A DNA stretch of 64,000 nt from the NCBI RefSeq assembly GCF_005576615.1, contig NZ_CP040330.1:1116001-1180000 (forward strand), written 5' to 3'. Shown here piece after piece: positions 1 through 64,000 of this stretch. The notes below the pieces were generated by a model, which did no database searches, had not been told where the DNA came from, and saw nothing but the letters and a program-made list of their open reading frames with translations. Source of the stretch: Natrinema versiforme. GTDB taxonomy: Archaea; Halobacteriota; Halobacteria; Halobacteriales; Natrialbaceae. The position numbers were made by a program, and so were the translations under genes. Numbering within the stretch: position 1 is the stretch's first letter; each line of letters starts with the position of its first letter.

Positions 1-175
1 ACCGCGACGACGTCAGACCGACGTAGGCAAGCATGACGACCGCGGCGATGTCGAACCGGAAGGCGACGAACAGCAGCGGCGGAAAGTACGCCAGCCCGGC
101 CTTCGCGGCGACGAAGGTGCCGCCGAAGAACAGACTCGAGAGGGCGAAGAAAACGGCGATGCGGCGGGAAACCAT
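1..175 (-). CDS. DMT/EamA-family transporter, N-terminal fragment
   Basis: This is the N-terminal part of a gene that leaves the window at its left edge; about 58 codons are visible from an ATG at 175. The peptide begins MVSRRIAVFFALSSLFFGGT and continues through a hydrophobic stretch with small residues and a second segment containing LFVAFRFDIAAVVM. The FFGGTFVAAKAGL pattern followed by FRFxxA is typical of the first two helices of drug/metabolite (EamA) exporters in the inner membrane. Substrate cannot be inferred. It is divergent from the regulator starting at 414, so the two may share the intervening control region. Confidence 0.7.
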   Translation of the reverse strand, partial: MVSRRIAVFFALSSLFFGGTFVAAKAGLAYFPPLLFVAFRFDIAAVVMLAYVGLTSSR

Positions 176-413
176 CTACGCCGTCACCTCCGTTCGAACC
201 GTGTGCGCCGGACCGATCTCGGCCGACGCGGGGATAGCGAAAATCATCGTACTACACCGTACGAGCTACGGGTTTATAGTTTCGTTCAGAAAATATTTCA
301 TAGTAAGAAAGGTCGGCGAGCCGAGAAACTGCTGGAAGCCGCGATACCGCTGCAGACCGTGAAATAATTTCACACTGCGAAAACGATTTACCACAGCGGC
401 GACGACTGTCCGT
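176..413. promoter_or_regulatory. divergent intergenic region
   Basis: This 238-bp gap separates the leftward transporter fragment from the rightward FilR1-type regulator. It is more AT-rich than its flanks (around 255-400). A TATA-like GATTTACC near 385-392 lies about 26 bases before the regulator ATG, which fits a leaderless transcript. A rightward open frame that crosses this gap has basic composition and no start signal, so I do not treat it as a gene. Confidence 0.45.
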
Positions 414-1208
414 ATGGAATCGGCGCTCGAGGAGATCGAGTTCCTCGCACTCTCGTCGAACCGGGTCGAGGTACTCAGGCTGCTCGCCGAGGAACGACGG
501 ACGCGGACCGACCTCGCGAACGCGACCGGCGCCTCGCAGGCGACGCTAGGCCGGATTCTCGGCGATTTCGAGGACCGATCGTGGATCAGACACGACGGCA
601 GCGAGTACGTCGCGACCGCGACCGGTCGGCTCGTCGCGGAGGGGTTTACCGACTTACAGGAGATCCTCGAGACCGAGGGCAGGCTCCGGGATATCGTGGA
701 CTATCTGCCCACGCACGCGATGGACTTCGACCTCCGGCGGCTCTCGGACGCGACGATCACCGTCCCCAGCGGAACGCGGCCGAACGCGCCGCTGAGCCGG
801 TTGCTCGGATTCCTTCGGGAGGGCGTCGAGGTCCGGACGTTTTCGCACACGTTCAACGAACAGACGCTGCGCGTCGTTCGAGAGCGCGTGACCGCCGGCG
901 AGCAGCGCTTTCGAGGCGTGTTCGGCCGCAGCGCGATCGACGCCCTCGCCGACGACTCGGCGCTCCGGGGACAACTCGAGGCCCTGCTCGCGGCCGAGGA
1001 CGCCGAAATCCGGGTCCGCGAGGAGGGCGTGCCGATCGCGATCATGATCGTCGACGAGGTCGTCTACCTGCTCTTGCGCGACGAGAACGGCATTCTCCGC
1101 GCCTCCGTCGACACCGACGACGACGCCGTGCGCTCATGGGCCGAGGACTCGCTGGATCACTACTGGCGGACGGCGACGCCGCTCGAGTCTGAGACGCTAT
1201 CCGACTGA
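414..1208 (+). CDS. HTH regulator with FilR1/DUF1724-type C-terminal domain
   Basis: A 264-residue transcription factor. Residues about 5-80 form a winged helix (LALSSNRVEVLRLLAEE, then a TRTDLANATGASQATLGRIL recognition region). Residues about 120-255 match the effector domain of haloarchaeal and methanogen FilR1-like regulators, with a VFGRSAIDAL element and a VPIAIMIVDEVVYLLL core strand. Such proteins bind DNA through the N-terminal domain and sense an unknown ligand. It is monocistronic and divergent from the transporter fragment on its left, which is its most likely target, though that is inference from position only. Confidence 0.75.
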   Translation: MESALEEIEFLALSSNRVEVLRLLAEERRTRTDLANATGASQATLGRILGDFEDRSWIRHDGSEYVATATGRLVAEGFTDLQEILETEGRLRDIVDYLPTHAMDFDLRRLSDATITVPSGTRPNAPLSRLLGFLREGVEVRTFSHTFNEQTLRVVRERVTAGEQRFRGVFGRSAIDALADDSALRGQLEALLAAEDAEIRVREEGVPIAIMIVDEVVYLLLRDENGILRASVDTDDDAVRSWAEDSLDHYWRTATPLESETLSD

Positions 1209-1264
1209 GAAGCGACCGGCGCGCCCGTTCTGCGTCATCATGGCTCCGTAGCCGCGGCGACCGG

Positions 1265-2959
1265 CTACGGCGACGCCGGTTCCGTTGCCACCGGGCCGAC
1301 GGCCGCCGGATCGGGCGCTCCCGACTCGAGTCCCGATCCGCCCGGTTCCGGCGCGGGTCGCGCGAGTGCGGGTGAGGAGTCCGCCGCGATCGACGCGGGT
1401 TCCGGGCTCGTCTCCTCGTCGCTCGTTTGCTCGATGACGTACTCCTGTCCGACCGTCGACGCCTGCAGGCTGTCGACGGGCGCGTGGTCCTCGGTCAGCA
1501 CCGGCACGTCGTCGGTCTCCGGCTCGGAGAGCGAGGCGTTGATCTCGCCGCTCAGGTCGATCCCGAGGTCGCGGTTCTCGTTTCGCTTGGCGAGTTCGGC
1601 GTCGGTGAAGTCGGTGTTGTCTTTCGTCGCGACGACCTCGATGTTCTGGACCGAGTCCCAGTTCGATGTCCGGTAGCTGTAGGTCGACGCGAACGCCTCG
1701 TCGATGGTCTTGTACTGGGCGCGGTAGAACTCCGAGCCGGCACCGCTGGGTGCGGCGATGACGTTCGCGAGGAAGACGCCGTCCTCGGTCAGTCGCTCCT
1801 CGGCCAACTCCATAAATCCGAGTTGGGTCAGGTGAATCGGGACCTGATCCTTCTGGTAGGCGTCGAGGACGATCACGTCGTAGGTCGTGTCGGTGTCTCG
1901 GAGGAACTGCCGCCCGTCTTCCGTGTGGACGGTCATGTTCTCGCCCTCCTCGAGATCGAAGTAGTTCTTGGCCGCCTGCGAGACCTCGGGATCGAGTTCG
2001 GCGACGTCGACGTCGGCGTCGTATTTCCGCTCGAAGTCCTTCGGACCGGTGTACCCGCCCCCGCCGATGAACAACACGTTCTCGACTTCGTCCGGATCGT
2101 CGACCATCAGCATGGGCAGGTGGAAGAACCGCGTGTACTCGAAGACGTGTCGGTCGGGGTCCTCGAGGTCCATCGCGCTGTGGCGGGCGCCGTCGAGATA
2201 CAGCGTCCGGGTATCGCCGTCGTCGATGACCTCGAGTTCCTGATAGGCCGTCTGGGTCTGGTAGACGACGTCGCCGCGGTGGTCGAACGCGATCGGGCCG
2301 AGGCCGGCCGCGACGACGAGCAACACTGCGATGGCGACGCTGGCAGCCGCTGGTTTCGATGTGACTGCGGGGAGCGTGAGCGCGAATGCGGTGCCGACGA
2401 GGACGAACCCGAACAGGAGGCCGATCATGTCGATGCCGAGCACGGGGATGAGGAGGTACGTCGTCGCGCCCGCGCCGACGATGCTCCCGATCGTCCCGAG
2501 CGCGTAGACGTGGCCCGACGCCTCGCCGGTCCCCTCCTTCATCGAGAGTTCGGCCGAGTAGGGGCTGATGAACCCGAGCAGGTAGGTCGGCGGCCCGAAG
2601 AGGATGAGGACGGCCGGCAGCGAGGCGTATCGGGCCGGCAGCGGCATCGCCGAGGCCGAGAGCAGGAGTTGGTCGCTCGCATAGACCACGACGGCGACGT
2701 AGCCCGCCGTCCCCAGCAGGATCCAACTCATCCGGCGGTTCGACGCGGTCCCGGCTCGCTTCCCGCCCTGCCAGTAGCCCAGACTCAGCGCGGTGAGGAA
2801 GACGGTGATGATGCTTCCCCACGTGTAGATGCTGCTCCCGAACTGGGGGGCGATGATCCGGCCTGCAAGAATCTCCAGTCCCATGCTGGCAACGCCGGAG
2901 ACGAACACTGCGACATCGGGCTTCGTCGGCCGGTAGGCGGACAGCTGCCGCATACTCAT
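1265..2959 (-). CDS. membrane-anchored spermidine synthase-like protein
   Basis: A 564-residue protein with an N-terminal membrane part (residues about 10-225, roughly seven hydrophobic segments, beginning with DVAVFVSGVASMGLEILAGR) followed by a soluble Rossmann methyltransferase-like domain of the polyamine synthase fold. The soluble part shows the nucleotide-binding strand VLFIGGGGYTGPK, the acidic VAELDPEV strand and the DVIVLDAYQKDQVP loop. Fused membrane/spermidine-synthase proteins are common in archaea and bacteria, but few are biochemically proven, and the substrate here is unknown. The last 60 residues are low-complexity and rich in Pro, Glu and Ser. The catalytic Asp region is present but aminopropyl transfer is not assured. 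Confidence 0.75.
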   Translation of the reverse strand: MSMRQLSAYRPTKPDVAVFVSGVASMGLEILAGRIIAPQFGSSIYTWGSIITVFLTALSLGYWQGGKRAGTASNRRMSWILLGTAGYVAVVVYASDQLLLSASAMPLPARYASLPAVLILFGPPTYLLGFISPYSAELSMKEGTGEASGHVYALGTIGSIVGAGATTYLLIPVLGIDMIGLLFGFVLVGTAFALTLPAVTSKPAAASVAIAVLLVVAAGLGPIAFDHRGDVVYQTQTAYQELEVIDDGDTRTLYLDGARHSAMDLEDPDRHVFEYTRFFHLPMLMVDDPDEVENVLFIGGGGYTGPKDFERKYDADVDVAELDPEVSQAAKNYFDLEEGENMTVHTEDGRQFLRDTDTTYDVIVLDAYQKDQVPIHLTQLGFMELAEERLTEDGVFLANVIAAPSGAGSEFYRAQYKTIDEAFASTYSYRTSNWDSVQNIEVVATKDNTDFTDAELAKRNENRDLGIDLSGEINASLSEPETDDVPVLTEDHAPVDSLQASTVGQEYVIEQTSDEETSPEPASIAADSSPALARPAPEPGGSGLESGAPDPAAVGPVATEPASP

Positions 2960-3061
2960 TATCGAAACTGTAGCGGGCCTGCGACGAGAACCTGTCGCCT
3001 CGCGACGGTCTCGCCGGACCGCCGCTATCGCCGCCGTCGATCCGCCCCTCGCGACGACCGG

Positions 3062-3289
3062 TTAGGGCCGCGTGACGACGTGGGTGAGCACGAAGACGGC
3101 GAGAGCCACCGCTGCGACGGTGACCGGCGTGAATACGAGCGCACCGATGAGGTCCGCCCCCCAGACGAACATCGCGGCGAACAGCGTCGAGAGGACGGCG
3201 TTCAGGAGGAGCAAGACGCGCGGATCGCCCTGCGAGGACTCGAGGCCCCCCTGTAGTCCGTCGTCCGGCTCGCCGTCGGGTTCGGCCAT
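3062..3289 (-). CDS. small two-helix membrane protein
   Basis: A 75-residue protein with an acidic, Gly-rich N-terminus (about 22 residues) and two hydrophobic segments: VLLLLNAVLSTLFAAMFVWG and ALVFTPVTVAAVALAVFVLT. It lies about 100 bases upstream of the spermidine-synthase-like gene on the same strand and could be co-transcribed with it. Composition (acidic cytoplasmic tail, clean transmembrane segments) supports a real gene. I do not recognise a family with assigned function. Confidence 0.6.
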   Translation of the reverse strand: MAEPDGEPDDGLQGGLESSQGDPRVLLLLNAVLSTLFAAMFVWGADLIGALVFTPVTVAAVALAVFVLTHVVTRP

Positions 3290-3425
3290 GCGAAGAGAGG
3301 GGGACGTGGGTCACTTAGAGGTTTCCGTGCACGACACCGGCGACCCGCAGCGGAAATCTGCCGTGTTGGCCGCGTCGAGACGAGTGTCGGCGGTCTCATC
3401 GGGAACGATCCCGCCGGGACGGCGG

Positions 3426-3433
3426 TTTTTATA
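3426..3433 (+). promoter_or_regulatory. TATA box for SRPBCC gene
   Basis: TTTTTATA lies 25-32 bases upstream of the ATG at 3458. That spacing predicts transcription starting at or next to the start codon, and it selects 3458 over an in-frame GTG at 3434. Confidence 0.55.
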
Positions 3434-3457
3434 GTGGTTCGGCGGCACGTGGTCACT

Positions 3458-3868
3458 ATGCGCGAGGTGACGGCGTCGCGAGTCCTCGAGGTGGCCGCGG
3501 CCGACCTCTCGGCGTGGCTCGAGCCGGCGGCGATCGTCGAAGCCGAGGGGAGCTTCGCGGTCGAGCGCGTCGAGGAGGGAGCCGACGCCACGATCGTCGT
3601 TGCCAGCGGTCCCGGAATCCGACTTCCGCTGCGGTTCGAGGACCGCGACGGCGTGATTTACTACACGCAGGAGGGCGAACACGGTCCCTTCTCCCACATG
3701 GAGACGTGGCTCGAGTACGAGCCGATCGACGACGAGCGGACCCGGGTGACGATCCGGTCGGCCGTCGAACTCGCCGCACCGCTGCCCTTCGGCGATCGGA
3801 TCGCCGCGTGGAAACGCAACGGCGAACTCGAGGAGGCGCTCGAGACGATCGAGACCGAACTCGGCTGA
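3458..3868 (+). CDS. SRPBCC / START-like fold protein
   Basis: A 136-residue acidic protein starting MREVTASRVLEV. Its layout fits the SRPBCC (polyketide cyclase/CoxG-like) helix-grip fold: an N-terminal strand and short helices, a run of antiparallel strands (GSFAVERVEEGADATIVVAS, VIYYTQEGEHGPFSHMETWL, TRVTIRSAVEL) and a long C-terminal amphipathic helix from IAAWKRNGELEEALETIE. Such proteins bind hydrophobic ligands, but nothing here tells which. A longer in-frame start 24 bases upstream exists, but the TATA box placement favours this ATG. Confidence 0.65.
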   Translation: MREVTASRVLEVAAADLSAWLEPAAIVEAEGSFAVERVEEGADATIVVASGPGIRLPLRFEDRDGVIYYTQEGEHGPFSHMETWLEYEPIDDERTRVTIRSAVELAAPLPFGDRIAAWKRNGELEEALETIETELG

Positions 3869-3944
3869 CGGTCGTAGTGGGATGAGAACGAGCGGCGGAG
3901 ACGGAGTAAGAGTACGGAGCGGTGAGCGCGGGCAGCGGCAGCGA

Positions 3945-5210
3945 TCAGGGCTCGCGAAGTACGACGTCCTCGTCGTCCTCGCTCGGGAACGGGTTCGGCA
4001 ACTCGTCGGCTCGCTCCCACTCCTCGTCGGTGACCAGACAGTCCTCGAGTCGCGAGCGAAGCGTCGGTTCGTGGGCCGCGAGATCGGTGCCGATGACGAC
4101 CAGTTCCGTCCGGCGGTCGCCGTGGTCGTCGTGCCACTCGAGGTCGGGGCGATTAGAGCGGTATAACTCCCGCTGGACCTCGGGGAGGGCGGCGATCCAC
4201 GGCCCGCGGACGGTCGCGCGGACCGATGGACCGGCCTGAGCGATGTCGAGTTTCACGTCGCGGCCGGCGATCCACGCCGTCCCCTTCGATCGGACGATAT
4301 CGTCGGGGAGGTCCCGGAGGAACGACGCGAAGCGCTCGGGATGGAACGGGCGGCGCTCCCGGACGACGAACGAGTCGACGCCGTAGACCTCGTCCGGATG
4401 GCGATGGTCGTCATGTCCGTGATCGTGATGGTCGTCGTGGTCGTTTGGTTCGCCTCCGTGTGCAGTGTCGTCGTCGGCCAGCGCCCGCTGCCAGCCCGCT
4501 AACTCGCCCGTCCGGCCGGGATCGAACAGGTCGACGCCCAGTATGCGATCCGGGTCGACCTCGCTGAACGTCGTGTGGATCGTCTCGGCGGTCGGCTGGA
4601 GCGCGCGGACGAGGGCTTCCGCCCGCTCGAGTTCCGCGTCCGTACAGAGATCCGTCTTGTTGAGCAGGACCAGATTCGCGACCTCGAGCTGTTCGATCAC
4701 CAGATCCGAGAGCGGGCGATCGGCATCGCCAGTCTCTCCGCGGCGCTCGGGAACCTCGTCGCCGGCGAAGGTATCGAGGAACAGCCGCGTGTCGAGGACG
4801 GTCACCAGCGCGTCGAGATCGTAGCTGGCGGCCACGCGCGAAGACGTGATAAAAAGCCGGGCGACCGGTGCGGGCTCCGAGATGCCGGAGGACTCGACGA
4901 GCAGGTGATCGAACTCCCGTTCGCGGGCCAGCCGAACGACCGCCGTCTCGAGGTCGTCCTGCAGTTCACAGCAGATACAGCCGTTCGAGAGTTCGGCGAC
5001 GCCGCCCTCGATGTCGAGATCCGAGCCCTCCGCGACGAGTTCGGCGTCGACGTTGACCGAGCCCATGTCGTTTACCAGTACCGCGAGGTCGCGGTCGGCG
5101 GTCCGCAGAAGGTGATTGAGCAGCGTCGTCTTTCCCGCCCCGAGGCTCCCCGAGAGGACGGTCACCGGAATCGGCGATTGCATAGGGATGGGTTGTGACT
5201 CGAGGGGCAA
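3945..5210 (-). CDS. CobW/COG0523-family G3E GTPase, probable metal chaperone
   Basis: A 421-residue GTPase. The P-loop GSLGAGKT is at residues 21-28, the diagnostic metal-binding CxCC (NGCICCEL) near 77-82, the switch-region ESSGISEP near 105-112, and the guanine-specificity NKTD near 185. A histidine/aspartate-rich loop around residues 252-272 (HDDHHDHGHDDHRH) precedes the CobW C-terminal domain. COG0523 proteins deliver zinc, cobalt or nickel to client proteins. The His-rich loop is typical of zinc-handling members, so zinc is a better guess than cobalt despite the cobalamin genes elsewhere in the window. A shorter start at 5183 (MQSPIPVTVL) is equally possible. Confidence 0.85.
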   Translation of the reverse strand: MPLESQPIPMQSPIPVTVLSGSLGAGKTTLLNHLLRTADRDLAVLVNDMGSVNVDAELVAEGSDLDIEGGVAELSNGCICCELQDDLETAVVRLAREREFDHLLVESSGISEPAPVARLFITSSRVAASYDLDALVTVLDTRLFLDTFAGDEVPERRGETGDADRPLSDLVIEQLEVANLVLLNKTDLCTDAELERAEALVRALQPTAETIHTTFSEVDPDRILGVDLFDPGRTGELAGWQRALADDDTAHGGEPNDHDDHHDHGHDDHRHPDEVYGVDSFVVRERRPFHPERFASFLRDLPDDIVRSKGTAWIAGRDVKLDIAQAGPSVRATVRGPWIAALPEVQRELYRSNRPDLEWHDDHGDRRTELVVIGTDLAAHEPTLRSRLEDCLVTDEEWERADELPNPFPSEDDEDVVLREP

Positions 5211-5280
5211 GAAGCGTCGCCTCGAGGTCGGGGCTGTCGGCTCGCGGAACGTACGTCGTCCCCACTACCGTTCCCCGGTG

Positions 5281-5318
5281 AAGTAGTTACTTGATGGGAA
5301 AGTAATGAAAACCTACTT
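5281..5318. promoter_or_regulatory. nested inverted repeats before the Tat-exported protein gene
   Basis: AAGTAG (5281-5286) pairs with CTACTT (5313-5318), and inside it TTACTT (5287-5292) pairs with AAGTAA (5300-5305). The array ends four bases before the ATG at 5322 and lies in a locally AT-rich island. It may be an operator, or a stem in a short leader. Confidence 0.4.
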
Positions 5319-5321
5319 GTA

Positions 5322-7289
5322 ATGTCGGGAATAAAATCGGCTCGTATGAAGCAGTGTCCCCGCCGTACCCTCCTCGGTGGCATCGGCACGACGATCACCG
5401 CCGCGATGGTAGGAAGCGCCGCCGGCGCGACGACCACACAGACGGGTAGCGACGCCGAATTACCGTCGCTCGATGGGCTCCTCGACTATCTCCCGGCGTC
5501 GGTCGCGACGGACTCGATGATGGTGATGGCGACGGACTACGAGCGCCGACGGAAAGCCGACGAACCCTACGAACGCACTCCGTCCACCGGACGGTTCGAG
5601 ATCGACGCCGAATCCGTCTCGAAACAGGTCTACGTCTACGACAGCGGAGACAGCGAGTTTTCGCGGCCGATCATCGTCCTCGCCGGTGAGTTCGACCTCG
5701 AGGGCGACGCCGAGACTCGCGAGACCGACGGCGGCGTCGAGTACGAATACCGAGAGACCGAGGAAACGGTCGCCGCCGTCACCGAGACGCTCGCCGTCAT
5801 CGCCGAAGACGACGACACGATCGACGACGCGTTCACCGCGAAGGCGGGCGAAACCGAGCGCTTGCTGGCCGCCGAATCCTCCCTCAAGAAGGGGTTCGGC
5901 CTCTTCGACGGTGGCCGTGCCGGCTACACCGTCCAGACCGGCAACAGCGCTCAGGCCCCCGATTCCATGGACGACGTTACCGTCGAATACATCGTCCAAG
6001 CGATCACGGTACTCGATCCGGACACCCTCGAGATGAACGTCGGGATCGCACTCGAGGACGCCTCCGATGTCACCGACGAACTGATCGAGACGCTCAAAGG
6101 CGAACTGGCGTACACCGCAACGACGGGCGAGCCGACGGTCGAAACCGACGGCGCTCTCGTCACCATCTCCGTCGAGCGCGATCTCGCGGCCGAACGGGCG
6201 GTCAGAGAACACGACAGTCCCGGATTCCTCCGGGCCGAACGCGACTTCGATCTCGAGGACGACTACCTCGAGATCGAAGTCGGGCGCGGCGACCCGACCC
6301 CGATCGAGGACCTCACGCTCGAGGTCGGCGACGAGGAGTACGACCGTGATATCTGGGCCGACGGCCACGGCACCCTCGAAGAGGGCGACACGATCGTCAT
6401 CGACATGGACGACGTCGAACCGAACCAGTCTGTCACGATCACACACGATCACGAACTCGGCACGAGTTCGAGTTCAACGACGATCCTCAGCCGGTTCCAG
6501 TTCGAGTTCGACTACGATATCGATACCGAGACGCTCGCCGTCGAGTACGTAGACGAGTTCCCGCTCGACGGCGACGAGGTTTCGCTCGTCGCCTACGACG
6601 AACAGCCGCGATACCGACTCGACGAGGACGGCCCCGAGCCGAAAACGACGACGCAGCCGTGGAGCGGAACGATGAGTTCGGGTGACGAGGCGACACTCGA
6701 GGACGTCCAACCCGGCGACACCGTCCTCGTCTGCTGGGACGGCACAGGCCGACAGGACAGCATCGCTCGCACCCGTATCCGACCACCGGGTCGCGTGCGC
6801 TTCGAGTACGAGTACGAGAGCGAGACGCTCTCGGCGACCGTCGAGTTCGAAGACGAGACCGAGCGGTCGGCCGCGGAGTACGAACTGTTGATCGACGACG
6901 AGCCGGCCGATACCCAGTGGACCGACCAGTACGACACCGTTAGCTCGGGGACGACGATCGAACTCGAGGACGTGGCGGTCGGCACCGACGCCACCGCTGT
7001 CTGGGGCGACGAAGACATCCGTATCGGCGGCACGCGGGCGCACCCGTCGATCCAGCTGTCGTTCGACGAGGGGACGGTCACCCACGAGGGCGGCGACGCC
7101 CTCCCCGCGTCGAAACTCGAGGCTCGCGTCTGGACGACCGACGGTCGCACCGTGATCGACATCGCCGACGAGGTCGACGGCGACTTCGCGGAGGGCGATT
7201 CGTTCACCGTCGACGCTGAGGAAGCTCGCAGCATTATGCTCCGATACGACGGCGAGTATTCGGTCGGCTACGCGCATCCGCCGCGGTAA
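5322..7289 (+). CDS. Tat-exported protein with tandem pilin-like beta domains
   Basis: A 655-residue acidic protein. A twin-arginine signal, CPRRTLLGGIGTTITAAM, sits at residues about 12-29 with likely cleavage after GSAAGA. ATG codons at 5322 and 5346 are both possible starts. Residues about 45-280 are an unrecognised alpha/beta region (LDYLPASVATDSMMVMATDYER). The remainder looks like about four beta-rich modules of 70-90 residues with recurring phrases such as FxFEYDxxTxTLxV and EEGDTIVIDMDDV. The last module (VTHEGGDALPASKLEARV, then GDSFTV) resembles the C-terminal domain of archaeal type IV pilins. No membrane anchor or sorting tail follows, so it is probably a secreted or pseudoperiplasmic soluble protein. 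Function unknown. Confidence 0.65.
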   Translation: MSGIKSARMKQCPRRTLLGGIGTTITAAMVGSAAGATTTQTGSDAELPSLDGLLDYLPASVATDSMMVMATDYERRRKADEPYERTPSTGRFEIDAESVSKQVYVYDSGDSEFSRPIIVLAGEFDLEGDAETRETDGGVEYEYRETEETVAAVTETLAVIAEDDDTIDDAFTAKAGETERLLAAESSLKKGFGLFDGGRAGYTVQTGNSAQAPDSMDDVTVEYIVQAITVLDPDTLEMNVGIALEDASDVTDELIETLKGELAYTATTGEPTVETDGALVTISVERDLAAERAVREHDSPGFLRAERDFDLEDDYLEIEVGRGDPTPIEDLTLEVGDEEYDRDIWADGHGTLEEGDTIVIDMDDVEPNQSVTITHDHELGTSSSSTTILSRFQFEFDYDIDTETLAVEYVDEFPLDGDEVSLVAYDEQPRYRLDEDGPEPKTTTQPWSGTMSSGDEATLEDVQPGDTVLVCWDGTGRQDSIARTRIRPPGRVRFEYEYESETLSATVEFEDETERSAAEYELLIDDEPADTQWTDQYDTVSSGTTIELEDVAVGTDATAVWGDEDIRIGGTRAHPSIQLSFDEGTVTHEGGDALPASKLEARVWTTDGRTVIDIADEVDGDFAEGDSFTVDAEEARSIMLRYDGEYSVGYAHPPR

Positions 7290-7376
7290 CCGGGTCGAAA
7301 ACCGAGAGGGCATATTTTCCGGCTTCCGGTTTCGATGATCCGAGCGACACGGACTCGGCCACCGCCGGGACGCGAC

Positions 7377-7385
7377 ATATTTTTG
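7377..7385 (+). promoter_or_regulatory. TATA box of the 98-aa/Get3 operon
   Basis: ATATTTTTG lies 26-34 bases upstream of the ATG at 7411. It supports that ATG, and a leaderless message, over the TTG six bases earlier. Confidence 0.5.
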
Positions 7386-7410
7386 TCTCCGGCCCTGAGC
7401 ATGATTGACG

Positions 7411-7707
7411 ATGACATTGGCCGATCGGATCGCGACGTTCCGGGCCACGCTCGAGGAGTGGCTCCGCGGGCTCTATCACGGGATGATCGCCCATCCCGCC
7501 TACGAGAAGATCGAGGCCGAAGCGGAGGACCTCGAGGACGCGTTCATGCTCGCGTGTTTCCCCGACGCCTTCGGCATCCCCTCGCCAGTCTCCTATTACA
7601 CGGCCGAACTCCTCCCCTTCCTCGAGGACGAGTATCAAGCGTGGGAGCGCCGGATGTGGGACCGGCAGTCGATTATCGAGCGCAAAGGCCACCAGTACCA
7701 CTTCTGA
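7411..7707 (+). CDS. conserved-looking 98-aa protein, partner of Get3/ArsA ATPase
   Basis: A 98-residue soluble protein beginning MTLADRIATFRATLEEWL. It is mostly helical, with a central conserved-looking core (HPAYEKIEAEAEDLEDAF, ACFPDAFGIPSPVSYYTAEL) and a basic C-terminus ending KGHQYHF. Its stop codon TGA (7705-7707) shares one base with the ATG of the ATPase gene, so the two are almost certainly translated together. I do not know the family's function. The fixed coupling suggests it works with, or is a client or adaptor of, the ATPase. Confidence 0.75.
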   Translation: MTLADRIATFRATLEEWLRGLYHGMIAHPAYEKIEAEAEDLEDAFMLACFPDAFGIPSPVSYYTAELLPFLEDEYQAWERRMWDRQSIIERKGHQYHF

Positions 7708-8684
7708 TGACGGAGTTTACCTTCTTCGGCGGCAAGGGCGGCGTCGGCAAGACGACCGTCTCGAGCGCCTACGCCCTCGAGTGCGTCGATGCGGGCCTCG
7801 AGACGCTGGTGGTCTCAACGGACCCGGCCCACAGCACCGCCGACGTGTTCGACCAGGAGTTCGGCGACGAGCCGCGGCCGGTCGAGGGCTATGACGGGCT
7901 CTCGGCGATGGAGATCGACCCCGATCGGGAAGTCCAGGACCACCTCTCGGAGCTCAAACAGCAACTCGGCTCGCAACTGAGCGCGACGATGGTCAACGAG
8001 GTCGACATTCAACTCGAGATGGCCCATCAGACCCCCGGTGCCTACGAGGCCGCCCTGTTCGATCGATTCGTCGAGGTGATGCGCAACGCCGAGCCGTACG
8101 ATCGGGTAGTGTTCGACACGTCGCCGACCGGGTCGACGCTCCGATTGCTCGCGCTCCCGGAACTGCTCGAGCGCTGGATCGATCGGCTGATGGACAAACG
8201 CGAGCGCAGCATCGACCTCTTCGAGAAGGCGGCGATCGGCAACAACGAACCGCGCCGCGTGATGGAGGGCGATCCGATCCTCGCGCGCTTGCGGGAGCGC
8301 AAGGAGCGATTCGAGTTCGCCGGCGAGGTGCTGCGCGAGGACGCCACGTTCTACCTCGTCTTGAACCCCGACGAACTCTCGATCCGTGAGACGCGCCGCT
8401 CGGTCGAGACGCTCGCGGAGGCCGACCTGCCCGTTCGGGGGCTCGTCGTCAACCGCCTCTCGCCCGAACCCGATCCCGACGAAAACGGCCGGGGCGCGCG
8501 CTACCTCCGCCAGCGGGTCGAAACCGAACGCGACCGCCTCGAGCGGATCGAACGCGAGTTCGACGTGCCGATCGCCGCGACGATCGAAACCCGCGTCGAG
8601 GAGGTCCGCGGGAGCATTCTCGAGGATGTCGCCGCCGACCTCGAGATCGAGGTCGAAGACGGCGACCGAGCGCCGACGACGTAA
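7707..8684 (+). CDS. Get3/ArsA-family ATPase
   Basis: A 325-residue deviant-Walker ATPase of the TRC40/Get3/ArsA family. The signature loop GGKGGVGKTT is at residues 8-17, followed by a VVSTDPAHST switch I and a VFDTSPTGSTLRLL switch II. Length matches a single ArsA unit. Archaeal members bind tail-anchored membrane proteins or metalloids. No arsenical pump, arsR or CxC metalloid site is visible, so a tail-anchored-protein or chaperone role is more likely than arsenite export. It starts inside the stop codon of the 98-aa gene. A longer in-frame extension to 7335 is rejected because it overlaps that gene. Confidence 0.85.
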   Translation: MTEFTFFGGKGGVGKTTVSSAYALECVDAGLETLVVSTDPAHSTADVFDQEFGDEPRPVEGYDGLSAMEIDPDREVQDHLSELKQQLGSQLSATMVNEVDIQLEMAHQTPGAYEAALFDRFVEVMRNAEPYDRVVFDTSPTGSTLRLLALPELLERWIDRLMDKRERSIDLFEKAAIGNNEPRRVMEGDPILARLRERKERFEFAGEVLREDATFYLVLNPDELSIRETRRSVETLAEADLPVRGLVVNRLSPEPDPDENGRGARYLRQRVETERDRLERIEREFDVPIAATIETRVEEVRGSILEDVAADLEIEVEDGDRAPTT

Positions 8685-8762
8685 CGGAGTCGACCGTCGC
8701 GATTGGGACAGGGAAACTCGGTGTCGGCGGGAACCCGCGGTAGATTCAGCATCGCTCGTGAC

Positions 8763-8776
8763 GTATATATTATATT
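8763..8776 (+). promoter_or_regulatory. TATA-rich promoter upstream of the cstA leader ORF
   Basis: GTATATATTATATT-like sequence about 22-35 bases before an ATG at 8798. A second TATA-like element (AATTATATTTATGG, 8833-8846) lies 38-51 bases before the cstA ATG, and a GGGAG motif (8871-8875) sits nine bases before that ATG. Two transcripts, one carrying the short leader ORF, are possible. Confidence 0.45.
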
Positions 8777-8797
8777 CTCAAATCAAGAGAGGGAGGA

Positions 8798-8896
8798 ATG
8801 AAAAATCGTTCAGACCTAGTCCGAAATACAATGAATTATATTTATGGTTGTCCCGTGCAACCCATCGCTAGGGAGTTAGTAACATGGCAGGTGTAA
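8798..8896 (+). CDS. possible 32-aa leader peptide overlapping cstA start
   Basis: An ATG at 8798, positioned about 30 bases after a strong TATA element, opens a 32-codon frame beginning MKNRSDLVRNTMNYIYG. It ends in TAA at 8894-8896, 13 bases inside the cstA coding region. The composition is not especially acidic, so it need not be a stable protein. Its position suggests a translated leader that could couple to or regulate cstA translation. It may also be a chance ORF in a 5' leader. Confidence 0.3.
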   Translation: MKNRSDLVRNTMNYIYGCPVQPIARELVTWQV

Positions 8897-10713
8897 TTTG
8901 GATCGTCGCACTGGTGCTCGTGTTGTTCTCGGTCGCGTACGTGGGGTACGGACGGTACCTCCAGCAGTTCGTCAATCTCGACGACAGCCGGGAGACGCCA
9001 GCACACAAGTATCAAGACGGTCAGGAATACGTTCCGGCGAAAAAGCCGGTGCTACTGGGGCATCACTACTCGAGTATCGCGGGGGGCGCGCCGATCGTCG
9101 GCCCGATTACGGCCGCACTGGTCTGGGGTTGGGTCCCGGCCGTGCTGTGGGTCGCCATCGGCAACCCGCTGTTGGGTGCGGTCCACGACTTCGTCTCGCT
9201 GTCGAGCAGCCTGCGACACGAGGGGAAGTCCATCGGCTACATCATCGGTGAGTACGTCGGGGAGCGCGGCAAGAACATGCTGCTGTGGTTCGCGTTCCTG
9301 CTGACGATTCTCGTCGTAGCCGTGTTCGCACTGGTCATCGGGATCGTGTTCGACGGCTACCCGCAGGCCGCCACCGCGAGCATGCTGTACGTCGGGCTCG
9401 CGTTCGTCTTCGGATTCTGGCTGTACCAACTGAACCTCCCGTTTTCGGTCGGGACAGTCGTCTTCGTCGCCGGAATCTTTGCGACGGTCTGGGTCGGTAT
9501 CCAGTACCCCATCGCGCTGTTCGGCTCGAGTTTCGAGAACGCGCCGGATACGATCGTTCTATTCGGCGAGACCGCGCCCTGGTTCGTGCCCGAACTGGGA
9601 TTCAACGCGAACGTAGGTGCGTGGGTCCTCGTGATGCTCGTCTACGGGGGACTCGCCAGCGTCTTGCCGGTCTGGATGCTGCTACAACCCCGTGACTACC
9701 TGTCGTCGTTCCTGCTGTACACCGGTGTCGGCGGGGCGTTGCTCGCCGTCATCGCCGGGACGTTCATCACGTCCACCAGCGAACCGCTGACCTTCCAGAT
9801 CGACGCGTGGTACGGGGTGCTCGGCAGCGACAACGCGTCGTACGAACTGATGCCGCTGTTCCCGCTGTTGTTCATTACGATCGCCTGCGGGACGATCAGC
9901 GGGTTCCACTCGCTGGTCTCCTCGGGCACCACGGCGAAACAGCTCGATAAGGAGACCGACGCGCGGCTGATCGGCTACGGCGGGATGCTCGGTGAAGGCC
10001 TGCTGGCCACCGTCGCGCTCTGTACGATCGGCGTTGCGGGAATCGCCGGTGCCGGCGGAATCGGCACGGCGCTGCCAAACTTCGCGACCGGCGGCGGCGT
10101 GATCCTCACCGCGTTCGGCCTTCCCGAGAGCTACGGCGCGCCGTTCATGGCGCTGGTGCTCGCCAGTTTCCTCCTGACGAGCATGGACACCGCAGTCCGT
10201 CTCAGTCGGTACATGGTCGAGGAACTCGTCGGGACGCCGCAGACGTCGATCGAGGAATACGGCGCGAACCGGTACGTCAACACGAGCATCGTCGTCATCG
10301 CCGCCTTCCTGCTCCTCGGAACTGGAAGCTGGGAGGACCTGTGGCTGCTGTTCGGCGGTGCGAACCAGTTGCTCGCCGGGCTGGCGCTGCTGACCGGCAC
10401 GGTCTGGCTCGCGAACTGGGACCGGAGCAAGCAACTGATGAGCACGGGCGTCCCGCTGGCACTGATGGCGGTCGTGACGATCATCGGGCTGCTGTGGGTC
10501 GCCTTCTATCAGGTCCTGTACAGTCGGCTCCTCATGGGCGATCCGACGATCTGGACGTGGATCGCCGGCGGCGGCCAAATCGTGATCAACCTGACGCTGA
10601 TCGGATTGGCGCTGTCGCTGCTGCGAATGGGCTACGGAAACATCAAGTCCAGTCGCGGCTTCGGCGAAGAACCCGTCGCCGCCGACGGCGGCGAGCCGTC
10701 GGAAGACGACTAA
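8884..10713 (+). CDS. cstA: CstA-family carbon starvation / pyruvate-peptide permease
   Basis: A 609-residue inner-membrane protein with about sixteen hydrophobic segments. It has the family hallmarks: the N-terminal VAYVGYGRYL helix, the YVPAKKPVLLGHHYSSIAGG loop around residues 50-70, PIVGP, and GNPLLGAVHDFVSL. CstA/BtsT proteins carry out proton-coupled uptake of pyruvate or of peptides during carbon limitation. The region 8685-8883 upstream holds two TATA-like elements, a short leader ORF and a Shine-Dalgarno-like GGGAG. Its end overlaps the convergent downstream gene by four bases. Confidence 0.9.
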   Translation: MAGVIWIVALVLVLFSVAYVGYGRYLQQFVNLDDSRETPAHKYQDGQEYVPAKKPVLLGHHYSSIAGGAPIVGPITAALVWGWVPAVLWVAIGNPLLGAVHDFVSLSSSLRHEGKSIGYIIGEYVGERGKNMLLWFAFLLTILVVAVFALVIGIVFDGYPQAATASMLYVGLAFVFGFWLYQLNLPFSVGTVVFVAGIFATVWVGIQYPIALFGSSFENAPDTIVLFGETAPWFVPELGFNANVGAWVLVMLVYGGLASVLPVWMLLQPRDYLSSFLLYTGVGGALLAVIAGTFITSTSEPLTFQIDAWYGVLGSDNASYELMPLFPLLFITIACGTISGFHSLVSSGTTAKQLDKETDARLIGYGGMLGEGLLATVALCTIGVAGIAGAGGIGTALPNFATGGGVILTAFGLPESYGAPFMALVLASFLLTSMDTAVRLSRYMVEELVGTPQTSIEEYGANRYVNTSIVVIAAFLLLGTGSWEDLWLLFGGANQLLAGLALLTGTVWLANWDRSKQLMSTGVPLALMAVVTIIGLLWVAFYQVLYSRLLMGDPTIWTWIAGGGQIVINLTLIGLALSLLRMGYGNIKSSRGFGEEPVAADGGEPSEDD

Positions 10714-11339
10714 AGCTGTAGCCGTCGGGCGATCAGCCCGAGAAGACCGACTTCTTTCCGCTCGATCCGCTCCCAGAGCCGGAAGGCCGTCGCGATATCG
10801 GCGTTCTCGCTGGCGACGAGGTCCTCCGGTTCGGGCGCGACGACGGCCAGATTGATCTCGTAGTGGCCGTTGTAGCCGTACTTCAACAGCGTTCGCTCGG
10901 AGAAACCGGCGACGCGGCTGCGGATCTCGTCGGGGATCGACGGCGCGACCGCGACGAACGTGAACTCGGTACTGTAGTGTTCCTCGTCGGGATCGATCCA
11001 GTCGTCGGCCAACTGATGGCCGAGATCGACGTACCGATCGAGCAGCCGGTCGTCGACGCTGTCGACCCGATCGACGAACAAGTGTTCGGTCGACTCGTGC
11101 TCGGCGATCGAGATCGACGGATGGAGGAAGTGCTTCTGGCTCGCGAGGTCCATCCGCCCGTACAGCGTGAACCGCTCGCCGTCGACCGAGCGATCCTTCT
11201 CGAGGTCGTAGTTGTGCATCAGACGGTCGCTCACCCGATCGACGTACTCGTCGTCCCAGTCGGGAACGGCCGTTGTTTCGGTTCCCGTACTTGAGTCTGC
11301 CCCAAGGGACTCCTCGGATGCGGGCTCCCGGTCAGACAT
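10710..11339 (-). CDS. uncharacterised acidic protein
   Basis: A 209-residue soluble protein from an ATG at 11339 (MSDREPASEESLGADSS). The first 45 residues are low-complexity and acidic. The remainder is an ordered alpha/beta domain with LYGRMDLASQKHFLHPSISI and EFTFVAVAPSIPDEIRSRV, and a positively charged C-terminal tail (ERKEVGLLGLIARRLQL). I do not recognise the family. An upstream in-frame extension to 11450 is arginine- and tryptophan-rich and is rejected as non-coding. It is convergent with cstA, with four bases shared. Confidence 0.65.
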   Translation of the reverse strand: MSDREPASEESLGADSSTGTETTAVPDWDDEYVDRVSDRLMHNYDLEKDRSVDGERFTLYGRMDLASQKHFLHPSISIAEHESTEHLFVDRVDSVDDRLLDRYVDLGHQLADDWIDPDEEHYSTEFTFVAVAPSIPDEIRSRVAGFSERTLLKYGYNGHYEINLAVVAPEPEDLVASENADIATAFRLWERIERKEVGLLGLIARRLQL

Positions 11340-11488
11340 GGGTGGCGAGTCCTCCGTGGTCTCGAGCGGGTGCAGTTCGGGCCGCTCGTCGGAAACAGCG
11401 AGTCGCAGTAGTGACCGTCTCCATGTGAGTAGATGCCACGTCGCGGGCAAAAGTCCGTCGGCATGCAGCCCGCGGGACCGCGATCAGG

Positions 11489-11494
11489 TTTAAG
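11489..11494 (+). promoter_or_regulatory. TATA box for 74-aa gene
   Basis: TTTAAG lies 28-33 bases before the ATG at 11522, consistent with a leaderless transcript. Confidence 0.45.
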
Positions 11495-11521
11495 TGCCGC
11501 GGGGACGTGGGATGAATTAGC

Positions 11522-11746
11522 ATGGGCAACGACCGCGAAGCCTGCGGGCGCTGTTCGATGTCGGTCGCCGTCGATGTCGCGAATGCCGACACCGACGAGG
11601 AGAGACAGAGCGACCGCGATCCCTACGGCGAGGCGCGAATCGAGGTCGAGGAGGACGAACTGCGGACCGTCTCGCCCGGCGCGTGGCTCTCTGGGCTCGC
11701 GGGACGGCTCGACGACGCCGCTCAGCGGTTCGTCTGGGGACAGTAG
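11522..11746 (+). CDS. small acidic CxxC protein
   Basis: A 74-residue, strongly acidic protein. It begins MGNDREACGRCSMSVAVDVA, with a single CGRC pair near residues 8-11, then a charged middle (EEDELRTVSPGAWL) and a Trp-containing C-terminus. One CxxC alone cannot form a full zinc site unless the protein dimerises. It has its own promoter. Function unknown. Confidence 0.55.
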   Translation: MGNDREACGRCSMSVAVDVANADTDEERQSDRDPYGEARIEVEEDELRTVSPGAWLSGLAGRLDDAAQRFVWGQ

Positions 11747-11820
11747 CAGTAACTCCGGAGAATCGAATACCCGCGGCGTGCCCGCACGGATTCTCGCGGT
11801 CAGTGCGTCGTTGCCGTCGC

Positions 11821-13020
11821 TCAGTTGGTCGTGATGACTTCGATGACGTCTCGAGACTCGACTTCGTAGTCCTTGCCCAACTGGCGGTTCGTCCGGCAGT
11901 CGATCGCGTGCAGGAAGCCGTCGCCGATATCGGAGTGGAGGCTGTAGGCGAAGTCCTCCGCGGTCGAGTTCGGCGGGATCAGGTAACAGTCCGGCAGCAC
12001 CTCGCCGCGTTCGTTCCCCAGCCCGTTCGCGCCGCCGGGGAAGACGGGGGTGACGCCGAGGACGTCGAAGAGCGCGGTTTCCAGCGCCGCCTGAACGCCC
12101 GTCGCGCCGAACTCCGCGAGGAAGTCCCGGATCTGCTCTAAGCCCTGTTCCTGATCGCCGGAGACGTCGCCCGTGATCTCGAAGTCGTCGTCACCGGGTC
12201 GGTAGTCGACGACGCCGGCCCCGTCGGCGGATTTGAGGGCCTTCTCCGCGTGGGCGCTGCAGGGAACGATCGTCAGGTGCTCGTAGTCGGGATCGTTCGC
12301 GATCTCCTCGTAGTTTGCCTGCGCTTCGGGGGTGTCCATCTTGTTCGCCGCGATGACCATCGGCTTGGTCTCCTTGCGGATCTCGCGGGCCAACTCGAGT
12401 TGGTCGTCCTCGTCCCACGCGTCGGGATCGAAGCCGACGTCGACGCGCCGAATGAGCCGTTTGATCTCGTCTTCGGTGGTCTTGAACGCGCTCATCTGTT
12501 CGGCGAGTTCCTCCTCGATGGCGTCGTCTTCGGTGGTGTAACCCGTCTCGTAGCGATCGATACCCTTCTCCAAGACGCCGAGGTACCACTGGTCGAGTTC
12601 CTCTTCCAGGAACGCGATGTCGTCCCGCGGGTCGTGGCCCTCGGTCGGTTCGCCCTCGGCGTCGGTCTCCCCGGAGAAGTCGACGACGTGGACGAGCACG
12701 TCGGTCTCGTTCAGATCGGAGAGGAACTGGTTGCCGAGTCCGTTGCCCTCGTGTGCGCCGGGGATCAGCCCGGCCACGTCGACGAGTTTCGTCGGGACGA
12801 AGCGGGTGCCGTGGTCGCAGTAGCCGACGTTGGGGGTACACTCCTCGTCGAATTCGGGCGCCGCACAGTCGACGCGGACGTAGGCCTCGCCCACGCTGGG
12901 GTCGATGGTCGTGAACGGGTAGGCCCCTTCGGGCACGTCGTTCATCGTCGCGGCGTTGAAAAAGGAGGACTTGCCGACGGAGGGTTTGCCGACGAGTCCG
13001 ATCCGGTAACTCGTACTCAT
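11821..13020 (-). CDS. ychF: YchF/Obg-type redox-regulated ATPase/GTPase
   Basis: A 399-residue TRAFAC P-loop protein. The G1 loop GKPSVGKSS is at residues 11-19, the G3-like region is LVDVAGLIPGAHEGNGLGNQ (residues about 88-107), and the nucleotide-specificity region is AANKMDTPEAQ. A C-terminal TGS-like domain ends FAYSLHSDIGDGFLHAIDCR. Archaeal YchF proteins associate with ribosomes and have a role in translation or stress response, and several prefer ATP. The ATG at 13020 gives the canonical N-terminus MSTSYRIGLVGKPS. The long upstream open frame is spurious. Confidence 0.85.
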   Translation of the reverse strand: MSTSYRIGLVGKPSVGKSSFFNAATMNDVPEGAYPFTTIDPSVGEAYVRVDCAAPEFDEECTPNVGYCDHGTRFVPTKLVDVAGLIPGAHEGNGLGNQFLSDLNETDVLVHVVDFSGETDAEGEPTEGHDPRDDIAFLEEELDQWYLGVLEKGIDRYETGYTTEDDAIEEELAEQMSAFKTTEDEIKRLIRRVDVGFDPDAWDEDDQLELAREIRKETKPMVIAANKMDTPEAQANYEEIANDPDYEHLTIVPCSAHAEKALKSADGAGVVDYRPGDDDFEITGDVSGDQEQGLEQIRDFLAEFGATGVQAALETALFDVLGVTPVFPGGANGLGNERGEVLPDCYLIPPNSTAEDFAYSLHSDIGDGFLHAIDCRTNRQLGKDYEVESRDVIEVITTN

Positions 13021-13145
13021 TACCCTGAGTGAGCGAGCAGTGCCTAAACGGGTTTCTCTCCGGTGCGACAGTGCCACGGCCTGACGTATCACGACCTGTG
13101 TGCTCGTGTTGGCGGTAAGCGGTCGCTCCGAAACAGCACCCGCGC

Positions 13146-14213
13146 CTACTCGAGAACAGCAGCTAACGCGTCTATCGTCCGATCGACCCGGTCGACGCGG
13201 GCGTTGTGTCCCATGTGGCCGATGCGGAGGATATCGTCCTCGAGGTCGCCGAGTCCGGTCGCGAGGACGATGTCGTGGTCCTCGGCGAGCGTTCGCTGCA
13301 GGGCCGTCGCGCTCCCGTCGATCTCGAGTGCGGTCACGGTCGGCGACGGCGTCGCTTCGTCGGGGTACAGCGACAGTCCGAGATCCGCAGCCCGCTCGCG
13401 ACAGCGCGCGGCGGCGTCCTCGTGGCGCTCGAAGACCGACTCGAGGCCCTCCTCGAGCAGTAGGTCGGTTGCCGCGTCGAGTCCGTACAGATTCGATGAG
13501 AGGTGCGTGTAGGGGAACCACTCGTCGGCGGCGGCGTCGCGCCACGGCTCGAGGTCGGTGTACAGACTCTCGGTCTCGAAGGACTCGATTTGCTCCCACG
13601 CGCGGTCGCTGATCGAACAGACCGTCAGCCCCGGCGGCGCACTGAAACACTTCTGGGAGGCGCCGAGACAGACGTCGATCCGGTCGGTCGGCACCGGCGT
13701 CCCGCCGAGCGAGGAGACGGCGTCGACGACGCTGATGACGCCGTGTTCCTCGAGCGCGTCGAGAATCGGCTCGATATCGTTCAGGGTGCCCGTCGGGGTC
13801 TCGCAGTGGACCAGCGTCGCCACGTCGAACGACTCGTCCGCGAGCCGGGACTCGATCCGCTCAAGATCGAGCGGGTCCCGCCACGGCGCGTCACAGACTA
13901 CCGCCTCGCCGCCGGCCATGTCGACGAAGTCTGCGAACCCCTCGCCGTAGAGCCCGTTCGCGATGCACAGCACCCGATCGCCCGGTTCGACCAGCGACGC
14001 GATCGCGGCCTCGAGACCGAGGATGCCCTCGCCGCCGAGGATCGCGATGTCGTCGTCGCCGTAGATCGCCTCGAGTTTGTCCGTCAGCCCGCGGTAGAAC
14101 TCGAAGAACTCGGGTTCGACGTCGGGGTTCGGCGTCGGTTCGCTCATCCGTTCGCGGACGGCTGCGGGCACCTCGGTCGGCCCGGGGGTCATGCGCAGTC
14201 GATCGTCGCTCAT
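13146..14213 (-). CDS. class V aminotransferase (alanine/serine-glyoxylate family)
   Basis: A 355-residue PLP enzyme. It begins MSDDRLRMTPGPTEVPAAVR, whose TPGPTEVP phrase is the family signature. The PLP lysine is K188 in LGASQKCFSAPPG, the cofactor Asp lies in VVDAVSSLGG (about residue 164), and the substrate region is HCETPTGTLNDI. Members transfer amino groups between alanine or serine and glyoxylate, and the exact pair is not determined here. It is divergent from the methyltransferase at 14325, and the 111-bp gap probably holds both promoters. Confidence 0.8.
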   Translation of the reverse strand: MSDDRLRMTPGPTEVPAAVRERMSEPTPNPDVEPEFFEFYRGLTDKLEAIYGDDDIAILGGEGILGLEAAIASLVEPGDRVLCIANGLYGEGFADFVDMAGGEAVVCDAPWRDPLDLERIESRLADESFDVATLVHCETPTGTLNDIEPILDALEEHGVISVVDAVSSLGGTPVPTDRIDVCLGASQKCFSAPPGLTVCSISDRAWEQIESFETESLYTDLEPWRDAAADEWFPYTHLSSNLYGLDAATDLLLEEGLESVFERHEDAAARCRERAADLGLSLYPDEATPSPTVTALEIDGSATALQRTLAEDHDIVLATGLGDLEDDILRIGHMGHNARVDRVDRTIDALAAVLE

Positions 14214-14324
14214 ACGCGGGACACCGGCACGTTCGGCCATAAAACCACTCGGGATGACGGCCGCTCGAGCGGGGACGGGCAAACGGGTATCAACTCGGTC
14301 GTCGTCGGTTGCACCGAGTCCGCC

Positions 14325-15002
14325 ATGGCAGACACTGATCCACGGCGCGGTGCGGGCGAGGGGACGATCTCCCATCCCGCCTTCGCCGCGCTGTCCGACC
14401 GTCTCGTGCCGGATCGATTCCTGATCGGCCCGCACCGCGAGTACCTCGCGGCCGACCTCTCCGGGCGCGTCCTCGATCTGGGCGCGGGCAGCGGCCCGAT
14501 GTTTCCCTACGCCGCCGACGCCGGGGAAGATGATCTCGAGTACCACGCGGTCGAACCGGACCCGAACATGCGACGCCGGGCGGCACGCAAGGCAAAGCGC
14601 ACGGACTTGTCGGTCGCCCTCCGCGACGCTCGCGGCGAGTCGCTGCCCTACGCCGACGACAGTTTCGACGTCGTGCTCTCGGGGCTGGTCTTCTGTACCA
14701 TCGGCGACCCGGACGCCGCGCTCGAGGAAGTCGCCCGCGTCCTGCGGCCGGGCGGGGAACTGCGCTTCCTCGAGCACGTCCGAAACGACGGCTGGCGCGC
14801 GCGAGCCCAGGATCGGCTGACACCGCTGTGGGAGCGCGCCGCCGGCGGCTGTCAGTTGAACCGCGAGACGGTCGCGCGGTTCGTCGGCCACGACGCGTTC
14901 GGCGTGCTCGAGATCGAGCGGACCGGCGTCGGGATCTTCCCGGTGACGCCGGTCGTCCGCGGGCGACTTCGGCGACGGGACGAGCAGTTCTCGATCCGGT
15001 AG
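14325..15002 (+). CDS. class I SAM-dependent methyltransferase
   Basis: A 225-residue methyltransferase of the UbiE/Methyltransf_11 type. Motif I is GRVLDLGAGSGPMF (about residues 49-62), motif II VEPDPNMRRRA follows, and the post-II YADDSFDVVLSGLVFCTI and motif III VLRPGGELRFLEHVR are intact. Substrate unknown; the family commonly methylates lipids, quinones or small metabolites. The ATG at 14325 gives a compact N-terminus (MADTDPRRGAGEG), and the long upstream frame overlapping the opposite aminotransferase is rejected. Confidence 0.8.
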   Translation: MADTDPRRGAGEGTISHPAFAALSDRLVPDRFLIGPHREYLAADLSGRVLDLGAGSGPMFPYAADAGEDDLEYHAVEPDPNMRRRAARKAKRTDLSVALRDARGESLPYADDSFDVVLSGLVFCTIGDPDAALEEVARVLRPGGELRFLEHVRNDGWRARAQDRLTPLWERAAGGCQLNRETVARFVGHDAFGVLEIERTGVGIFPVTPVVRGRLRRRDEQFSIR

Positions 15003-15197
15003 CCGTCTTCAGACTCGAGGCCGCGTTCGGGTCGCGTTTTCGCCCGGGGTGACCCTCGAGACCGCTGCCCGAAGGTGTGGAACGTCGACTGGAGGGTCTC
15101 GACGCTCTCCGAGAATAGTCACATCGAACTGATTTTCATAAACTGATGACTATAACCATTCATTATGCGTTCGCCGTCGGTCGTTGGAGTATCGATT

Positions 15198-16103
15198 ATG
15201 TCTCCCGAACACCACCGGAGTACACACCTGAACCGGCGATCGTGTCTCGCAGCAACCGCCACGGCCGTTGCGGGGGCGATCGGCGGAGCGGGAACGGTCG
15301 GCGCGGCGTCGAACGACGGGTACGAGACGGTCACCGTTCCCGCGGGCGAGCGCGAGGTCGTCCGCGTGGACGACGGCGGGACGTTCGAGAACGTCCTGTT
15401 CGACGTCACCGCGAGCGGGGCCGCGGTGACGATCGTCGCGTACGGCTCGGACTGGACCATCCGGAACGTCGCGGTCCGCGGGCAGGTCGATATGGGCGAC
15501 GAAGCGGTGATCGGCGCGGCCGATACCCACGGCGGGACCTCCCGCATCGAAAACGTCTGGATCGGTGACGGCGCAGTCTACGAGGAGAAAGGCGGGACCG
15601 GGATCTGGGTCAGTCCGGACCACGACGGCCACCTCGAGATCGATCGAGTGAACGTTCAGAAGATGAGCGACAACGGGTTCTACTGTTCGCCGCCGGGTAC
15701 GGGCTGTGGCGGAACCGTCGCCCTGCGGAACTGTTACGCCGCGAACTCGTGGATCGCCAACTACCGGCTCTCGTCGGGGATCGTCGAGGACTGCGTCGCC
15801 GCCGTCACCGACGACCGCCAGTACCGCAAGGGCCGGGGCGTCTGGGCGTGGCCGTCCGGGCCGGTCCTGGTCAAAGGGTGTCAGTTCGCCATGAACGGGC
15901 ACCACTACTCGTTCGTTCCCGGCGCGAACGGCGAGGGGAGCGATATCGCCGCCATCGAGACCCAATGGGACGACGAGTTCCACGGCGGGTGGACCGACCA
16001 CCACGGCGGAACGGTGTACTTCGGCGGTGAGTCCGGGACCGACCCGCAAAACACTGTTCCCGACGGCTGTCCGACATCGGCCGCGGCGGCGGTCGAAGAA
16101 TAG
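15198..16103 (+). CDS. Tat-exported right-handed beta-helix protein
   Basis: A 301-residue exported protein. A twin-arginine signal NRRSCLAATATAVAG precedes an alanine-rich cleavage region (GTVGAAS). The mature part has short repeats typical of a pectate-lyase-like parallel beta helix: FENVLFDVTASGAAVTIVAY, WTIRNVAVRGQ, RIENVWIGDGA, LEIDRVNVQKM. It has a cluster of cysteines (FYCSPPGTGCGGTVALRNCY). The fold fits a polysaccharide lyase or binding protein, but no catalytic set can be assigned. An alternative start at 15165 matches a TATA-like element near 15133-15143. Confidence 0.65.
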   Translation: MSPEHHRSTHLNRRSCLAATATAVAGAIGGAGTVGAASNDGYETVTVPAGEREVVRVDDGGTFENVLFDVTASGAAVTIVAYGSDWTIRNVAVRGQVDMGDEAVIGAADTHGGTSRIENVWIGDGAVYEEKGGTGIWVSPDHDGHLEIDRVNVQKMSDNGFYCSPPGTGCGGTVALRNCYAANSWIANYRLSSGIVEDCVAAVTDDRQYRKGRGVWAWPSGPVLVKGCQFAMNGHHYSFVPGANGEGSDIAAIETQWDDEFHGGWTDHHGGTVYFGGESGTDPQNTVPDGCPTSAAAAVEE

Positions 16104-16117
16104 GGCAACCCGCCCCG

Positions 16118-16900
16118 TTATCGAATCGTGTCCGGAATCCGCTCGATGACATCGGTCGCAACGACGCCCGGGCCGCGTTCGGCCGTCGCGAGTTCGCCGG
16201 TCTTGCCGAGGATCCACGCGCCGAGTTCGGCGGCCTCGCGCCGATCCATCCCCTGACCGAGCAGCGACGCCATGATCCCGGCCAACGTATCCCCGGTCCC
16301 GGCGACGGTCATGGCCGAGGTTCCCGTCTCGTTTTCGATCCGTTCGCCCTCGGCGACGATCTCGTCGACGTCTCCCGTGAGCGCGATGACCGCTCCCGTC
16401 TCCTCGGAGAACGCCTCGAGCGAGCCGTAGGCCTCGTAGATCGGCCCGTCCTCGGAGCCGCTGGGGGTCAGAACGGCGTTCGAGAGGTCGGCCTCGAGGG
16501 CGGGTTCGATCGCCAGCGCGTCGATGATGGTCGGGACTTCGATGCGATCGACCGCGTCGCGCACCGCCTCGGGATCGGCGTCGACGAGGCCGGGGCCGAT
16601 CACGAAGGCGTCGGCCCACTCGCTGACCTCGACGGTCCGTTCGACGGCACCGTCGTAGAACTCCTCGTGCCCGTGGTGGTCGACGAGCAGGTTCGGCGAG
16701 TGGCCCGCGACGATCTCGTAGATCGATTCGGCGACGAACGCCCGGACGTGATCCGAGCCCGTCCGGAGCGCCGCCCGGCCGACGAGTGCGGGCTGGTTCG
16801 GGTACGCGACGCTCCCGGCGACGATCCCGACCCGGCCGTTGTCGTGTCCGGACTCCTCCGAGATGTTCGAGAGCGTTTGCTGGAGCCGTGCCATACGCAC
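16118..16900 (-). CDS. nnrD: ADP-dependent NAD(P)H-hydrate dehydratase
   Basis: A 260-residue ribokinase-like enzyme that repairs hydrated NAD(P)H. The diagnostic MTVAGTGDTLAGIMASLLGQ is near residues 196-215, with GRVGIVAGSVAYPNQPALVG near the N-terminus and the VIGPGLVDADPE loop in the middle. The usual fusion partner, the epimerase NnrE (YjeF N-terminal domain), is absent, so this is a stand-alone dehydratase of roughly single-domain length. A second start six bases later (16894) is equally good. It faces the beta-helix gene convergently with a 14-base gap. Confidence 0.8.
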   Translation of the reverse strand: MRMARLQQTLSNISEESGHDNGRVGIVAGSVAYPNQPALVGRAALRTGSDHVRAFVAESIYEIVAGHSPNLLVDHHGHEEFYDGAVERTVEVSEWADAFVIGPGLVDADPEAVRDAVDRIEVPTIIDALAIEPALEADLSNAVLTPSGSEDGPIYEAYGSLEAFSEETGAVIALTGDVDEIVAEGERIENETGTSAMTVAGTGDTLAGIMASLLGQGMDRREAAELGAWILGKTGELATAERGPGVVATDVIERIPDTIR

Positions 16901-17017
16901 CGTCCCGAACGACGGCGTGTAGGCGTTCGGCAGGCGAGTTCCGGTTCGGCGTTACGTCCCGGCCCGGCGTATGCGACGCAAACTCATAGTACGCCGCCGC
17001 CGTAGCTCCAGACGATT

Positions 17018-17644
17018 ATGTTCGACGACAGAACCGACGCCGGCGAACGCCTCGCAGCGGACCTCGAGGCCCGCGGGCTCGAGGCCGATGTCGTCCTCGG
17101 GATCCCCCGCGGTGCCCTGCCCGTCGCGCGGCCGGTCGCCGACGCGCTCGCGGCCGACCTCGACGTCGTCGTGGCGCGCAAGATGGGCGCGCCCCAAAAC
17201 CCGGAGGTGGCGCTGGGTGCGGTCGCAAGCGACGGCAGCGTCTGGTACAACGACGACCTGATTGATCGGGTAAATCCCTCCGAGGCGTACCTCGAGGAGA
17301 TCCGGACCGACGAGGCCGAAAACGCGCGCGAGAAAGCGGATCGGTACCGCGAGACGGGCGGCCTCCCCGACCTTCGGGGGAAGCGAGTCCTGCTCGTCGA
17401 CGACGGCGTCGCGACCGGCGCGACCGCGACGGCCTGCCTCCGACAGGTCCGGGAGACCGAGGCCGACTGGGTCGGTCTGGCCGTCCCCGTCGGCTCGCCG
17501 CGGTCGATCGACGCCCTCGAGCGGGAGGCCGACGACGTGATCGCGCTGGAGACGCCCGCAGACTTCCGCGCCGTGGGCCAGTACTACCGGGATTTCGGGC
17601 AGGTGACCGACGAGGAGGCGCTCGAGTACCTCGATCGGGGGTAG
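17018..17644 (+). CDS. phosphoribosyltransferase-domain protein (COG1926 type)
   Basis: A 208-residue protein with the PRPP-binding loop VLLVDDGVATGATATACL at about residues 124-141 and the N-terminal VVLGIPRGALPVARPVADAL region. The layout agrees with COG1926 'predicted phosphoribosyltransferase' proteins rather than a named purine or pyrimidine salvage enzyme. The hood region (ARKMGAPQNPEVALGAV) is characteristic of that group. It is divergent from the NAD(P)H-hydrate dehydratase across a 117-bp gap. Confidence 0.75.
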   Translation: MFDDRTDAGERLAADLEARGLEADVVLGIPRGALPVARPVADALAADLDVVVARKMGAPQNPEVALGAVASDGSVWYNDDLIDRVNPSEAYLEEIRTDEAENAREKADRYRETGGLPDLRGKRVLLVDDGVATGATATACLRQVRETEADWVGLAVPVGSPRSIDALEREADDVIALETPADFRAVGQYYRDFGQVTDEEALEYLDRG

Positions 17645-17892
17645 GGCTCCGTCTCGAGTGCCATCGTGACCGCCGACGCGCTACTCCCGTGACGGCTGCC
17701 GTCGTTTTTCGATCCGATTATCCGTTATCTGATCTGTCCAGATAAAGAGAATTGGACATATCTTGTACAAACATTCGAAAAACTTCAAATATTCTTATTT
17801 TAATAATTATCTACACTTTTTATGGCGGCAAGATCTGATAAACAGTGATAGACACCAGTTGGTTTTTATATGTAGAATATGACCGCTCTCGT
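17645..17892 (+). promoter_or_regulatory. AT-rich control region of the citrate-type transporter
   Basis: The stretch 17695-17890 is far more AT-rich than the genome. TGTCCA (17735-17740) and TTGGACA (17752-17758) form an inverted pair. Two TATA-like elements follow: CTTTTTATGG (17816-17825), about 24 bases before a GTG at 17845, and TTTTTATATG (17863-17872), about 25 bases before the ATG at 17893. Confidence 0.5.
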
Positions 17893-19218
17893 ATGGCAAT
17901 AACTGGCTTGCCGCTTGGTATTATCGGCTACAGTTCGGTGTTTCTCATACTATTTTTGATTATACAACGGCGGTTATACGTCATCCCTGCTCTGATCATC
18001 GTCCCGGTGCTAGCCGGGTTGGTCGCGGGGTTCTCGCCGGACGAGATCGGGACGTTCGCGGCGGAAGGGTTAGGCGGAATCGTCAGCATCACCGCGATGT
18101 TCGCGTTCGCGGTCTGGTACTTCAGCATCATGCGGGACAACGGGCTCTTCGACCCGTTCGTCGCCCGCATCGTCAGCAGCGTTGTCAATCGGCCAGCCCT
18201 GTTGACGGGTGGAACTGTGGTCCTCGCGATGGTCTCGCATCTCGACGGGGCCGGCGCGACGACGATGCTGATCACGATTCCGGCAATGTTGCCGCTGTAC
18301 GACGCCCTCGATGTCGATCGGAAGATCCTCGCGGCGCTCGTCGCGATCACCGCCGGGACGATGAACATGGTCCCGTGGGGCGGGCAGGTCGTCCGCGGCG
18401 TCGCGGCGATCGAGCCCGCGGAGATCTCGAACGTGTTCGATCCGATGATCCCCGCCCAAGCCGCTGGCGTCCTCTCGATCTTCGTGATCAGCGCCTACTT
18501 CGGGCGAAAGATCCGCAACGATATCGACTCCGTCACCGCCTTCGAAGGAGTCGACGAGGAGTCGATAATCGACGAAGCCGTCGACGAGCGGACGATCGAG
18601 ACGGACTGGCGGTGGTGGTTCAATCTCCTGCTGACGGTCGCCGTCCTCGCCGTGCTCATCCGGGGTGTCACGTCGCCCGAACTGTCGTTCATGGTCGGAC
18701 TGGTCATCGCCCTCGTCGTCAACGTCCCCGACTACGAGAAGCAGAAGGACGTCCTCGAGTCCTATGCGCCCGACGTGATGACCTACGTCGGCATCCTGTT
18801 TGCCGCGGGCGTCCTCATCGGCGTCCTCGAGGAGAGCGACATGATCACCGAGATGGCGAACATCCTGATCGTGCTCATCCCCGACGCGCTGGGCGCGAAC
18901 CTGCCGCTGGTCGTCGCGATCGTCTCCTTGCCTGCGCGACTCCTGTTCAGCCCCGACGCTTTCTACTTCGGCGTCCTCCCCGTGCTCGCGGAGACGAGCG
19001 TTTCCTACGGCCACGATCCCGTGGCCGTCGTCCGCGCGTCGCTGGTCGGCCAGACCGTCGGTTTCCCGATTTCACCGTTTACCGGCGCGACCTACCTCCT
19101 CATCGGGCTAGCGGACATCGAACTCGGCGAACACATCAAGTTCACGCTCCCCTACATGGTGGTCGTCTCGGCGACGATCCTCGTCGCCGGCGTGGTGGTC
19201 GGTGCGATTCCGATCTAA
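17893..19218 (+). CDS. CitMHS-family citrate/metal-citrate transporter
   Basis: A 441-residue inner-membrane transporter with about eleven to twelve hydrophobic segments. It begins MAITGLPLGIIGYSSVFLIL, and the DGAGATTMLITIPAMLPL and AGTMNMVPWGG motifs are typical of the CitMHS (citrate-Mg/H symporter) group. A mid-protein loop (FEGVDEESIIDEAVDERTIE) is acidic and cytoplasmic. The start at 17893 is favoured because helix 1 begins at once and a TATA box lies 25 bases upstream. An in-frame GTG at 17845, which also has a TATA-like box, would add 16 residues. Substrate specificity within the family is inferred. Confidence 0.8.
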   Translation: MAITGLPLGIIGYSSVFLILFLIIQRRLYVIPALIIVPVLAGLVAGFSPDEIGTFAAEGLGGIVSITAMFAFAVWYFSIMRDNGLFDPFVARIVSSVVNRPALLTGGTVVLAMVSHLDGAGATTMLITIPAMLPLYDALDVDRKILAALVAITAGTMNMVPWGGQVVRGVAAIEPAEISNVFDPMIPAQAAGVLSIFVISAYFGRKIRNDIDSVTAFEGVDEESIIDEAVDERTIETDWRWWFNLLLTVAVLAVLIRGVTSPELSFMVGLVIALVVNVPDYEKQKDVLESYAPDVMTYVGILFAAGVLIGVLEESDMITEMANILIVLIPDALGANLPLVVAIVSLPARLLFSPDAFYFGVLPVLAETSVSYGHDPVAVVRASLVGQTVGFPISPFTGATYLLIGLADIELGEHIKFTLPYMVVVSATILVAGVVVGAIPI

Positions 19219-19308
19219 GCCGATCGGTACGCCGTCAACTCGGAGAATAGTACTCGGGAAACTCGATTGCAGACGGTCGGACGGCCGCGCTCGATTCCGT
19301 CCGTCCGA

Positions 19309-20628
19309 TCAGGGCCAGAGACCGCGCGTCTCGTGCGCCTCGGCGATCCGATCGAGCGCGACGGCGTAGGCGGCGTCGCGCCACGTGACGTCCCGCCGTT
19401 CGACCTCGTCTTTCAGGGCGGTCCACGCCGTGAGCATCTCGGTCTCGAGTTCCTCGTGGACGCGCTCGAGTGACCACGCGCGGCGGTTGATATCCTGCAG
19501 CCACTCGAAGTACGAGACGGTGACGCCGCCGGCGTTCGCGAGGATGTCCGGGATCACCTGCACGCCTCGTTCCGCGAGGATGGTGTCGGCGGCGAACGTC
19601 GTCGGGCCGTTTGCGCCCTCGACGACGATGTCGGCCGCGATGGCGTCGGCGTTGTCCGCCGTGATGACGTTGCCGACCGCGGCCGGGATCAGTACGTCGA
19701 CGTCTAGCTCGAGGAGGGCCTCGTTCGAGAGCCGCCGGACGCTGTCCGCGTCATCGATACCCGTCGCGAAGCGAGTGACCGCTTCCGGCTCCTCGTCGTG
19801 GGACGGAATTTCGTCCACGTCGATTCCCTCGGGGTCGTAGATCGCGCCGTTGACGTCGCTCACTGCGACGACGGTGGCACCCCACTCCTCGAGGAGGCGG
19901 GCGGCGTTCGCGCCGACGCTGCCGAAGCCCTGGACGGCGACGGTCGTCTCGGCGAGCGGGTAGTCGTAGTACTCGCAGGTTTCTCGAGTGACGATGGCGA
20001 CGCTCCGGCCCGGGGCTTCCTCGCGGCCGTAGGAGCCGCCGATGACCGGCGGTTTCCCGGTGACGACGCCGGGGATCGTCTCGCCTTCTTGCATCGAGTA
20101 GGCGTCCATCAGCCACGCCATCGTCTGCGGGTCGGTGCCCATGTCGGGTGCCGGAATGTCCGTCTTCGGCCCGATCACGTCGCGGATTTCCTGGGTGAAT
20201 CGACGCGTCAACCGCTCCTTTTCGTCGTCGCTCAGCGACTTCGGATCGACGACGATACCGCCCTTCGCGCCGCCGAAGGGGAGGTTCATCACGGCGCACT
20301 TCCAGGTCATCCACATCGACAGGCCGACGCACTCGTCGCGGCTCACGTCGGGATGGTAGCGCAGGCCGCCCTTGTAGGGACCGCGGACGCTGTCGTGCTG
20401 GGCCCTGTAGCCGGTAAAGACCTCGACGGAGCCGTCGTCGCGCTTGAGTGGCACCGTTACCTCGTGGACCGCCGCGGGGTGTGCGAGCCGCTCGAGGGCA
20501 GCGTCGTCGATATCCAGTTGAGCGGCGACGCGGTCGAGCTGTCGGCGCGCGGTCCCGAGTGCGGTCTCGGGGTCGGTCGATTCGGCCGTCGCTTCCCGCG
20601 TCGGCGACGAACGGTTTTGAGACGCCAT
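19309..20628 (-). CDS. gdhA: glutamate dehydrogenase
   Basis: A 439-residue hexameric-type Glu dehydrogenase. The substrate-binding lysines lie in [12 protein letters not shown] (K86), [19 protein letters not shown] (K110, K122), and the Rossmann loop is [16 protein letters not shown] near 235. The ATG at 20628 gives [13 protein letters not shown], and the longer frame into the upstream gene is rejected. It interconverts glutamate and 2-oxoglutarate. Cofactor preference is not readable. The 48-aa zinc protein gene ends only two bases upstream on the same strand, so the two are probably one transcript. Confidence 0.85.
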
Positions 20629-20630
20629 CG

Positions 20631-20777
20631 TTACTCGATCGGTGTGCGCCGATTTCGCATCTCCGCACCGCATTCGGGGCAGGCGTCCGGCGCAGCCGCG
20701 CGGACGACGGTTCCGCAGTCGAAGCATTCGTAGGTCGATTCCGCTTCGGGATCGAAGTCGGCGTCTTTGTGTTGCAT
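20631..20777 (-). CDS. 48-aa rubredoxin/rubrerythrin-like zinc protein
   Basis: A 48-residue protein ([20 protein letters not shown]...) with two cysteine knuckles: CFDCG at about residues 18-22 and CPECG at 33-37, spaced like the rubredoxin-like C-terminal domain of rubrerythrin. It is the first gene of the gdhA transcript. The short size, acidic N-terminus and tight coupling argue that it is real. It may bind zinc or iron; no ferritin-like domain accompanies it. Confidence 0.7.
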
Positions 20778-20886
20778 GGGAGAGATGACGAACGATGTTT
20801 CGATGGTCGTTGCATTTAGGAATACAAGGGATATTAGGATGAGTATATCCGTCAGATAGCTAGCGTCGCCGTTAATTGAGGGTTCA

Positions 20887-23868
20887 CTATTCAACCCCCT
20901 GCGATTGGGTTGCCGGAAGTCCGAGTTCCTCGAACACCACTTCGAAGAGCTTCCGCTGAACGGCCCGAATGTGACGGTAGAACGCAGCCGGCGAAATGTC
21001 GAGCGCGTCGGCGACGTCTTCGCCCGAGTTCTCCCGCGGCGATTCGAAGTAGCCGCCGTAGTACGCGATCTGGACGACCTCGAGTTGGCGATCCGTGAGC
21101 CGATCCCGCAGTGCTGACCGGAAATCGCGCGGCGACGTTCGTTCGACGGTCCGTTTCGAGCGCAGTTCGGCGTCCGAGAACGCCGTCGAGACGATGTCGG
21201 CGCTCTCCCGTGCGTCGACGGATCCGGGGACATCGATGACGACTCGAGTGCTCGAGGGAGACGCCTCGATCCCCCGTAACACCGCGCCGTGGTCCGCGAG
21301 GCGGAGAGCAAGCGCCGGGCGGGCGAGTTGCAAGCGGACGATCCCGCCGTCGCTACCGTCGCCGTGATCGCCGCCACCGCCGCCCTGATCGCCCTCGCCG
21401 ATGACCTGTGCGCGCTCGACGCTGACGAGGTCCGCGGCCGCGGTGACGACGGCGTCCGGCGACGCGCCGTCGACCGCGGCGAAGACCGACGCGCCGTCCT
21501 CGTGCTGGCGGACGCTCCCGTCGACGGAGAGCGCGCAATCAGCCCGTCGGGCGAGCTGTGCGAACACGAACGCGTCGTCGCCCACCTCGAACTCGAGTCG
21601 CGTGCTCGCGTCCGAGACCAGCGCGCGCTTGCGCTCGACCGCGGCAATCGCGGAGGCGATCGTCTCGCCGAGTTCCCCGAGGACAGCCCTGATCATGTCG
21701 TCGAATGCGCCGGGTCGATCGGCGTAGACGGTCAGGACACCATACGCGAACTCGTCGTAGCAGAGCGGGACGCTCACGGCGGACTGATACTCGCGGGCGA
21801 GCGCCGCCGACCGCCACGACTCGTCGCGGAGGCCGTCGGCGACGTTCGAGACGACGGTCTCCTCCCGATCGGTTGTCGCCCTGACCGCGGGTTCGCTCCC
21901 GTCCGCGAGCGAGAGCGATACGCTATCGAGATACGCCCGGCCGTTCGAGTCGCCGCCCTGGGCGCGGGCCTCGAGGCGGTCGCCGCCGACGTCGGTGGTG
22001 CCGATCCACGCGAACGAAAACCGGTCGGCGGCCGTGAGTCGGTCGCAGACGGCGCGTTCGATCTCCTCGCGGGTCTCGGCTCGAACCAGCGCCTGATCGA
22101 GTTCCCTGATGATCTCGTTGACCCGATTGAGGCGGGTGAGCTGTCGGTTTCGCCCCTCGAGTTCGCGGTCCCGCTCGCGCAACGCGTGCTCTCGTTCGAC
22201 GCGGTCGAGCGCCGCTTCCGCGGTCGCCGCGAGCAGGTCCGTCAGCTCTCGGGTCACGTCGTCGAACGCGTCCCGCTCCGGTGAGCCCGCGACGAAAACG
22301 CCGTGGTCGCCCAGCGGGACGTAGGCCGCGCTTCGCAGGTCCGTCCCGGGGTTCGAGAGCGACGGCGAGTCGTGAACGTCCGCGAAGAACCGACTCTCGC
22401 CGTCGACGAACACGCGTCCCGGAATGCTGTCGTCGGTCGCCCGGTGGTCGCGGACCGGGCCGTGTCCCCGCTCCATCCCCGGCGAGGACGCGGCGGGCCG
22501 CAACACGTTGTCGTCCGTGTCGAACAGGTACGCGGCGCTCGCCTCGCAGTCGAGCACGTCCGTCGCGTCGTCGACGACGATGTCGGCGATTTCGCGGTCG
22601 GTTTCGGCGTACAGGAGTTCGCGGGCGGTGCGATGGAGGGCCGTCAGCGCCTCCTCGCGGCGCTTTCGCGTCGTGATGTCCCGGCAGCTGTAGAGGGTCG
22701 TTCCGCCCTGAATCGAGACCTCGCGGACGTTGACCAGGAGCGTGTGCTCGCGACCCGCCCGATCGGTCGCCGTACACTCGAGGTTGGTCAGGACGCCGGC
22801 CGACTCGAGCTCGGCGCGATCGAAGAGGTCCGGCTCGAGGAGTTCGTCGATCGTCCCCAGTTCCCGGATCTCGTCGTCCGAGTAGCCGAAGATGAAGTGG
22901 ACGTTCGGACAGACGTAGGTGAACTCGCCGTCGTCGTCCGTGATGAGGACCGTGTCGGTCATGTTGTTGAGCGTCACCCGGTGGAGCTCCTCCGACTCGC
23001 GGAGCTCCCGCTCGAGCCGGGCGCGTTCGGTGATATCTGTCGCCCGCGCGAGCAACGAGACGACCTCGCCGGACTCGTCGCGGACTGGTCGAATGGTCAC
23101 TTCGAAGTGGGCCTCGGCCGCGTCCGCGACATCGCTCGAGGACGCGCTTCCGCCGTCCGTGGTCCCCGCTGTCGCCCCGCCGCCGTCGGCGCGGAGTTGC
23201 GTTAGCTCCCGGTGAGCCGTGTCGCCGCTCGCCGCCCGGTCGATCGCCTCCCGGATCGCCGTTTCCCCGTCGGCGGTACACCGCCACCACGGGAGGTCCT
23301 GTAACGGCCGCCCGCGGACATCGCTCTCGGTCGCGCCGATAGCCTCGAGCGCGGGTTCGCTGGTCCGTCGGACGGTTCCGTCCGGCTCGAGCACCCACGA
23401 GTACGTCTCGGAGTCCTCGAAAATCGCGTCGAACCGGCGAGCCCGCTCCCGCCGGCGCCGTCGCTCGCGGCCCGTCGAGAGCGCTCGGTCGATCGCCGCC
23501 CGACAGTCCGCGACCGTGTCATCGGTGTCGTCGGTACCATCGCGCGGAACGTACGCCGTAACGCCCGCGGCGACCGCGTCGCTGGCCAGTGTCTCGTCGC
23601 CGTCGGCCGGCGCGAACACCACCGGAAGCTCCGGGTCGCGTTCGCGAACCGCCTCGAGGAGGGCGAGTCCGGCCGCTTCGGATTCCGGCAGGGACTGTAC
23701 CGTCAGCAGACAGTCGACGGACCGACTCTCGAGCCGGTCGAGTGCGGCGGCGGCCGTCGACACCGCGGTCACGTCGCGCGCGTCGCCCTCGAGCGCACTC
23801 GAGAGGGTCCCTTCTGACGGCTCGACGACGAGGAGCCGCGCGCTGTCGAACGTTGCTGGCGAATCCAT
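20887..23868 (-). CDS. Bat-like multi-sensor transcription regulator (receiver-PAS-PAS-GAF-GAF-HTH10)
   Basis: A 993-residue bacterio-opsin-activator-type regulator. Domains in order: a degenerate receiver (residues 1-125; the phosphoacceptor strand reads VDCLLTVQSLP, without the expected Asp), PAS (about 150-285), PAS (about 300-410, HRVTLNNMTDTVLITDDDGE), GAF (about 420-570), GAF (about 590-740, RFSFAWIGTTDVGGDRLEAR), a Bat-specific beta domain (about 760-915) and a C-terminal HTH_10 (about 920-975, LTDRQLEVVQIAYYGGYFES). It senses unknown intracellular signals and binds DNA. It starts at the ATG at 23868, divergent from the ERCC4 nuclease. Targets unknown; carotenoid genes 7 kb away are a plausible but untested guess. 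Confidence 0.85.
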   Translation of the reverse strand: MDSPATFDSARLLVVEPSEGTLSSALEGDARDVTAVSTAAAALDRLESRSVDCLLTVQSLPESEAAGLALLEAVRERDPELPVVFAPADGDETLASDAVAAGVTAYVPRDGTDDTDDTVADCRAAIDRALSTGRERRRRRERARRFDAIFEDSETYSWVLEPDGTVRRTSEPALEAIGATESDVRGRPLQDLPWWRCTADGETAIREAIDRAASGDTAHRELTQLRADGGGATAGTTDGGSASSSDVADAAEAHFEVTIRPVRDESGEVVSLLARATDITERARLERELRESEELHRVTLNNMTDTVLITDDDGEFTYVCPNVHFIFGYSDDEIRELGTIDELLEPDLFDRAELESAGVLTNLECTATDRAGREHTLLVNVREVSIQGGTTLYSCRDITTRKRREEALTALHRTARELLYAETDREIADIVVDDATDVLDCEASAAYLFDTDDNVLRPAASSPGMERGHGPVRDHRATDDSIPGRVFVDGESRFFADVHDSPSLSNPGTDLRSAAYVPLGDHGVFVAGSPERDAFDDVTRELTDLLAATAEAALDRVEREHALRERDRELEGRNRQLTRLNRVNEIIRELDQALVRAETREEIERAVCDRLTAADRFSFAWIGTTDVGGDRLEARAQGGDSNGRAYLDSVSLSLADGSEPAVRATTDREETVVSNVADGLRDESWRSAALAREYQSAVSVPLCYDEFAYGVLTVYADRPGAFDDMIRAVLGELGETIASAIAAVERKRALVSDASTRLEFEVGDDAFVFAQLARRADCALSVDGSVRQHEDGASVFAAVDGASPDAVVTAAADLVSVERAQVIGEGDQGGGGGDHGDGSDGGIVRLQLARPALALRLADHGAVLRGIEASPSSTRVVIDVPGSVDARESADIVSTAFSDAELRSKRTVERTSPRDFRSALRDRLTDRQLEVVQIAYYGGYFESPRENSGEDVADALDISPAAFYRHIRAVQRKLFEVVFEELGLPATQSQGVE

Positions 23869-23965
23869 TCGTCTCCGATAGGGTCTCCACCGGATAGAAA
23901 GCATCGCTCCGGTCGCGCTCGCTGCGACCGACACCCGTTCACCGCTCGAGTCCCTACGGGGGCGT

Positions 23966-24622
23966 ATGCGCGTTTCCGTTACCGTCGACGACCGGGAGCC
24001 GGCCGGACTCGTCGAGGCGGTCCGGGCCTATCCAGACGTGATCGACGTGACCGTCGAACGGCTGGCGACCGGTGACCTCGCGATTGACTCGGTCGGCATC
24101 GAACGGAAAACGCCCCGCGACTACGTCACCAGCGCCATGGGTCGGAGCGGCTCGGACCTCGCGGATCAGGTCGAACGGATGGCCGCCGCCTACGACCACT
24201 CCTACGTCCTGCTCGAGGGGGATTTCGCCGACCTCGAGTCGCTCCGAACGAACGTGTCACCGGCGTCGATCCGGGGATCGATGGCGTCGATCACTGCCCG
24301 GCAGGGGGTGGCGGTCATCCCCTGTACGGATCGCCAGCACCTGATCGACTTCGCGATCCGCCTCGGTCGAAAGCACGCGGAGGACCCGACGAGCCGACGG
24401 CTGCCGGTCGGCTCCGTGCCGAGCCGGCGCGAACCGACGACCAAGCGGATGTACGGCTGCATCGAGGGGATCGGCCCCGAACTCGCGGCGACGCTGTACG
24501 ACCGGTATCCCACCGTCGAGGCACTGCTCGAGGCGGGGGTCGACGAACTCACGGGGATCGACGGGATCGGGCCGACGCGGGCGAAGACGATTCACACCGC
24601 GTTCCGCGACGACGGCCCGTGA
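23966..24622 (+). CDS. ERCC4/XPF-family nuclease
   Basis: A 218-residue nuclease. The N-terminal ERCC4 domain (residues 1-145) carries VDDREP near 7-12 and the catalytic ERKTPRD (ERKxxxD) near 50-56. The C-terminal helix-hairpin-helix pair (about 160-215) shows IEGIGPELAATLYDRYPTVE and LTGIDGIGPTRAKTI. It is much shorter than Hef or XPF with a helicase domain, resembling the stand-alone crenarchaeal-type XPF. Expected substrates are 3'-flap and branched DNA, acting as a homodimer, with PCNA stimulation possible, though no clear PIP box is seen. Confidence 0.85.
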   Translation: MRVSVTVDDREPAGLVEAVRAYPDVIDVTVERLATGDLAIDSVGIERKTPRDYVTSAMGRSGSDLADQVERMAAAYDHSYVLLEGDFADLESLRTNVSPASIRGSMASITARQGVAVIPCTDRQHLIDFAIRLGRKHAEDPTSRRLPVGSVPSRREPTTKRMYGCIEGIGPELAATLYDRYPTVEALLEAGVDELTGIDGIGPTRAKTIHTAFRDDGP

Positions 24623-24663
24623 GAGAAGAAGGGCGGTCAGGCGTCGTTCGTATCCCGAAGCGT

Positions 24664-24837
24664 CTACCGGCACTCCTCGAGCGAGGCGGCGTCGGCCTCG
24701 CTCATGGCGATCCAGCTGTCGTCCCGAGCGATGTTCGCGACGACGAGATGCGGAGTCCCGTCGATCTCGTCGACGGCTGCGACGACATCTCCTGCCCCAT
24801 TCGATCGGCTTCCGATCGACTCTGCTTCGGGCGTCAT
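24664..24837 (-). CDS. 57-aa small acidic protein
   Basis: A 57-residue protein from the ATG at 24837 (MTPEAESIGSRSNGAGDVVA). It has alternating strands (VVAAVDEIDGTPHLVVANIA, DDSWIAMSEADAASLEEC), so it is likely a small beta-rich domain. Similar small haloarchaeal proteins are common and uncharacterised. A 27-residue upstream extension in frame has non-haloarchaeal composition and is excluded. Confidence 0.55.
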   Translation of the reverse strand: MTPEAESIGSRSNGAGDVVAAVDEIDGTPHLVVANIARDDSWIAMSEADAASLEECR

Positions 24838-24984
24838 ACTCGGAGATAACACCCCGTCCATCATGAATGTAACGATGTGGTCGGAATATGTGGTTGAATA
24901 CTCGAGAAAGTACGCCATACTTCTGTATACACCGAACTACATCGGGAGAAAGTTAGACGGAGTGAAACAGGAGGAGACTGGTAG

Positions 24985-25839
24985 TCACGCGTACTTCGAC
25001 CACACGTTTCGGAGCGGGAGCCACTCCGTCTCCGGATTCACGCGGTCGGCGAGGACGGCGTTGAGGACCGCCCCGAGCAGGAGACAGAGCCCGCCGAGGT
25101 AGACCCACGTCAGGACGATGAGGACCGCGCCGGCGACGCCGAACAGCGCGACGCTTTCGGATGCGGCGGCGTAGAGCCGAAAGCCGACCGCGAGCGCGGT
25201 CCACGCGAGGGCCGCGACGGCCGTTCCCGGCAGCACCTCCCGGACCGAGACCGCGGGCTGTGGAAACAGGTAGTACATCGGGAAAAACGCTGCGAACAGG
25301 AGGACGGTCAGCGAGAGGGTCACGAGGATCGTCGCCACGAGCCCGCCGTTCCCCGTCGGAACCCCGGCCCCGATCACGCCGACCAGCGCGACGCCGACGG
25401 CGACGGTCGCCGTCAGGAGGACGGCGTTGCAAACCGTGACGAGGGTTACGGAGGTGGCCGCGTCCGCGTACGACTGTTCCTTTCGACCGTCGTAGACCGC
25501 CAGAAACGCACTGTTGACCGCCTGAAACAACCGGGCTGCGCTCCAACAGAGGATCGCCGACGCCAGCAGCGCCGCTCTGATTCGGCCGCCGCCGTCGCCC
25601 GCCACCGCCTCGAGGTCGCTCGCCGATACCGTCCCCTCGAGGCCGGTCTCCCGGACGGCGACCTCGAGGATCGGCTCGAGCGCGTCGACGAGCGACGCGC
25701 CGACGAGCGCCAAGATCACCAGCGGGACGACGGTGTTGAACGCGTGGTAGGCGAGCCCGGCGGCGGCGACGCTGAGTTGCCGTTCCCGTGCGATCGCGGC
25801 GACATCGTGGGCGAGCGCGGTGAGACTCGAGGCGCGCAT
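24985..25839 (-). CDS. YihY/BrkB-family membrane protein
   Basis: A 284-residue inner-membrane protein with six hydrophobic segments. The family pattern is present: an N-terminal amphipathic helix, LSVAAAGLAYHAFNTVVPLV (residues about 20-40), AARLFQAVNSAFLAVYDGR (about 100-118) and a C-terminal LIVLTWVYLGGLCLLLGAVLNAVL-type helix. YihY/BrkB proteins have no settled function (often mis-called ribonuclease BN). It is monocistronic. Confidence 0.8.
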   Translation of the reverse strand: MRASSLTALAHDVAAIARERQLSVAAAGLAYHAFNTVVPLVILALVGASLVDALEPILEVAVRETGLEGTVSASDLEAVAGDGGGRIRAALLASAILCWSAARLFQAVNSAFLAVYDGRKEQSYADAATSVTLVTVCNAVLLTATVAVGVALVGVIGAGVPTGNGGLVATILVTLSLTVLLFAAFFPMYYLFPQPAVSVREVLPGTAVAALAWTALAVGFRLYAAASESVALFGVAGAVLIVLTWVYLGGLCLLLGAVLNAVLADRVNPETEWLPLRNVWSKYA

Positions 25840-26039
25840 AGCACGGGATCAACGGTCCGTCGGAAACCGTTTCGGCCGGCGATGGAACCGGGCCGCGGCG
25901 ACGGAGCAACCGAGAAACAGGGGACATCGCACCCGAAAAGGAACGGGCACTACTCGTGGTCGCGTTTCGGTACGGTTGACTGGGAATCTCACTCATAGTC
26001 CTGCAGCCCATCCGACCCCCCACAAGAGTTATTCACAGT

Positions 26040-26275
26040 ACATTTATGCCGCTATATCGAATAGAGCCCGATATGACTATGCAACAGAAGAAACGATTTA
26101 GTCTTATAGCAGGGATTCTTGGTATTCTCGGTTCGTTACTCAGTATTTATCTTGGTATCGGAGGGCTGTGAAGAGACGGTCTGAAAAGAAGGCGGCCAGT
26201 ATTCTAGGTGTCCATGCCCGAATCCAGCCGCCTCATCGTCTCTAACGGCGGCGTTCAATTAGATTTTCTGGAGCG
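26040..26275 (+). mobile_element. small AT-richer insertion scar with IS6-like transposase start
   Basis: From 26214 an ATG opens MPESSRLIVSNGGVQLDFLE, which resembles the first 20 residues of haloarchaeal IS6-type transposases (MPExxRL...LDFVER pattern). The frame leaves the similarity at about 26275, where the opposite-strand YwbE-like gene ends. No catalytic DDE region follows, so only a 5' remnant survives. The DNA from 26030 is AT-richer than its surroundings. Resemblance is from memory of the family, so moderate confidence only. Confidence 0.4.
26073..26171 (+). CDS. possible 32-aa single-span membrane peptide
   Basis: ATG at 26073 (or 26079) gives a 32-residue peptide with a basic start (MTMQQKKRF) and one hydrophobic segment rich in Ile, Leu and Gly, ending GIGGL and TGA. 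A TATA-like ACATTTATG (26039-26047) lies about 28 bases upstream. The positively charged N-terminus before a single helix fits a small membrane peptide. It directly abuts the IS6-like scar, so it could be part of the same inserted DNA. Confidence 0.4.
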   Translation: MTMQQKKRFSLIAGILGILGSLLSIYLGIGGL

Positions 26276-26482
26276 CTACTCGTCGGTGACGACCGACTGG
26301 ACGTGACCGACGACGCCGCTCTTGAGTTTGACGTGCGGTCCCTCGGGGTCGTCGCCGTGGATCGTCCCGACCTCGCCGATGATCGGTTCCGTGTCCTCGG
26401 ATTCGGGATCCGCGTCGTCCTGGACGATTTCGACGGTGATGCCCTGTCGCAGTTCCTCGGCGCTCGGTCGTTCGTTCGACAT
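26276..26482 (-). CDS. YwbE-like (DUF2196) protein
   Basis: A 68-residue small beta protein beginning MSNERPSAEELRQGITVEIV. The pattern VEIVQDDA...GEVGTIHGDDPEGPHVKLKSGVVGHVQ matches the YwbE/DUF2196 family of short beta-barrel proteins, which carry a conserved P-HG-KV-L--G-VG-V core. Function unknown. Its 3' end abuts the transposase remnant read from the other strand. Confidence 0.7.
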   Translation of the reverse strand: MSNERPSAEELRQGITVEIVQDDADPESEDTEPIIGEVGTIHGDDPEGPHVKLKSGVVGHVQSVVTDE

Positions 26483-26785
26483 GGATAGAGGTGAGCCGGG
26501 TCTCTCGAAAAACGTAGTGCCTGCACTCGACCGGGCCACTCGGATTCCGTCTCGAGGCCGCGTTCCGTCGCTCACGACCAGTTCTAAACCGCCGAATTGG
26601 TCGTCGTACGCCACTGTCTCGGCGTCTGAACCGATTCCACCGGACGGCTTATCCGACTGTGTGCAGTCTCTGTTAGTAGCAACCGACGTGACCTGCGACT
26701 GGATCACGCTCTCCCTGCCGTCTCCTCGCCGAACGGATCGGACGACAGCGATTCCGAACGACTGACTGCGACCCGACACTACCAC
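26483..26785. other. intergenic, no gene seen
   Basis: About 300 bp between the YwbE-like gene and the histidine kinase. Open frames here are antisense shadows or have basic, proline/arginine-rich translations. No clear TATA box is placed to give a leaderless start at 26786, so the kinase may have a short leader. Confidence 0.4.
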
Positions 26786-29188
26786 ATGAGTAAACAGACA
26801 CAACCCCCCGAGCACGACGTTCTCGGACTCGAGACCGGCCTCGAGGCGCTGCAGGCGAGTCCGGAGTTCCACGGACCCGTCGAACCGGTCGCCGAACATG
26901 ACTCGTACGATCACCTCGCCCTGCTCTACGAGACCCAAGGCGAACAGTTCGCGACGGCGATTCCGTACATCGAACAGGGCCTCGAGCGCGGCGAACGCTG
27001 TCTCTACATCGCCGACGAGAACGACACCGATGCGGTCCTCACGGCGCTCCGCGATGCCGGCGTCGACGTCGACGGCGCGCTCGAGTCGGGCGCGCTGACG
27101 ATGCACACCGCACAGGACTCCTACCTTCGGTACGGCGAATTCGACCCCGACGACATGATCGCGTTCCTCGCCGACGCGATCGAGGAGGCCGAGGACGAGT
27201 ACGAAGGCCTCCGGATCACCGGCGAGATGACGTGGGTGTTCGGCGACGACCCGCCGCTCGAGGCGCTCATCGAGTACGAGAGCAAACTCAACCGCGTTCT
27301 CCCCGACGCGAACGGAATCGCGCTCTGTCAGTACAACCGCGAGCGGTTTCCCGCGGAGACCATCCGCGACGTGATCAAGACCCACCCCCATCTGATCTAC
27401 GACCGGACGGTCTGTCAGAACTTCTATTACACGCCGCCCGAGGAGTTCTTCGGACCCGATCAACCGGCACGCGAAATCGACCGGATGATGGGCACGCTGC
27501 TCGATCGGACCGAAGCCCGTGCCGAGTTACAGCACAACCAGCAACACCTCGAGCGGCAAAACGAGATCACTGCCGATCCCGACTGCTCGTTCGAGGAGAA
27601 GCTACAGGATCTCTTCGACCTCGGCTGCGAACGCTTCGACCTCGAACTCGGGGCGATGGCCCGCATCGACGTCGACGACGACTGGTTCGAACTCGAGTAC
27701 GTCAGCGACGATCACGAGCAGTTCCGACCCGGGGTCGAACTCCCGCTGTCGGAGACTTACTGTGCCGCCGCCACCGAAATCGAGACCGCCGAGAGCGTGA
27801 CTGATCCGCAGGCTGACGGGTACGGCGATGTCACCGTCTACAACGAGTTCGGACTGCGGGCGTATCTCGGCACCTACGTCCCCGTCGAGGGCGGAGCCGA
27901 CCGAACGTTCTTCTTCGTCTCTCCGGACCGGCGCGACGAGGCGTTCACGGACGACGAACGGACCTTCCTCCGCCTGCTGGGCCAGTGGGTCAAATACCAG
28001 CTCGAACAGGAACAGCGGGAGTCCCACGAGCGGACGCTGTACGAAATCGCGGCCGATCCCGACCGCTCGTTCGAGGAGAAGCTACAGGCCATGTTCGAAC
28101 TCGGCTGTGAGCGATTCGACCTCGACCTCGGCGGACTGGCGCGCATCGATCCGGCGACCGACTCGTTCGAAGTCGAGGCCGTGAGCAACGAGCACGAATA
28201 TCTCGTACCCGGCGCGCAGGCGCCGCTCTCGGAGACCTACTGCCGGTTGACCGTCGATGACGAGTCGACGGCCGGCGTAACCGACCCCGTTCGCGCCGGC
28301 TTCGGCGACACGCTCGCCTACAACGAGTTCGGCGTCGAAACGTACCTCGGGTCGCGGATCGAACTCGAGAACGAGCCCGACCGGACGTTCTTCTTCGTCT
28401 CCGCCGACGCCCACGACCGAGCGTTTACGGACGCCGAGCGGACGTTCCACCACCTGATGTCCCAGTGGGTCCAGTACGAACTCGAGCGAAAACAGCGCGA
28501 ACGAGCCCTCGAGGACTCGAACGAGCGCTTAGAGCAGTTCGCCTACGCCGCCTCACACGACCTCCAAGAGCCCCTGCGGATGGTCACGAGCTACCTCCAG
28601 TTGCTCGAGACCCGGTACGGCGACGCCTTCGACGAGGACGGCGAGGAGTTCCTCGAGTTCGCCGTCGACGGGGCCGAGCGCATGCGCGAGATGATCGACG
28701 GCCTCCTCGAGTACTCCCGCGTTTCGACCCGGGGGGATCCGTTCGAACCGGTCGAGTTGGAGGCCGTGCTCGAGGACGTCCGCGCGGATCTCCAGTTCCA
28801 CATCGAGGAGAGCAACGCGGACATCGAAATCGAGCAACTCCCTCGGGTCGACGGCGACGCCAGCCAGTTGCGGCAAGTGTTCCAGAATCTGCTGTGTAAC
28901 GCGATCACGTACTCGGGCGAAGAGCCGCCGCAGGTTCGCGTCAGTGCCAAGCGGCGGAGTCGGGAGTGGGTGATCTCGGTCCGCGATGAGGGAATCGGGA
29001 TCGATCCCGACGATCACGAGCGGGTGTTTACCGTCTTCGACCGACTCCACGGTCGCGAGGAGTACGAGGGGACGGGGATCGGCCTCGCGCTCTGCCAGCG
29101 GGTCGTCGAGCGCCACGGCGGCGACATCTGGGTCGACTCCGAACCCGGCGAGGGGGCGACGTTCTCGTTTACGCTGCCCGTCGCGTGA
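26786..29188 (+). CDS. MEDS-GAF-GAF sensor histidine kinase
   Basis: An 800-residue cytosolic kinase without membrane segments. Residues about 35-230 form a MEDS domain (HDSYDHLALLYETQGEQFAT; RITGEMTWVFGDDPPLEAL). Two tandem GAF-like domains follow (about 255-410 and 415-570), each opening with IxADPDxSFEEKLQxxFxLG and sharing PLSETYC and PDRTFFFVS-type motifs. HisKA (about 580-645) has the phospho-acceptor His in AASHDLQEPLRM. HATPase_c (about 680-798) has FQNLLCNAITYS (N box), DEGIGIDP (G1) and GTGIGLALCQRVVERHGG (G2). No partner response regulator is adjacent. Confidence 0.85.
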   Translation: MSKQTQPPEHDVLGLETGLEALQASPEFHGPVEPVAEHDSYDHLALLYETQGEQFATAIPYIEQGLERGERCLYIADENDTDAVLTALRDAGVDVDGALESGALTMHTAQDSYLRYGEFDPDDMIAFLADAIEEAEDEYEGLRITGEMTWVFGDDPPLEALIEYESKLNRVLPDANGIALCQYNRERFPAETIRDVIKTHPHLIYDRTVCQNFYYTPPEEFFGPDQPAREIDRMMGTLLDRTEARAELQHNQQHLERQNEITADPDCSFEEKLQDLFDLGCERFDLELGAMARIDVDDDWFELEYVSDDHEQFRPGVELPLSETYCAAATEIETAESVTDPQADGYGDVTVYNEFGLRAYLGTYVPVEGGADRTFFFVSPDRRDEAFTDDERTFLRLLGQWVKYQLEQEQRESHERTLYEIAADPDRSFEEKLQAMFELGCERFDLDLGGLARIDPATDSFEVEAVSNEHEYLVPGAQAPLSETYCRLTVDDESTAGVTDPVRAGFGDTLAYNEFGVETYLGSRIELENEPDRTFFFVSADAHDRAFTDAERTFHHLMSQWVQYELERKQRERALEDSNERLEQFAYAASHDLQEPLRMVTSYLQLLETRYGDAFDEDGEEFLEFAVDGAERMREMIDGLLEYSRVSTRGDPFEPVELEAVLEDVRADLQFHIEESNADIEIEQLPRVDGDASQLRQVFQNLLCNAITYSGEEPPQVRVSAKRRSREWVISVRDEGIGIDPDDHERVFTVFDRLHGREEYEGTGIGLALCQRVVERHGGDIWVDSEPGEGATFSFTLPVA

Positions 29189-29209
29189 TCGGGGTCGCGA
29201 CCGTCGCCG

Positions 29210-29611
29210 TTACTCGTCGTCGAACTCGAGGGCGACGGAGTTGATGCAGTAGCGTTTACCGGTCGGTTCGGGACCGTCCTCGAAGACGTGACCGAGGTGG
29301 CCGCCGCAGTTCGCACAGAGCACCTCGGTCCGGCGCATGCCGTGGCTGGTGTCGGTTCGGGTTTCGACTCGATCGTCGTCGACGTCGTAGAAACTCGGCC
29401 AGCCGCAGCCGGACTCGAACTTCGTTCCGGACTCGAACAGTTCGGCTCCGCAGCCGGCACAGGCGTAGGACCCGTCGTCCTTGTGATCGACGTACTCGCC
29501 GCTGAACGGAGCTTCGGTACCCGCCTCGCGGAGGATGCGGTACTCCTCGTCGCTCAGTCGCTCGCGCCACTCCTCGTCGCTCGTCGGGGCGTGATCTGAC
29601 TCGTTGCTCAT
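29210..29611 (-). CDS. msrB: peptide-methionine (R)-S-oxide reductase MsrB
   Basis: A 133-residue MsrB. The two zinc-binding CxxC pairs are CAGCG (about 50-54) and [12 protein letters not shown] (about 96-107). The catalytic cysteine is in [13 protein letters not shown] near the C-terminus, and [12 protein letters not shown] supplies the substrate pocket. It reduces methionine-R-sulfoxide in proteins with thioredoxin. The ATG at 29611 gives [15 protein letters not shown]. The 16-residue upstream extension is not supported. Confidence 0.9.
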
Positions 29612-29703
29612 GGGCACCGATAGGGTCGAGACACTCAAGAGTCTGTCTGCACGGCCCACCGGATATCGCTATCGTGCCGTCGCTGTCGCCGTCGTCGCTG
29701 CCG

Positions 29704-29865
29704 TCACCGGCTGGTAATGACGTCCGTGCTCTCGCAGTTCGGACACTGGGTCATCCGGCCCAGTTTCGGGACCTCGATCCGCCGCCATTCGTCGTCCCCG
29801 CCCGGTGCTTCGAACCCGCAGTTCCGACACCGCGACCGTCCGCGCGTGATCTGATCGCTCACCAT
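29704..29865 (-). CDS. 53-aa zinc-ribbon protein
   Basis: A 53-residue protein (MVSDQITRGRSRCRNCGFEA...) with two knuckles, CRNCG at 13-17 and CPNCE at 41-45, the pattern of a zinc ribbon of the haloarchaeal small CPxCG-related group. The intervening GRMTQ and DEWRRIEVPKLG are consistent with a short beta hairpin pair. It may bind nucleic acid or a protein partner. The ATG at 29865 is chosen because the longer form adds only a hydrophobic run. Confidence 0.65.
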   Translation of the reverse strand: MVSDQITRGRSRCRNCGFEAPGGDDEWRRIEVPKLGRMTQCPNCESTDVITSR

Positions 29866-29892
29866 GAGTCGAACTATGCCATAGACCCACAT

Positions 29893-30368
29893 AGGTATTT
29901 GTTCGGGTACGGACGACCGTCACCGGCTCCAACGGGTTACGCGACCGATCGTCGCGCGACGACCGGTCGCGAACACAACCACGGGTGACAGGGACGTGGA
30001 CTGTGCGATCCGATTTCGATCGGAGATCTCCTCGTCGATTTCCCACTGTCTCCGAGCGCCCGCCGTCGGATGGATCGGTGTCGTCTCCGTCCGGATCCGG
30101 CGCTCGGTCCGTCACCGGAGTGGATCAGTATCCCGGCACGCCTGATCTCCGTGGGGATGGTCCACGAACGACTACATAAATGTTCGTGGCCGTTATAGTT
30201 ATAGAACACAACATGTCTGCAATCGATGCCCGCGTCCGCTTAGGCGACTGATACCACGTTTATCACCGCCGATAGCGGCCGACTGAACATAGTGAGGGGT
30301 GTTATTTTATATGCATCTGTCGTATGAGATACATCCGATCGCCATCAGCAGGGCCAACGAGGCAGAGA
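29893..30368. promoter_or_regulatory. crtB upstream region with inverted repeat
   Basis: No convincing gene lies in these 476 bp. CCACGAAC (30162-30169) and GTTCGTGG (30182-30189) are perfect inverted arms around a 12-bp AT-rich spacer containing CATAAAT. A TTATAGTTATAG run (30193-30204) follows, then a 12-codon frame at 30213-30251 that is too short to call. TATTTTATATG (30303-30313) is the likely crtB TATA box, giving a leader of about 35 bases before the ATG at 30369. Confidence 0.45.
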
Positions 30369-31319
30369 ATGAAACAGGAACACATCGACGCGGGCAAGGC
30401 GATACAGAAACGAACCGGGAAGACGTTCTATCTCGCGACGCGGTTTCTCCCCGAGCGAGTGCGACACGCGACTCACGTCCTCTACGCGTTCTTCCGGATC
30501 GCGGACGAAGTCGTCGACGACGCCGCTGACGTCCCGCCGGAGACACAGCGGGCCCAACTCGAGGACCTCCGATCACAGGCGCTCGGCGAGCGTGAGCCCG
30601 ACGATCCGGTGCTCGAGGCGTTTCAGGAGCTCCGGGAGCGATACGGGATCGACGACGCGGAGGTCGAGACGTTCATCGACGCGATGGCGACCGACATCGA
30701 GACGAGCCGATACGAGACCTACGACGACCTCGAGTCGTACATGCGGGGGTCCGCCGCCTCGGTCGGCGTGATGATGACCGCGATCATGGAGCCGGAGACG
30801 GAGGCGGCCGCGCTGCCCCACGCCGTCACACTCGGCGAAGCGTTCCAGATGACGAACTTTCTCCGGGACGTTCGCGAGGACATCCGCGAGCGCGATCGGA
30901 TCTACGTTCCGCAGGAGACGCTCCGGGACCACGGCGTCGAGCCAGCCCAGATCGAGCGCCTCGAGCACTCCGAGTCGTTCGCGGCGGCGATGGCCGCCGA
31001 ACTCCAGCGCACGGAGGACCTCTATCGCGAGGGCGTCGCCGGCATCCGGTATCTGCCCGCGGACTGCCAGCTCCCGGTCTTGTTGGCCGCGGTCCTCTAC
31101 GTGGAACACCACGCCGTCATCCGCGCACAGGAGTACGACGTTCTCTCCCGGGAGCCGTCGTTATCGGCGGCCCGGAAACTGTGGTGTCTCGCGAAGACGC
31201 GCTGGTACTGGCACTGGAACCGTGATCCCGAGGCGGTGTTTCAGCGGGTCTCGGCGGTGCCGACCGGCGAGCGCGACCGGCTGGGTCCGGAACACGGCGA
31301 CGGCGTTCCGACCCGGTGA
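30369..31319 (+). CDS. crtB: phytoene synthase
   Basis: A 316-residue squalene/phytoene synthase joining two geranylgeranyl diphosphates, the first committed step of carotenoid synthesis. The two Asp-rich motifs are DEVVDDAAD (about residues 43-51) and NFLRDVREDIRERDRIYVP (about 160-178). The RTGKTFYLATRFLPERVR N-terminus and YAFFRIADE are typical. The ATG at 30369 is the canonical start (MKQEHIDAGKAIQKRTG), and a 15-residue upstream extension is not conserved-looking. It faces the crtD-lyeJ-cruF operon across two tiny genes. Confidence 0.9.
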   Translation: MKQEHIDAGKAIQKRTGKTFYLATRFLPERVRHATHVLYAFFRIADEVVDDAADVPPETQRAQLEDLRSQALGEREPDDPVLEAFQELRERYGIDDAEVETFIDAMATDIETSRYETYDDLESYMRGSAASVGVMMTAIMEPETEAAALPHAVTLGEAFQMTNFLRDVREDIRERDRIYVPQETLRDHGVEPAQIERLEHSESFAAAMAAELQRTEDLYREGVAGIRYLPADCQLPVLLAAVLYVEHHAVIRAQEYDVLSREPSLSAARKLWCLAKTRWYWHWNRDPEAVFQRVSAVPTGERDRLGPEHGDGVPTR

Positions 31320-31391
31320 CGATCGGCCGCATATCAATCCCCACGATATAGTGGCTAATCGTTCGTTGTCCCCGCGGCCGAATCCCGATGT

Positions 31392-31544
31392 ATGTCCACG
31401 GACACGAACTCCGAGATACTCGACGAGGAACGGCAGATGGCGAAAACGACGGCGGTCGGCCTCGGCGTGTGGCTCGCGCTCACCGTCGCCGCCGTGGTGT
31501 TGTTGCTCCTCTTCGGCGACGTCATCTCGAGTCTGTTCGTCTGA
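31392..31544 (+). CDS. 50-aa single-span membrane protein
   Basis: A 50-residue protein beginning MSTDTNSEILDEERQMAKTT, an acidic cytosolic head, followed by a single hydrophobic helix (AVGLGVWLALTVAAVVLLLL) and a short FGDVISSLFV tail. The composition and clean topology support a real small gene. It is on the crtB strand about 70 bases downstream. Function unknown. Confidence 0.5.
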   Translation: MSTDTNSEILDEERQMAKTTAVGLGVWLALTVAAVVLLLLFGDVISSLFV

Positions 31545-31597
31545 CTAGCCGTTGCTCCCCGTCTCACGGTCCAAACCGTGCGGATCGCCGCCGCGCG

Positions 31598-31759
31598 CTA
31601 CTCGGAGACGTCGTTGCTGGTCAGCGCGCTCGTCTCGGCGACGATGAACTTCGCCAGTTTGCGCTTGGAGTGGTCGGCGAACAGGTGCTCCTCGAGCTGT
31701 TGATCGGCGGCCGGCGACTCCCGGCAGACCGGGCACTCGACCGGTTCTCTGGTAGCCAT
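31598..31759 (-). CDS. 53-aa CxxC...HxxxxH zinc-finger protein
   Basis: A 53-residue protein (MATREPVECPVCRESPAADQ...) with CPVC at residues 9-12 and HLFADH at 25-30, a C2H2-like zinc site, then a basic helix (SKRKLAKFIVAETSALT). It resembles small haloarchaeal DNA- or RNA-binding zinc fingers. It lies about 100 bases downstream of cruF on the same strand and may be the tail of that operon. Confidence 0.6.
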   Translation of the reverse strand: MATREPVECPVCRESPAADQQLEEHLFADHSKRKLAKFIVAETSALTSNDVSE

Positions 31760-31866
31760 ACGGAGATCACACGCCTCGAGTGCAAAAACGGACCGCAAGC
31801 ATGCGCCTCCCGTCGGTCGTCGAGATATTCCGCATTCCCCGTCGTTACCGAACGCGACCGACTCCG

Positions 31867-32868
31867 TCACCGCCGGGACCACCCCGTCGGTAGCGCCGTC
31901 CGAACCGTCGCGAGGTCGTACCGGTCGGTCCGGAGGAGCCCGAGACAGAACAGGCCGGCGACGCCGGCGGGAATCCAGTTGCCGTAGAGGACGTTGATCG
32001 CGCCCCAGAGCAGGACGAAACTCACCAGATCGTCCAACGCGAACTCGCAGGCCCGAACGCGCTCGAGCAACGCCGCACGGTCGAATGCCAGATCGACGAG
32101 GACGACGGCGACGGTCCCCGAGAGGAGCCACCCCCAGTAGTTCGAGGCGGGAACGCCGTAGTAGCTCCCCGGCGGGACGTACGTCCAGAACCCGATCGCG
32201 ACGGCCGCGGGATCGAGGACCAGATCGACCGCGACGACGGCGGCGATAGCCGCGAGCAATCGAGGGGCGGCCCGTCCGACCCGCTCGCGGAGCGCCAGCA
32301 GCGTGAGCAGGTAGGCGTTCAGCACCAGCGGGACGAAAAACAGCGGCAGCGCGAGCGGCACGTCGCCACCGATCATCGGCCCGAGCCGGATCCCGTACTC
32401 GAACGCGCCGTAGGGCCAGCCCGTCTGGACGCCCACGAGTTCGATGGCGTAGGTGTAGGCCGTCAGGACGCCGAGAAAGGCGACCGCTCGGCGGTCGACC
32501 CGCGGCAGCAGGGCGACGACCAGCGGCGAGCGCATCACCAGCGTCCCGAACAGGATCAACAGCGGGTTGTACGCGAGCGGGTCGGGGAGCACTCCCTCGG
32601 CGCTCCCGACCAGCGTCACCGCGCCGACGATCGGGAAGACGACCGCGATGGTGACCCGATTCTCGCGGACGAGCGCCTCGAGTCGACGCTGGACCGCGGC
32701 TCGGGTCCCGTCTGCATCACGCTCGCCGCCGCCGTCACGATCCTCGCCGGCGGACTCCTCGCGGCTGCAGTTCGGTCTCGAGGCCGTTCCCGTCTCCGGG
32801 CTCGAGTCGGTCTCGGGCTCCCGGTCCGGACCCGAACTCGAGGGCGGGCGATCCGGCTCTCTAGCCAT
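31867..32868 (-). CDS. cruF: bisanhydrobacterioruberin hydratase CruF
   Basis: A 333-residue carotenoid hydratase (DUF422 family) with eight or so membrane segments. A 60-residue low-complexity acidic head (MAREPDRPPSSSGPDREPET...) precedes the core. Core motifs include AYTYAIELVGVQTGWPYGAF and the C-terminal YGVPASNYWGWLLSGT. It adds water to the C50 end groups in the last step to bacterioruberin. Its start overlaps the end of lyeJ by eight bases, and the operon order is crtD-lyeJ-cruF. Confidence 0.85.
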   Translation of the reverse strand: MAREPDRPPSSSGPDREPETDSSPETGTASRPNCSREESAGEDRDGGGERDADGTRAAVQRRLEALVRENRVTIAVVFPIVGAVTLVGSAEGVLPDPLAYNPLLILFGTLVMRSPLVVALLPRVDRRAVAFLGVLTAYTYAIELVGVQTGWPYGAFEYGIRLGPMIGGDVPLALPLFFVPLVLNAYLLTLLALRERVGRAAPRLLAAIAAVVAVDLVLDPAAVAIGFWTYVPPGSYYGVPASNYWGWLLSGTVAVVLVDLAFDRAALLERVRACEFALDDLVSFVLLWGAINVLYGNWIPAGVAGLFCLGLLRTDRYDLATVRTALPTGWSRR

Positions 32869-33733
32869 AGAGCACCCTCCAGAGGCCGCCCATCGTCAGG
32901 AACGCGCCGACGGCGGTGTTGATGGCGGGGAACCACCAGTAGGCGCGGTCGACGGCGACGCTCGCGGTGGCGATCGCGGCCACGAGCGCGGGGTAGACGA
33001 GCATGAGCGCGCCCAACCGGACGTTGAGCGCGCCGAAGGCGGCCGCGCTCGCGAGCCAGCACGCGCCGCAGTAGAGGTAGATCCGGCGCTCGCCGAGCAC
33101 CGTCGCGGTCGTCCGGATCCCGGTCTCGCGGTCGGGTTCGATATCGGGGATCGCCGAGAAGGTGTGCATTCCCATGGCCCACAGCCAGCCGCCCGCGACG
33201 GCGAGGATCGGCGGCTGCGCGCCGGCGACGGCGGCGTAGGCGGCCGCACCCGGCGTGACGTAGAGCCCGTTCGAGACCGAATCGAGGAGCGGGGTCGTCT
33301 TGAACCGGACCGGCGGGGCGCTGTAGGCCGCGCCGAGGACGAGGAAGGCGACGAGCCACGGTATCGCGGCCGTTCCGACGAGGGGTGCAAAGAGCAACGG
33401 AAGCGCCGCACAGAGCCCGACGGCCGCGGGAACGTATCGTTGTCCCCGATACCGCGTCTCCCGGTCCTCCTTCTTCGGATTCGCCGCGTCAATCTCCCGG
33501 TCATAGATGTCGTTGATGCCATAGAGGAAGACGTTCGCCGGCAGGAGGAAGTAGGCGAACAGGGCGACCGCGGCGGGCGCGAACAGGTCGCCGACGGCGG
33601 TCGCCGCGTAGGCCACCCCCACGAGGACGGGACCCGCGAGGTACAGCCAGAACCGCGGCCGCGAGAGCGTCAGCAGGTACGATAGCTGGTCGCCGATGCT
33701 CGCTTCGCTCTCGGCCGTCGGGTTCGGGGTCAT
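32861..33733 (-). CDS. lyeJ: lycopene elongase LyeJ (UbiA-type prenyltransferase)
   Basis: A 290-residue UbiA-superfamily membrane enzyme with nine or so helices. The first Asp motif is YGINDIYDREIDAANPKK (about residues 71-88) and the second lies in FSAIPDIEPDRETGIRTTAT (about 186-205). In haloarchaea this protein attaches dimethylallyl units to lycopene to give the C50 carotenoid backbone. Its coupling to crtD upstream and cruF downstream strongly supports that over quinone or lipid roles. Confidence 0.85.
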   Translation of the reverse strand: MTPNPTAESEASIGDQLSYLLTLSRPRFWLYLAGPVLVGVAYAATAVGDLFAPAAVALFAYFLLPANVFLYGINDIYDREIDAANPKKEDRETRYRGQRYVPAAVGLCAALPLLFAPLVGTAAIPWLVAFLVLGAAYSAPPVRFKTTPLLDSVSNGLYVTPGAAAYAAVAGAQPPILAVAGGWLWAMGMHTFSAIPDIEPDRETGIRTTATVLGERRIYLYCGACWLASAAAFGALNVRLGALMLVYPALVAAIATASVAVDRAYWWFPAINTAVGAFLTMGGLWRVLYG

Positions 33734-33818
33734 CGATGGGGACTCGAGCGTACGGTGTGATCGTCTCGGTCGGCCGTTCGATCGATACCATCGACCCGAT
33801 CGCCCCGTCGCGGTCCCG

Positions 33819-35315
33819 TCACGGCCGGGTCCCGTCGCCGTGGTCGGCGAGCACTTTCTCGGCGGTCAGTTCGCCGCTGATGAGACACATCGGGACGCCG
33901 ATTCCGGGCGTGGTGTCGCCGCCCGCGAAGTAGAGGCCGTCGACCTCTTTCGATCGATGCGGCGGCCGGAAGAGGGAGGTCTGCCGGAGGGTGTGAGCCA
34001 GCCCCAGCGCCGTGCCGCCGTAGCTGTTGTACCGATCGGCAAAGTCCTCGACCGAGAACCGCTCCTCGAGGACGATCCGGTCCCGCAGGTCGGTGCCGGT
34101 GTTTGCGGCGATGTCGGCGAGGACTCGGTCGCGGTACTCGTCGCGGATTTCGGGCGTGTCCTCGAGGCCGGGCGCGATCGGGACGAGGACGAACAGGGCG
34201 CTGTGGCCGTCGGGCGCGACGTCGTCGTCGGTTTCGGAGGGGACACAGAGGTAGTAGGCGGGATCGTCGGGCCACTGGGGATCCTCGAAGATCTGGTCGA
34301 AGTGGCCGGTCCAGTCGGTCGGCAGGACGAGCGTGTGGTGGGCGAGTTCGTCGACGTCTCCCTCGACGCCCAGATAGAGCAGGAACGCGGAGGGCGCGTA
34401 GGTCCGCTCGTCCCAGTAGCCGGCGTCATAGCCGCGCCGTTCGGGAGTCAACAGTTCCTGTTCGGTGTGGGCGTAATCGGCGTTGCTCACGACCAGATCG
34501 GCCTGTACGGGCCCCGTTGCGGTTTCGATTTCGAACCCGCCCGTGCGGCCCTTGATCTCCGTCGCCGGGCGATCGGTGTCGTACTCGACGCCGAGTTCCC
34601 GGCCGAGGTCGGCGATACCGTCGATGACCGCGCCGATGCCGCCGTCGGGGTACCAGACGCCGAGGTTGAAATCGACGTGGCTCATCAGATTGTACAGCGC
34701 CGGCGTGTTCGTCGGCGAGCCGCCCAGAAACACCAGCGTGTACTGCATGATCTGCTGGAGTTTCGGATGGTCGAAGTAGCCCTCGACGTGGCCCTGCATC
34801 GACCCTAAAAGCGAGAGGCCCCGAGCCTGTCGGGCCACGTCGAGGTCCAGATAGTCCCGTAGACGCTCGCGGTCCTCGTAGACGAAGTGCTCCATGCCGA
34901 CCTCGTAGTTCTCCCTCGACTTCTCGAGGTAGCGCTCTAAGGCGTCGCCCGCGCCGTCCTCGTACTCCTCGAAGACGGCTTTCGTGCGCTCTAAGTCCCG
35001 CGTGATGTCTACCTGATCCCCGTCTTTGAAGAAGATCCGATAATGGGGATCGAGATGCTCGAGATCGTAGTACTCGCTCGGGATTCGGCCGAAATCGGCG
35101 AAAAACCGCTCGAAGACATCGGGCATCAGATACCACGAGGGACCCATGTCGAACCGGAAGCCGTCCTTCTCGAGGCGGCTCGCCCGGCCGCCGACCTGTT
35201 CGTTCTTCTCGATGACGCGCACGTCGGCACCCGCGTCCGCGAGGTAACAGGCCGTCGAGAGCCCACCGATGCCGCCCCCGATCACGACGACCGACTCACC
35301 GGCCAGCGATTCCAT
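33819..35315 (-). CDS. crtD: carotenoid 3,4-desaturase / phytoene desaturase CrtD
   Basis: A 498-residue FAD-dependent desaturase. The dinucleotide fold is VVVIGGGIGGLSTACYLADA (about 9-28) with IEKNEQVGGRAS. The C-terminal flavin motif is GLYFAGGDTTPGIGVPMCLI (about 462-481). It belongs to the CrtI/CrtD group; CrtD is favoured because the gene heads the lyeJ-cruF bacterioruberin operon, but a desaturation role earlier in lycopene synthesis cannot be excluded. Confidence 0.8.
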   Translation of the reverse strand: MESLAGESVVVIGGGIGGLSTACYLADAGADVRVIEKNEQVGGRASRLEKDGFRFDMGPSWYLMPDVFERFFADFGRIPSEYYDLEHLDPHYRIFFKDGDQVDITRDLERTKAVFEEYEDGAGDALERYLEKSRENYEVGMEHFVYEDRERLRDYLDLDVARQARGLSLLGSMQGHVEGYFDHPKLQQIMQYTLVFLGGSPTNTPALYNLMSHVDFNLGVWYPDGGIGAVIDGIADLGRELGVEYDTDRPATEIKGRTGGFEIETATGPVQADLVVSNADYAHTEQELLTPERRGYDAGYWDERTYAPSAFLLYLGVEGDVDELAHHTLVLPTDWTGHFDQIFEDPQWPDDPAYYLCVPSETDDDVAPDGHSALFVLVPIAPGLEDTPEIRDEYRDRVLADIAANTGTDLRDRIVLEERFSVEDFADRYNSYGGTALGLAHTLRQTSLFRPPHRSKEVDGLYFAGGDTTPGIGVPMCLISGELTAEKVLADHGDGTRP

Positions 35316-35522
35316 GCTCGATTCTGAGCATGGGACTGGTGTTAAACGTATTTCACACCTATGTAGGGAATCGGACGGATCGTGTCGACTATCGAATGGC
35401 GGGTATCGTCTTTCGATCCACCGATTCGTTCACTGACGGACGGCTACGAGCGCCGGTGTGGCCGCTACTGACGAGTGGGCGATGCGGAGAAATCTAGTAG
35501 GAATCGAAACCGCTACCGGGGA

Positions 35523-35807
35523 TCAATCGATGTGGCCTTCGCGACGCAGTTGATCTGCGTCCTGGCCAGTGTAGCGCCATTCGATGGTGGCCTTCTCGTC
35601 CTGCCAGTCCCAGGGTTCGGCGACGACGATGTCGTCTTGCTCGATCCAGGTACGGTATTTCATGCGACCCGGAATGCGGCCGAGTCGCTCCTCGCCGTCC
35701 TCACAGCGGAGGCGAACGTGGTTGCCACCGAGGTGTTCGGTTACGACGGCGAATACTTCATCGCTGTTGGGCATACGGAGGTTCCGTCGCCCGGAGTCTT
35801 CTGACAC
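35523..35807 (-). CDS. eif1A: translation initiation factor aIF-1A
   Basis: A 94-residue OB-fold initiation factor. Core motifs: [40 protein letters not shown] and [20 protein letters not shown]. It opens at GTG 35807, with TTTAAA (35831-35836) 24-29 bases upstream, so the message is probably leaderless. The tail [12 protein letters not shown] is typical of archaeal eIF1A. It promotes initiator tRNA binding on the small subunit. Paralogues are common in haloarchaea, so this could be one of two copies. Confidence 0.9.
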
Positions 35808-35943
35808 AGGTTTACTACGTGCGGTAGACCTTTAAATGGTTGGGGAGACGTGGTATCGCACCCCACGACGCTGTACGACTATGTGTCTCATCCTCGACGG
35901 AGTCGACCGGCGGTCGACCGGTTCGCGGACCACCAGCTCGACC

Positions 35944-36456
35944 CTATAGCTCGCGGTCCGAATCCGGGTTCTCGAGGTCCCAGAGCAATTCCGGCAGAAA
36001 GGCCTCGAGGTTGTCGATAACGCTCCGCTCGCTGACGTTCAATCCCTCGCAGTGCTCGTGGGCCGACTCTCGAATGTCGACGTGGAGGTCGCCGTCCTCG
36101 AGCCAGACCCCCAGCGGGAAGACCGAACACCGGGTCGGTTTCCAGTCCTCCTCGAGATGCAGCGAACAGAGGCCGTCCTCCCGGAGGAACGCACAGGCCG
36201 AGCCGTCCTCGGCGACGTGGTCCTTGCGGTCTTTTCCCTCGCGGGTGACGAACTTCTCGCCGCGGAACTCCGTCGTCGTGTCGGCGAGGTTCGCCCGCTG
36301 GGCCAACTCGAGCAGGTCCCGGTCGTAGAGGAGCACGCCGTGGTGACAACACCACGTGCAGTCGTCGACACACTCGAACGTGAGTTCGGGATCGAACTCG
36401 ACGACGACCTCGCGGTCGGGATAGACTTCGACGCGTCGCGTGGCGTCAGCGCTCAC
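35944..36456 (-). CDS. YkgJ-type cysteine-cluster protein
   Basis: A 170-residue protein with the YkgJ/UPF0153 zinc- or iron-binding cysteine cluster: CVDDCTWCCHHGVLL (about residues 29-43), then CAFLREDGLCSLH (about 87-99) and WKPTRCSVFPLGVW (about 105-118), plus HEHCEGLN. The cluster spacing (Cx3-4CxxCC...C...C...C) is diagnostic. Function in the family is unknown. The GTG at 36456 gives VSADATRRVEVYPD. A longer frame to 36606 has basic, low-complexity composition and is rejected. Confidence 0.75.
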   Translation of the reverse strand: MSADATRRVEVYPDREVVVEFDPELTFECVDDCTWCCHHGVLLYDRDLLELAQRANLADTTTEFRGEKFVTREGKDRKDHVAEDGSACAFLREDGLCSLHLEEDWKPTRCSVFPLGVWLEDGDLHVDIRESAHEHCEGLNVSERSVIDNLEAFLPELLWDLENPDSDREL

Positions 36457-36727
36457 GTGTCGTCGGTAGGTGGTCACCGTGAAGTGCCTTTCTACCCGTC
36501 TCCTCAAGTACTGGCGCTGTTCACGAGGCGGTCTCGACAACCATTTCGAAAGCCCCTGCCGCTCTCGAGTCGTGTCGCTCGCTGCGCCCTTCCCTCGCTC
36601 GCTCACACGTTCGCTCCCTCAGTCCAGTGCTTGCGTCGCGAACCCTCCTCGAGAGCGGCAGCCCCTTTCAGTCCCACCCGGCGGTGGCTCGGTCGGGATG
36701 CTGTTCTCCGTCCCAGTTCGGTCAGTT

Positions 36728-37489
36728 TTACGTGCGAACCGTGTCGGCTTCGAGCGGCAAATTCTCCCGCTCACTCGAGTCGACGACCGTGTTGCGGAGC
36801 GTGCCGACGCCCTCGTAGGTGATTTCGACGGTGTCACCGGGCTCGACGAGACCGGGGTTGGCGGGGCTGCCGAAGGAGATCACGTCGCCGGGGCGGAAGG
36901 TGAATCGGCGGGAGAGAAAGGAAATGATCTCGGCGGGATCGAACAGCATCAGTTCGGTGTTCGCTTCTTGGCGGCGCTCGCCGGCTACGTCGGTGTACAT
37001 GTCGATGTCGGTCGGGTCGACGGCGGTTTCGATCCATGGACCGAGCGGGCCGGAGGCGTCGAACGCCTTGCGGGCCGTGCGGCCGCCCTGATCGAGCGCG
37101 TCCATATCGTTCAGGATCGTGTAGCCGCGGACGATTTCCGGCACCTCGGATTCCGAAACGTTTCGGCAGGGTTCGTCGATGACGGCTGCGAGTTCGCCGG
37201 CGTAGGTCACTTCGTCGCTGAAGCCGGGGTAGGGAACCGGGTCCTCGTGGCCGACGAGTGACGCGGGCGGTTTAATGAAGAAATCGGGTTCGTCGGGTCG
37301 TTCGTACTCCATCTGGTCGAGAGTCTCGGCGAAGTTGCGCCCGACGCAGTACAGCGCCGAGGGCTCGCAGGGCGGCAGCAAGTCCGCGTCCGATTCGACC
37401 TCGTAGACGCCGTCGTCCGTGTGCACGACGCCGCCCTCGTACCGTCCGGTGACCGGTCCGTCGTCCGTCGCGATCCGCGCGAGTTTCAT
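36728..37489 (-). CDS. fumarylacetoacetate hydrolase-family protein
   Basis: A 253-residue FAH-superfamily enzyme. It shows YCVGRNFAETLDQMEYERP near residue 48, FIKPPASLVGHEDPVPYP, the metal-binding acidic EVTYAGELAAVIDEPCRNVS region and the C-terminal TFRPGDVISFGSPANPG. Members cleave or decarboxylate 2-oxo acids or act as acylpyruvases. The substrate is not evident. ATG at 37489 (MKLARIATDDGP). It is divergent from the 82-aa gene at 37664. Confidence 0.8.
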   Translation of the reverse strand: MKLARIATDDGPVTGRYEGGVVHTDDGVYEVESDADLLPPCEPSALYCVGRNFAETLDQMEYERPDEPDFFIKPPASLVGHEDPVPYPGFSDEVTYAGELAAVIDEPCRNVSESEVPEIVRGYTILNDMDALDQGGRTARKAFDASGPLGPWIETAVDPTDIDMYTDVAGERRQEANTELMLFDPAEIISFLSRRFTFRPGDVISFGSPANPGLVEPGDTVEITYEGVGTLRNTVVDSSERENLPLEADTVRT

Positions 37490-37633
37490 TGTCGGCGGTC
37501 TCGGTTCCGGCGGATTAGTGGTACCGATTCGATCGCGACCCGATCCGGATCGAACGGCTCGCTCGAGGCGAGCGGTTTCGCTCCATCCAATCGACCGCCG
37601 GTCCGACGCACCCACGCACATGTCGGTCCAACG

Positions 37634-37638
37634 TATAC
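37634..37638 (+). promoter_or_regulatory. TATA box for 82-aa gene
   Basis: GTATAC with its TATA core at 37634-37637 lies about 28 bases upstream of the ATG at 37664, supporting a leaderless start and rejecting the long upstream frame. Confidence 0.45.
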
Positions 37639-37663
37639 CCCGCTGCTCGGCCAACGGGAAACC

Positions 37664-37912
37664 ATGTGCGCCAACTTGACGGTCGACGACGAAGGGAAGC
37701 GAATCGTCAACACGAACGGGAGAGCGGTCGGCGTCGTCCGAGACGTCGACGCGGGCGTCGCGTACGTCGAACCCGGACCGGAGATGACGGACTCGATCAA
37801 ATCGCGGCTGCGTCGGGACCGAGACGTCGCCGGCGGCACGGAAACCTACCAGCTCGACGAGGACTACATCGACGAGATCACCGGCGACGAGATCCGATTG
37901 CAGCGGTTCTAA
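37664..37912 (+). CDS. 82-aa PRC-barrel-like protein
   Basis: An 82-residue protein, MCANLTVDDEGKRIVNTNGR, with the strand pattern VNTNGRAVGVVRDVDAGVAY, then an acidic helix and YIDEITGDEIRLQRF. The layout (short strands around a 'G-x-V-x-D' turn) is reminiscent of a PRC-barrel, but I am not certain. Function unknown. Confidence 0.5.
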   Translation: MCANLTVDDEGKRIVNTNGRAVGVVRDVDAGVAYVEPGPEMTDSIKSRLRRDRDVAGGTETYQLDEDYIDEITGDEIRLQRF

Positions 37913-37964
37913 TCATTCTCGTCTCGGTGTGTGGCGATCGAATCGAACGTACGTCGCACGACGT

Positions 37965-39002
37965 TCACCCGGGCTGACCGTCTCGGAGGATTCGCTCTAG
38001 GTTCCGCGCTCGAATAGCCGTCCACGCCTCGATGTCGAGATCGAACCGCTCGAACATCGTCGTCTGCGGAACCATCTGCCCGGGAGCGAGGTAGTCCGTC
38101 CCCCAGACCAGTCGCTCGTAGTGGGTCTCGAGGAACGTCTGTCCGTACGCCGGATCGCGAGTGAGCGCGTTCCAGCCCGAGCCGGCCGAGAGGTCGCCGT
38201 AGACGTTGTCGTACGCCCCGAGCAGTTCGGGGACCCGTCCGCCGGGTTCGACCGAACCGTCGGGGTAGCGACCCCGGTCGGCGACCGTCACGTCCGCCGA
38301 GATGTGGGCCCACCAGAAGTGCGCGTGTGCGATGAAATCGACGCCGGGGTAGGACGCGAGCGCGTCTTCGAACCCCGGGAGGCCGACCTCGTCCAACAGC
38401 GCCTTGTTGTCCAGATGGCACAGGACGGGGAGGTCGTACTCGGCACAGCGTTCGTAGATCGTCTCGAGCCGTCGGTCGTCGATCGGCAGGCCCGGCTTGA
38501 GTTCGCCGAAGCCGCGAGCGCCGCGTTCGATATACCCCTCGAGCAGATTGCTGACGGTCTCCTCCCCGTAGACCACGGTCCGTGGATCGACCGAACAGAA
38601 CGGGATCAAGCGGTCGGAAGCGGCCGCGACCTGCTCGAGAACCCACCAGCTCGGAGCCTGTACGGGGTAGCTCTCCGGCGAATCGAGCGCGTGGACGACG
38701 GCGCGATCGATCCCGTGCTCGTCCATCCAGGAGAGCAGTCCGTCGGCGGACAGCGGCTCCCTGCCGAGCGTCTCGTGGGGGATCAGATGCGTGTGCGCGT
38801 CGAACAGCGGACGTTCCGCGACGGGGGCGTCCCCGCCGGCGTCAGCCTGTGCGACTCGAGCGTCGCCGTCTCGAGTCTCGATCGCGCCTGCGTTCGATCC
38901 GAGCACGCCGGTGAGACCCGCAGTCCCCGCGACCGCGAGTACTCGCCGCCGCGTCGCGGTCTCGGGCGATCGGTCTCGGTCACCCGCTCGCGGACCAGTC
39001 AT
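37965..39002 (-). CDS. Tat-exported amidohydrolase-2 family protein
   Basis: A 345-residue secreted protein. The Tat signal is TATRRRVLAVAGTAGLTGVL followed by GSNAGA. The mature enzyme has the amidohydrolase metal motif FDAHTHLIPHE, a mid CHLDN, IAHAHFWWAH and a C-terminal YERLVWGTDYLAPGQM, whose WGTD Asp is the usual catalytic residue. Exported amidohydrolases are unusual; substrates of the family include aromatic and cyclic carboxylates. ATG at 39002 (MTGPRAGDRDRS). The upstream in-frame start at 39029 is less likely. Confidence 0.7.
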   Translation of the reverse strand: MTGPRAGDRDRSPETATRRRVLAVAGTAGLTGVLGSNAGAIETRDGDARVAQADAGGDAPVAERPLFDAHTHLIPHETLGREPLSADGLLSWMDEHGIDRAVVHALDSPESYPVQAPSWWVLEQVAAASDRLIPFCSVDPRTVVYGEETVSNLLEGYIERGARGFGELKPGLPIDDRRLETIYERCAEYDLPVLCHLDNKALLDEVGLPGFEDALASYPGVDFIAHAHFWWAHISADVTVADRGRYPDGSVEPGGRVPELLGAYDNVYGDLSAGSGWNALTRDPAYGQTFLETHYERLVWGTDYLAPGQMVPQTTMFERFDLDIEAWTAIRARNLERILRDGQPG

Positions 39003-39135
39003 GCGTGTCGGTCCCACGGACCGACGCAAAACGCTACGGGGACCAGTATCGATTCCGCCCTACGAGGCCTCGGAACGGCGGTCACCTCGTTGCAGACTGA
39101 GACGATAGCGAGATGGCCGATGCTGATACGGCCGC

Positions 39136-39372
39136 TCAGTCCTCGAGCAGCAGGTACGTTCGGCCGCCGCGGTGCTCGAGCGAGACGGCGTCGGTGTCGA
39201 CGTTCGAGCGCACGAACTCGTCGATCCCCGCCGCGTGCAGGTCGGAGACATCGATCCGTCGGCGCTCTCGCTGCGGTCGGTCGTCACGGTCGCCGGTCGA
39301 TCGAGGCGCGTGTCGGTTGCTCCCCTCATCGCGGTCGCGTCGTTCGTCGGTCCCCTCGACTGCCAGTTGCAT
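39136..39372 (-). CDS. 78-aa charged protein
   Basis: A 78-residue protein with a highly charged N-terminal half (MQLAVEGTDERRDRDEGSNR...) and a better-ordered C-terminus, VSDLHAAGIDEFVRSNVDTD, ending RGGRTYLLLED. The C-terminal part looks like a small alpha-beta domain. No family recognised. It is a marginal call supported by the acidic, non-random C-terminal half. Confidence 0.45.
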   Translation of the reverse strand: MQLAVEGTDERRDRDEGSNRHAPRSTGDRDDRPQRERRRIDVSDLHAAGIDEFVRSNVDTDAVSLEHRGGRTYLLLED

Positions 39373-39513
39373 ACCTCTCAGTTAGACTGATAGTACGTCA
39401 AACCGACCCGTCCGGAGTGAAAGTGAAAGTACGGGACGGAGTGGAGTCCCCGAGAAGCGCCGCCGATCGGCTCGACGCGGCCGATTGCAAGGAGTTGGGT
39501 CAGTCGCCCGCCG

Positions 39514-39960
39514 TTATCCGAGCGGTTTGAGTTCGACGCGATGTGGCCCGCCGTCGGTCTCGAGCGCGACCGAGTCGACGATCGCCTCGCGGGCCCGCGC
39601 TCGCCACTCCTCGACGGCCTCGACGTGGCGTTCGCGGACGCGGTCGGTCTCGTCCGGGTCGTCCGCATCCGCGTCGGCAAGCGCCGACTCGAGGTCGGGA
39701 TAGTCCTCGACGATGTCGTCCGCGATGATCTCGGCCGGCGAGAGGTGGACCGCGCCGGTCAGTTCGGTGTCGTCGACGCGGTAGACGTGGATCCGGGCTC
39801 GCATCCGGCCGTGAAACGGCGGCGTTACTCGGAGGACGGCGTCGCCGGGGTTCTCTCGGCCGTAGACGAAGGCGTCGACGGCGTCGGCCGGCGACAGCGC
39901 GATCGAGCGAATCGCTGACGGGTCGTCGGGTTCGGCTGGCGAATCGTCGTCCTCGGCCAT
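39514..39960 (-). CDS. uncharacterised protein at the end of the cobalamin cluster
   Basis: A 148-residue acidic protein beginning MAEDDDSPAEPDDPSAIRSI. It shows ALSPADAVDAFVYGRENPGD, VTPPFHGRMRARIHVYRVDD and AVHLSPAEIIADDIVEDYPD. It lies 26 bases downstream of cbiZ on the same strand and so appears to be the last gene of the B12 operon. Beta-rich middle with a helical, charged C-terminus. No assigned function; the operon position suggests a role in corrinoid handling. Confidence 0.65.
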   Translation of the reverse strand: MAEDDDSPAEPDDPSAIRSIALSPADAVDAFVYGRENPGDAVLRVTPPFHGRMRARIHVYRVDDTELTGAVHLSPAEIIADDIVEDYPDLESALADADADDPDETDRVRERHVEAVEEWRARAREAIVDSVALETDGGPHRVELKPLG

Positions 39961-39986
39961 CGGTCGAGGGTTGGCGTCGCGGCGGG

Positions 39987-40790
39987 TTAACTGTCGGGTT
40001 CGGCGGAGCCGTCCTCGAGCGCCGGCCGAAACACGTCGGCGCGCTCGGCTGTCGAAACCCCGTAGGTCGCGTCGGCGACCGACGCCGGGAGTTCGGCGTC
40101 GGCGGCCGCGTAGTGGGCGCGAAGCGACGCCCGGACGGCGTCTCGCACACAGGCTCGCGTTGCCGCACCGACTTCGGTGCCGCTCCCCGAGAACGCCGCC
40201 TGCGATCCGTCCGGATCGTGGCCGACGACGACCGCGTCGGTGGTCGTGCCCGGAAACTCGGTTTCGGCGAGGAGCGTCGCCGCCTTCGCCTCCGCGGCGA
40301 CCGCGATCAGGTTCGCCAGCGCTCCCGGCGCGAGCGCTCGCGTCGTCCCCACGACGACGTTGACCGTTCCTCGGCCCGGCTCGAGTTCGGACTCGCCGGC
40401 TTCGATCCCATCTCCGTCCGACTCTGCAGGAGCCGGTTCCACGGGGAGCGCGGCGGGGTTCGACATCCCGGCGGTCGCGTAGGCCGTCACGGGACCGCGG
40501 CGAGCGCCGCGCGCGTCGGCGACATCGACGCCGGTCAGCAGCGCCGGTCCGTCCGTCTCCGAAGCGGGCGTCTCGAACCCCGCTCGCTCGAGTCGGTCGT
40601 CGACGTAGGCCTCGAGATCCGTTCGGTCCCAGCCCTCGGGAACCGAGATGTTGTACGCGTGGTCCGCCACGCGGCGGCCGCCGTTCCAGCCGGTCGAGAG
40701 CCATTCCGCGTTCGGCCGGCGAATTCGGAGCACGCCGTCCCGTCGGACCGCATCGAACTCCGGGTCCCGATCGGTGTCCGCGTCGGTCAT
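39987..40790 (-). CDS. cbiZ: adenosylcobinamide amidohydrolase CbiZ
   Basis: A 267-residue enzyme that removes the aminopropanol side chain of adenosylcobinamide so that salvaged corrinoids re-enter the pathway as cobyric acid. Features: an N-terminal strand set (DGVLRIRRPNAEWLSTGWNG), ALLTGVDVADARGARRGPVT, NVVVGTTRALAPGALANLI and the C-terminal GTTTDAVVVGHDPDGSQAAF. Its ATG (40790-40788) overlaps the cobD stop by one base. A GTG at 40793 is the alternative start. Confidence 0.85.
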   Translation of the reverse strand: MTDADTDRDPEFDAVRRDGVLRIRRPNAEWLSTGWNGGRRVADHAYNISVPEGWDRTDLEAYVDDRLERAGFETPASETDGPALLTGVDVADARGARRGPVTAYATAGMSNPAALPVEPAPAESDGDGIEAGESELEPGRGTVNVVVGTTRALAPGALANLIAVAAEAKAATLLAETEFPGTTTDAVVVGHDPDGSQAAFSGSGTEVGAATRACVRDAVRASLRAHYAAADAELPASVADATYGVSTAERADVFRPALEDGSAEPDS

Positions 40791-41845
40791 CACTCGGACC
40801 CGCGGTCGGTGTCCTCGCGGTCGCGAACGCCGAGCGCCGCGAGCAGCCGGTCGTTCGCCTCGCGGTCCTTGACCGCGACCCGGACGTGTGAGTCGAGCGC
40901 CCGGAAGGTCGTCGCGTCGCGGATCGCGACGCCGGCCGCTCGCGCGTCATCGATCACCGTCGCCACGTCGCGGTCGCCGACGTCACAGAGGAGATACGGG
41001 GCGTCCGATTCGTGGACGTCGAATCGTTCCGCGAGCGCATCGCGCATCCGCTTGCGCTCGAGCGCGACGCGAGCGCGCGTGTCGCGAACGAACTCCTCCC
41101 GTCGCAGACAGTGAGCACCGACCCGCGCCGCGGGCGTCCCGAGCGACCACGCGCGCCGCGCCGTCGCGAGCGCGTCCCGTCGCTCGCCGGCCGCGACGGC
41201 GAAGCCGGCCCGGAGCCCGGGCAGGCCGAACAGTTTGGTGAGCGAGCGCGCGACGACGACGTTCTCGCGCTCGAGTTCGGCCGCGGACGGGCGGTCGGTA
41301 AAGCCGAGAAACGCCTCGTCGACGAGCAGCGTCGTGTCGGCGTCGGCACACCGGGTCGCGAACGCCTCGAGCGCGTCCGGCTCGACCGCGTCGCCGGTCG
41401 GATTGTTCGGCGTGCAGACGACAGCGAGGGCACACGCCTCGAGCACGGCGGAACCCATTTCGAACAGATCGTCGTAGCGTACGAACCGCGGCTCGGCTCC
41501 CTGGAGCTCGACTTCGCGGGCGTACTCGCCGAAGCTCGGGTACGGAACGAGCGCCTCGTCGCCCGGCTCGAGCGCGGCTTCCATCGCGAGGCGAATCGCG
41601 GCGAGTCCGCCGGGCGTGGGGATCACCCGCGCCGGATCGCAGCCGACGAACTCGGCCGCTGCGGCCCGGTAGTCGGGGTAGTCGTCGTCGGGGTAACGCC
41701 GGGACTCCTCGAGTGCGGCCGTATACGCGTCCCCGACGCCGTCGGGGGTTCGGGGGTTGGTGTTGGCGGAGAAGTCCAGCAGGTCGCGGTCGGACTCGCC
41801 ACCGTGGGGAACCCGCGTTCCGGTGTGGATCGAGTCAGGGTCCAC
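40790..41845 (-). CDS. cobD: threonine-phosphate decarboxylase CobD
   Basis: A 351-residue PLP-dependent class I/II aminotransferase-fold enzyme, making aminopropanol phosphate. Family features: LLDFSANTNPRTPDGV near the N-terminus, CTPNNPTGD, LVDEAFLGF and the PLP lysine in VVARSLTKLFGLPGLRAGFA. I choose GTG 41845 (VDPDSIHTGTRVPHGG) because the protein family starts there. It overlaps the cobT end (41835) by 11 bases. Longer starts to 41938 would lie entirely inside cobT. Confidence 0.8.
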   Translation of the reverse strand: MDPDSIHTGTRVPHGGESDRDLLDFSANTNPRTPDGVGDAYTAALEESRRYPDDDYPDYRAAAAEFVGCDPARVIPTPGGLAAIRLAMEAALEPGDEALVPYPSFGEYAREVELQGAEPRFVRYDDLFEMGSAVLEACALAVVCTPNNPTGDAVEPDALEAFATRCADADTTLLVDEAFLGFTDRPSAAELERENVVVARSLTKLFGLPGLRAGFAVAAGERRDALATARRAWSLGTPAARVGAHCLRREEFVRDTRARVALERKRMRDALAERFDVHESDAPYLLCDVGDRDVATVIDDARAAGVAIRDATTFRALDSHVRVAVKDREANDRLLAALGVRDREDTDRGSE

Positions 41846-42899
41846 GGTGGCCCTCCGGCGCGCCGTCGCCAGCGCTACGCTCGGCGTTCGGTTCGTCGTC
41901 GGCATCGTCCTCACCGCCGTCGATTCCGAGACGAGCACAGACCGCCTCGAGCCGGTCCCTGACTGCGTCCATCTCGCCGTCGGGGACGAGCGAGAGCGCG
42001 CCGCCCATGCCGACGCCCTCCTTTGCCTCGCCGGCGCAGTAGCGGGCCATCGCGACGTGCTCGCGCTCGTCGAAGCCGGGGTCGGTGACGGTGAGGTCGC
42101 AGTCGAACCGCTCGCAGGCCTCGGGGAGCCGCTCGCCCTGCTCGTCGGCCACGAACGAGGTGGTCGCGATCGACAGCGGCGCGTCGATCCCGGCGTGGCG
42201 CAGGGCGGCGGCGACGGCGACCATCTGGGTCCCGCCCGCGAGTGTCACGTCAGTCCCGGACTCGAGCGCGCCGGCCGCGATCCCGGCCACCGTCGGCTGG
42301 ACGGGATCGCCGACGGCTTCGATCGCCTCGAGCGGTCGGCCCTCGCAGTCGCCCGGCTCGAGGCCGCTCGCGGCCAGCGCCTCGTCGACGACCCGCCGTT
42401 TGCGCTCAAGCGGGTTCGTCGGCAGCGACGAGGAGACGCCGGCGGATTCGCCGAGCGCGGTGAGGACGCCGAGGGCGGTCGTCGTCCCGCCGGGGACCGT
42501 CTCGCCGATCATGAGCCGGTCGTCCGGGAGGCTCGCCCCGTAGTCGTGGGCGCGGTCGAAGGCGGCGTTCGCGTCCGGCACGGCCGCTTCGTCGCGGATA
42601 TCGGTGCCGGGGGTCCCGCCGAGGTCGACCGTCGGCGCGGCCGTCGACCGGGTGAGCCCCGCATCGATCACGGACACGTCGAAGTCGACGACCTCCCGCA
42701 CTGCGCGGGTCACGGCTGCGGGCGTCGGACACCCGTTCGGGCTCACCGGCGTCACCGGCGACATGACCGGCTCCCCGTACTCGAGGATCTCGACGTCCGC
42801 GGAGGGCGTGTGTTCCATCAGTTCGGGAGCGGCCCCGGCGGCGCTGATGCCGTCGATCAGGGCCGTCTCGGTCGTTCCGGCGGGGAGGAGCAGCCGCAT
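41835..42899 (-). CDS. cobT: archaeal CobT-type nicotinate-nucleotide DMB phosphoribosyltransferase
   Basis: A 354-residue enzyme of the archaeal CobT family (the UPF0284-like group), expected to activate the lower ligand as an alpha-riboside phosphate. Motifs: VSPNGCPTPAAVTRAV, VIDAGLTRSTAAPTVDLGGT, MIGETVPGGTTTALGVLTAL and AGGTQMVAVAAALRHAGID. The last 40 residues are low-complexity and acidic, and they overlap the cobD start. Its ATG at 42899 sits two bases after the cobY stop (42901), so both are probably translated together. Confidence 0.85.
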   Translation of the reverse strand: MRLLLPAGTTETALIDGISAAGAAPELMEHTPSADVEILEYGEPVMSPVTPVSPNGCPTPAAVTRAVREVVDFDVSVIDAGLTRSTAAPTVDLGGTPGTDIRDEAAVPDANAAFDRAHDYGASLPDDRLMIGETVPGGTTTALGVLTALGESAGVSSSLPTNPLERKRRVVDEALAASGLEPGDCEGRPLEAIEAVGDPVQPTVAGIAAGALESGTDVTLAGGTQMVAVAAALRHAGIDAPLSIATTSFVADEQGERLPEACERFDCDLTVTDPGFDEREHVAMARYCAGEAKEGVGMGGALSLVPDGEMDAVRDRLEAVCARLGIDGGEDDADDEPNAERSAGDGAPEGHRGP

Positions 42900-42900
42900 T

Positions 42901-43509
42901 TCAGCGGCCCTCCCCGTCCTCGTCTCGGTCCCGCAGCAGTCCGGCCGCGAGACGGGCGTCTTCCAGTCGGTTCACGTTCGTCGCCAGTCGCGAGTCGTAG
43001 TACACGTCGGTCATAGTCGTTGGGTCGTCTGTCGTGCCGACAACGTTGACCCCGGTCGGCGCGAGGTGGTCGGCGGTCTCGAGTCGCGTGTCGATACTGA
43101 CCCCGAGTCGCCGCTTGAGAGCCACCGGGACACAGACGGTCCGCGAGGCGCTCTGATTGCCGTGGGCTACGAGTATTCGGTCGACGACGGGGCCCTCGAG
43201 CAGCGGCAGGTCCGCGGCGACGGTCAGCACCGGCGGCGAGATTCGGGGATCGTCGAGGACGCTCAGCAGATCGGTCACGTAGCCCTCGCCGGCCGTTTCG
43301 ATCGTCGCGACGCCGTCGGTCGCCTCGAGATGTGATCGCGTCTCCGGCGCGTTCGGCGAAACGGCGGCGTAAACCGTCTCGATCGCGCTCTCTCGCAGGG
43401 CCGCCAGCACGCGATCGACCATGGCCGTCCCGGCGATCGTGTGCAGCGGCTTTTCGCGGGGGCTCTCGAGGCGGGTCCCCTCGCCGCCACACATCACAAC
43501 AGCGTCCAC
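42901..43509 (-). CDS. cobY: GTP:adenosylcobinamide-phosphate guanylyltransferase CobY
   Basis: A 202-residue nucleotidyltransferase of the archaeal CobY type, replacing bacterial CobU. The nucleotide-binding loop is VDAVVMCGGEGTRLESPREK (residues 1-20), followed by DLPLLEGPVVDRI and CVPVALKRRLGVSIDT. GTG at 43509 gives this canonical N-terminus and overlaps the cobS end (43494) by 16 bases. Forms with longer upstream starts would lie inside cobS. Confidence 0.85.
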   Translation of the reverse strand: MDAVVMCGGEGTRLESPREKPLHTIAGTAMVDRVLAALRESAIETVYAAVSPNAPETRSHLEATDGVATIETAGEGYVTDLLSVLDDPRISPPVLTVAADLPLLEGPVVDRILVAHGNQSASRTVCVPVALKRRLGVSIDTRLETADHLAPTGVNVVGTTDDPTTMTDVYYDSRLATNVNRLEDARLAAGLLRDRDEDGEGR

Positions 43510-44258
43510 GCGATCACCCCCAGATGGATGCCGGCGACGCGGCCGATCTCGTTCGCGGCACCGAAGATGTCCCCGTTGAGACCCCCGAGATACCGGTTCG
43601 CCCAGTACCACGGGAGGCCGATACCGGCGATCGCTCCGCAGAGTGCGATTGCGCCGGGATGGGGCCACACGAGCGTCGCCGCGGCAAGCACGACGACCAT
43701 CGGGACGAAAAACGAGCCGCTGCTTGCTCCGTCGGTGAACTGTTTCCCCATGCCGTCGTACGCCGCCCGTCCGTAGCTGGCCATCAGCCCCATTCCGAAT
43801 TTCGTCCCGATTTCGGCTCCGACCGCGACGCCGACCGCCGTTCCGACGGGGAGGCCGGCCAGTCCGAGCCCCCCGAGCGCCAGTCCAGCGACGGTGAGCG
43901 AGACCGCCAGCAGCGCGCCGACGCCGGTGGTCGTGTCCTTGAGCACCTCGCGGCGGCGCGCTACGTCACCGTGGACGACCAGCGCGTCGCCCAGATCCGC
44001 GACCCCGTCGAGGTGGTGAATTCCCGTGACGGCGTACACCGACAGCAGATATCCGAGCGCGACGGTCGGCGCTGCGAGCGTCTCGGCTGCGAGCAGCGGC
44101 ACCGCCGCCAGCGCGCCCGCGACGAGGCCGACGATCGGAAACGCCGCCGGCGTCGTCCGAAAGGCCTCCCAGTCGCCGTCGCGGAACCCGACCGGCAGGC
44201 GCGTCAGGAAGCCAAGCGCGCCGCGGACGGCCCCGATCCAGCGCCCGATCGCGGTCAC
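43494..44258 (-). CDS. cobS: adenosylcobinamide-GDP ribazoletransferase CobS
   Basis: A 254-residue inner-membrane enzyme that joins adenosylcobinamide-GDP with alpha-ribazole or its phosphate. It begins VTAIGRWIGAVRGALGFLTR. The active-site motif GIHHLDGVADLGDALVVHGD (about residues 77-96) is intact, with several membrane helices. The GTG at 44258 overlaps the cbiB stop (44255) by four bases. Confidence 0.9.
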   Translation of the reverse strand: MTAIGRWIGAVRGALGFLTRLPVGFRDGDWEAFRTTPAAFPIVGLVAGALAAVPLLAAETLAAPTVALGYLLSVYAVTGIHHLDGVADLGDALVVHGDVARRREVLKDTTTGVGALLAVSLTVAGLALGGLGLAGLPVGTAVGVAVGAEIGTKFGMGLMASYGRAAYDGMGKQFTDGASSGSFFVPMVVVLAAATLVWPHPGAIALCGAIAGIGLPWYWANRYLGGLNGDIFGAANEIGRVAGIHLGVIAWTLL

Positions 44259-45193
44259 GGGGACACCACCCCGGCAACGGCGATCGCCAGCCCGATCGAA
44301 CCAGCGATCGAGACGACGGCCGCTCGGCCGACCGCGGTGACGGCCCGCTCTCCCTCCGCCAGCGTCGGGAGGTCGGCGTCGGGATTGAGGACGTAGACGC
44401 CCGCCTTCTCGAGGCGGACCGAGAGCGCGCAGGCGAGCGTCGCCATCGGCCAGCCGGAGTTGGGCGACGGCGGCACCCGCGCCCACTGCCGGGCGCGAGC
44501 GAGCGCGAGCGGGTCGGCCGCGGCGACCGCGATCGAGACGGCGGCGATTCTGGCGGGCAGGTACATCACGAGGTCGTCCAGCCGCGCGCTCGCGGTGCCG
44601 ATCGGTTTCGAGGGGTAGCCCAGCATCGAGTCGAGCGTGTTGACGCCCTTGACCCACGCGGCGACCGCCGCGGCGGCCGGCAGCGAGATCGGTGCGAGCA
44701 CCGCGAACGGCAGCAGTGTCGCGATCAGCCCGTCTGCGAGGTTCTCGGCCGCGCTCTCGACGGCCGCGCTGCGAAGCTCGCCGGCCGAGAGCGTCGACGT
44801 GTCCCGGCCGACCAACCCGCGGACCCGCTCACGAGCGTGCTCGAGATCGGCTTCGTCTGCGGTCGCTCCGACGACGTCTTCGGTGAGCTCGAGCAACGAG
44901 CGCAGGCTGGTCGTCAGGAAGAGTACGAGCGCGGCGGCGATGCCGCCGCCCATCGGGTGGACGAGCCCCGCCGCGAGGACGACCCCGCCGGCGACGGCGG
45001 CCGGAACGAGCGGAGCGACGGCAGCGATCGCACCGCCGACCAGTCGCTGGCGGCGCTCGTCGTCGCTCCACGTCCGATCCACGGCCCCGACGAGGCGGCC
45101 GAACCACGCGACGGGATGGGCGGCGGTCGGCGGCTCGCCGAGCAGCAGATCGAGACTGAACGCGAGGCCGATGACCGAAAGCGTCGTCAGCAC
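44255..45193 (-). CDS. cbiB: adenosylcobinamide-phosphate synthase CbiB
   Basis: A 312-residue inner-membrane protein with multiple helices. Family motifs: LDLLLGEPPTAAHPVAWFGR (about residues 14-33), SAAVESAAENLADGLIATLL (about 143-162), VNTLDSMLGYP and the C-terminal PSPNSGWPMATLACALSVRL. It condenses aminopropanol phosphate, from the cobD product, with adenosylcobyric acid. The GTG at 45193 is the likely start. It is separated by 43 bases from the HAD gene on the same strand. Confidence 0.85.
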   Translation of the reverse strand: MLTTLSVIGLAFSLDLLLGEPPTAAHPVAWFGRLVGAVDRTWSDDERRQRLVGGAIAAVAPLVPAAVAGGVVLAAGLVHPMGGGIAAALVLFLTTSLRSLLELTEDVVGATADEADLEHARERVRGLVGRDTSTLSAGELRSAAVESAAENLADGLIATLLPFAVLAPISLPAAAAVAAWVKGVNTLDSMLGYPSKPIGTASARLDDLVMYLPARIAAVSIAVAAADPLALARARQWARVPPSPNSGWPMATLACALSVRLEKAGVYVLNPDADLPTLAEGERAVTAVGRAAVVSIAGSIGLAIAVAGVVSP

Positions 45194-45236
45194 GTCGTCC
45201 TCGCCTCCATGCTATTCTCGGAATGGAGCCGCGCGG

Positions 45237-45872
45237 TCATGACTGCTGTCGTTCGCCGGTCGCCAGTCGCGCCGGCACGTCCGCGAGCGAGGCGTCCTCG
45301 AGTAGCAGCGCCGTGCCGCCGACGGCCTCGATACCCCCGTCGGCGTGCGGATCGTCGCCGACGTGGACGAGATCGGCGAGCGGAACGCCGAGTTCGTCGG
45401 CGGTCAGTTCGAAGATTTCCGGCGCGGGTTTGCGCCAGCCGCAGCCGACGCTCGTGACAATCGCGTCGAAATCGTCGCGCTCGAAGGCCGACCTGACGAG
45501 GGTGCGACCGACGAGTTCCGGGACGCTGCAGTTCGAACAGATTGCAACTGGTCCCTGCTCTCGAGCGGCGGCGACCGCCTCGAGCGCGCCGTCTCTGGTC
45601 TCGACGGCCGGATCGAACGCCGCCACGACCGCCCGTCTGGCCGCGTTTCGGTCGTAGTCGACGCCGCGGCTCGCGAGGGCGCGGGAGACGTGAGCCGGAA
45701 GCGGCACTTCCGCGCCGTCGGGCGCGTCGACGTGGGGCTCGGCGTAGGCCGCGGCCCAGTCGTCCGGCACCGTGACGTCTCGCTTTGCGAGTTCGGCCGC
45801 GACGGCTGCAGCCGGGTCGTCCGGGCGGTCGGCGGTCACCAGCGTCCCGAAGAGATCGAACGATACTCCCAC
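45237..45872 (-). CDS. HAD-family hydrolase heading the cobalamin operon
   Basis: A 211-residue HAD phosphatase. The nucleophile motif is FDLFGTLVTADR (about residues 5-16); motif II is the serine in VAICSNCSVPE; motif III/IV is GWRKPAPEIFELTADELG followed by HVGDDPHADGG. It is the first gene of the B12 cluster and no CobC/CobZ-type alpha-ribazole phosphatase is present in it, so a phosphatase for alpha-ribazole phosphate or for adenosylcobalamin phosphate is a reasonable inference. Its TATA box is CTTTAATTT (45897-45905, opposite strand). Confidence 0.75.
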   Translation of the reverse strand: MGVSFDLFGTLVTADRPDDPAAAVAAELAKRDVTVPDDWAAAYAEPHVDAPDGAEVPLPAHVSRALASRGVDYDRNAARRAVVAAFDPAVETRDGALEAVAAAREQGPVAICSNCSVPELVGRTLVRSAFERDDFDAIVTSVGCGWRKPAPEIFELTADELGVPLADLVHVGDDPHADGGIEAVGGTALLLEDASLADVPARLATGERQQS

Positions 45873-45896
45873 GACAGTGTGACTAGCACAAATCTA

Positions 45897-45905
45897 CTTT
45901 AATTT
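45897..45905 (-). promoter_or_regulatory. TATA box of the cobalamin operon
   Basis: AAATTAAAG read on the minus strand, 25-33 bases before the ATG at 45872. It suggests a leaderless start for the HAD gene and transcription of the whole cluster from here. No riboswitch-like leader fits in this space. Confidence 0.5.
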
Positions 45906-45984
45906 CGCGGTCTCACGGTGGCGGGGTTGTTTGGACGGTTTTGTGCATACCCCTTTTCGGACACGGTCGCCAGCCACGAGTACG

Positions 45985-46527
45985 ATGATTCGACGACACG
46001 CGCCGATCGGTTCCCGACACGTGACCGCCGTCGGACGGGCGATTCGAGCCTGCGCCGACGCGGTCGGCTCCGCGAGTGCGATTCGACGCGACGAGAGTAC
46101 TGCGAACCGATCTAGGCAGCGACGCGAGGCGTGGGCGGGGCGGCTCGAGGACACGAGCCGAACCGCAACCGGCGAGGCGCCAGGCGAGGATTCGGACGCG
46201 GGAGCGGCTGACGGTGGACCGACGGACGACGAATCGGACGGCGGGTCGTCGATCGCGAACGGGGCCGTCGATCCGGACGACGGACCCACGAGCAGGGCCG
46301 AGATCCTCGAGTACGGCCTCACGCCCGCAGAGTACGTCCGCGCGGTGCTCGTCGAACACGGCGGCCGGATCAAACAGCAGCGCTTCATCGACCGCTACGG
46401 CTGGTCGCGTGCGACGCTCAGCCGGCTGCTCTCCGATCTCGAGGGGCGCGACGTCGTCGAACGCTACCGGATCGGTCGCGAGAAAATCGTCTGTCTCCCG
46501 GCCGCGGTACCCGACTCGGTGTGCTGA
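45985..46527 (+). CDS. helix-turn-helix regulator with low-complexity N-terminus
   Basis: A protein of about 180 residues. The N-terminal 100 residues are variable, acidic and Gly/Asp/Ser-rich. The C-terminal 75 residues form a winged helix: LTPAEYVRAVLVEHGGRIKQ, QRFIDRYGWSRATLSRLLSD, LEGRDVVERYRIGREKIVCL. This arrangement recurs in haloarchaeal membrane-associated HTH proteins, but no transmembrane segment is seen here. The start is uncertain (TTG 45931 or ATG 45985). It is divergent from the cobalamin operon and could regulate it. Confidence 0.6.
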   Translation: MIRRHAPIGSRHVTAVGRAIRACADAVGSASAIRRDESTANRSRQRREAWAGRLEDTSRTATGEAPGEDSDAGAADGGPTDDESDGGSSIANGAVDPDDGPTSRAEILEYGLTPAEYVRAVLVEHGGRIKQQRFIDRYGWSRATLSRLLSDLEGRDVVERYRIGREKIVCLPAAVPDSVC

Positions 46528-46669
46528 CGTGTTCGTCGCGGCACGCTCGAGTCGCCGTCGAAAATAAAACGAATCGAACCGCGGATCTCAGACGGTCTCC
46601 TGTACGTCATTGCCGGCGCAACCCCAGAGCGATCGGGGTTGTGCCGGGAAATCGGTACAGCAACCCGTC

Positions 46670-47281
46670 TCAGTCGAGGCGGGCGAACGCGAGATTGCCC
46701 GAGATGTTCTTGATGTAGATGTCGACGACGTCGCCCTCGTCCGCACCGGGGACGAAGATCGTGTAACTGCCCTTCTCCGCGACACCGTCGCCCTTGCGGC
46801 CGGTGCCGGTGATTTCGACCGTGTAGGTCTGGCCCTCTTCGACGGCGTCTTGCTGTTGTTGCTGCTGGCTGCTGGTCGAGCGCTTGGTGACGGGGCGGAA
46901 CGCACCGCAGGCATCACAGCGCAACATTGGGGTGCGGTCCTCGCGGACGAGACGGGTGTCCGGCAGGCCACACTCCGAACAGAGGACGTACTCGTCGACG
47001 TAGGCGTCGATCGCCGCGTCGAGGTCCGTCTGCGAGAAGGTCCCGTTGTACCGGCCGCGGCCGTTCTCGAGCTTGCCGCTGGTCCCCAGTTCGCGCTGGA
47101 TGAACCGGTGGAGGTGCTCGGTGTCCCGGGAGAGCACGTCGGCGATCTCGTCGAGGTTGGTTACTCGCGTGAACGCGCCGTCTTTCTGTGGCTCCGGGTC
47201 GGGAATCTGTAGCCGCTGTTCGTCGCCCCCGATATCGGGGACATCCTCCATCGCTCGGTCGAGACTCGATTCGTAATCCAT
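46670..47281 (-). CDS. translation initiation factor aIF2-beta with C-terminal TRAM domain
   Basis: A 203-residue protein. The N-terminal half is eIF2-beta: FTRVTNLDEIADVLSRDTEH, then LGTSGKLENGRGRYNGTFSQ. A C4 zinc knuckle follows, CSECGLPDTRLVRED...MLRCDACGA (about residues 100-126). After a glutamine-rich linker (SSQQQQQQ) a TRAM domain spans about 146-203 (YTVEITGTGRKGDGVAEKGS). It delivers initiator tRNA with eIF2-alpha/gamma, and the TRAM domain probably adds RNA binding. Confidence 0.85.
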   Translation of the reverse strand: MDYESSLDRAMEDVPDIGGDEQRLQIPDPEPQKDGAFTRVTNLDEIADVLSRDTEHLHRFIQRELGTSGKLENGRGRYNGTFSQTDLDAAIDAYVDEYVLCSECGLPDTRLVREDRTPMLRCDACGAFRPVTKRSTSSQQQQQQDAVEEGQTYTVEITGTGRKGDGVAEKGSYTIFVPGADEGDVVDIYIKNISGNLAFARLD

Positions 47282-47397
47282 ACGCGAGAACAGGTGACGC
47301 GAACGTAAATCCGTTCTGCTATCACGATCCGCCCGACGGCGTGCCGAACGGAACGGATACGAGCGCCGTCGGCGTGCAGTGGGCGGCGGCCGTCGGC

Positions 47398-47784
47398 TCA
47401 GTACGTGCCGCCGCCGCTCTCGCTGAGCGAGCCCTGGGTCTCGTCGTCCAGTTCGTCGAGGTCGCGTTCGGCGTTGGCCTCGTTGGGACTGCCGGCCTCG
47501 CCGGTGATCTCGCCGTAGACGGCCTCGCGGACCTCTTCGGGCGAATCGTACTGCTCGCCCGCCAGCCGGTCGAAAACGCTCCCCAGCGACTCCGTCTCGT
47601 TGGGCATGTCGATCGGCTCGTTGCCGTACTCCGAGGCGATCTCCTCGCTGGTGATCGGATACTCCATCTCGCCGAGGTGGCGCTCGACATCCTCGAGGAT
47701 GGACTCGGTGTGGTCGGCCCGCTCCGCCTTGCGTTGTTCGGCACGATCCTGGACGCGGTCGCGGCTCGGTCCGTCGTCGCTCAT
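47398..47784 (-). CDS. DUF5789-like protein
   Basis: A 128-residue acidic helical protein starting MSDDGPSRDRVQDRAEQRKA. It shows RHLGEMEYPITSEEIASEYG, MPNETESLGSVFDRLAGEQY and FDRL-type repeats consistent with the haloarchaeal DUF5789 family, and a C-terminus ending ESGGGTY. The ATG at 47784 is used. Longer starts contain arginine-rich sequence. Function unknown. Confidence 0.65.
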   Translation of the reverse strand: MSDDGPSRDRVQDRAEQRKAERADHTESILEDVERHLGEMEYPITSEEIASEYGNEPIDMPNETESLGSVFDRLAGEQYDSPEEVREAVYGEITGEAGSPNEANAERDLDELDDETQGSLSESGGGTY

Positions 47785-47985
47785 AGCCGGAGCTATCACC
47801 AGCCGTCGGAAAAGCGGCCGGCCGGCGCTCGCGTGGCTCGCCCGATCAGTCCGGCCCATCCGCTCGCTCGGACCTCCGCTCCTGGACACCAGCCGGTGTT
47901 GTTACGCCCGTAGCAACGAGCGTGCTATCACTCGCATCCTCACAGCGGCTATTTGTGCCCGCTTTGACGACGAGATACTGCGACG

Positions 47986-48183
47986 ATGGACGAATCCGAT
48001 GCCAATCGACGAACGATCGCCGCCTGCGAGCAGTGTGGCGCACTCTACGCGGCACTCGAGTTGTCCGACGACAAGCTTCGCCCGATCGGCCGCCGAGACG
48101 GCTGTCGCTGTGGCAGTACGGCGTTCTCCGCCGTCGACGGCTCTCTTTCCGAATTGTCTCTCGAGGACGACTCGGACGAGTAA
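47986..48183 (+). CDS. 65-aa zinc-ribbon-like protein
   Basis: A 65-residue protein, MDESDANRRTIAACEQCGAL, with CEQCG at about 14-18 and CRCGS at about 40-44, so a C4 zinc site is likely. The C-terminal tail is acidic (LSELSLEDDSDE). It is divergent from the DUF5789-like gene. Function unknown. Confidence 0.6.
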   Translation: MDESDANRRTIAACEQCGALYAALELSDDKLRPIGRRDGCRCGSTAFSAVDGSLSELSLEDDSDE

Positions 48184-48374
48184 CCCTCCTCGCGGGGCAG
48201 TCGATCGCGTTCGCACTAGCTGCTGGAATCCGATCTCGATCCTTCTCTACGGTTCTGCCGAACGGGACGACGGCGCTGCGTAGCGCTCTCGAGAACACGC
48301 GCGACGCCGTCGTGATATCGCACTTCGTTCTCCATCTCGAACCCTAGTCGGATTTGGTTCAGGATACTGTGGTA

Positions 48375-48405
48375 ATATTGATCAGGCACCAATATCTATT
48401 CATAG
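48375..48405 (+). promoter_or_regulatory. control region of the carboxylase cluster
   Basis: ATATTG (48375-48380) and CAATAT (48390-48395) are inverted arms around nine bases, just before a CTATTCATAG element (48396-48405) that lies about 28 bases before the pxpB-like ATG at 48433. Operator plus TATA is plausible. Confidence 0.4.
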
Positions 48406-48432
48406 TTGAACTCTGAATTGTCATCACAAGGC

Positions 48433-49335
48433 ATGGCCACCGAACGGATCACACCCGTCGACCTTCCCGAACCGCGCTACGAGTACGGGGCGGACGATCA
48501 CGTGTTCGTCGAACTCGCGGAGGAGATGAGCTTCACTGCCAATTTCAAGGCGATGGCGATCACCCAGCAGGTCGCCGAGCGAGACATCGACGGCGTCGTC
48601 GAAAACTGCCCGGCCAACGCGTCCTACATGCTCCGTATCGATCCGGAGATCATCCACCCGGACGACCTGATCGCGGAGCTCAAAGAGATCGAGTCCGAGA
48701 TCGACCTCGAGAACTACGAGTGGGAGACGCGTATCATCGACGTGCCGGTCCTGTTCGAGGATCCGTGGACCCACGAGACGCTCATGGAGTTCCGGGAACG
48801 CCATCAAGACCCCGACGGGACGGACCTCGAGTACTCGGCGGAACTCAACGGCTTCGACGGCGTCGAATCCTTTATCGACGCCTTCGTCGGCGCGCCCCAT
48901 CTGGTCACGATGGTCGGGTTCGTGCCGGGGCTGCCGTGGTGTTTCCAGATGGTCCCGCGGAACCAGCAGTTGGAGGTTCCCAAATACGTCGAGCCACGGA
49001 CCGACACGCCGAGCCGCGCGGTCGGTTTCGGCGGCGCGTTCTCGGTCATCTATCCGGTACAGGGGGCCGGCGGCTACCAGCTGTACGGGCGGACTCCGAT
49101 CGAAGTGCTCGACACCGAGCAGACGCTGCCCGACTTCCGCGATTCGATGGTGTTCCCGAACCCCGGTGACATCCTGAACTACAGACGGATCGATCGCGAG
49201 GAGTACGACGCGATCCGCGAGGAGGTCAAAGCGGGCACCTACGAGTACAATTACGGCGAAGTCCGGTTCTCACCGGAGGAGTTCTTCGAGTCACCGGCCG
49301 AGTACAACGAGCGGCTCATGGAGGTGGTCGAATGA
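48433..49335 (+). CDS. PxpB/KipI (AHS1)-family carboxyltransferase subunit
   Basis: A 300-residue cytosolic protein, longer than bacterial KipI/PxpB (about 220-240). The AHS1 core contains the GFVPGLPWCFQMVPRNQQLE motif (about 160-180) and AVGFGGAFSVIYPVQGAGGY with LYGRTPIEVL. Homologous domains occur in 5-oxoprolinase (PxpB) and as half of the carboxyltransferase of urea carboxylase. Its last four bases overlap the next gene, so the two are translated together, as is usual for AHS1/AHS2 pairs. The catalytic role depends on the rest of the cluster. Confidence 0.85.
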   Translation: MATERITPVDLPEPRYEYGADDHVFVELAEEMSFTANFKAMAITQQVAERDIDGVVENCPANASYMLRIDPEIIHPDDLIAELKEIESEIDLENYEWETRIIDVPVLFEDPWTHETLMEFRERHQDPDGTDLEYSAELNGFDGVESFIDAFVGAPHLVTMVGFVPGLPWCFQMVPRNQQLEVPKYVEPRTDTPSRAVGFGGAFSVIYPVQGAGGYQLYGRTPIEVLDTEQTLPDFRDSMVFPNPGDILNYRRIDREEYDAIREEVKAGTYEYNYGEVRFSPEEFFESPAEYNERLMEVVE

Positions 49336-50309
49336 TCGAAATCGAGGCGGGCGGTATCGCGAGTACGGTCCAAGACCTCGGTCGCACCGGCCACTACCAC
49401 ATCGGCATGCCGCCGTCGGGTGCGATGGACCGCTACGCCCACACGGTCGCAAACTATCTCGTCGGGAACGACACCGACGCGGCGACCGTCGAAATGACGT
49501 ATCAGGGCATCACCGCGACGTTCCGAGACGACGCCGTGATCGCGATCACCGGTGCCGACATGTCCCCCAGCCTCAACGGCGACCCGATCGACACGTGGGA
49601 GACCGTCGCCGTCGACGCCGGCGACGAACTCGAGTTGGCGTTCGCGACCGAGGGGGCGCGAGCCTACCTCGCGGTGGCCGGCGGCATCGACGTTCCCGAG
49701 GTGATGGACAGCCGCTCGACGTACACCCTCGTCGGGATCGGCGGTCACGAAGGCCGCGGTCTCGAGGAGGGCGACCGGCTCCCGATCGGGGATGCACCGG
49801 CCGAGCGGCGCGAACTGGTCGGCACGCGGATCGACGACGAGGACGTGCCCGACTACGCGAACGAGGACACCGTTCGGATCGTCCTCGGACTGACGAGCTA
49901 CCGGCTCACCGAGGAGGCCAAGGAGACGCTCTGTGAGTCCGAGTGGACAGTCTCGTCGGAAGCGGACCGCGTCGGCTACCGGCTCGAGGGGCCGGACCTC
50001 GAGTTCGAGGAGCGCGAGCAACCCTTCGGCGCGGGAACCGATCCGTCGAACGTCGTGGACCTCGGCTATCCCATCGGGTCGATTCAGGTGCCCCAGCAGC
50101 CGATCGTCCTCATGCAGGACGCGGTCACGGGCGGCGGCTACGCGACCGTCGGGACCGTGATCAGCGCCGACCGCGGGCTGCTCGCACAGCGCCAGACCCA
50201 CAAGTCGGTCTCTTTCGAGTCAGTCGACGTCGACGAGGCGATCGACGCGCGCAGAGACCAGAACGCGCGCCTCGAGGCGATCCGAGCGGACATCGAGGGT
50301 GAGAATTAG
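49332..50309 (+). CDS. PxpC/KipA (AHS2)-family biotin-dependent carboxyltransferase subunit
   Basis: A 325-residue partner of the preceding gene. AHS2 motifs: IEAGGIASTVQDLGRTGHYH (about 3-22), GMPPSGAMDRYAHTVANYLV, TGADMSPSLNGDPIDTWETV, GARAYLAVAGGIDVPEVMDS and QQPIVLMQDAVTGGGYATVG. In urea carboxylase AHS1 and AHS2 together form the carboxyl-transfer site. In PxpBC they act with PxpA on 5-oxoproline. The short gap to the biotin carrier gene at 50390 puts the biotin source next door. Confidence 0.85.
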   Translation: MIEIEAGGIASTVQDLGRTGHYHIGMPPSGAMDRYAHTVANYLVGNDTDAATVEMTYQGITATFRDDAVIAITGADMSPSLNGDPIDTWETVAVDAGDELELAFATEGARAYLAVAGGIDVPEVMDSRSTYTLVGIGGHEGRGLEEGDRLPIGDAPAERRELVGTRIDDEDVPDYANEDTVRIVLGLTSYRLTEEAKETLCESEWTVSSEADRVGYRLEGPDLEFEEREQPFGAGTDPSNVVDLGYPIGSIQVPQQPIVLMQDAVTGGGYATVGTVISADRGLLAQRQTHKSVSFESVDVDEAIDARRDQNARLEAIRADIEGEN

Positions 50310-50365
50310 AGTCAACGATACGCTAACAGACAGAACAGTAACCAAAACAAAGAATAGATTCGGGA

Positions 50366-50371
50366 TTAAAT
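50366..50371 (+). promoter_or_regulatory. TATA-like box before the biotin carrier gene
   Basis: TTAAAT inside the palindrome GGATT-A-AATCC (50363-50373) is 19-24 bases before the ATG at 50390. That spacing is a little short for a canonical TATA box, so an internal promoter is only possible. Confidence 0.35.
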
Positions 50372-50389
50372 CCGATACATCCACAACAT

Positions 50390-50632
50390 ATGACAGAGAA
50401 AACCACGATCAAGTCACCGATGCCGGGCATCTTCTACCGACAACCCGATCCTGACGACCCGCCGTTCGCCGAACCGGGAGACACCGTCGAAGCGGGCGAC
50501 ACGATCGGCCTCGTCGAAGTGATGAAGAACTTCCACGACATCGAGGCCGACAGTTCGGGGACGATCAGCGAGTTCCTCGTCGAGAACGAGGCCGAAGTCG
50601 AAGCCGATCAGGCGATCGTCGAACTCGAATAA
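50390..50632 (+). CDS. stand-alone biotin carboxyl carrier protein
   Basis: An 80-residue lipoyl/biotinyl domain. It begins KSPMPGIFYRQPDPDDPPFA-style sequence at residue 8, and the modified lysine is in EVMKNFHDIEADSSGTISEF (about residues 43-62); the usual A/V-M-K-M/x motif is VMKN here. Length and the lack of an N-terminal linker show a free-standing carrier rather than a domain of a larger subunit. It is placed between the AHS2 subunit and the LamB/YcsF gene, so it very likely carries carboxylated biotin from the biotin carboxylase to the AHS1/AHS2 pair. Confidence 0.85.
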   Translation: MTEKTTIKSPMPGIFYRQPDPDDPPFAEPGDTVEAGDTIGLVEVMKNFHDIEADSSGTISEFLVENEAEVEADQAIVELE

Positions 50633-50803
50633 CGGCGTCGAAGCGACCCGCCGGATCGGCGAGTTCCGTCCGCTGTCGGCCGATCGCGATTCGACTGTAA
50701 TCGAGACAGGTTTCCTGGTATGCAACCGGATAGGAGCTAGTCTCTGCGTCCTTCGTGAGACGACATTTGACGTTTCCGGGGACTGTTGGACGAACCGACG
50801 TAA

Positions 50804-50812
50804 GCTATATGC
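50804..50812 (+). promoter_or_regulatory. TATA box of the LamB/YcsF gene
   Basis: GCTATATGC lies 24-32 bases before the ATG at 50836, implying a leaderless, separately started transcript. It also selects 50836 over the upstream in-frame starts. Confidence 0.5.
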
Positions 50813-50835
50813 TGGATTGTGCTAGACTCTCACCC

Positions 50836-51597
50836 ATGGCGGCGATCGACATCAACTGCGATATGGGCGAGAGCTTCGGCAACTGGACGATGGGCCACGA
50901 CGAGGCGGTCATGCCCTACATCACGTCCGCGAACGTCGCCGGCGGGTATCACGCCGGCGATCCGCACGTAATGCGGGAAACGGTCGAGTTGGCGGCCGAA
51001 CACGACGTCGGCATCGGTGTCCATCCCGGTCTGCCGGATCGGACCGGCTTCGGGCGGCGCAAGATCGACGCCACGCCGGAAGAAGTGCGCGACTACGTCG
51101 TCTACCAACTCGGCGCGCTCACGGCGTTCGCTCGCCGCCACGGCGCGACCGTCCAGCACGTCAAGCCCCACGGGGCGATGTATTCGATGCTCTCGGAAAG
51201 CCCGGAGCACGCCCGCGCGGTCATGAACGGCATGCTCGAGGTCGACGACGATCTCATCTACCTCGCGACCGATATGAACATCTACGAGGTCGCACGGGAC
51301 ATCGACGGGCTTCGGGCGGTGTTCGAAGGCTACGTCGATCTGGATTACCGGGCCGACCGCTCCCTGATCGTCGAACAGGAACTCGCCGACCGCGATCCCG
51401 AACTCGTCGCCGAACGGTTCGTCTCGATCGCCACCGACGGCGTCGTGGAGGCGGCAAACGGCGAGGAGATCTCGATCCCCGCCGAGAGCATCTGTATCCA
51501 CGGGGACAACCCCAATGCCGTCGCGATCCTCGAGGCGATCCACGACCGGGTCGAGGAACACGACATCGAACTCGCACCGCTGTCGCAAATCGCCTGA
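50836..51597 (+). CDS. LamB/YcsF-family PxpA-like protein
   Basis: A 253-residue protein starting MAAIDINCDMGESFGNWTMG, the family signature. Other motifs: ITSANVAGGYHAGDPHVMRE (about 34-53), GIGVHPGLPDRTGFGRRKID, VQHVKPHGAMYSMLSESPEH and ESICIHGDNPNAVAILEAI. PxpA proteins open 5-oxoproline with ATP alongside PxpBC. The distorted TIM-barrel metal-binding residues (N8, D10, H45 and similar) are present. It ends 55 bases from the convergent biotin carboxylase gene. Confidence 0.85.
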   Translation: MAAIDINCDMGESFGNWTMGHDEAVMPYITSANVAGGYHAGDPHVMRETVELAAEHDVGIGVHPGLPDRTGFGRRKIDATPEEVRDYVVYQLGALTAFARRHGATVQHVKPHGAMYSMLSESPEHARAVMNGMLEVDDDLIYLATDMNIYEVARDIDGLRAVFEGYVDLDYRADRSLIVEQELADRDPELVAERFVSIATDGVVEAANGEEISIPAESICIHGDNPNAVAILEAIHDRVEEHDIELAPLSQIA

Positions 51598-51651
51598 TCG
51601 AGGTGTTGAAACACCGATCTCGAAACGAACTCCCCTGCCGCCCGTTGATCC

Positions 51652-52995
51652 TCACTCGTCGAGCAGTTCTCGTTCCACGTACTTCGTCGTGTGTTCGTTC
51701 GAAATGAACCCGTCGTCCTCGAGGAGCCGCCGGTGGAACGGGATCGTCGTCGGGACGCCCTCGATCGTCGTCTCGTCGAGCGTGCGTTTACTGCGGGCGA
51801 GCACCTCGTCTCTGTCCTGTCCGGTGACGATCAGTTTCGCGAACATCGAGTCGTAAAACGGGGCGATCGAGTCGCCCTCGTCGACGCCGTCGTCGACGCG
51901 AACGCCGATGCCCCGCGGCGGTTCGTACGTCGACAGCGTCCCCGGCAACGGCGTGAAATCGTTGTCGGGGTCCTCCGCGTTGATGCGGAACTCCATGGCG
52001 GCCCCGCGCGGGTCGACCTCGTCTTGGGAGAACGAGAGTTCCTCGCCGGCGGCGACCCGGAGCTGCCACGTGACCAGATCGATCCCGGTGAGTTCCTCGG
52101 TCACCGCGTGTTCGACCTGAATCCGCGCGTTGACTTCGATGAAGTAGAACTCGCCGCCCTCGTAGAGGAACTCGACGGTGCCGGCGTTGACGTAGTCGGC
52201 CGCCGCTGCCCCGCGGCAGGCGGCCTCCCAGAGTTCGGCGCGCGTGTCGTCGTCTAGCACCGGTGAGGGCGACTCCTCGAGGAGTTTCTGCTGGCGTCGC
52301 TGAATGCTGCAGTCGCGTTCGCCGAGGTGGCGCACGTTTCCGTGTTCGTCGCCGATGATCTGGACTTCGATGTGACGCGGGCTCTCGAGGAACTTCTCGA
52401 GGTAGACGTTCGGGTTGTCGAAGTACGCGTCGCCCTCGCGAATCGCTTCCTGGAGCTTCGAGTCGATCTGGGACGGTTCGTGGACGATCTTAAGCCCGCG
52501 GCCGCCGCCGCCGCCGTCGGCTTTGATCGCGACGGGATAGCCGTGTTCCTCGGCGAACGCCTCGACTTCGTCGGCGGACGTGACCGGATCGGTCGTTCCG
52601 GGCACGATGGGGACGTCCGCCGATTCCATGATCTTTCGGGCTTTCGTCTTCTCGCCGAAATCGGCCATCACGTCGCTCGGCGGGCCGATCCACGCGAACT
52701 CGCTTTCCTCGACGTTCGCGGCGAACGATTCGTTCTCGGCGAGGAACCCGTACCCCGGGTGAATCGCGTCGGCGTCGGCCGCCCGCGCCGCCTCGAGCAG
52801 CGCGTCCTGATTGAGATAGCTATCTTTCGCCTTCGAGCCGCCGATGTGGTAGGCCTCGTCGGCCATGCGGACGTGTTTGGCGTCCTCGTCGGCGTCGCTG
52901 TAGACGGCTATCGCGTCGATATCCAGGTCCGTACACGCCTGAATGATTCGAACGGCGATCTCTTCTCGGTTCGCGATCAGCACTCTTTCGAACAC
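51652..52995 (-). CDS. accC: biotin carboxylase (AccC type)
   Basis: A 447-residue biotin carboxylase. ATP-grasp motifs: [20 protein letters not shown] at the N-terminus, [14 protein letters not shown], the glycine-rich [17 protein letters not shown] (about 160-176), [20 protein letters not shown] and the catalytic [20 protein letters not shown] region (about 285-305; usually QVEHPVTE). It carboxylates the biotin of a carrier with ATP and bicarbonate. It begins at GTG 52995, with TATA box CTTTATCT at 53022-53029, and is convergent to the AHS1-AHS2-carrier-LamB genes. The only carrier and transferase subunits in the window are those neighbours. Confidence 0.9.
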
Positions 52996-53021
52996 AGTGT
53001 CGTGATATGACTTCTATTTCC

Positions 53022-53062
53022 AGATAAAGCTAACTTACAATCGTGTATTGGACAGCGTCCAA
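53022..53062 (-). promoter_or_regulatory. accC promoter with TTGGACA palindrome
   Basis: The TATA element (AGATAAAG on the plus strand, 53022-53029) sits 27-34 bases from the accC GTG. TTGGACA-G-CGTCCAA (53048-53062), a nearly perfect 15-bp palindrome, lies just upstream of it. The same geometry occurs at 56768-56782 upstream of the APC permease. Confidence 0.5.
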
Positions 53063-53181
53063 CAGAAGCTGATTGTCCCGACTATCGACCTGTTCCGCCG
53101 AGAGCGAGGACCTGCCGTGAGTGCGGGAGGAACCGCGGTCGATCCGCACTCGGGCCGGTCCCGTTCGGCGCGGCTGCGGAC

Positions 53182-54516
53182 TCAGGCGACCGTCTCGAGG
53201 GCCGCCTCCAGTTCGTCGACGGCGTACTGGAGCTGGTCGCGGGAGATGGTCAGCGGCGGCTGGAAGCGCATGACGTTCTTGTAGTAGCCGCCGACGCCCA
53301 TCACGACGTTCGACTCCTCGCGGAGGGACTCGCTCACCGCGGACGCGAGGTCGCTGTCCGGTTTCGGCGCGACGTTCTGTGGCCCGGTCTCGCTCGGATC
53401 GACGAGTTCGACGCCGCGCATGAGCCCGAGGCCGCGGGTCTGCCCGACGACGTCGTACTCGTCCTCGAGGGTCTGGAGTTCGGACTCGAGCCACGCGCCC
53501 TGCTCGCTGGCGTTGTCGACGATCCCGTCCTGTAGTTCGTCGATCGTCGCGAGCGCGGCGGCACAAGCGACGGGGTTCCCGCCGAACGTCGAGAGGTGGT
53601 CGCCGGACTCGAAGGCGTCCGCGATCTCCGCGGAGGCGGTGAAGGCACCCAGCGGCAACCCGTTCGCGATGCCTTTCGCCTGCGTGAGGATGTCGGGTTC
53701 GACATCGAAGTGGCTGCTCGCGAACAGCTCCCCGGTCCGACCGTAGCCGGTCTGGACCTCGTCGGCGATGAGCAGTGCGCCGTGGTCGTGGGCGATCTCC
53801 TGGACCCGCTCGAGCCACCCCGCCGGCGGCACGATGATTCCGGCCTCGCCCATGACGGGTTCGACGACGACCGCCGCGAGGTCCCCGCTCGTGTGCGAGC
53901 CGATGATCCGCTCGAGTTCCTCGGCGCAGTCGGCATCGCACTGGTCGCCGTCACAGCGCGGACAGCGGTAGCCGTACGGCGGCGCGGTGTGGGCAACGTC
54001 GTTGAGCGTCGGGGCCATGCCCTGCTTGTAGGCCTTGTTCCCCGTCAGCGCCAGACTGCCGAGGGTACGGCCGTGAAAGCCCATCTCGAGGGCGATGACT
54101 TCCTTCGAGCCGGTGTACTTCCGCGCGAGTTTGACCGCGCCCTCCACGGCCTCGGTCCCGGAATTACAGAAGAAGCTCTTCTGCAGGTCGCCCGGCGTCA
54201 CGTCGGCGATCCGTTCGGCGAGGTCGGCGACCGGTTCGTTGGGGTGGACGTACGAACAGCCGTGGACGAACTCGTCGAGTTGGTCTTTCGCGGCGTCGAC
54301 GACGGCGTCGTTGTCGTGGCCGACGTTGACCACCGAAATCCCGGAGAAGACATCGAGGTACTCGTTGCCCTCGAAGTCCTCGAGCGTACAGCCCGAGGCC
54401 CGTTTGATCGGCACGTCGAGCGATTTCCAGATGGGCATCACGTGGTCGTCGTACGCCGACAGGACGGCCGCGTTCGACTCCCGGCCGGCGGACGAATCAG
54501 TTTGTTGTCCAGCCAT
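53182..54516 (-). CDS. class III aminotransferase (GABA/acetylornithine type)
   Basis: A 444-residue PLP aminotransferase. Motifs: LEDFEGNEYLDVFSGISVVN, FFCNSGTEAVEGAVKLARKY (about 113-132), GFHGRTLGSLALTGNKAYKQ, LLIADEVQTGYGRTGELFAS and the PLP lysine in DILTQAKGIANGLPLGAFTA. A CPRCDGDQCDADC stretch near 183-195 is an unusual cysteine insertion. Likely substrates are omega-amino acids such as 4-aminobutyrate or 5-aminovalerate. It is divergent from the Lrp-type regulator at 54720. Confidence 0.85.
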   Translation of the reverse strand: MAGQQTDSSAGRESNAAVLSAYDDHVMPIWKSLDVPIKRASGCTLEDFEGNEYLDVFSGISVVNVGHDNDAVVDAAKDQLDEFVHGCSYVHPNEPVADLAERIADVTPGDLQKSFFCNSGTEAVEGAVKLARKYTGSKEVIALEMGFHGRTLGSLALTGNKAYKQGMAPTLNDVAHTAPPYGYRCPRCDGDQCDADCAEELERIIGSHTSGDLAAVVVEPVMGEAGIIVPPAGWLERVQEIAHDHGALLIADEVQTGYGRTGELFASSHFDVEPDILTQAKGIANGLPLGAFTASAEIADAFESGDHLSTFGGNPVACAAALATIDELQDGIVDNASEQGAWLESELQTLEDEYDVVGQTRGLGLMRGVELVDPSETGPQNVAPKPDSDLASAVSESLREESNVVMGVGGYYKNVMRFQPPLTISRDQLQYAVDELEAALETVA

Positions 54517-54540
54517 TGCCTAAAGAGTCGAACTACATCC

Positions 54541-54550
54541 TAATAAAATA
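54541..54550 (-). promoter_or_regulatory. TATA box of the aminotransferase
   Basis: TATTTTATTA on the minus strand, 25-34 bases before the ATG at 54516, implies a leaderless message. The divergent Lrp-type gene has its own TTTATC (54693-54698) about 22-27 bases before its ATG at 54720. Confidence 0.5.
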
Positions 54551-54719
54551 TGTCTTTAGGAATTCTGTCCCATCTCTAAAACGCCGGCCCCGGATTCACT
54601 GATCGCTCGAGCGGCGCGACCGCTCGAGTCGCGGCGAACCCCCGAACTGCATCCAACGTTTCCCCGATCTCGCGACTCACGTTCGAATGTTGTTTATCCG
54701 TGTACTCCGTTTCGCGAGT

Positions 54720-55211
54720 ATGGACGAGCGAAACGTTCGCATTCTTCAGGCTATCGCGGAACTCGGAACGGGGAGTCCGGACGAGATTTCGGAGTACACC
54801 GACATCCCGAAGTCGACCGTTCACTATCGACTCACGAAACTCAAAGAGAGCGGCGTCGTGACAGACGATCTGTTCGACATCGACCTCGAGGAGTTCGGAC
54901 TCGAGATCACGGTGATCACGGAGGTCATCGCGGAGTACGAAGAGCAGTACCACGAGGAGGTCGGCGAGAAACTCGCCGCCATCGAGGGGGTCAATCAGGT
55001 GTACTTCACGATGGGCGACACCGATTTCGTCGTCATCGCCCACCTCTCGGGCCGCGAGATGGTCCACCGGCTCATCAGCGACTACGAGGCGATCGACGAG
55101 GTCGTCCGAACGAGTTCGCAGTTCGTCGTCGAAACGGTCAAAGACGAGTCCTACCCGCTGAACGACTTCGAACTGGACACGTTAGTCGAAACCGTCGCCG
55201 ACGACGAGTGA
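54720..55211 (+). CDS. Lrp/AsnC-family transcription regulator
   Basis: A 163-residue regulator. The N-terminal winged helix is MDERNVRILQAIAELGTGSP through DIPKSTVHYRLTKLKESGVV (residues 1-45). The C-terminal RAM/AsnC-ligand domain holds VITEVIAEYEEQYHEEVGEK, the VNQVYFTMGDTDFVVIAHLS core and REMVHRLISDYEAIDEV. Lrp proteins sense amino acids. Its position between a divergent aminotransferase and a convergent APC permease suggests that it controls them and the accC cluster, perhaps through the TTGGACA-type palindromes. Confidence 0.85.
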   Translation: MDERNVRILQAIAELGTGSPDEISEYTDIPKSTVHYRLTKLKESGVVTDDLFDIDLEEFGLEITVITEVIAEYEEQYHEEVGEKLAAIEGVNQVYFTMGDTDFVVIAHLSGREMVHRLISDYEAIDEVVRTSSQFVVETVKDESYPLNDFELDTLVETVADDE

Positions 55212-55289
55212 GGATACCGCCGTTTTCGCCGGGAAAGACGACCCGAAGTCGAGCGGCGATTCTCGTTCCCGCTGTCAACCCGCGAGTGA

Positions 55290-56687
55290 CTACTCGAGTT
55301 CGTCGAGTTCGAGATCCGCCAGCTCGAGGTCGGAATCGGTCGAGGAGGCGCCGTACAGGACCACGCCGAGCAGCGCCCAGAGGAGGACGATCGCCCACTC
55401 GTAGGGCCACACGAGCGCCGACGGGCCGCCGGGCAGGTAGAGGCCGATGAATCCGAGCGTCAGGACCAGCCCGGCCACTCCGAACGCGTACCCGAACGGG
55501 AGCTTCAGCGGCCGGTTCAGTTCGGGCTCGCGACGGCGCAACACCAGGAAGGAGACGGCCACGATGAACCACGCGACGACGAGACCGAGGCCGCTCGCGT
55601 TGACGATCCAGACCAGCATCTGTTCGCCGAACAGTGGGGCGAAGATCGAGAGACCGCCGATGAGGGCGATGGCCGTCGAGGGCGTATTGTACTCGGGGTG
55701 GAGCGTGTTGATCCGCCGCGGGATCATGCCGGAGTCGGCGAGCGCGAAGACGGCACGGCTGGCTCCGAGCAGGAAGGAGTTCCAACTCGTCAGGATGCCC
55801 GCGATACCGGCGAGTGCCATGATACGGCCGATCAGCTGACTGCTGAAGATCGCTTCCATGGCCGCGGCGGCCGGCAGCGGACTGTCGACGAGCGTGGAGC
55901 CGGGCATCGCCTGTCCGGACGCCCAGATGACCGCGATGTAAAACAGCGCGGCGAGCGTGACCGACGCCGGGATGAGTAGTCCGATGAGCCGGGGCGCGAC
56001 ATCTGCTTCCTCCGCGGATTGGGGGATAACGTCGAAGCCGACGAACATGAACGGCGTCATGATCGCGACCGTCGCCACGCCCGCCGTTCCGACGTCCGAC
56101 AGCGGCGGGTTCGGCTGCGACTGGCCGTTGAAGAGCGCGCCGATGACGAGCATGATCCCGGCCAGACCGATGACGAGTGCCAGTATCGTTTGGAACTGTG
56201 CTGCGGGTTTCACGCCGCGGTAGTTGAGCGCCGTCATCACGACCGCGCCGATCCCGCCGACGAGAATCCACGAGGCGTAGACCGGCTCGCCGGCCACCGT
56301 CCAGAGTTCGAGGACGTTGAAGCCGGGTACGATGTACGCCATCGCGGACGGTAGCGCCACGACCTCGAAGACGACGACGCCGACGTAGCCGAGGACGAGC
56401 GACCACGTACAGACGAACGACCAGAGCGGCCCGAGCGCCCGGAAGCTGTACACGTGCTCGCCGCCGACGAACGGCAGCGCGGAGGCGAGCTCGCCGTAGA
56501 TCAGGCCGACGATACAGACCATGATCGCGCCCGCGACGAAGCCGAGCACCGATCCGGCGACCCCCGCTTCGTCGATCCAGAAGCCGGTCTGGATAATCCA
56601 TCCCCACCCGATCATCGCGCCGAACGCGAGCACGAAGAGGTCTTTCTTCGTCAGTATCCGCTCGAAGTTGTTGCTATCTTCTACCAT
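55290..56687 (-). CDS. APC-family amino acid permease
   Basis: A 465-residue inner-membrane transporter with twelve predicted helices. Helix 1 has the APC pattern KDLFVLAFGAMIGWGWIIQT (GxxIGxG-like), with VGLIYGELASALPFVGGEHV in helix 2-3 and GILTSWNSFLLGASRAVFAL near the middle. It carries an amino acid or amine whose identity is not visible. The ATG at 56687 (MVEDSNNFERIL) is chosen. A TATA-like TTAAACTTAACA lies near 56713-56724. Confidence 0.8.
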   Translation of the reverse strand: MVEDSNNFERILTKKDLFVLAFGAMIGWGWIIQTGFWIDEAGVAGSVLGFVAGAIMVCIVGLIYGELASALPFVGGEHVYSFRALGPLWSFVCTWSLVLGYVGVVVFEVVALPSAMAYIVPGFNVLELWTVAGEPVYASWILVGGIGAVVMTALNYRGVKPAAQFQTILALVIGLAGIMLVIGALFNGQSQPNPPLSDVGTAGVATVAIMTPFMFVGFDVIPQSAEEADVAPRLIGLLIPASVTLAALFYIAVIWASGQAMPGSTLVDSPLPAAAAMEAIFSSQLIGRIMALAGIAGILTSWNSFLLGASRAVFALADSGMIPRRINTLHPEYNTPSTAIALIGGLSIFAPLFGEQMLVWIVNASGLGLVVAWFIVAVSFLVLRRREPELNRPLKLPFGYAFGVAGLVLTLGFIGLYLPGGPSALVWPYEWAIVLLWALLGVVLYGASSTDSDLELADLELDELE

Positions 56688-57085
56688 ACCACTCCCTGTC
56701 CAATACCGGGTGTTAAGTTTAACTAAATACAATCCATTGGGATCACGTTCCTGTTAGCTGTCTTTGGCCGGACATTGTCCAATATACGGAATTACTGACC
56801 GATCGAAACGACGGTACGCGAAGTGTTGCCGTCGATGAACCCGGAGTTACCCCAGTGGGCACCTCGAAGAGCCGCTGTTATGACTCGGTTTCGGACCCTG
56901 CCGGTCATCGAAACGACTGTCTACTCGGCGTAGCAGTTGTCTACTCCTCGAGTACGCTGCTCATATATAGGGCGGGGAATCCGGTACCTCAATTCGATGA
57001 CTAGTACTGTCAGACGACAGTCGTCGTCGCGGAACAGTCAGACGAACGATTCTACGGCAGCCACGGCCGGGTACGGAGCGTAACC
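56688..57085. promoter_or_regulatory. divergent region with palindrome, direct repeats and TATA box
   Basis: CCGGACA-T-TGTCCAA (56768-56782) matches the accC palindrome, and TGTCCAA recurs as a half site at 56697-56703. TGTCTACTC is repeated at 56918-56926 and 56938-56946, two helical turns apart, about 17 bases upstream of CATATATAG (56962-56970), the likely TATA box for the rightward ORFs. Confidence 0.45.
56997..57083 (+). CDS. possible 28-aa upstream ORF
   Basis: ATG at 56997, about 30 bases after the TATA box at 56962-56970, opens MTSTVRRQSSSRNSQTNDST and continues to TAA at 57081-57083, two bases before the next gene's ATG. The frames differ (+2). A leaderless start and a tight stop/start arrangement fit translational coupling to the surface-protein gene. 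It could also be a chance ORF in an untranslated leader. Confidence 0.3.
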   Translation: MTSTVRRQSSSRNSQTNDSTAATAGYGA

Positions 57086-58048
57086 ATGATCGGATTAGGA
57101 ACGCTTCGAGACCTGGTTCCGGGCAGCCGGCAGACGCTTCTCGCGCTCGGGTTCGGACTGGCCGTCATCGCGAGTCTCGTCGCGACGGGTGCTATGGGCG
57201 CGTCTGCGGCCGTCGGTCCCGATTCGAACGAGTCCGTCTCGGAGGAGGCGTACGTCGAGGCCGCGCCGGAGCCGGGCGATCCCTACTTCGAGGCGGCGGC
57301 CGACGACGGTAGTTGGATCAGCTACGAGAACCCGCGCGACGAGTATCGGAACCCGTATCTCGGCGACGGCTCCGGGAAAATCTGTGTTACACTGGTTAAC
57401 GAAAACGGCGACCCCGTCGTCGGTGAGTCGGTCCCCAACACGTCCGTGACGATTCCCACGAACGATGTCACGAGCTGGCACTCCAAGGCCGATCCGATGA
57501 CCGTCCAGTTCCCCATGACCGAGCACTACGACCGTCCGCTCGACGCCGACCAGTTCGGAACGAGCCCGGACATCGCACAGGGCGACGGCTACTTGGATTC
57601 CCACTGTATCGAGTTGCACGGCAATCCCGAGGACGCGACGATCGAGTACGGCGAAGCGCAGATCAGCGGCGAGAACGCCGATCGAATCGACGTCGCCGGA
57701 TACATTCAACAGATCCCCGAAGGCGACGGCTGGGATACCGACATCGACCCGCTAACCGCTGCGGAGTCCTACGAGGAAGCCGGCGGCGGCTGGACCTACG
57801 AACCCGGGGCCACGCACGGACAGGTCGACGTCATCCTGCAACTCGACGCACCGGCCGACGAACGGTTCGACCCCGACGGCTCGAGCGGCTCGGAGTCCGA
57901 AACGAACGAGACGAGCGACTCGACGAACGAGAACGACCAACAACCCGACGAGAGTGAGTCCGGCGAGAACGACGAAATGCCCGGGTTCGGCGTCCTTGCA
58001 GCCCTCGTCGCACTCTCGGTTGCCGTCCTCGCTCGATACCGCGGCTAA
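57086..58048 (+). CDS. PGF-CTERM surface protein
   Basis: A 320-residue exported protein. An N-terminal hydrophobic signal segment (ALGFGLAVIASLVATGAMGA) is followed by a folded domain of unknown function (KICVTLVNENGDPVVGESVP, HCIELHGNPEDATIEYGEAQ, with two cysteines). A Ser/Thr/Asn/Glu-rich linker, a likely glycosylated stalk (about residues 260-295), precedes MPGFGVLAALVALSVAVLAR and a basic YRG end, the PGF-CTERM sorting tail. Archaeosortase A would replace the tail with a lipid anchor. Function unknown. Confidence 0.8.
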   Translation: MIGLGTLRDLVPGSRQTLLALGFGLAVIASLVATGAMGASAAVGPDSNESVSEEAYVEAAPEPGDPYFEAAADDGSWISYENPRDEYRNPYLGDGSGKICVTLVNENGDPVVGESVPNTSVTIPTNDVTSWHSKADPMTVQFPMTEHYDRPLDADQFGTSPDIAQGDGYLDSHCIELHGNPEDATIEYGEAQISGENADRIDVAGYIQQIPEGDGWDTDIDPLTAAESYEEAGGGWTYEPGATHGQVDVILQLDAPADERFDPDGSSGSESETNETSDSTNENDQQPDESESGENDEMPGFGVLAALVALSVAVLARYRG

Positions 58049-58496
58049 TCCCGGCCCTCGAGCCGACGCTCACCCGACGCTCTTCGACCCGGGATATTCA
58101 CGGCACAGCCGCTCGAGCGGCGTCATGGACAGCTAACTCACATCGGTGAACCGAGACGAAAGACAGGGAACGGCTACGAGTTGTAGCCGGGAACCATGGA
58201 GCTCCTCGCACGTCGTGACGGGGCAAAGATCAGGTGGGGTATCCCACCGACAGACTGTCGTACCCCCGTCTATCAGATGATTCGAGCGGAACACAATAAT
58301 ACTGCTGGCCAATCGGTTCAAAACGCGACGAAAACGGACGACAGACGCCGGTGAATCGACCGATGTGTGCTATCAAACCACAGCAACGTCAGTCGTTCGA
58401 AGCGGAACGTCTCGATGTCCGGACTCTCGTGGACGCTGACTCGGAGCGCCGTTCGAACCAATTAGGTTTTGACGGTCGACGCGAGATACCCGACAA
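58049..58496. other. gene-free stretch with candidate structured RNA
   Basis: No convincing gene. A 52-codon frame at 58196-58354 is basic (MELLARRDGAKIRWGIPPTD), unlike haloarchaeal proteins. CGGCTAC/GTAGCCG (58171-58189) forms a 7-bp hairpin. GACGGGG (58217-58223) pairs with CCCCGTC (58264-58270) and encloses GGTGGG-GTAT-CCCACC (58233-58248) and CGAC-AGACT-GTCG (58248-58260), a possible three-way junction. Confidence 0.4.
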
Positions 58497-58724
58497 ATGA
58501 CGAACACGACCGACGCTGACGAGGACGCGCCGCGCGTTCCCGTCGTCTGTCCGGCCTGCGAGACGACCTCCCGCGTTCCGCTCTCCGACCTCGCAGACGC
58601 CATCGAACGACACAACGACCAGCTCCACGACGGCGACGACATCGCCGAAGTCGATCCCGACATCGCCGATCGTATCGCGGATCTCGCCGCCACCGATCTC
58701 GGTCTCCTCGAGGACGACGGCTGA
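58497..58724 (+). CDS. 75-aa acidic CxxC protein
   Basis: A 75-residue strongly acidic protein, MTNTTDADEDAPRVPVVCPA, with a single CPACE pair (about 18-22) and then a helical part: VPLSDLADAIERHNDQLHDG and DIADRIADLAATDLGLLEDD. It could be a zinc-dependent dimer or simply lack metal. Function unknown. Confidence 0.6.
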   Translation: MTNTTDADEDAPRVPVVCPACETTSRVPLSDLADAIERHNDQLHDGDDIAEVDPDIADRIADLAATDLGLLEDDG

Positions 58725-58743
58725 CTGGCCGCTCACCGACACA

Positions 58744-58875
58744 TTACCGGCCGAGATACTCGCGAAGTTTGCCGATGAGCGAGCGGGAGGACTGTTCAGT
58801 GCGATCTCGCTTGGTGACGATTCCGTCTTCGTCGGGCGCGTCGTCGAGTCGAACGTCGGGCCGTTTCGAATCCAT
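58744..58875 (-). CDS. possible 43-aa protein
   Basis: A 43-codon frame from ATG 58875: MDSKRPDVRLDDAPDEDGIV, then TKRDRTEQSSRSLIGKLREY and LGR. An acidic first half and an amphipathic basic second half are typical of haloarchaeal microproteins. It ends 20 bases from the convergent 75-aa gene. No family recognised. Confidence 0.4.
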   Translation of the reverse strand: MDSKRPDVRLDDAPDEDGIVTKRDRTEQSSRSLIGKLREYLGR

Positions 58876-59142
58876 ACCGGTCGGCTACGGCGATCGCTGG
58901 GACAAGTCTTGACCTTGCAATCGTCGCCCACCGACGGCCGGACGCCGATCGACCCGATCAGCTGTTCTCCGTCAAGCCGATGCCGTGAACGGGTCTCGGC
59001 CACGGGATTTCCGCCGATTCTCTCGAGTCGACGCCGTTTCGAAAATTCCGCCGATCTTCGACTCGAGAGCTTATATTTCGTCGCCTCCGACCGTTAGTTC
59101 AGTGAGAAGGCTTATGCTGGCATACTCGACTGTGTCCAGTAT

Positions 59143-59583
59143 ATGACGCGGAAGAACGCGACAGTCGACCACGACAGGAGCGGATTCGCGGCCGATGCAG
59201 ACGACCAGACGCCGTCGCCGAGCACCGTCGAACCGACCGCGACGGCGACGATCGCGGCAACGAGAACGGCGGCCATGGACGCCGGCGAGACCGAGGACTC
59301 CCTCCCGAACACGCTGACGATCATCGGACAGGGAACGCCCTCGAGTTTCGAGATTACCGTCGACGGCGAGATCGATCTGACCGACGACCCGCGGGACGCC
59401 GACGCGACCGTCGTGTCGGGGACCACGGTCGAGGGGACGATCGAGTCCGGAACGGTAACGTTCCAGTTCACCGGCGATCTGACCGACGTGACGTTCGTCG
59501 ACCGCGGAATTACGGGACAGGAACCGGCGACCACCCCGAACGTCCACGTCGATTACGACGCGCCCGACCAGCGGCAGTCGTAA
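59143..59583 (+). CDS. surface-protein-like beta domain without signal peptide
   Basis: A 146-residue protein. The first 45 residues are Thr/Ala-rich with no signal. The following part (LTIIGQGTPSSFEITVDGEI, DDPRDADATVVSGTTVEGTI, GTVTFQFTGDLTDVTFVDRG) matches a beta domain that recurs at the ends of haloarchaeal secreted proteins. A TATA-like TTATGC near 59112 is about 31 bases upstream of the ATG. It may be a duplicated domain or a truncated surface gene. Confidence 0.5.
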   Translation: MTRKNATVDHDRSGFAADADDQTPSPSTVEPTATATIAATRTAAMDAGETEDSLPNTLTIIGQGTPSSFEITVDGEIDLTDDPRDADATVVSGTTVEGTIESGTVTFQFTGDLTDVTFVDRGITGQEPATTPNVHVDYDAPDQRQS

Positions 59584-59636
59584 CCGACCGTTCTCACGGG
59601 ACAGTACGCTCGTCGCTCGAGCCCGGCGGCCGGCAG

Positions 59637-59643
59637 TATAAAC
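59637..59643 (+). promoter_or_regulatory. TATA box of the winged-helix gene
   Basis: TATAAAC lies 32-38 bases before the ATG at 59675, implying a leader of about ten bases. Confidence 0.5.
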
Positions 59644-59674
59644 ATACTCACGGGCGCGGACCGAACGACCCCGT

Positions 59675-60079
59675 ATGGACGAACGCACTCCCGACGCCGA
59701 CGCGGAGAGCGACACCGGTGTCGAGGCACATCCCGAGATACGGGTCGACGCGGACGACCATCTCGAGGGCGGAATCACCGTCGAGACGAAAGCCGGCGTC
59801 CCGATCTATGCCGACGCCGGCTCGGAAATCGACGCCAGATGGATGGAGGCCGTCGACGGCCGAATCCTCGAGTTCATGCAGGACGAAGACGCCTTCGAGC
59901 CGACCCAGATGGACGAGGAAGGGATCTGTCCGGCGAAGTACGCGGCCTATCGGTGTCGTGAACTGGCCAAGTACGGTCTCCTGAAGCGCCACATGCCCGG
60001 CTTGTACGAGGTCTCCGACGCGGGCGACCGCTATCTCGCGGGCGTGCTCGATCCGCGCGAACTCGAGCCCGACAGCTGA
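59675..60079 (+). CDS. PhiH1-repressor-like winged-helix protein
   Basis: A 134-residue protein. A charged N-terminal segment of about 55 residues precedes a compact winged helix: EIDARWMEAVDGRILEFMQD, PAKYAAYRCRELAKYGLLKR and GLYEVSDAGDRYLAGVLDPR. The latter arrangement is the haloarchaeal phiH1-repressor-like module used in small transcription regulators. Targets unknown. Confidence 0.65.
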   Translation: MDERTPDADAESDTGVEAHPEIRVDADDHLEGGITVETKAGVPIYADAGSEIDARWMEAVDGRILEFMQDEDAFEPTQMDEEGICPAKYAAYRCRELAKYGLLKRHMPGLYEVSDAGDRYLAGVLDPRELEPDS

Positions 60080-60114
60080 GCCCGGAAAGGCGCGACCGAG
60101 AGTTAGGGTTCGCA

Positions 60115-62652
60115 TTACGAGATCGACGCGGGCGGCCGGCGCTCGCTGTCTGTTCCGTCGTTCGTCTCGAGATCGGCACGCCGATCATCGACGTCGAAAT
60201 CGCCCAGCAGCGCGTCGATCACGTCCGTCGCCGCGGGCGAGTACAGCGGTCGGTTGTCGTTGCCACAGCGGTCGTCCATCAGACAGGCGGGACACCCCTC
60301 GTCGCGCCCGCACTCACAGTCGACCATCAGATCGCGGGCCCGCCGGGCGACGGCCTCGTACTCCTCGTAGATGCGCCGGGAAAAGCCCAGTCCGCCCTCG
60401 ATACCGTCGTAGATGAACCAGCCGCTCGTTCCGGGGGTGTCGGGCAGCCGGTTGGTCGCGAGTCCGCCGAGGTCGGCCGCGTCCACGGTCAACTCGAGCG
60501 GGGCGACGGCGATCATCGCGTGCTCGATGGCGTGGATGCCGCCGAGGTAGCCGTGGAGCCGCGGCGGGAGTTTCTCACACTCGTCGTTGTGGTAGTCGCT
60601 GTGAGCGGCCGTCACCGCCCGTTCCACGTCGTCGGGCACCTCGGCCCAGCACAGTTGCGTGCGCATCTCCAGGGGCGGGACGCCCGTCTCGAGTCCGACG
60701 GCGCGAACGTCGCCCGAGCCGATCTCCCGTTTCATGAAGGTGCCGTGGTGGACCGTGACGGTGCCGTAGCCCCAGTTGAGCCGGAACGGGCCGACGTCGC
60801 GGGACTCGCGGACCTCGGTGTCGTAGATCGTCGTCTGGCGCTGGGACTGGGTGTAGTAGTCGACATCGACGGCCTCGAGTTCGACGTAGGGCTGGGGCCG
60901 ATCCTCCCGGAGTTCGACCACCTCGTACTGGTCGCCCCGATACAGCACCGTCGCGCCCTCGTGGTAGTCCCGATACGCGCGTGCGCGGCCGATCGGCTGG
61001 TGGTCGAACGAGTCCTCGCCGGCCAGTCGGACCTCGAAGTCGTCCCCGCCGGAGGCGTAGAGGCTGATCTCGTCCTGCGGTCGGTCGCGGTGGGCGTAGG
61101 TGACGCCACCCGCGAGCGAGCCCTCGAAGTCGCCGATTCGTCGGCCGTACTCGACGGCTCGCTCGAGGCGGTCGAGCCCGCCGAACCGGTCGGCGTCCTC
61201 GCGGCGCAGCGGTAGCTCTTGGGCAGCACACTGCAGGTGCTGGAGGTAGACCGGATTGTTCTCGAGATCGACGACCGCGCTCTCGGGTTCCTCCTCGAGG
61301 AGGTACTCGGGGTGGCGGAGGATGTACTGGTCGAGCGTCGCGTGACTGGGGACGAACACCGAGAGCGCCTCGCGCTCGCCGCGTCCCGAGCGGCCGATCC
61401 GCTGCCAGAACGACTGGCGCGAGCCGGGATAACCCAGCAGAACGGTGCCGTCGATGCCGCCGACGTCGATGCCCACCTCGAGCGCGCTGGTCGTCGCGAC
61501 GCCGTCGAGGTCGCCGCTCTTGAGCCGGTTCTCGGTCCCTCTGCGCGATTGCTTGCCGTGGCCCGCGTTGTAGGCGGCGAGTTCGGTCCCGCCGCGGGAG
61601 GGGAGACTCGGGGTCTCGAGGTACTCCCGTGCGCGCCCGACGGCGAGTTCGGTCTGTTTGCGGGAGTCACAGAACAGCAGCGAGGGGACGCCGCGATCGC
61701 AGCAGTGCGCCCAGACCTCGGGTGCCTCGACGGTCGCGGGGCGCTTGCTCGGCGTCCACGCGCTGTCGCCGCCTCCGTCACCGTCGCCGGTATCGGCACC
61801 GCCTCCGTCGCCGTCCGCTGGCGGGTCCCAGAACACGAGATGGCGGCGGCCGCTCGGCGAGCCGTCCTCGTCGATCACCGTCGCCGGCTCGCCGGTCAGC
61901 GCCTCCGCGTGTCCGGCCGGGTTGCCGATCGTCGCCGTCGTCAGCACGTACTGCGGGTCGCCGCCGTACCAGTCGATCAGTCGGCGGGTCCGCCGGAGGA
62001 TCCACGCCGCGTGCATCCCGCTGATCCCCGTCCACGCGTGGGCCTCGTCGATCACGAGCAACTCGCAGTTCGCGTGGAAGTCGGCCCAGCGGTGGTGGCC
62101 CTCGAGGTACTGGTTCACCCCCGCGAAGTTCGTGATGACGACGTTTGCGTCCTCGCGGATGCGCGCTTTCTCCTGTCGTTTCGTGTCGCCGTCGTAGACG
62201 CCGACGGTGACCTCGAGTCCGAGCGCGTCGAAGAGGTCGTTGAGTTCCCGCTCCTGATCGCGGCTGAGCGCCTTCGTCGGGTAAACGAGCAACGCGCGCA
62301 CGTCGGAGTTTTCTCGAAACCGTCGCGCGATGTCCAGTCCGTAGACGTAGGTCTTCCCGGAGGACGTCGAGGTCGCGACGCAGACGTTCTCGCCCGCGGA
62401 CAGCGACTCGAGCGCCGCGGCCTGATGGCTCCACGGGTCGACCGCGAGTGTCGCCGCGAGTTCGGGCGGTAACACCTCGCGGGCCGGGACGTGGCTGGCG
62501 GACTCGGCCGGCAGCGTGAACCGCTCGCGGTCCTGGCCGCTGTAGCGACTCGAGGGATACGTCTCGACCAGTTCCGCGGCGGTCAGCGCGAGGCCGTCCG
62601 TCGGGATGCTGTCTCCGTCCGTCGTCAGGGTCTCGGTGTCGTCAGTTGGCAT
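60115..62652 (-). CDS. DEXH helicase with C-terminal MZB/DUF1998 domain (MrfA-like)
   Basis: An 845-residue superfamily 2 helicase. Walker A is VCVATSTSSGKTYVYGLD (about 98-115), the DEAH box is LLVIDEAHAWTGISGMHA, motif III is VLTTATIGNPAGHAEAL, and motif VI is SFWQRIGRSGRGEREAL. The C-terminal DUF1998 carries the cysteine set VDCECGRDEGCPACLMDDRCG (near 795-812). This architecture is that of bacterial MrfA, a repair helicase, and of related archaeal Lhr-like proteins. It starts two bases after the exonuclease gene's stop. Confidence 0.85.
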   Translation of the reverse strand: MPTDDTETLTTDGDSIPTDGLALTAAELVETYPSSRYSGQDRERFTLPAESASHVPAREVLPPELAATLAVDPWSHQAAALESLSAGENVCVATSTSSGKTYVYGLDIARRFRENSDVRALLVYPTKALSRDQERELNDLFDALGLEVTVGVYDGDTKRQEKARIREDANVVITNFAGVNQYLEGHHRWADFHANCELLVIDEAHAWTGISGMHAAWILRRTRRLIDWYGGDPQYVLTTATIGNPAGHAEALTGEPATVIDEDGSPSGRRHLVFWDPPADGDGGGADTGDGDGGGDSAWTPSKRPATVEAPEVWAHCCDRGVPSLLFCDSRKQTELAVGRAREYLETPSLPSRGGTELAAYNAGHGKQSRRGTENRLKSGDLDGVATTSALEVGIDVGGIDGTVLLGYPGSRQSFWQRIGRSGRGEREALSVFVPSHATLDQYILRHPEYLLEEEPESAVVDLENNPVYLQHLQCAAQELPLRREDADRFGGLDRLERAVEYGRRIGDFEGSLAGGVTYAHRDRPQDEISLYASGGDDFEVRLAGEDSFDHQPIGRARAYRDYHEGATVLYRGDQYEVVELREDRPQPYVELEAVDVDYYTQSQRQTTIYDTEVRESRDVGPFRLNWGYGTVTVHHGTFMKREIGSGDVRAVGLETGVPPLEMRTQLCWAEVPDDVERAVTAAHSDYHNDECEKLPPRLHGYLGGIHAIEHAMIAVAPLELTVDAADLGGLATNRLPDTPGTSGWFIYDGIEGGLGFSRRIYEEYEAVARRARDLMVDCECGRDEGCPACLMDDRCGNDNRPLYSPAATDVIDALLGDFDVDDRRADLETNDGTDSERRPPASIS

Positions 62653-62654
62653 AC

Positions 62655-64000
62655 TCAAAAGTCTGCGAGTCCGGTCTGGGTCGTCGAATCGTCCGTCGCT
62701 CGATCTCCGTTTGCGCCGCGCTCGGTCGCGGGCGGAGCCGCGGCGATCGCATCGTAGACCGCGGCCAGTTCGCGAACGTCTGCCTCGCAGTACCGACGCG
62801 CCGCGTCCCAGTCGATACCGAAATCGGTCGCGGCATCCGAGCCGCCGTTCGCGCCGGAATCGGGACCGCTCGAGCCCTCGAGCAATCGCCGAATCCGCTC
62901 GGCGAGGGTCTTCCCGTCGAGGGCCGCCGCGGCACCCGAGCGGTCGCAGCCGAGCGCGTGCGCGACATCCTCGAGTCGGTCGGTCCGGCCCGGCAGGACG
63001 GCATTGTCCCGTCGCACCGCCCAGTCGTAGGGATCGTAGGTGGACACGTGTTCGCGCCAATACTCGTGATACGCGGGCGCGTCACGGGCGATGAACCGCT
63101 CGAGGTGCTCGTAGTCGAACGAGTGGCCGTTCCACGCGACCAGCGACGGGGCGTCGTACTCGGCGGCCAGCCACGAGACGAACTCGCGGGTCGCCGCGCC
63201 CGGGTCGTCGCGGGTCGGCTCGGTGTCGACGAAGTCGAGGTAGGCGTCGCGTTCGGGATCGTAGACACCGATTACCCAGATGATCGTCGGCTGGAGCCCG
63301 TCGGTTTCGATGTCGACGAACAGCGGCGTCGCCGCGTCGGCCGCCGGCGGGACCGGGTCGGCGGTTCGTCGGACGACGCGGGACTCGGCGAGCGCCCGCG
63401 CGCCGTCGACGATCTCGCGAGCCGTCGACGTGCCGATGCCGTCGATCGCACACAGCGCCGTCTCCGTCGCCTCGGCGACGGCCGCGCGCGTGTCGTACCC
63501 GTTTTCCCGAAGTCGCTCCGCCGTCGTCGGGCCGACGCCGGCGAGCGCCCGCAGCCCGAACCGGTCCGCCGGGACCGACGAGACCGCGACCGACCCCGAT
63601 CGATCGCAGGTGAGACCCGCGAGTTCCGCGGCACCGGACCGGCGGAGCGGGGCGACCCCCCGAACCGGCAGTCGGACCGACTCGCCGTCGACGGTCGCCG
63701 CCCAGACGTGGTCGTAACTCGCCTCGAGCGCGCCGGTGAGAAACGTCGGGTCCCCGCCCGCTCGGGCCCGGTAGCGGGCGGCGGCCTCGCGGCCGGCGAG
63801 AGTCGCCGCCAGCGAGACGGCGTCGGTCGTCGGCTCGAGGTCGTCACAGACGACGTAGTCAGCGGATGGGTGGCTTTCGGCCGCGTCCTCGAGCAGCGCG
63901 GCCGATCCCGAGAAGAGAAACGAAACGTCACCGACGGTCTCCGTCCGGACCTCCGCGGGACCGGCGGCGGAGACGACCGGCCCGTCGAACGCGCGCCGGA
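62655..64000 (-). CDS. HhH plus DEDDy 3'-5' exonuclease (YprB/MrfB-like), partial
   Basis: An open frame of about 448 codons that leaves the window on the right, so the start is missing. Reading from the N-side: an unknown alpha/beta region (including LEDAAESHPSADYVVCDDLE), a tandem helix-hairpin-helix (FGLRALAGVGPTTAERLREN and LCAIDGIGTSTAREIVDG), then an RNase-H-like exonuclease core: TPLFVDIETDGLQPTIIWVI (DxE), SLVAWNGHSFDYEHLERF and RRYCEADVRELAAVYDAI (YxxxD). Its stop lies two bases upstream of the helicase ATG. A GTG at 63047 is only an internal codon. Confidence 0.8.
   Translation of the reverse strand, partial: RRAFDGPVVSAAGPAEVRTETVGDVSFLFSGSAALLEDAAESHPSADYVVCDDLEPTTDAVSLAATLAGREAAARYRARAGGDPTFLTGALEASYDHVWAATVDGESVRLPVRGVAPLRRSGAAELAGLTCDRSGSVAVSSVPADRFGLRALAGVGPTTAERLRENGYDTRAAVAEATETALCAIDGIGTSTAREIVDGARALAESRVVRRTADPVPPAADAATPLFVDIETDGLQPTIIWVIGVYDPERDAYLDFVDTEPTRDDPGAATREFVSWLAAEYDAPSLVAWNGHSFDYEHLERFIARDAPAYHEYWREHVSTYDPYDWAVRRDNAVLPGRTDRLEDVAHALGCDRSGAAAALDGKTLAERIRRLLEGSSGPDSGANGGSDAATDFGIDWDAARRYCEADVRELAAVYDAIAAAPPATERGANGDRATDDSTTQTGLADF

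Follow-up and report, generated by a model that had tools for sequence, protein, structure and literature searches.

Known substrates of biotin carboxylases include CoA esters and 2-oxo acids as well as urea and guanidine. Formation of 5-oxoproline is strongly favoured over its hydrolysis, and opening of the ring is costly in ATP. The LamB/YcsF family is named after LamB, and the LamA/LamB pair of Aspergillus nidulans is presumably required for the use of 2-pyrrolidinone, LamA being probably a single long chain resembling urea carboxylase. The likeness between this pair and the cluster described here lies in the LamB/YcsF partner and, if the reading proposed below is right, in lactam catabolism; whereas fungal LamA is probably one long chain, the cluster has the domains on four separate polypeptides in an archaeon.

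Three other described systems come close. Like urea or guanidine carboxylase (K. lactis urea carboxylase, PDB 3va7 and 5i8i), the cluster has a biotin carboxylase (BC), a carrier and an AHS2/AHS1 carboxyltransferase (CT), and it shares with these enzymes the general-base Lys, a filled AHS2 insert region and a full-length AHS1; unlike them, its chains are split and lack Asp1584 and Asn/Asp1330, and as partner LamB takes the place of allophanate hydrolase or carboxyguanidine deiminase. With E. coli PxpABC (YbgJ/YbgK/YbgL) it shares AHS1, AHS2 and LamB/YcsF, but the E. coli system has a short AHS1 with Arg for the catalytic Lys and an AHS2 without the insert, occupies a separate branch of the CT tree, and has no BC or carrier gene adjoining it (locus L055). 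In M. smegmatis an AHS1/AHS2 pair, MSMEG_0435-0436, sits physically on a biotin carboxylase system (PDB 9yx5); by the title, chain names and alignment of that entry, it is a PxpB-like Arg-type pair on the alpha3 subunit of long-chain acyl-CoA carboxylase, whereas the cluster has a dedicated BC and carrier. The system proposed below has precedents, and in the open literature searched, including 5-oxoprolinase/YcsF together with biotin terms, no description of the prokaryotic system was found.

The cluster and its component genes

The window, a stretch of 64,000 nucleotides from Natrinema versiforme, carries the following genes (Pfam E-values are given where available):

48433..49335, + strand: AHS1 carboxyltransferase subunit (CT_C_D), long urea-carboxylase-like form; PF02682, 1.4e-36
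49332..50309, + strand: AHS2 carboxyltransferase subunit (CT_A_B); PF02626, 1.6e-89
50390..50632, + strand: free 80-aa biotin carboxyl carrier protein (Biotin_lipoyl); PF00364, 4.3e-17
50836..51597, + strand: LamB/YcsF subunit, putative ring-opening hydrolase; PF03746, 1.3e-87
51652..52995, - strand: stand-alone 447-aa biotin carboxylase without a fused carrier; Pfam biotin carboxylase domains, NF006367 above cut-off
53182..54516, - strand: class III aminotransferase, on the same strand as BC; PF00202, 5.6e-117
54687..55211, + strand: Lrp/AsnC-type regulator; PF01037, 1.6e-10
55290..56732, - strand: APC-family amino-acid permease; PF13520, 5.8e-36

The earlier note had placed AHS1, AHS2, the 80-aa carrier and LamB/YcsF in a row with a convergent BC, and all five were found where it put them, with best Pfam E-values from 4e-17 (carrier) to 2e-89 (AHS2). 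The AHS1 and AHS2 genes overlap by 4 bp, and the stops of the convergent LamB and BC genes are 54 bp apart. BC contains full-length Biotin_carb_N, CPSase_L_D2 and Biotin_carb_C domains. The biotinylation motif of the carrier is EVMKN, its xxMK pattern being common to all relatives that have a carrier; the protein exceeds the cut-off of NCBIfam NF005457 (109 vs 87 bits), and the AccB biotinyl domain matches it at 2.7e-17. LamB, which has solved homologues in PH0986 and YbgL, lies above the cut-off of the NCBIfam 'PxpA' subfamily NF003814 (301 vs 226 bits). Current database labels of the parts are 5-oxoprolinase, urea carboxylase or acetyl-CoA carboxylase.

Genome-wide, we find a single CT_A_B protein, a single LamB, one BirA-type biotin ligase (TIGR00121, 173.7 bits, above cut-off) and two biotin carboxylases, the second being a fused 621-aa BC-BCCP far from the cluster. 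Judged by sequence, three attributes of a biotin-dependent carboxylase are present: a BC, a carrier motif, and a CT together with a biotin ligase.

Among the flanking genes, the Lrp/AsnC-type protein is probably a regulator of the locus, and seven haloarchaeal loci likewise have such a protein close to the cluster. The APC-family permease may serve uptake; among the compared loci it is kept in L031 and L035 only. The aminotransferase, which possibly performs a downstream step, has GABA transaminases as its closest solved chains and reaches no NCBIfam cut-off, that for GABA transaminase included.

The carboxyltransferase and its relatives

Three positions characterize the CT, and each is invariant in the 102 aligned members. 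Lys184 (K184) of AHS1 occupies the position of Lys1605, the general base of urea carboxylase (PMC5770610), and is kept in 102/102. At the positions of the urea and guanidine carboxylase marker residues (PMC11410670), AHS1 has Phe (F163, at Asp1584; 102/102) and AHS2 has Gln (Q252, at Asn1330, which is Asp1330 in guanidine carboxylase; 102/102). E. coli PxpB and the Arg-type pairs have Arg instead of this Lys. At the two marker positions, however, E. coli PxpB/C agrees with the cluster in having Phe and Gln, and therefore the pocket of the cluster enzyme resembles that of the oxoprolinase. The AHS2 insert reads FGAGxDPSNxVDxxY, and urea carboxylase is also filled at that position. The parts and their linkage, the carrier motif, the conserved lysine and the altered substrate residues can all be read directly from the genes and alignments.

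In the CT tree (FastTree, SH-like support) the cluster clade adjoins urea carboxylase and stands apart from PxpBC with support 1.0, and in the BC tree the cluster BC forms a clade of its own (0.994), separate from the BC of acyl-CoA carboxylases. The top Foldseek matches of the AHS1 AlphaFold model (pLDDT 83) are K. lactis urea amidolyase/carboxylase. AHS1 and AHS2 fall below the NCBIfam cut-offs for PxpB (71.6 vs 145.6 bits) and PxpC (228 vs 500 bits). The earlier note had the urea carboxylase and PxpABC sets coexisting here as separate polypeptides; the CT, however, is no mixture of the two but belongs to a single clade sister to urea carboxylase, carrying the lysine of that enzyme together with Phe and Gln. 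The premise of the earlier note that proteins of PxpB/C type are unrelated to biotin proved unsafe: PxpB-like Arg-type AHS pairs also adjoin accB-accC, and, since such a pair is bound to a biotin carboxylase complex in PDB 9yx5, the choice between Lys and Arg may be no guide to whether an enzyme uses biotin.

Co-occurrence across genomes

Of 194 haloarchaeal genomes, 21 have AHS2, and the free carrier occurs in exactly these (21/21 vs 0/173, Fisher p = 1.4e-28, shared ancestry of the genomes being ignored), and LamB is found in all 20 genomes with an intact AHS2 (p = 2.6e-22 for AHS2/LamB in the same 194 genomes, shared ancestry again ignored). Many bacteria, too, have kept the five genes together in an operon: of 80 related loci taken from a genome collection, 75 of them bacterial, 59 have the complete set, and the usual bacterial order is LamB-BCCP-BC-AHS1-AHS2. 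The carrier and BC genes are thus linked to AHS1/AHS2 both in haloarchaea and in most of the collection loci, contrary to the failure of linkage that the earlier note had named as a refutation. A chance neighbourhood was considered and rejected on the co-occurrence statistics. No AHS2 relative was found on viral contigs.

A further 16 of the 80 loci, all Pseudomonas by record title, have LamB-AHS1-AHS2 without a local BC or carrier, so that a dedicated carrier is not universal. The AHS1 of these 16 loci still has the lysine, which suggests that the BC supply may be shared; in the four such genomes checked, the only carrier, besides weak matches, was AccB-like.

Proposed reaction, substrate and alternatives

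We propose that the cluster encodes a split biotin-dependent lactam carboxylase acting with LamB, and we place the probability of this reading, for any lactam, at roughly 0.72. The gene products would form a complex in which BC carboxylates the biotin of the small carrier with ATP and bicarbonate, and AHS1-AHS2, with K184 as general base, would pass this group on to the lactam, at its ring nitrogen (or oxygen). Carboxylation would activate the amide, LamB would then hydrolyse the ring C-N bond, and the N-carboxy amino acid would lose CO2 after ring opening. Overall, ATP would drive the opening of the ring and CO2 would act catalytically as the activating group, by analogy with urea carboxylase and allophanate hydrolase. 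The earlier note had suggested a carboxylase acting on a lactam or amide together with LamB/YcsF; the core of that reading, one split biotin-dependent carboxylase working with LamB, probably on a lactam, is retained, with several details corrected.

The substrate may be 2-pyrrolidinone, which would yield GABA, or a lactam closely related to it. A succinate-semialdehyde dehydrogenase (SSADH) gene directly follows AHS2 in Enterovibrio (L111/L124), with GABA transaminase next, and gabT and/or gabD lie near three other loci (L050, L072 and L076); most clusters have no genes of the GABA pathway beside them, and neighbour clustering gave no universal neighbour, single-lineage regulators and transporters dominating. 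The A. nidulans genes lamA and lamB belong to lactam catabolism and share their regulation with gatA and gabA (PMC8016842). Taken together, the bacterial neighbours and the Aspergillus genes make 2-pyrrolidinone our leading guess, a tentative one that we hold at clearly below even odds. The main rival is the same enzyme and mechanism with 5-oxoproline as substrate, a biotin-dependent 5-oxoprolinase variant yielding glutamate. The earlier note had named 5-oxoproline as a possible substrate; it stays among the candidates while the neighbourhood leans towards 2-pyrrolidinone. The rival accords with the score of LamB above the PxpA cut-off, with the Phe and Gln common to E. coli PxpB/C, and with P. 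aeruginosa PA14, where the gene beside a LamB-AHS1-AHS2 set is listed under OpdO, 'lactam/pyroglutamate uptake' (PMC6327441). We nevertheless consider it rather unlikely, given that AHS1 and AHS2 miss the PxpB and PxpC cut-offs, that 5-oxoproline would not need the Enterovibrio SSADH and GABA transaminase genes right after AHS2, and that lamA/lamB of Aspergillus serve lactam catabolism alongside omega-amino-acid genes.

Readings that change the enzyme itself fare worse. The NCBIfam names (PxpA for LamB, acetyl-CoA carboxylase parts for the carrier and BC) would suit a biotin-free PxpABC lying beside the BC and carrier of an unrelated acyl-CoA carboxylase. This is very improbable considering that carrier and AHS2 go together in haloarchaea (21/21), that the cluster BC has no carrier fused to it and stands in a separate clade, with the acyl-CoA type BC placed elsewhere, and that AHS1 has the urea-carboxylase-type lysine; a plain PxpABC was rejected on account of that lysine, the CT tree and the model cut-offs. 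A split urea (or guanidine) carboxylase, possibly the existing annotation of such haloarchaeal genes, draws on the K. lactis enzyme as best structural relative of AHS1, on the retained lysine, and on the 'urea carboxylase (amydolyase)' modules of a natronoarchaeal genome paper (PMC12343721), which may or may not correspond to this cluster. It is largely refuted and scarcely credible: Asp1584 and Asn/Asp1330 are missing in 102/102 members, the constant partner is LamB, and the genome (99.97% complete) yielded neither an allophanate hydrolase above cut-off nor a carboxyguanidine deiminase, so that the candidate was rejected on marker residues and missing partner genes.

Returning to the lactam carboxylase, we regard it as an evenly balanced question whether such enzymes make up an undescribed biotin-dependent class, marked by the Phe-Lys-Gln signature and the LamB partner, distributed over haloarchaea and many bacteria, and driving ring opening by means of CO2 as a transient handle, the haloarchaeal BC apparently having been recruited from the local acyl-CoA carboxylase lineage. 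If true, a lactam branch would extend the biotin carboxylases to a further class of substrates and explain what drives the ATP-costly opening of the ring, and the labels 5-oxoprolinase, urea carboxylase and acetyl-CoA carboxylase on a conserved operon would need correction. The Phe-Lys-Gln signature and the optional BC and carrier make substrate activation by AHS1/AHS2 directly testable, and the enzyme could bear on the breakdown of nylon-type lactams.

The five-gene locus and its linkage across haloarchaea

The earlier note had claimed a block of AHS1, AHS2, an 80-aa biotin carrier and LamB/YcsF with a biotin carboxylase (BC) on the opposite strand, and all five genes were confirmed:

48433-49335, +, AHS1
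49332-50309, +, AHS2
50390-50632, +, biotin carrier, 80 aa
50836-51597, +, LamB/YcsF
51652-52995, -, biotin carboxylase, 447 aa

Behind the BC follow a class III aminotransferase, an Lrp-type regulator and an APC permease. The haloarchaeal host genome (4.67 Mb) contains one CT_A_B (AHS2) gene, one LamB and one biotin ligase, and its second BC, distant from the cluster, carries its own fused carrier. Upstream of the cluster (46670-47281, minus strand) lies the gene of a translation-factor-like protein that has an IF2B/IF5 domain and, at its C-terminus, a TRAM domain.

The linkage was recovered when CT_A_B, the free carrier and LamB were each searched in the same set of 194 haloarchaeal genomes. 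CT_A_B is present in 21 genomes, and these are precisely the 21 that have a close free carrier at E < 1e-20 (Fisher p = 1.4e-28, a value that ignores shared ancestry); the remaining carrier matches are weak (E > 1e-7) and located mostly in long frames sized like fused acyl-CoA carboxylases. LamB occurs in 24 genomes, among them all 20 with intact AHS2, including genome G150, where AHS2 is interrupted by a contig boundary and is counted as intact. The sole AHS2 genome without LamB, G123, has a broken AHS2; this decayed copy (G123:C11:14779-15573; L045:9816-10583) contains in-frame stops, and the carrier is retained whereas LamB is gone. Most sets span no more than about 10 kb; the carrier is 61 kb from the rest in genome G047, and LamB and BC are elsewhere on the same contig in genome G137. 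In two haloarchaeal genomes without AHS genes LamB directly adjoins an amidase-family gene (L152:6862-9273, scored; L153:6737-9155, similar by its start), which suggests another LamB partnership.

Class of the carboxyltransferase

Nearly the whole length of the window AHS1 can be aligned with urea carboxylase (UC) of K. lactis, and the best structural matches of its AlphaFold model (pLDDT 83, pTM 0.85) are urea amidolyase and urea carboxylase. In the AHS2+AHS1 tree (FastTree, 46 rows) the window clade is placed beside UC, apart (support 1.0) from E. coli PxpBC and from a second kind of BC-linked cluster with a short PxpB-like AHS1, found in Bradyrhizobium, Rhizobium phaseoli, Paraburkholderia and Lactiplantibacillus plasmids. 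Lys1605, the general base of UC (PMC5770610), corresponds to K184 in the window and is Lys in 102 of 102 members; in PxpB of E. coli and in the second kind its place is taken by Arg. The positions of Asp1584 and Asn/Asp1330, by which urea and guanidine carboxylases are recognised (PMC11410670; compare PMC12186494), hold Phe and Gln in all 102 members; this Gln is also found in every Arg-type pair examined, and the Phe in E. coli PxpB and 1/4 of the second kind. The conserved Lys, together with Phe and Gln at the substrate positions, suggests at the sequence level that the enzyme may combine urea-carboxylase chemistry with an oxoprolinase-like pocket. The host genome yielded no allophanate hydrolase above the cut-off and no carboxyguanidine deiminase, and therefore urea and guanidine are unlikely substrates. 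An extra AHS2-AHS1 pair adjoins the cluster of Nocardia sienata (L073:9015-11434, minus strand); it has the UC-type Lys, its two substrate positions are occupied by Tyr and Leu, and it falls with UC in the tree.

Proposed mechanism and candidate substrates

In the proposed mechanism BC would produce carboxybiotin, AHS1-AHS2 would carboxylate a lactam, LamB would open the activated ring, and CO2 would be released after ring opening. The energetic rationale of this route is that hydrolysis is thermodynamically unfavourable, with a Keq of about 0.035 in the case of 5-oxoproline (PMC13274462). A similar rationale has been discussed for a bicarbonate-dependent caprolactamase, a member of the unrelated hydantoinase/oxoprolinase family (PMC8453981). 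In PDB structure 9yx5 an AHS1/AHS2 pair is bound to a mycobacterial acyl-CoA carboxylase with chains that include the alpha3 subunit. AHS proteins are thus able to dock on a biotin system, and the structure is also a warning that biotin may be used by Arg-type pairs as well.

In two Enterovibrio loci (gene families scored in L111; L124 is its homologue) AHS2 is directly followed by a gene for succinate-semialdehyde dehydrogenase and then by one for GABA transaminase, and gabT and/or gabD are close to three more bacterial clusters. LamA is a single, urea-carboxylase-like chain, which together with LamB serves the use of 2-pyrrolidinone. In A. nidulans the lactam-catabolism genes lamA and lamB are under a regulator common to gatA and gabA (PMC8016842). 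Considering these neighbours, the co-regulation and the role of LamA/LamB, we favour a predicted conversion of 2-pyrrolidinone to GABA. However, GABA-pathway neighbours are found in a minority of clusters, and the window aminotransferase is over the cut-off of no specific model; GABA transaminases are the closest to it among solved structures. 5-Oxoproline is also a possible substrate, since a LamB-AHS1-AHS2 set of PA14 is listed with OpdO, 'lactam/pyroglutamate uptake' (PMC6327441).

Six haloarchaeal loci (L030, L033, L037, L043, L070 and L071, e.g. L071:2624-6449) have molybdenum hydroxylase genes of the CO-dehydrogenase/xanthine-dehydrogenase type close to the cluster, and in a seventh such genes adjoin an orphan LamB (L155:2902-6654). 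Enzymes of this type can convert N-heterocycles to lactams.

Bacterial loci and the probable origin of the biotin carboxylase

Scanning genome contigs with the AHS2 alignment gave 80 loci (75 bacterial by record title), which are the best matches to the window and hence over-represent its own kind. All five genes are present in 59, with LamB-BCCP-BC-AHS1-AHS2 as the usual bacterial order (BCCP, the carrier). In five loci the set is incomplete, and four of these are on a short contig or reach a contig end. The other 16 come from Pseudomonas without exception and consist of LamB-AHS1-AHS2 only. These triads (L075, L081, L103, L143 and twelve others) keep the catalytic Lys and have no local BC or carrier. 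Weak matches aside, the carriers in four of these genomes are only AccB-like (154-155 aa), and the triads may therefore borrow AccB/AccC.

Stand-alone genes resembling one or the other half of the UC transferase were described as unstudied in a 2011 survey (PMC3199775). No paper on the five-gene system was found among the open-access papers searched; LamA/LamB, urea carboxylase and 9yx5 are precedents already known.

In the BC tree the haloarchaeal cluster BCs form one clade (support 0.994), the sister of which is the haloarchaeal acyl-CoA carboxylase BCs, and both are jointly separated from the bacterial cluster BCs (support 1.0). It therefore seems that a BC of local origin was recruited in haloarchaea to serve a carboxyltransferase common to them and bacteria.
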